Positions 1 through 6,044 of a stretch of DNA of 6,044 nucleotides are shown here, piece by piece; within the stretch, counting starts at the first letter, position 1, and each line of letters starts with the position of its first letter. This stretch comes from Desulfobacteraceae bacterium. Lineage in GTDB: Bacteria > Desulfobacterota > DSM-4660 > Desulfatiglandales > HGW-15. The notes beneath the pieces were generated by a model. That model did not search any database and was not told where the DNA came from. It saw nothing but the letters and a program-made list of their open reading frames with translations. The position numbers and the translations under genes were made by a program. The stretch covers positions 1 through 6,044 of the forward strand of contig RPPU01000303.1 of NCBI GenBank assembly GCA_003819975.1, given 5' to 3'.

Positions 1-80
1 ACGAGGGCTCCTGTTCTGGTTTCCGCAGTCCAAAGCGTCATCATACCGCCACAATCCCCCATTACAAAATAATAAATTCA
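1..80. other. Left edge, no supported gene
   Basis: Bases 1-60 are GC-rich and bases 61-80 AT-rich. Short open frames run off the left edge on both strands (for example + strand frame 1 to a TAA at 70-72, and a - strand frame from an ATG at 81-79). None has a recognisable product or a ribosome binding site. Confidence 0.4.
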
Positions 81-109
81 TTGAAAATATGGATATTTAT
101 GGATATAGT
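81..109 (+). promoter_or_regulatory. Predicted sigma-70 type promoter of the fic gene
   Basis: A -35 hexamer TTGAAA (81-86, 5 of 6 consensus bases) is followed after exactly 17 bases by a -10 hexamer TATAGT (104-109, 5 of 6). It lies in a sharply AT-rich stretch (bases 61-120 are about 18% GC, against about 60% for bases 1-60). Transcription would be expected to start at about 116-118, on top of the ATG at 117. This suggests that the in-frame TTG at 81 is promoter and not start codon, and that the mRNA is leaderless or nearly so. The match and spacing are read directly; promoter activity is inferred. Confidence 0.5.
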
Positions 110-118
110 TATGGATAT
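89..118 (+). repeat. Three direct repeats of ATGGATAT across the fic promoter and start
   Basis: ATGGATAT occurs exactly at 89-96, 99-106 and 111-118, with start-to-start distances of 10 and 12 bases, close to one helical turn each. The copies fall on the promoter spacer, on the spacer/-10 junction, and just before the ATG at 117. A protein bound here would sit on one face of the DNA and block the promoter. The Fic protein itself ends in a winged-helix-like domain, so autoregulation is possible. The repeats are seen directly; an operator role is inference, and chance repetition in AT-rich DNA is the alternative. Confidence 0.4.
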
Positions 119-1172
119 GAGTTACCAAATTATCTTAAATCTCCAAATTCCTTCGGATCTATCTAATTTAATTGCCGAAATCGATGAATTTAAGGGCCGT
201 TGGGAATCTTTAAAAAATAGCGCCCCGGATCACTTGAGCGTTTTACGAAAAGTGGCAACGATAGCATCCATCAGCTCCTCCACCCGCATCGAGGGCGCCC
301 GGCTCTCCGATGCCGATGTTGAAAACCTGCTCAAAAACATCGGGCCATATTCTTTCCGCAACCGGGATGAAGAAGAGGTCGTCGGTTATGCCGATGCCCT
401 GAATCTCATTTTCGATTCATATGCCGCCATCCCCATCGCGGAAAACCACATGAAGCAGCTGCACGGCATTCTGTTAAAATACAGCGGCAAGGATCAACGG
501 CATAAAGGCGAATATAAAAAACAGCCGAATCATGTGGAGGCTTTCGACAAAGACGGCAAAAGCATCGGGGTTGTGTTCGAGACCGCAACCCCGTTCGATA
601 CTCCTTTTTATATGAAAGATCTTACGGCTTGGTATGCGCGTGAAATAACGGAACGAACCCTTCATCCTTTGCTGATCATCGGCGGGTTCGTGGTCCATTT
701 TCTGGCTATTCACCCTTTTCAAGACGGGAACGGCCGAATGGCGCGTATTCTTACCACGCTCATGTTGTTGCAACAGGGCTATGAATATGTGCCCTATTGC
801 TCGCTTGAAAGCATTGTGGAGGAAAACAAAGAGCAATACTACCTTGCGCTGCGAAAAGCCCAAACCTCGTTCAAGTCCGATCATGCCGGAATGGAAGAAT
901 GGTTACGGTACTTATTGAGAATGCTAAAAAAGCAGAAGGATATCTTAGCGGCGCGACTTGAAGAACAAAATGCGCTCGTGCTCACCCGACTGCCGGACCT
1001 CTCAGCCGCCATTTTGCAACATGTTTCCAACCGGACCAAAGCGACCTTATCGGTTCTGATGACGCTAACGAATGCCAACCGTAATACCCTCAAGAAGCAC
1101 CTGCAAGCCCTAGTCAAAAAAGGATTGCTTAAAAAACACGGGGTACGCAAGGGGACTTGGTACACAAAGTAA
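117..1172 (+). CDS. Fic family protein (predicted AMP transferase) with C-terminal winged helix
   Basis: Fic enzymes typically transfer AMP from ATP to a Ser, Thr or Tyr hydroxyl of a target protein in the cytoplasm. Counted from the ATG at 117 (351 aa), residues 199-207 read HPFQDGNGR with Arg210 following, the full HPFxDGNGRxxR motif with catalytic His199. Upstream, S55-x3-E59-G60 matches the (S/T)xxxE(G/N) inhibitory motif; being N-terminal to the Fic core, it makes this a class II, self-inhibited Fic protein. A flap segment begins GEYKK (131-135), with Lys where Arg is usual. Residues ~295-351 look like a winged helix (basic helix around NTLKKHLQALVKKG, then a wing), common in this subfamily. 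Length is normal for the type. The frame opens with TTG at 81 and ATGs at 99, 111 and 117; I chose 117 because family members start near the YQI segment and 81-109 looks like a promoter. No good Shine-Dalgarno serves any of these starts. The target is unknown; the nearby helicase or a DNA topology or translation factor is speculation. Confidence 0.93.
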   Translation: MSYQIILNLQIPSDLSNLIAEIDEFKGRWESLKNSAPDHLSVLRKVATIASISSSTRIEGARLSDADVENLLKNIGPYSFRNRDEEEVVGYADALNLIFDSYAAIPIAENHMKQLHGILLKYSGKDQRHKGEYKKQPNHVEAFDKDGKSIGVVFETATPFDTPFYMKDLTAWYAREITERTLHPLLIIGGFVVHFLAIHPFQDGNGRMARILTTLMLLQQGYEYVPYCSLESIVEENKEQYYLALRKAQTSFKSDHAGMEEWLRYLLRMLKKQKDILAARLEEQNALVLTRLPDLSAAILQHVSNRTKATLSVLMTLTNANRNTLKKHLQALVKKGLLKKHGVRKGTWYTK

Positions 1173-1337
1173 AAAAGGAATTGGGACTATGCGCAGGCAA
1201 ACGATACCTTTTTAACGGCCGATCGAGCTTGGCATCCGAAATTCGGGAACAAGATCGCCTTCGTCCTATTTCAAAAACGCCTCTCAAGACGAACAAATGG
1301 GTTGATTCCATTTTTTAATTACGGTAAAAATGCATTC
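1173..1337. other. Gap between fic and the helicase gene; no terminator seen
   Basis: No stem-loop followed by a T run is visible, so read-through from fic into the helicase gene is plausible. The frame of fic continues open from just after its TAA stop (1170-1172) into the helicase frame without another stop. In-frame starts are limited to TTG at 1302 and ATG at 1338. A tiny ORF of eight codons (ATG at 1189, TAA ending at 1215) has a passable AAGGAA (1175-1180) eight bases upstream. It could be a leader peptide but has no independent support. Confidence 0.5.
1302..1330 (+). promoter_or_regulatory. Possible promoter of the helicase gene
   Basis: TTGATT (1302-1307, 4 of 6 bases of the -35 consensus) and TAAAAA (1325-1330, 4 of 6 of the -10 consensus) are separated by 17 bases in a locally AT-rich stretch. 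The -10 ends seven bases before the ATG at 1338, exactly as the fic -10 ends seven bases before its ATG. Each hexamer is weak alone. The support comes from the optimal spacing, the identical arrangement at fic, and the lack of a Shine-Dalgarno for either start candidate. Transcription from the fic promoter is the alternative or additional source of mRNA. Confidence 0.25.
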
Positions 1338-4300
1338 ATGACCGCTATCCGCCATATCGTTCTGTTGAACCAATGCCTCAAAAGGCACATGCTCGGTTTA
1401 AGCGCCAAGGAAAAGGAAAGGTTGCGCGAAAAAATCGAGTTCCTGGAAGCCGGCATTTGGGACGCCGGCGTACGGGTCAAAAAGCTCAAAGGGCTGTCCC
1501 AAAAAGTCGTCTTTGAGGCGCGCCTCTCCAAGGGCGATCGATTGCTTTTTACCCTGGGGAAGCAGGGTCCGCACACCGCCGTTTATATCTGGGGTTTGGT
1601 CAAACATGACGACGTGTCCAAGAACGCTCAATTTATTTTTCCCGAGAACGCGCCCTTTCTGCATTTTGAACCCCAAGCCGTTGAAGAACACAACGAACTC
1701 CTGCTGGATGAAATTCCCCCGGATTATTTCAGCCAGGAAGCCGTCGAGGAAAAGTCGCCCGAGGATTACCAGCCCCAAAAATGGCTCGTGTTGCGCGAAG
1801 AAGATTGGAAAAGAATGCTGTTGACCGACGATCCCGATCGCTTGGAACTGTTCCTTTCCCTTACTCCCGAACAAGCCGGCATCCTGGAAACCCCTCCGCC
1901 GGTTTTGATCTCCGGCACGGCCGGCAGCGGCAAGACGACCCTCGCGGTTTATTATCTCCTGAAAAAAAAATGGCGGGACAAGAAAAAGCTGTTTCTGACC
2001 CACAATCGCCTGCTCAACGAATTCTCGAAAAAAATCCATCTCGGCCTGGTCTACAAAACCGAAAACGATCCCGGCGCTTCGGTTCCGGATTTTTACGTTT
2101 TCCGGGATCTCCTGTGGGAATTGGTCGGGCCGGCCAACCCGCTTTACGACGAAAACAAGGAAGTGGACCTGCGACGTTTTCTCTCCATATACCGCAACCA
2201 CCGCTTTTTTCAAAAATATGACGGCGAACTGGTATGGGAAGAAATACGCTCCATCATCAAAGGCGCCAAGCCCTGGATCCGCACCGACCGCTTCAAACGG
2301 CTTTTACAGGCCTATCTCCGGGATCAAATGCCGCCGGCAGATCTTCCGGAACTCAAGGAATTTCTTTTAAACCTGAATCCGTTCCATTTTCTCGACAAGA
2401 TCGAAAAAGCGCTCGCATCCAAAACGGCTTACCGGCGCCTGAACGATTTCATCAAAAACATGCCCACCGGCGGCCCATTGCCGGACGGGCATTGCGCGGC
2501 GCTGAACGAACTCCTCCGCATCGTCGAAAAAAACGAAAAAGCCTTTTTCACGCCTTTGCTGACTTATCAGGAATACCTGGACCTCGGCCGCAAACGAGCC
2601 CCCAATTTTCTTTACGAGCGCAAGGACCTTTACGACATCGCCGAATATTATCAGGATAAATTGCAGGCGCAAGGCGGTTGGGACGAAATCGACTTGTGCC
2701 GCCAAGCGCTCCGCAATTTGGAGAAGAACCGGGATGAACGCTTCGAATATGACCTGGTGGTCTGCGACGAAGTCCAGGATTTTACCGATATTCAAACAGC
2801 CTTGATTTTTCATTTGGCGCGGTCGCCGAGGGCGGTCGTCCTGGCCGGAGACCCGAAACAGATCATCAATCCCAGCGGTTTTCGCTGGGAGGAAGTCAAG
2901 CAAAAATTCTACGAGCGCGGCCTGGAAACGCCGCCGGTTGTTTATCTGAAGTTAAATTTCCGGTGTGTCGGAAACATCGTCAAGCTCGCCAACGCCTTGT
3001 TGGATCTCAAACAACGGCTGGTCGGTCTGGTGAGCTCGGAATTCCGCGAGGAATGGAAATTCAACGGCAAACCTCCTTTTCTCCTGGAAAACCTGGCCGA
3101 AGAAGAGATCCTGGAAAGCCTGCGCCCGCGGGCCGCCGACCAGATCATCTTGGTGCGCGACAAAACCGAACAAAAAAAATTGAAAACCGCCCTGGCCACC
3201 GAATTGGTTTTCACCATTCATGAAGCCAAGGGACTTGAATTCGACACGGTTTTTCTCTGGAAATTCACCGCCGACCCCAAATCCGTCGACCTCTGGCGCT
3301 CGATCCGCAATAACGACTCCTTCGACCGCAGCGATCATCCCCACATCCGCCATGAGATCAACCTGCTTTACGTGGCGATTACGCGGGCGCGGCAAAGACT
3401 CATTATCTTCGATCCGCGGACCGAAATATGGGACCTGCCCTCTTTGAGCGCCCACGTTTACCGTACCATGGAAAAAGAGGCGCTTTCCGAAGTCTGGCGT
3501 CGCACTTCCAATCCCGAAGAGTGGCGCAAACAAGGCGATTATTTTTTCGAGCGCGCCTATTATGCGGCCGCGGCCGAATGTTATCGCAATGCCGGCGACC
3601 CGGCGCGCCGGGAAACCGCCGAAGCCTTCGTGCTGGAAGGAAAGCGGCAGTTTCAAACCGCGGCCCTGCTTTTTACCAAATACGGCCTGCGGCGCAAGGC
3701 GGCCGAATGCCGCGAACAAGCCGGCGACTTCGGGGAAGCGGCCGGCTTATGGAAGGAACTGAACGAACCGGATCGCGCCGCGCTTTGCGAGATCCGCCTG
3801 TACGATCAAAAAGGCGATTACAATAAAGCCGCCGAAGAATGGTGCAAACGAGGCGAATTCTCAAAAGCCATCGAATGCTGGAGCAGGGCCGGTAATCACC
3901 GGAAAATGGGGGAATATTATTTCGGGCGCAAACAATACGATCGGGCGGCTGAAGCCTTTGAAAAAGCCGGCGCTTGGGGTCCGGCCGGCGCTTGTTTTCA
4001 AAAAATGAAAAAAACGGACAAGGCCGCCGACCTTTATTATCGCGCCGGGCTCTGGTCCGAAGCAATCCCCCTGCTGAAAAAAACAAAGCATCATGACAAG
4101 CTGAAGGATTGCTACATCCGCTGCAGGGATTATTACAACGCCGCCCTGCTGTGCGAGAAGGCCGCTGAAACCGATCAGGCCATCGCCCTGTTGCGGGAGT
4201 TTCAGAAACAAAGCCTCGACCATCGCGACCGCCTGGCAACGGAAGCCGAAGAGTTCCTGAAAAAACGCCGCAAGAACAGAGCGGCCGTCCGCTATTCGGC

Positions 4301-5570
4301 CTTGGGCATGTTCGACCGTTCCGCTCCGCTCCATTTTGAACAGGATCGGATCGACACGGCCTTGGCCGAATTCGAAGCCCTCGGCGATCATGAAAGAATC
4401 GCGGAGTGTCATTTCAGACGTAATGACTTCTATCAGGCCGCCTTGGTTTATGAAAGTATTTCCGCGGACGACAAATGGAAAAACGCAACGAACATGTTCG
4501 AGCTCCATATCGACAATCTCGGAAAGGACCGCGAAAAAAAAGAAACCCAATTATATCGGGAAGCGGACGATTGCTTCGCCAAAAGCCTGTTCGATTCGGC
4601 GCTGGCCCGCTATAAAGCGCTGCATGATTTCGTGAAAATCCGCGACACGTACCTCCATCTGGATCGGGACGAGGAAGCCCTCGATTATTTTTTAAACGGC
4701 AATCGCTTTCAGGACGCTCACCGCTACTTGGAGAAAAAAACCGATCCGAACGTTTCAGCCGCCTATTTGAATTCCCTGATCCTGCATCGCAAGGGTTACG
4801 CGCGTTATGACGACAGCCGGGATGAAGATCTCGATTTTTGCGCCAGGCTTTTATTGGTTTTGCTGAAAAAGCAGGAAACGCCGGAATTGCTCGCCCTAAT
4901 CGACCGGTTTCTTTCTCTTCATTATTTCAACCTTTTCCATAAGAAAACCGTTCCGGACTATATTTTTGACCTGGTTCTGACCTCGCGCAACGCCAATACC
5001 ATATTGGAAATGCTTAAATTCGCTTCCTTCGACAAACACTCCCGCAAGCTGTTGAAGTCGTTTCCCGTTGCCTTGAAAAAAAGAGCCGAGGAAAGCGGCG
5101 ATCCCGTTCTTTTGGCTTGTCATTTATTCCGGGAAGACCGATCCCGTTTTGAAGAATTGATTGCGGATATGACCCCTTCCCCGACGGATTACCGGCTCTT
5201 TATCGAAAGCCCTCACTTCCGTAAAGCCGTCGATTTTTTGATGGAAATAAACAAAATTGAAGCGGCCGCCGGCGCCTGCCGTTATCATGGCCGTTTCGAT
5301 CTTGCCGCCCGTATTTATGAAAATACCGGGAATATCGCCTGGGCGGCCCGGGATTATCGCGACGGCAAGCACTATGAAGATGCCCTGCGTTGTTGCCGAA
5401 AAATAGGCGACGAATCGGGCATCGCCCGCATCCATGAAAGAAAAATGGAATTCGAGCAGGCAATGGCCATATGGAAAAAACTCGGAAAATCCAGGGAAAT
5501 TCAACGGCTATCCAAAAAACTGGACAAACTGAAAATCAAAACGGATGACACCCAGCGCCGGTTGTTCTGA
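1338..5570 (+). CDS. RelE/ParE-like domain - UvrD-like SF1 helicase - TPR-like alpha-solenoid fusion
   Basis: This 1410-residue protein (counted from ATG 1338) has three parts. Residues ~1-95 resemble the RelE/ParE toxin fold: a helical hairpin, a KKLKG turn, an FEARLSKGDRLLF strand pair, then a strand ending KHDDV; Arg62, Arg68 and His90 are in positions reminiscent of RelE-family functional residues. Residues ~173-695 carry all SF1 helicase motifs: Q motif (Gln179), Walker A GTAGSGKTT (193-201), motif Ia THNR (221-224), Walker B DEVQD (477-481), motif III AGDPKQ (503-508), motif IV LNFR (539-542), motif V TIHEAKGLEF (626-635) and motif VI YVAITRARQR (678-687), so ATPase activity is expected. 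From ~720 on, helical repeats of about 20 residues with Gly-Asp-Phe/Tyr turns and Ala/Trp/Tyr helices resemble TPR-type solenoids. UvrD proteins with an N-terminal RelE-like domain are known to me; the long solenoid is the unusual addition, somewhat like eukaryotic TRANK1. Substrate (DNA or RNA) and role are unknown. TTG at 1302 would add 12 residues. Confidence 0.9.
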   Translation: MTAIRHIVLLNQCLKRHMLGLSAKEKERLREKIEFLEAGIWDAGVRVKKLKGLSQKVVFEARLSKGDRLLFTLGKQGPHTAVYIWGLVKHDDVSKNAQFIFPENAPFLHFEPQAVEEHNELLLDEIPPDYFSQEAVEEKSPEDYQPQKWLVLREEDWKRMLLTDDPDRLELFLSLTPEQAGILETPPPVLISGTAGSGKTTLAVYYLLKKKWRDKKKLFLTHNRLLNEFSKKIHLGLVYKTENDPGASVPDFYVFRDLLWELVGPANPLYDENKEVDLRRFLSIYRNHRFFQKYDGELVWEEIRSIIKGAKPWIRTDRFKRLLQAYLRDQMPPADLPELKEFLLNLNPFHFLDKIEKALASKTAYRRLNDFIKNMPTGGPLPDGHCAALNELLRIVEKNEKAFFTPLLTYQEYLDLGRKRAPNFLYERKDLYDIAEYYQDKLQAQGGWDEIDLCRQALRNLEKNRDERFEYDLVVCDEVQDFTDIQTALIFHLARSPRAVVLAGDPKQIINPSGFRWEEVKQKFYERGLETPPVVYLKLNFRCVGNIVKLANALLDLKQRLVGLVSSEFREEWKFNGKPPFLLENLAEEEILESLRPRAADQIILVRDKTEQKKLKTALATELVFTIHEAKGLEFDTVFLWKFTADPKSVDLWRSIRNNDSFDRSDHPHIRHEINLLYVAITRARQRLIIFDPRTEIWDLPSLSAHVYRTMEKEALSEVWRRTSNPEEWRKQGDYFFERAYYAAAAECYRNAGDPARRETAEAFVLEGKRQFQTAALLFTKYGLRRKAAECREQAGDFGEAAGLWKELNEPDRAALCEIRLYDQKGDYNKAAEEWCKRGEFSKAIECWSRAGNHRKMGEYYFGRKQYDRAAEAFEKAGAWGPAGACFQKMKKTDKAADLYYRAGLWSEAIPLLKKTKHHDKLKDCYIRCRDYYNAALLCEKAAETDQAIALLREFQKQSLDHRDRLATEAEEFLKKRRKNRAAVRYSALGMFDRSAPLHFEQDRIDTALAEFEALGDHERIAECHFRRNDFYQAALVYESISADDKWKNATNMFELHIDNLGKDREKKETQLYREADDCFAKSLFDSALARYKALHDFVKIRDTYLHLDRDEEALDYFLNGNRFQDAHRYLEKKTDPNVSAAYLNSLILHRKGYARYDDSRDEDLDFCARLLLVLLKKQETPELLALIDRFLSLHYFNLFHKKTVPDYIFDLVLTSRNANTILEMLKFASFDKHSRKLLKSFPVALKKRAEESGDPVLLACHLFREDRSRFEELIADMTPSPTDYRLFIESPHFRKAVDFLMEINKIEAAAGACRYHGRFDLAARIYENTGNIAWAARDYRDGKHYEDALRCCRKIGDESGIARIHERKMEFEQAMAIWKKLGKSREIQRLSKKLDKLKIKTDDTQRRLF
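3468..4196 (+). repeat. First solenoid block of TPR-like protein repeats
   Basis: Within the helicase fusion, residues ~711-953 contain about ten successive units of roughly 20 residues, each a short helix ending in a Gly-Asp/Glu-Phe/Tyr type turn followed by an Ala-rich helix with a conserved aromatic. Examples are GDYNKAAEEWCKRGEF and KQYDRAAEAFEKAGAW. Copies are similar at protein level, but the DNA shows no long identical repeats, which indicates old divergence and not recent expansion. Such solenoids usually bind other proteins or peptides. Confidence 0.7.
4254..5501 (+). repeat. Second and third solenoid blocks with a non-repeat helical insert
   Basis: After a charged linker (residues ~955-975, ending EEFLKKRRKNRAA), TPR-like units resume at about 985-1138 (for example DRIDTALAEFEALGDHERIAECHFRRNDFYQAALVYESI, split here as turn, helix A, helix B). 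Residues ~1139-1295 are predicted helical but lack the repeat pattern and are rich in Leu and Lys. The pattern returns at about 1298-1388 (for example GRFDLAARIYENTGN, then WAARDYRDGKHYEDALRCC) and the protein ends in a basic Lys-rich tail. The middle stretch may be a separate domain or degenerate repeats. Confidence 0.5.
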
Positions 5571-5617
5571 CATTTATATTGCTCAGTGCATTAATTGAAC
5601 GCAAAGGAGATAAAACT
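5571..5617. other. Short gap between helicase and cyclodeaminase genes
   Basis: This 47-base, AT-rich spacer has no convincing terminator hairpin and no promoter pair I can defend. It contains the ribosome binding site of the next gene. Co-transcription with the helicase gene is therefore possible, but unrelated function is more likely. Confidence 0.5.
5603..5609 (+). promoter_or_regulatory. Shine-Dalgarno of the cyclodeaminase-family gene
   Basis: AAAGGAG lies eight bases before the ATG at 5618, a near-perfect anti-16S match at good spacing, and it fixes the start. It contrasts with fic and the helicase gene, which have no comparable site. Confidence 0.85.
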
Positions 5618-6044
5618 ATGGAAATCCTGATCCTGAACCAAGCCCAGGTGCAGGAACTCTTACCGGTCAACGAATGTATCGATGTGATGGCCCGGGTTTT
5701 GAAATCCTTGGCCGAAAACAAAGTCGGTATGCCCCTGCGCTCCGTGATGTGGCTGCCCGATAAAAGAGGCGCTATCGGTATGATGCCGGCTTATCAGCTT
5801 GACGCGAAGATCATGGGCTTGAAAATTGTGAGCGTTTTTCCCGACAATCACGGCACCGAATATGATTCCCATCAGGGCGCGGTCATGCTGTTCGATACCG
5901 AACATGGCTGCCCGTTGGCCGTGGTGGACGCCAGCGCCATAACCGCCATCCGCACCCCGGCGGTCTCGGCCCTGGCGACCCGGTTATTGGCTCGTCCGGA
6001 TGCCGGGGATCTCGCCATTTTGGGATCCGGTATTCAGGCTCGCG
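5618..6044 (+). CDS. Ornithine cyclodeaminase / mu-crystallin family protein, 5' part
   Basis: The window holds the first 142 codons, and the gene runs off the right edge; the family is usually about 310-350 residues. Family signs are the start ILNQAQVQELLP, Lys69 in GLKIVSVFPDN, the block from Ile111 to Leu124 (IRTPAVSALATRLL) with Arg112, and the beginning of the Rossmann NAD(P)-binding loop GSGIQAR at 136-142. Lys69 and Arg112 coincide with substrate-binding residues I recall for Pseudomonas putida ornithine cyclodeaminase. That enzyme makes proline from ornithine with loss of ammonia, but the family also includes alanine dehydrogenases, ketimine reductases and opine-type or siderophore-precursor enzymes, so the substrate cannot be told. 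The catalytic Asp of the cyclodeaminase lies beyond the edge. It is cytoplasmic, with no signal peptide. There is no apparent functional tie to the helicase upstream. Confidence 0.93.
   Translation, partial: MEILILNQAQVQELLPVNECIDVMARVLKSLAENKVGMPLRSVMWLPDKRGAIGMMPAYQLDAKIMGLKIVSVFPDNHGTEYDSHQGAVMLFDTEHGCPLAVVDASAITAIRTPAVSALATRLLARPDAGDLAILGSGIQAR

Follow-up and report, generated by a model that had tools for sequence, protein, structure and literature searches.

What might a single protein do with a toxin-type fold at its N terminus, a helicase motor behind it, and a solenoid over its second half? The locus that raises this question lies in a stretch of 6,044 nucleotides from a Desulfobacteraceae bacterium (the window; contig RPPU01000303.1), where one long gene stands between a Fic-family gene and the start of an ornithine cyclodeaminase gene. 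The features are as follows.

111 to 1172, plus strand: Fic-family gene upstream of the helicase gene, with the motifs HPFQDGNGR and STRIEG (Pfam, PADLOC, motif reading)
1338 to 5570, plus strand: open reading frame (ORF) of 1410 amino acids with a RelE fold, an SF1A helicase, an alpha-solenoid, and a C-terminal QxxLF (ORF call, homologs)
1338 to 1637, plus strand: RelE/YoeB-fold domain, residues 1 to 100 (AF2 model, Foldseek/VIA, conservation, YoeB-like alignment)
1878 to 3431, plus strand: SF1A (UvrD-like) helicase core, residues 181 to 698, motifs I to VI intact (Pfam, motif reading)
3411 to 5567, plus strand: alpha-solenoid of 50 predicted helices, residues 692 to 1410, its ends of low confidence (AF2, fold searches, conservation)
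5553 to 5567, plus strand: QRRLF, candidate pentapeptide for binding to the beta sliding clamp (homolog tails, published consensus)
5618 to 6044, plus strand: ornithine cyclodeaminase/mu-crystallin family gene, start only, with AAAGGAG just upstream

The long ORF begins with an ATG at 1338 and stops at 5568 to 5570, and a TTG lies in frame with it at 1302. It is no accidental open frame, because 569 proteins match it at an E value of ≤1e-10. Among the best 120 of these 569, 117 are longer than 1300 amino acids (the query counted); the nearest full-length homolog, P0002, shares 73% identity over 100% of the query, and many further homologs among the matches listed are 38 to 55% identical to the window protein. 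An earlier note, made from the sequence alone, had read the protein as a fusion of a RelE-like domain, an SF1 helicase, and a solenoid, and this architecture was confirmed by Pfam, AF2, and Foldseek/VIA: the N terminus has a RelE-type fold in the predicted structure and by fold search, all SF1 motifs are intact, and a TPR-like solenoid takes up about half of the protein, each as that note had proposed. The C-terminal QxxLF was absent from it.

The helicase core is that of SF1A. Pfam UvrD-helicase, UvrD_C, and UvrD_C_2 exceed their curated cutoffs over residues 185 to 690, and the motif set I, Ia, and II to VI is complete, with motif I as GTAGSGKT (193), II as DEVQD (477), III as GDPKQ (504), IV as NFR (540), V as EAKGLEFD (629), and VI as YVAITRARQ (678). 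All 13 motif residues tested (K199, D477, E478, Q480, D481, D505, Q508, N540, R542, G632, E634, R683, and R685) are the same in each of the 40 homologs aligned. The protein thus shares every helicase motif with UvrD, Rep, and PcrA and differs from them by its extra N- and C-terminal modules; against the NCBIfam pcrA, uvrD, and rep equivalogs it scores 35 to 52 bits, far below the cutoffs of 911 to 1144. Only about 85 residues separate motif IV from motif V; judged by the size of the UvrD 2B domain, a full 2B domain is therefore unlikely.

At the N terminus, the predicted fold follows the RelE type, beta-alpha-alpha and then an antiparallel sheet, and the residues K48, K49, E60, R62, R68, H90, and D91 are conserved. 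According to the accessible text of the YoeB work, Glu46 acts there as general base, Arg59 and Arg65 as transition-state arginines, and His83 as general acid (PMC3814384). In a MAFFT alignment with YoeB-like proteins, R62, R68, and H90 fall on Arg59, Arg65, and His83, and the ends of the structural alignments (VIA) agree for H90/D91 (residues 6 to 90 on 1 to 83 of 2a6r; 6 to 91 on 1 to 84 of 2a6q). Of the four catalytic positions of YoeB, three thus align with a like residue, and at the fourth K48 stands in place of Glu46; RelE itself uses lysines. An alignment of 43 rows joins the window to 42 of 77 loci, which range from Spirochaetota to Bacillota and include one Heimdallarchaeote. All 43 rows keep K48 and E60, 42 keep each of R62, R68, and H90, and 41 keep D91; the Heimdallarchaeote row has Lys in place of D91. 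The RelE pocket is therefore under strong constraint, with Lys replacing the general base. The domain is probably not dead, because the positions of Arg59, Arg65, and His83 are kept and a lysine is invariant at that of the general base, and an RNase or at least an RNA-binding function is likely from this pattern of conservation. One locus from Aminicenantes (L023) keeps K48 and E60 and has lost R62, R68, H90, and D91 within a full-length helicase-solenoid protein, so that its RelE domain may be inactivated.

The window protein resembles the ribosome-dependent mRNA interferases YoeB, YafQ, and RelE in fold and at the YoeB positions Arg59, Arg65, and His83, but differs from YoeB by Lys at Glu46, Asp at Tyr84, its fusion to a helicase, and the lack of an antitoxin gene. 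Sequence and profile similarity to known RelE/ParE families was not significant (weak ParE_like and Gp49 matches in 3 and 2 of the 43 rows, respectively; hhalign Prob 0.7). The best PDB profile match of the N terminus was 6p0f, labeled "GTPase subunit of restriction endonuclease" (E value of 0.0074), which we take to be McrB with an EVE/PUA-like N-terminal domain; this reading was given up in view of the predicted structure, which matches toxins of the RelE type. The gaps on either side of the helicase gene, up to the Fic gene and down to the ornithine cyclodeaminase gene, hold no plus-strand ORF of at least 60 amino acids, and no adjoining antitoxin gene of a type II toxin-antitoxin system was thus found.

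A RelE-helicase fusion is of a known kind, because ArmD, a component of the ARMADA type II defense system of E. coli NCTC 12900 (2025 preprint), is a RelE-UvrD fusion, as had been anticipated in the reading of the sequence. In the accessible text of that preprint, ArmD is a UvrD-family helicase with an N-terminal RelE-like domain predicted to be an RNase, loss of any of the four genes (ArmA to ArmD) abolishes protection, and the Walker A change K266A in ArmD also abolishes it, whereas protection is lost in part with the Walker B change D454N (PMC12458937). The Walker A lysine of ArmD is K266 and that of the window protein K199; ArmD belongs to a strict four-gene operon, whereas the window gene stands alone. 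The accessible description of ArmD mentions no long solenoid or clamp motif (PMC12458937), and it is by this description, not by sequence comparison, that the window protein is set apart from ArmD. Gabija GajB, NERD-UvrD, and ankyrin-UvrD proteins share a related SF1 core (PADLOC GajB profiles score up to 54.8 bits, and plasmid proteins named for ankyrin and UvrD are among the relatives of the core), but the window protein has no NERD or ankyrin part, and no GajA partner was found, the flanking genes in the window being those for the Fic and ornithine cyclodeaminase proteins.

The solenoid is the fastest-evolving part of the protein. The AF2 model of residues 692 to 1410 has a mean pLDDT of 89.8 and a pTM of 0.58, and most of its helices are 10 to 11 residues long; its last block, the end of a helix, is of low confidence (pLDDT 52). 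The superhelices returned by fold searches were generic, of TPR, IFT, and clathrin-like types, and their TM-scores were low. A sequence search with the solenoid (16 proteins) gave helicase-bearing proteins as the best matches and, outside helicases, only weak generic TPR or kinase-TPR matches. The mean pairwise identity among 40 homologs reaches 0.58 for the RelE domain and 0.62 for the motif blocks of the helicase, stands at 0.46 between motifs Ia and II, and drops to 0.26 to 0.28 over residues 1001 to 1330. Such rapid divergence would fit a surface that varies with its partners; that the solenoid could recognize a partner and gate the helicase, the sensor-plus-motor design of the earlier note, is a hypothesis.

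Of the new facts, the most informative is a recurrent clamp-type tail, which makes a role at replication sites directly testable. Q-x-x-[LM]-F occurs within the last 15 amino acids of 85 of the 117 full-length homologs among the best 120 of 569, the window protein included, compared with 0.2% (21 of 10501) of 15-mers from inside these proteins and 1.3% of tails after shuffling; any p-value for these counts would be too small, because the homologs are related and the counts are not independent. The motif forms the very C terminus in 70 of the 85 and is followed by a short extension in the other 15, and the five residues before it, aligned on the motif, are only 14 to 36% conserved. Position 4, where L or M was allowed, is L in all 85, and Leu at position 2 gives the canonical QLxLF in 46. 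The accessible parts of two reports give the beta-clamp-binding consensus as Q-phi-x-[L/M]-[F/L], strongest as QLxLF and often C-terminal (PMC11139829, PMC4549789), and in clamp clients with a C-terminal QLxLF (Pol II, Pol IV, and transposases) the pentapeptide likewise sits at or near the extreme C terminus after a poorly conserved spacer. The QRRLF of the window has the Q, L, and F of this motif but Arg instead of an aliphatic residue at position 2, making it a weak match, and clamp binding is here a prediction from the motif.

The tail is not universal. The strict motif is missing in 32 of the 117 full-length homologs among the best 120 of 569, and the state of the tail changes at least 15 times on a FastTree tree. 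A second search found it in 5 of 16 further proteins longer than 1300 amino acids, one of them cyanobacterial, and in none of the 94 shorter or other helicases, for which the pattern was Q..[LM]F; in 26 further long loci, the strict motif was present in 2 and a looser pattern in 5. These tails suggest that the QxxLF of the long-form family is a putative clamp-docking tag. The literature searched, which lacked most subscription papers, held one account of a RelE-UvrD fusion, that of ArmD (PMC12458937), and no description of the long solenoid form or of such a tail motif in it.

The distribution of the gene is sporadic and not that of a housekeeping gene. Neither of the two findings that the earlier note had named as refuting it, an N terminus without a RelE/ParE fold and homologs always in housekeeping contexts, was thus obtained. 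Matches at an E value of ≤1e-60 were found in 6 of 296 genomes of Spirochaetota (three along most of the protein and three partial), in 2 of 199 genomes of the phylum of a Marinimicrobia match, and in 1 of 297 genomes of the phylum of a delta-proteobacterial match, counts that are lower bounds, with 2 to 3 candidates scored per genome and the center genomes included. One of the three partial Spirochaetota copies carries two stops inside its frame, as would fit a dispensable gene. In a quick tree of 60 rows (SH-aLRT 97 to 99), the window protein sits with Thermodesulfobacteriota, Marinimicrobia, and a locus named as Myxococcota inside a clade rich in Spirochaetota, which suits some transfer between phyla.

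That the long form might cluster in defense islands, as the same note had supposed, found no support in a coarse test. PADLOC assigned 76 families from 116 neighbors of 21 loci (within four genes, at least 80 amino acids) and 120 from 109 ORFs taken as controls in eight of these genomes; no excess of defense genes was thus found beside the long form, in a comparison that defined ORFs by length, used a crude family count, listed the first 25 families of each tally, and had a type III CRISPR cluster in its control set. Phage records gave no match to the window protein, and viral records gave one weak contig.

Within the close clade, no common neighbor was found beyond closely related pairs and common ATPase/ABC families. 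The commonest Pfam families among the 116 long-form neighbors were AAA_14 and DUF4143, with four members each. An ATPase-like family of about 390 to 430 amino acids recurs no more than six genes away from the helicase in seven loci (L006, L007, L014, L030, L043, L055, and L056) and is probably a common accessory gene of those genomes. In six Aminicenantes/Acidobacteriota loci (L032, L035, L044, L051, L052, and L053), a gene of about 210 amino acids lies directly upstream of the helicase and, in five of the six, overlaps its start by 4 bases; the three of these genes that were scanned had no Pfam match above cutoff. We regard it as a candidate for a translationally coupled partner in that subfamily.

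The neighbors in the window itself add little to this picture. The Fic protein scores 156 bits with PADLOC SoFic and 62 bits with NCBIfam, against a cutoff of 550 for the latter, and its C terminus has weak winged-helix matches; its N-terminal STRIEG is presumably of the inhibitory-helix type. A tblastn search with the Fic protein at an E value of 1e-3 found no match in the fetched family loci, many of which have short flanks, and on this ground a Fic-helicase operon was rejected; the Fic gene is probably not part of the helicase system. In a scan of positions 1100 to 1420, no site resembled a promoter and two sites on the minus strand resembled terminators, compared with 0.3 expected, and Rfam gave no match at the gathering threshold. 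Downstream, the ornithine cyclodeaminase gene is apparently unrelated to the helicase gene. The upstream order ArmA-ArmB-ArmC was not found: the Fic gene precedes the helicase gene in the window, and the close clade has no common upstream gene.

Besides the long form, there are nine RelE-SF1 proteins of 813 to 1095 amino acids, from Bacillota and two cyanobacterial plasmids, that lack the long solenoid and the Q..[LM]F tail; one of them (L068) ends in QISFF. A second SF1 helicase gene directly adjoins the short form in four of the nine loci (L064, L068, L069, and L108), and in two of these, L064 and L108, the adjoining helicase has a Pfam NERD domain (NERD-UvrD). The paired genes of these four loci are a candidate two-helicase conflict system. 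A reverse transcriptase gene lies near the short form at L065 and DprA-like genes at L062 and L066. Among the PADLOC matches listed for 71 neighbors of seven Bacillota loci are ShosA, ShosT, PsyrA, and NERD+UvrD profiles with two members each. Judged without a control set, these neighborhoods in Bacillota and on a cyanobacterial plasmid look defense-like. The short form is rare as well: in one Bacillota order, 3 of 199 genomes matched at an E value of ≤1e-40 (center included; one match partial with two stops), and in the phylum 8 of 398 genomes matched, the whole model being covered by the center only. ArmD-like RelE-helicases can thus be placed in a wider family, whose short forms stand beside helicase-nucleases in some genomes and whose long form stands alone.

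The reading that we prefer, tentatively and at a little below an even chance, is that the long form is a stand-alone conflict or genome surveillance ATPase that would be tethered to the sliding clamp and would carry an RNase arm. Its QxxLF tail, if it acts as the motif suggests, would dock on the beta sliding clamp and bring the protein to replicating or just-replicated DNA, where the SF1A motor, its motifs intact, would translocate on single-stranded nucleic acid and strip or unwind obstacles, as expected of its family. The RelE-fold domain just before the motor would bind and probably cut RNA on site, be it a nascent transcript, an R-loop, or ribosome-bound mRNA, an activity to which the predicted fold and the conserved Arg/Arg/His positions point; the solenoid, by its predicted shape, may be an arm between motor and clamp tail that offers a fast-evolving partner surface. 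A protein of this kind is most likely a conflict- or defense-derived or stress response factor at replication sites and not an essential replication helicase; no conserved neighbor in the close clade of the window gene backs either a replication or a defense role. In a narrower form, which we consider possible but rather unlikely, a RelE-family RNase carried to the clamp would make the protein a single-chain, clamp-docked helicase and mRNA interferase that resolves or punishes collisions of replication, transcription, and translation, perhaps those on invading replicons; the solenoid would be the long arm from motor to clamp. The RelE fold is known as a ribosome-dependent toxin and the beta-clamp motif as a docking tag of replication and repair, and their presence on one SF1 motor lets the recruitment of toxin RNases to replication sites be tested.

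Three other explanations draw on much of the same evidence. The protein could be an anti-phage effector like ArmD, in which the solenoid, alone or together with a partner, detects infection, the helicase serves as a switch or a motor, RelE stops translation by ribosome-dependent mRNA cleavage, and the tail adds only proximity to replicating phage DNA. The requirement for ArmD in ARMADA type II defense, as far as the accessible text describes it (PMC12458937), speaks for such an effector, as do the second helicases, the reverse transcriptase, and the PADLOC profiles beside the short relatives, the sporadic distribution, and the fast-evolving solenoid; the neighbors of the long form, however, show no defense excess over control genes, the window gene has no gene like an antitoxin or ArmABC right beside it, and phage records are silent. 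We rate this explanation as less probable than the preferred reading but more so than the two that follow. A clamp-type tail and conserved SF1A motifs would also suit an accessory replication or repair helicase of the Rep/UvrD/PcrA type, clearing, for example, RNA polymerase ahead of forks, with the RelE fold as a noncatalytic module that binds nucleic acid or protein. The gene stands alone and has no partner conserved across the close clade, L023 persists despite its lost RelE residues, and RecB of RecBCD is reported, in the accessible part of the source, to bind the clamp by such a motif (PMC13254535). Against this explanation, which we consider improbable, stand the rarity of the gene in each of the three phyla sampled, the otherwise conserved catalytic-type RelE residues, and the low equivalog scores.

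The tail itself might bind a non-clamp partner or only cap the last solenoid helix, in which case the protein would not be at replication sites. Many homologs have K, R, P, or E at position 2 (QKELF in 16 of the 85; QRRLF in the window protein and P0002), and the solenoid model ends in its low-confidence block; against this stand the canonical QLxLF in more than half of the tails with the motif, the poor conservation of the residues before it, and the short extensions past it in 15. We doubt this explanation and keep the clamp-tethered surveillance ATPase as the preferred reading.

Some further proteins came to light beside the short relatives. Six SF1 helicases of 680 to 721 amino acids (P0191, P0192, P0195, P0199, P0213, and P0214) have N termini that read like RelE and a conserved H-D motif (xDxHDxAYRxA-like), and three of their source names combine helicase with RelE or YoeB. 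At L136 (5603 to 9193, minus strand), the N terminus of a frame of 1196 amino acids reads like the RelE domain of the family and its helicase matches the family, and a nearby frame looks McrC-like by eye.
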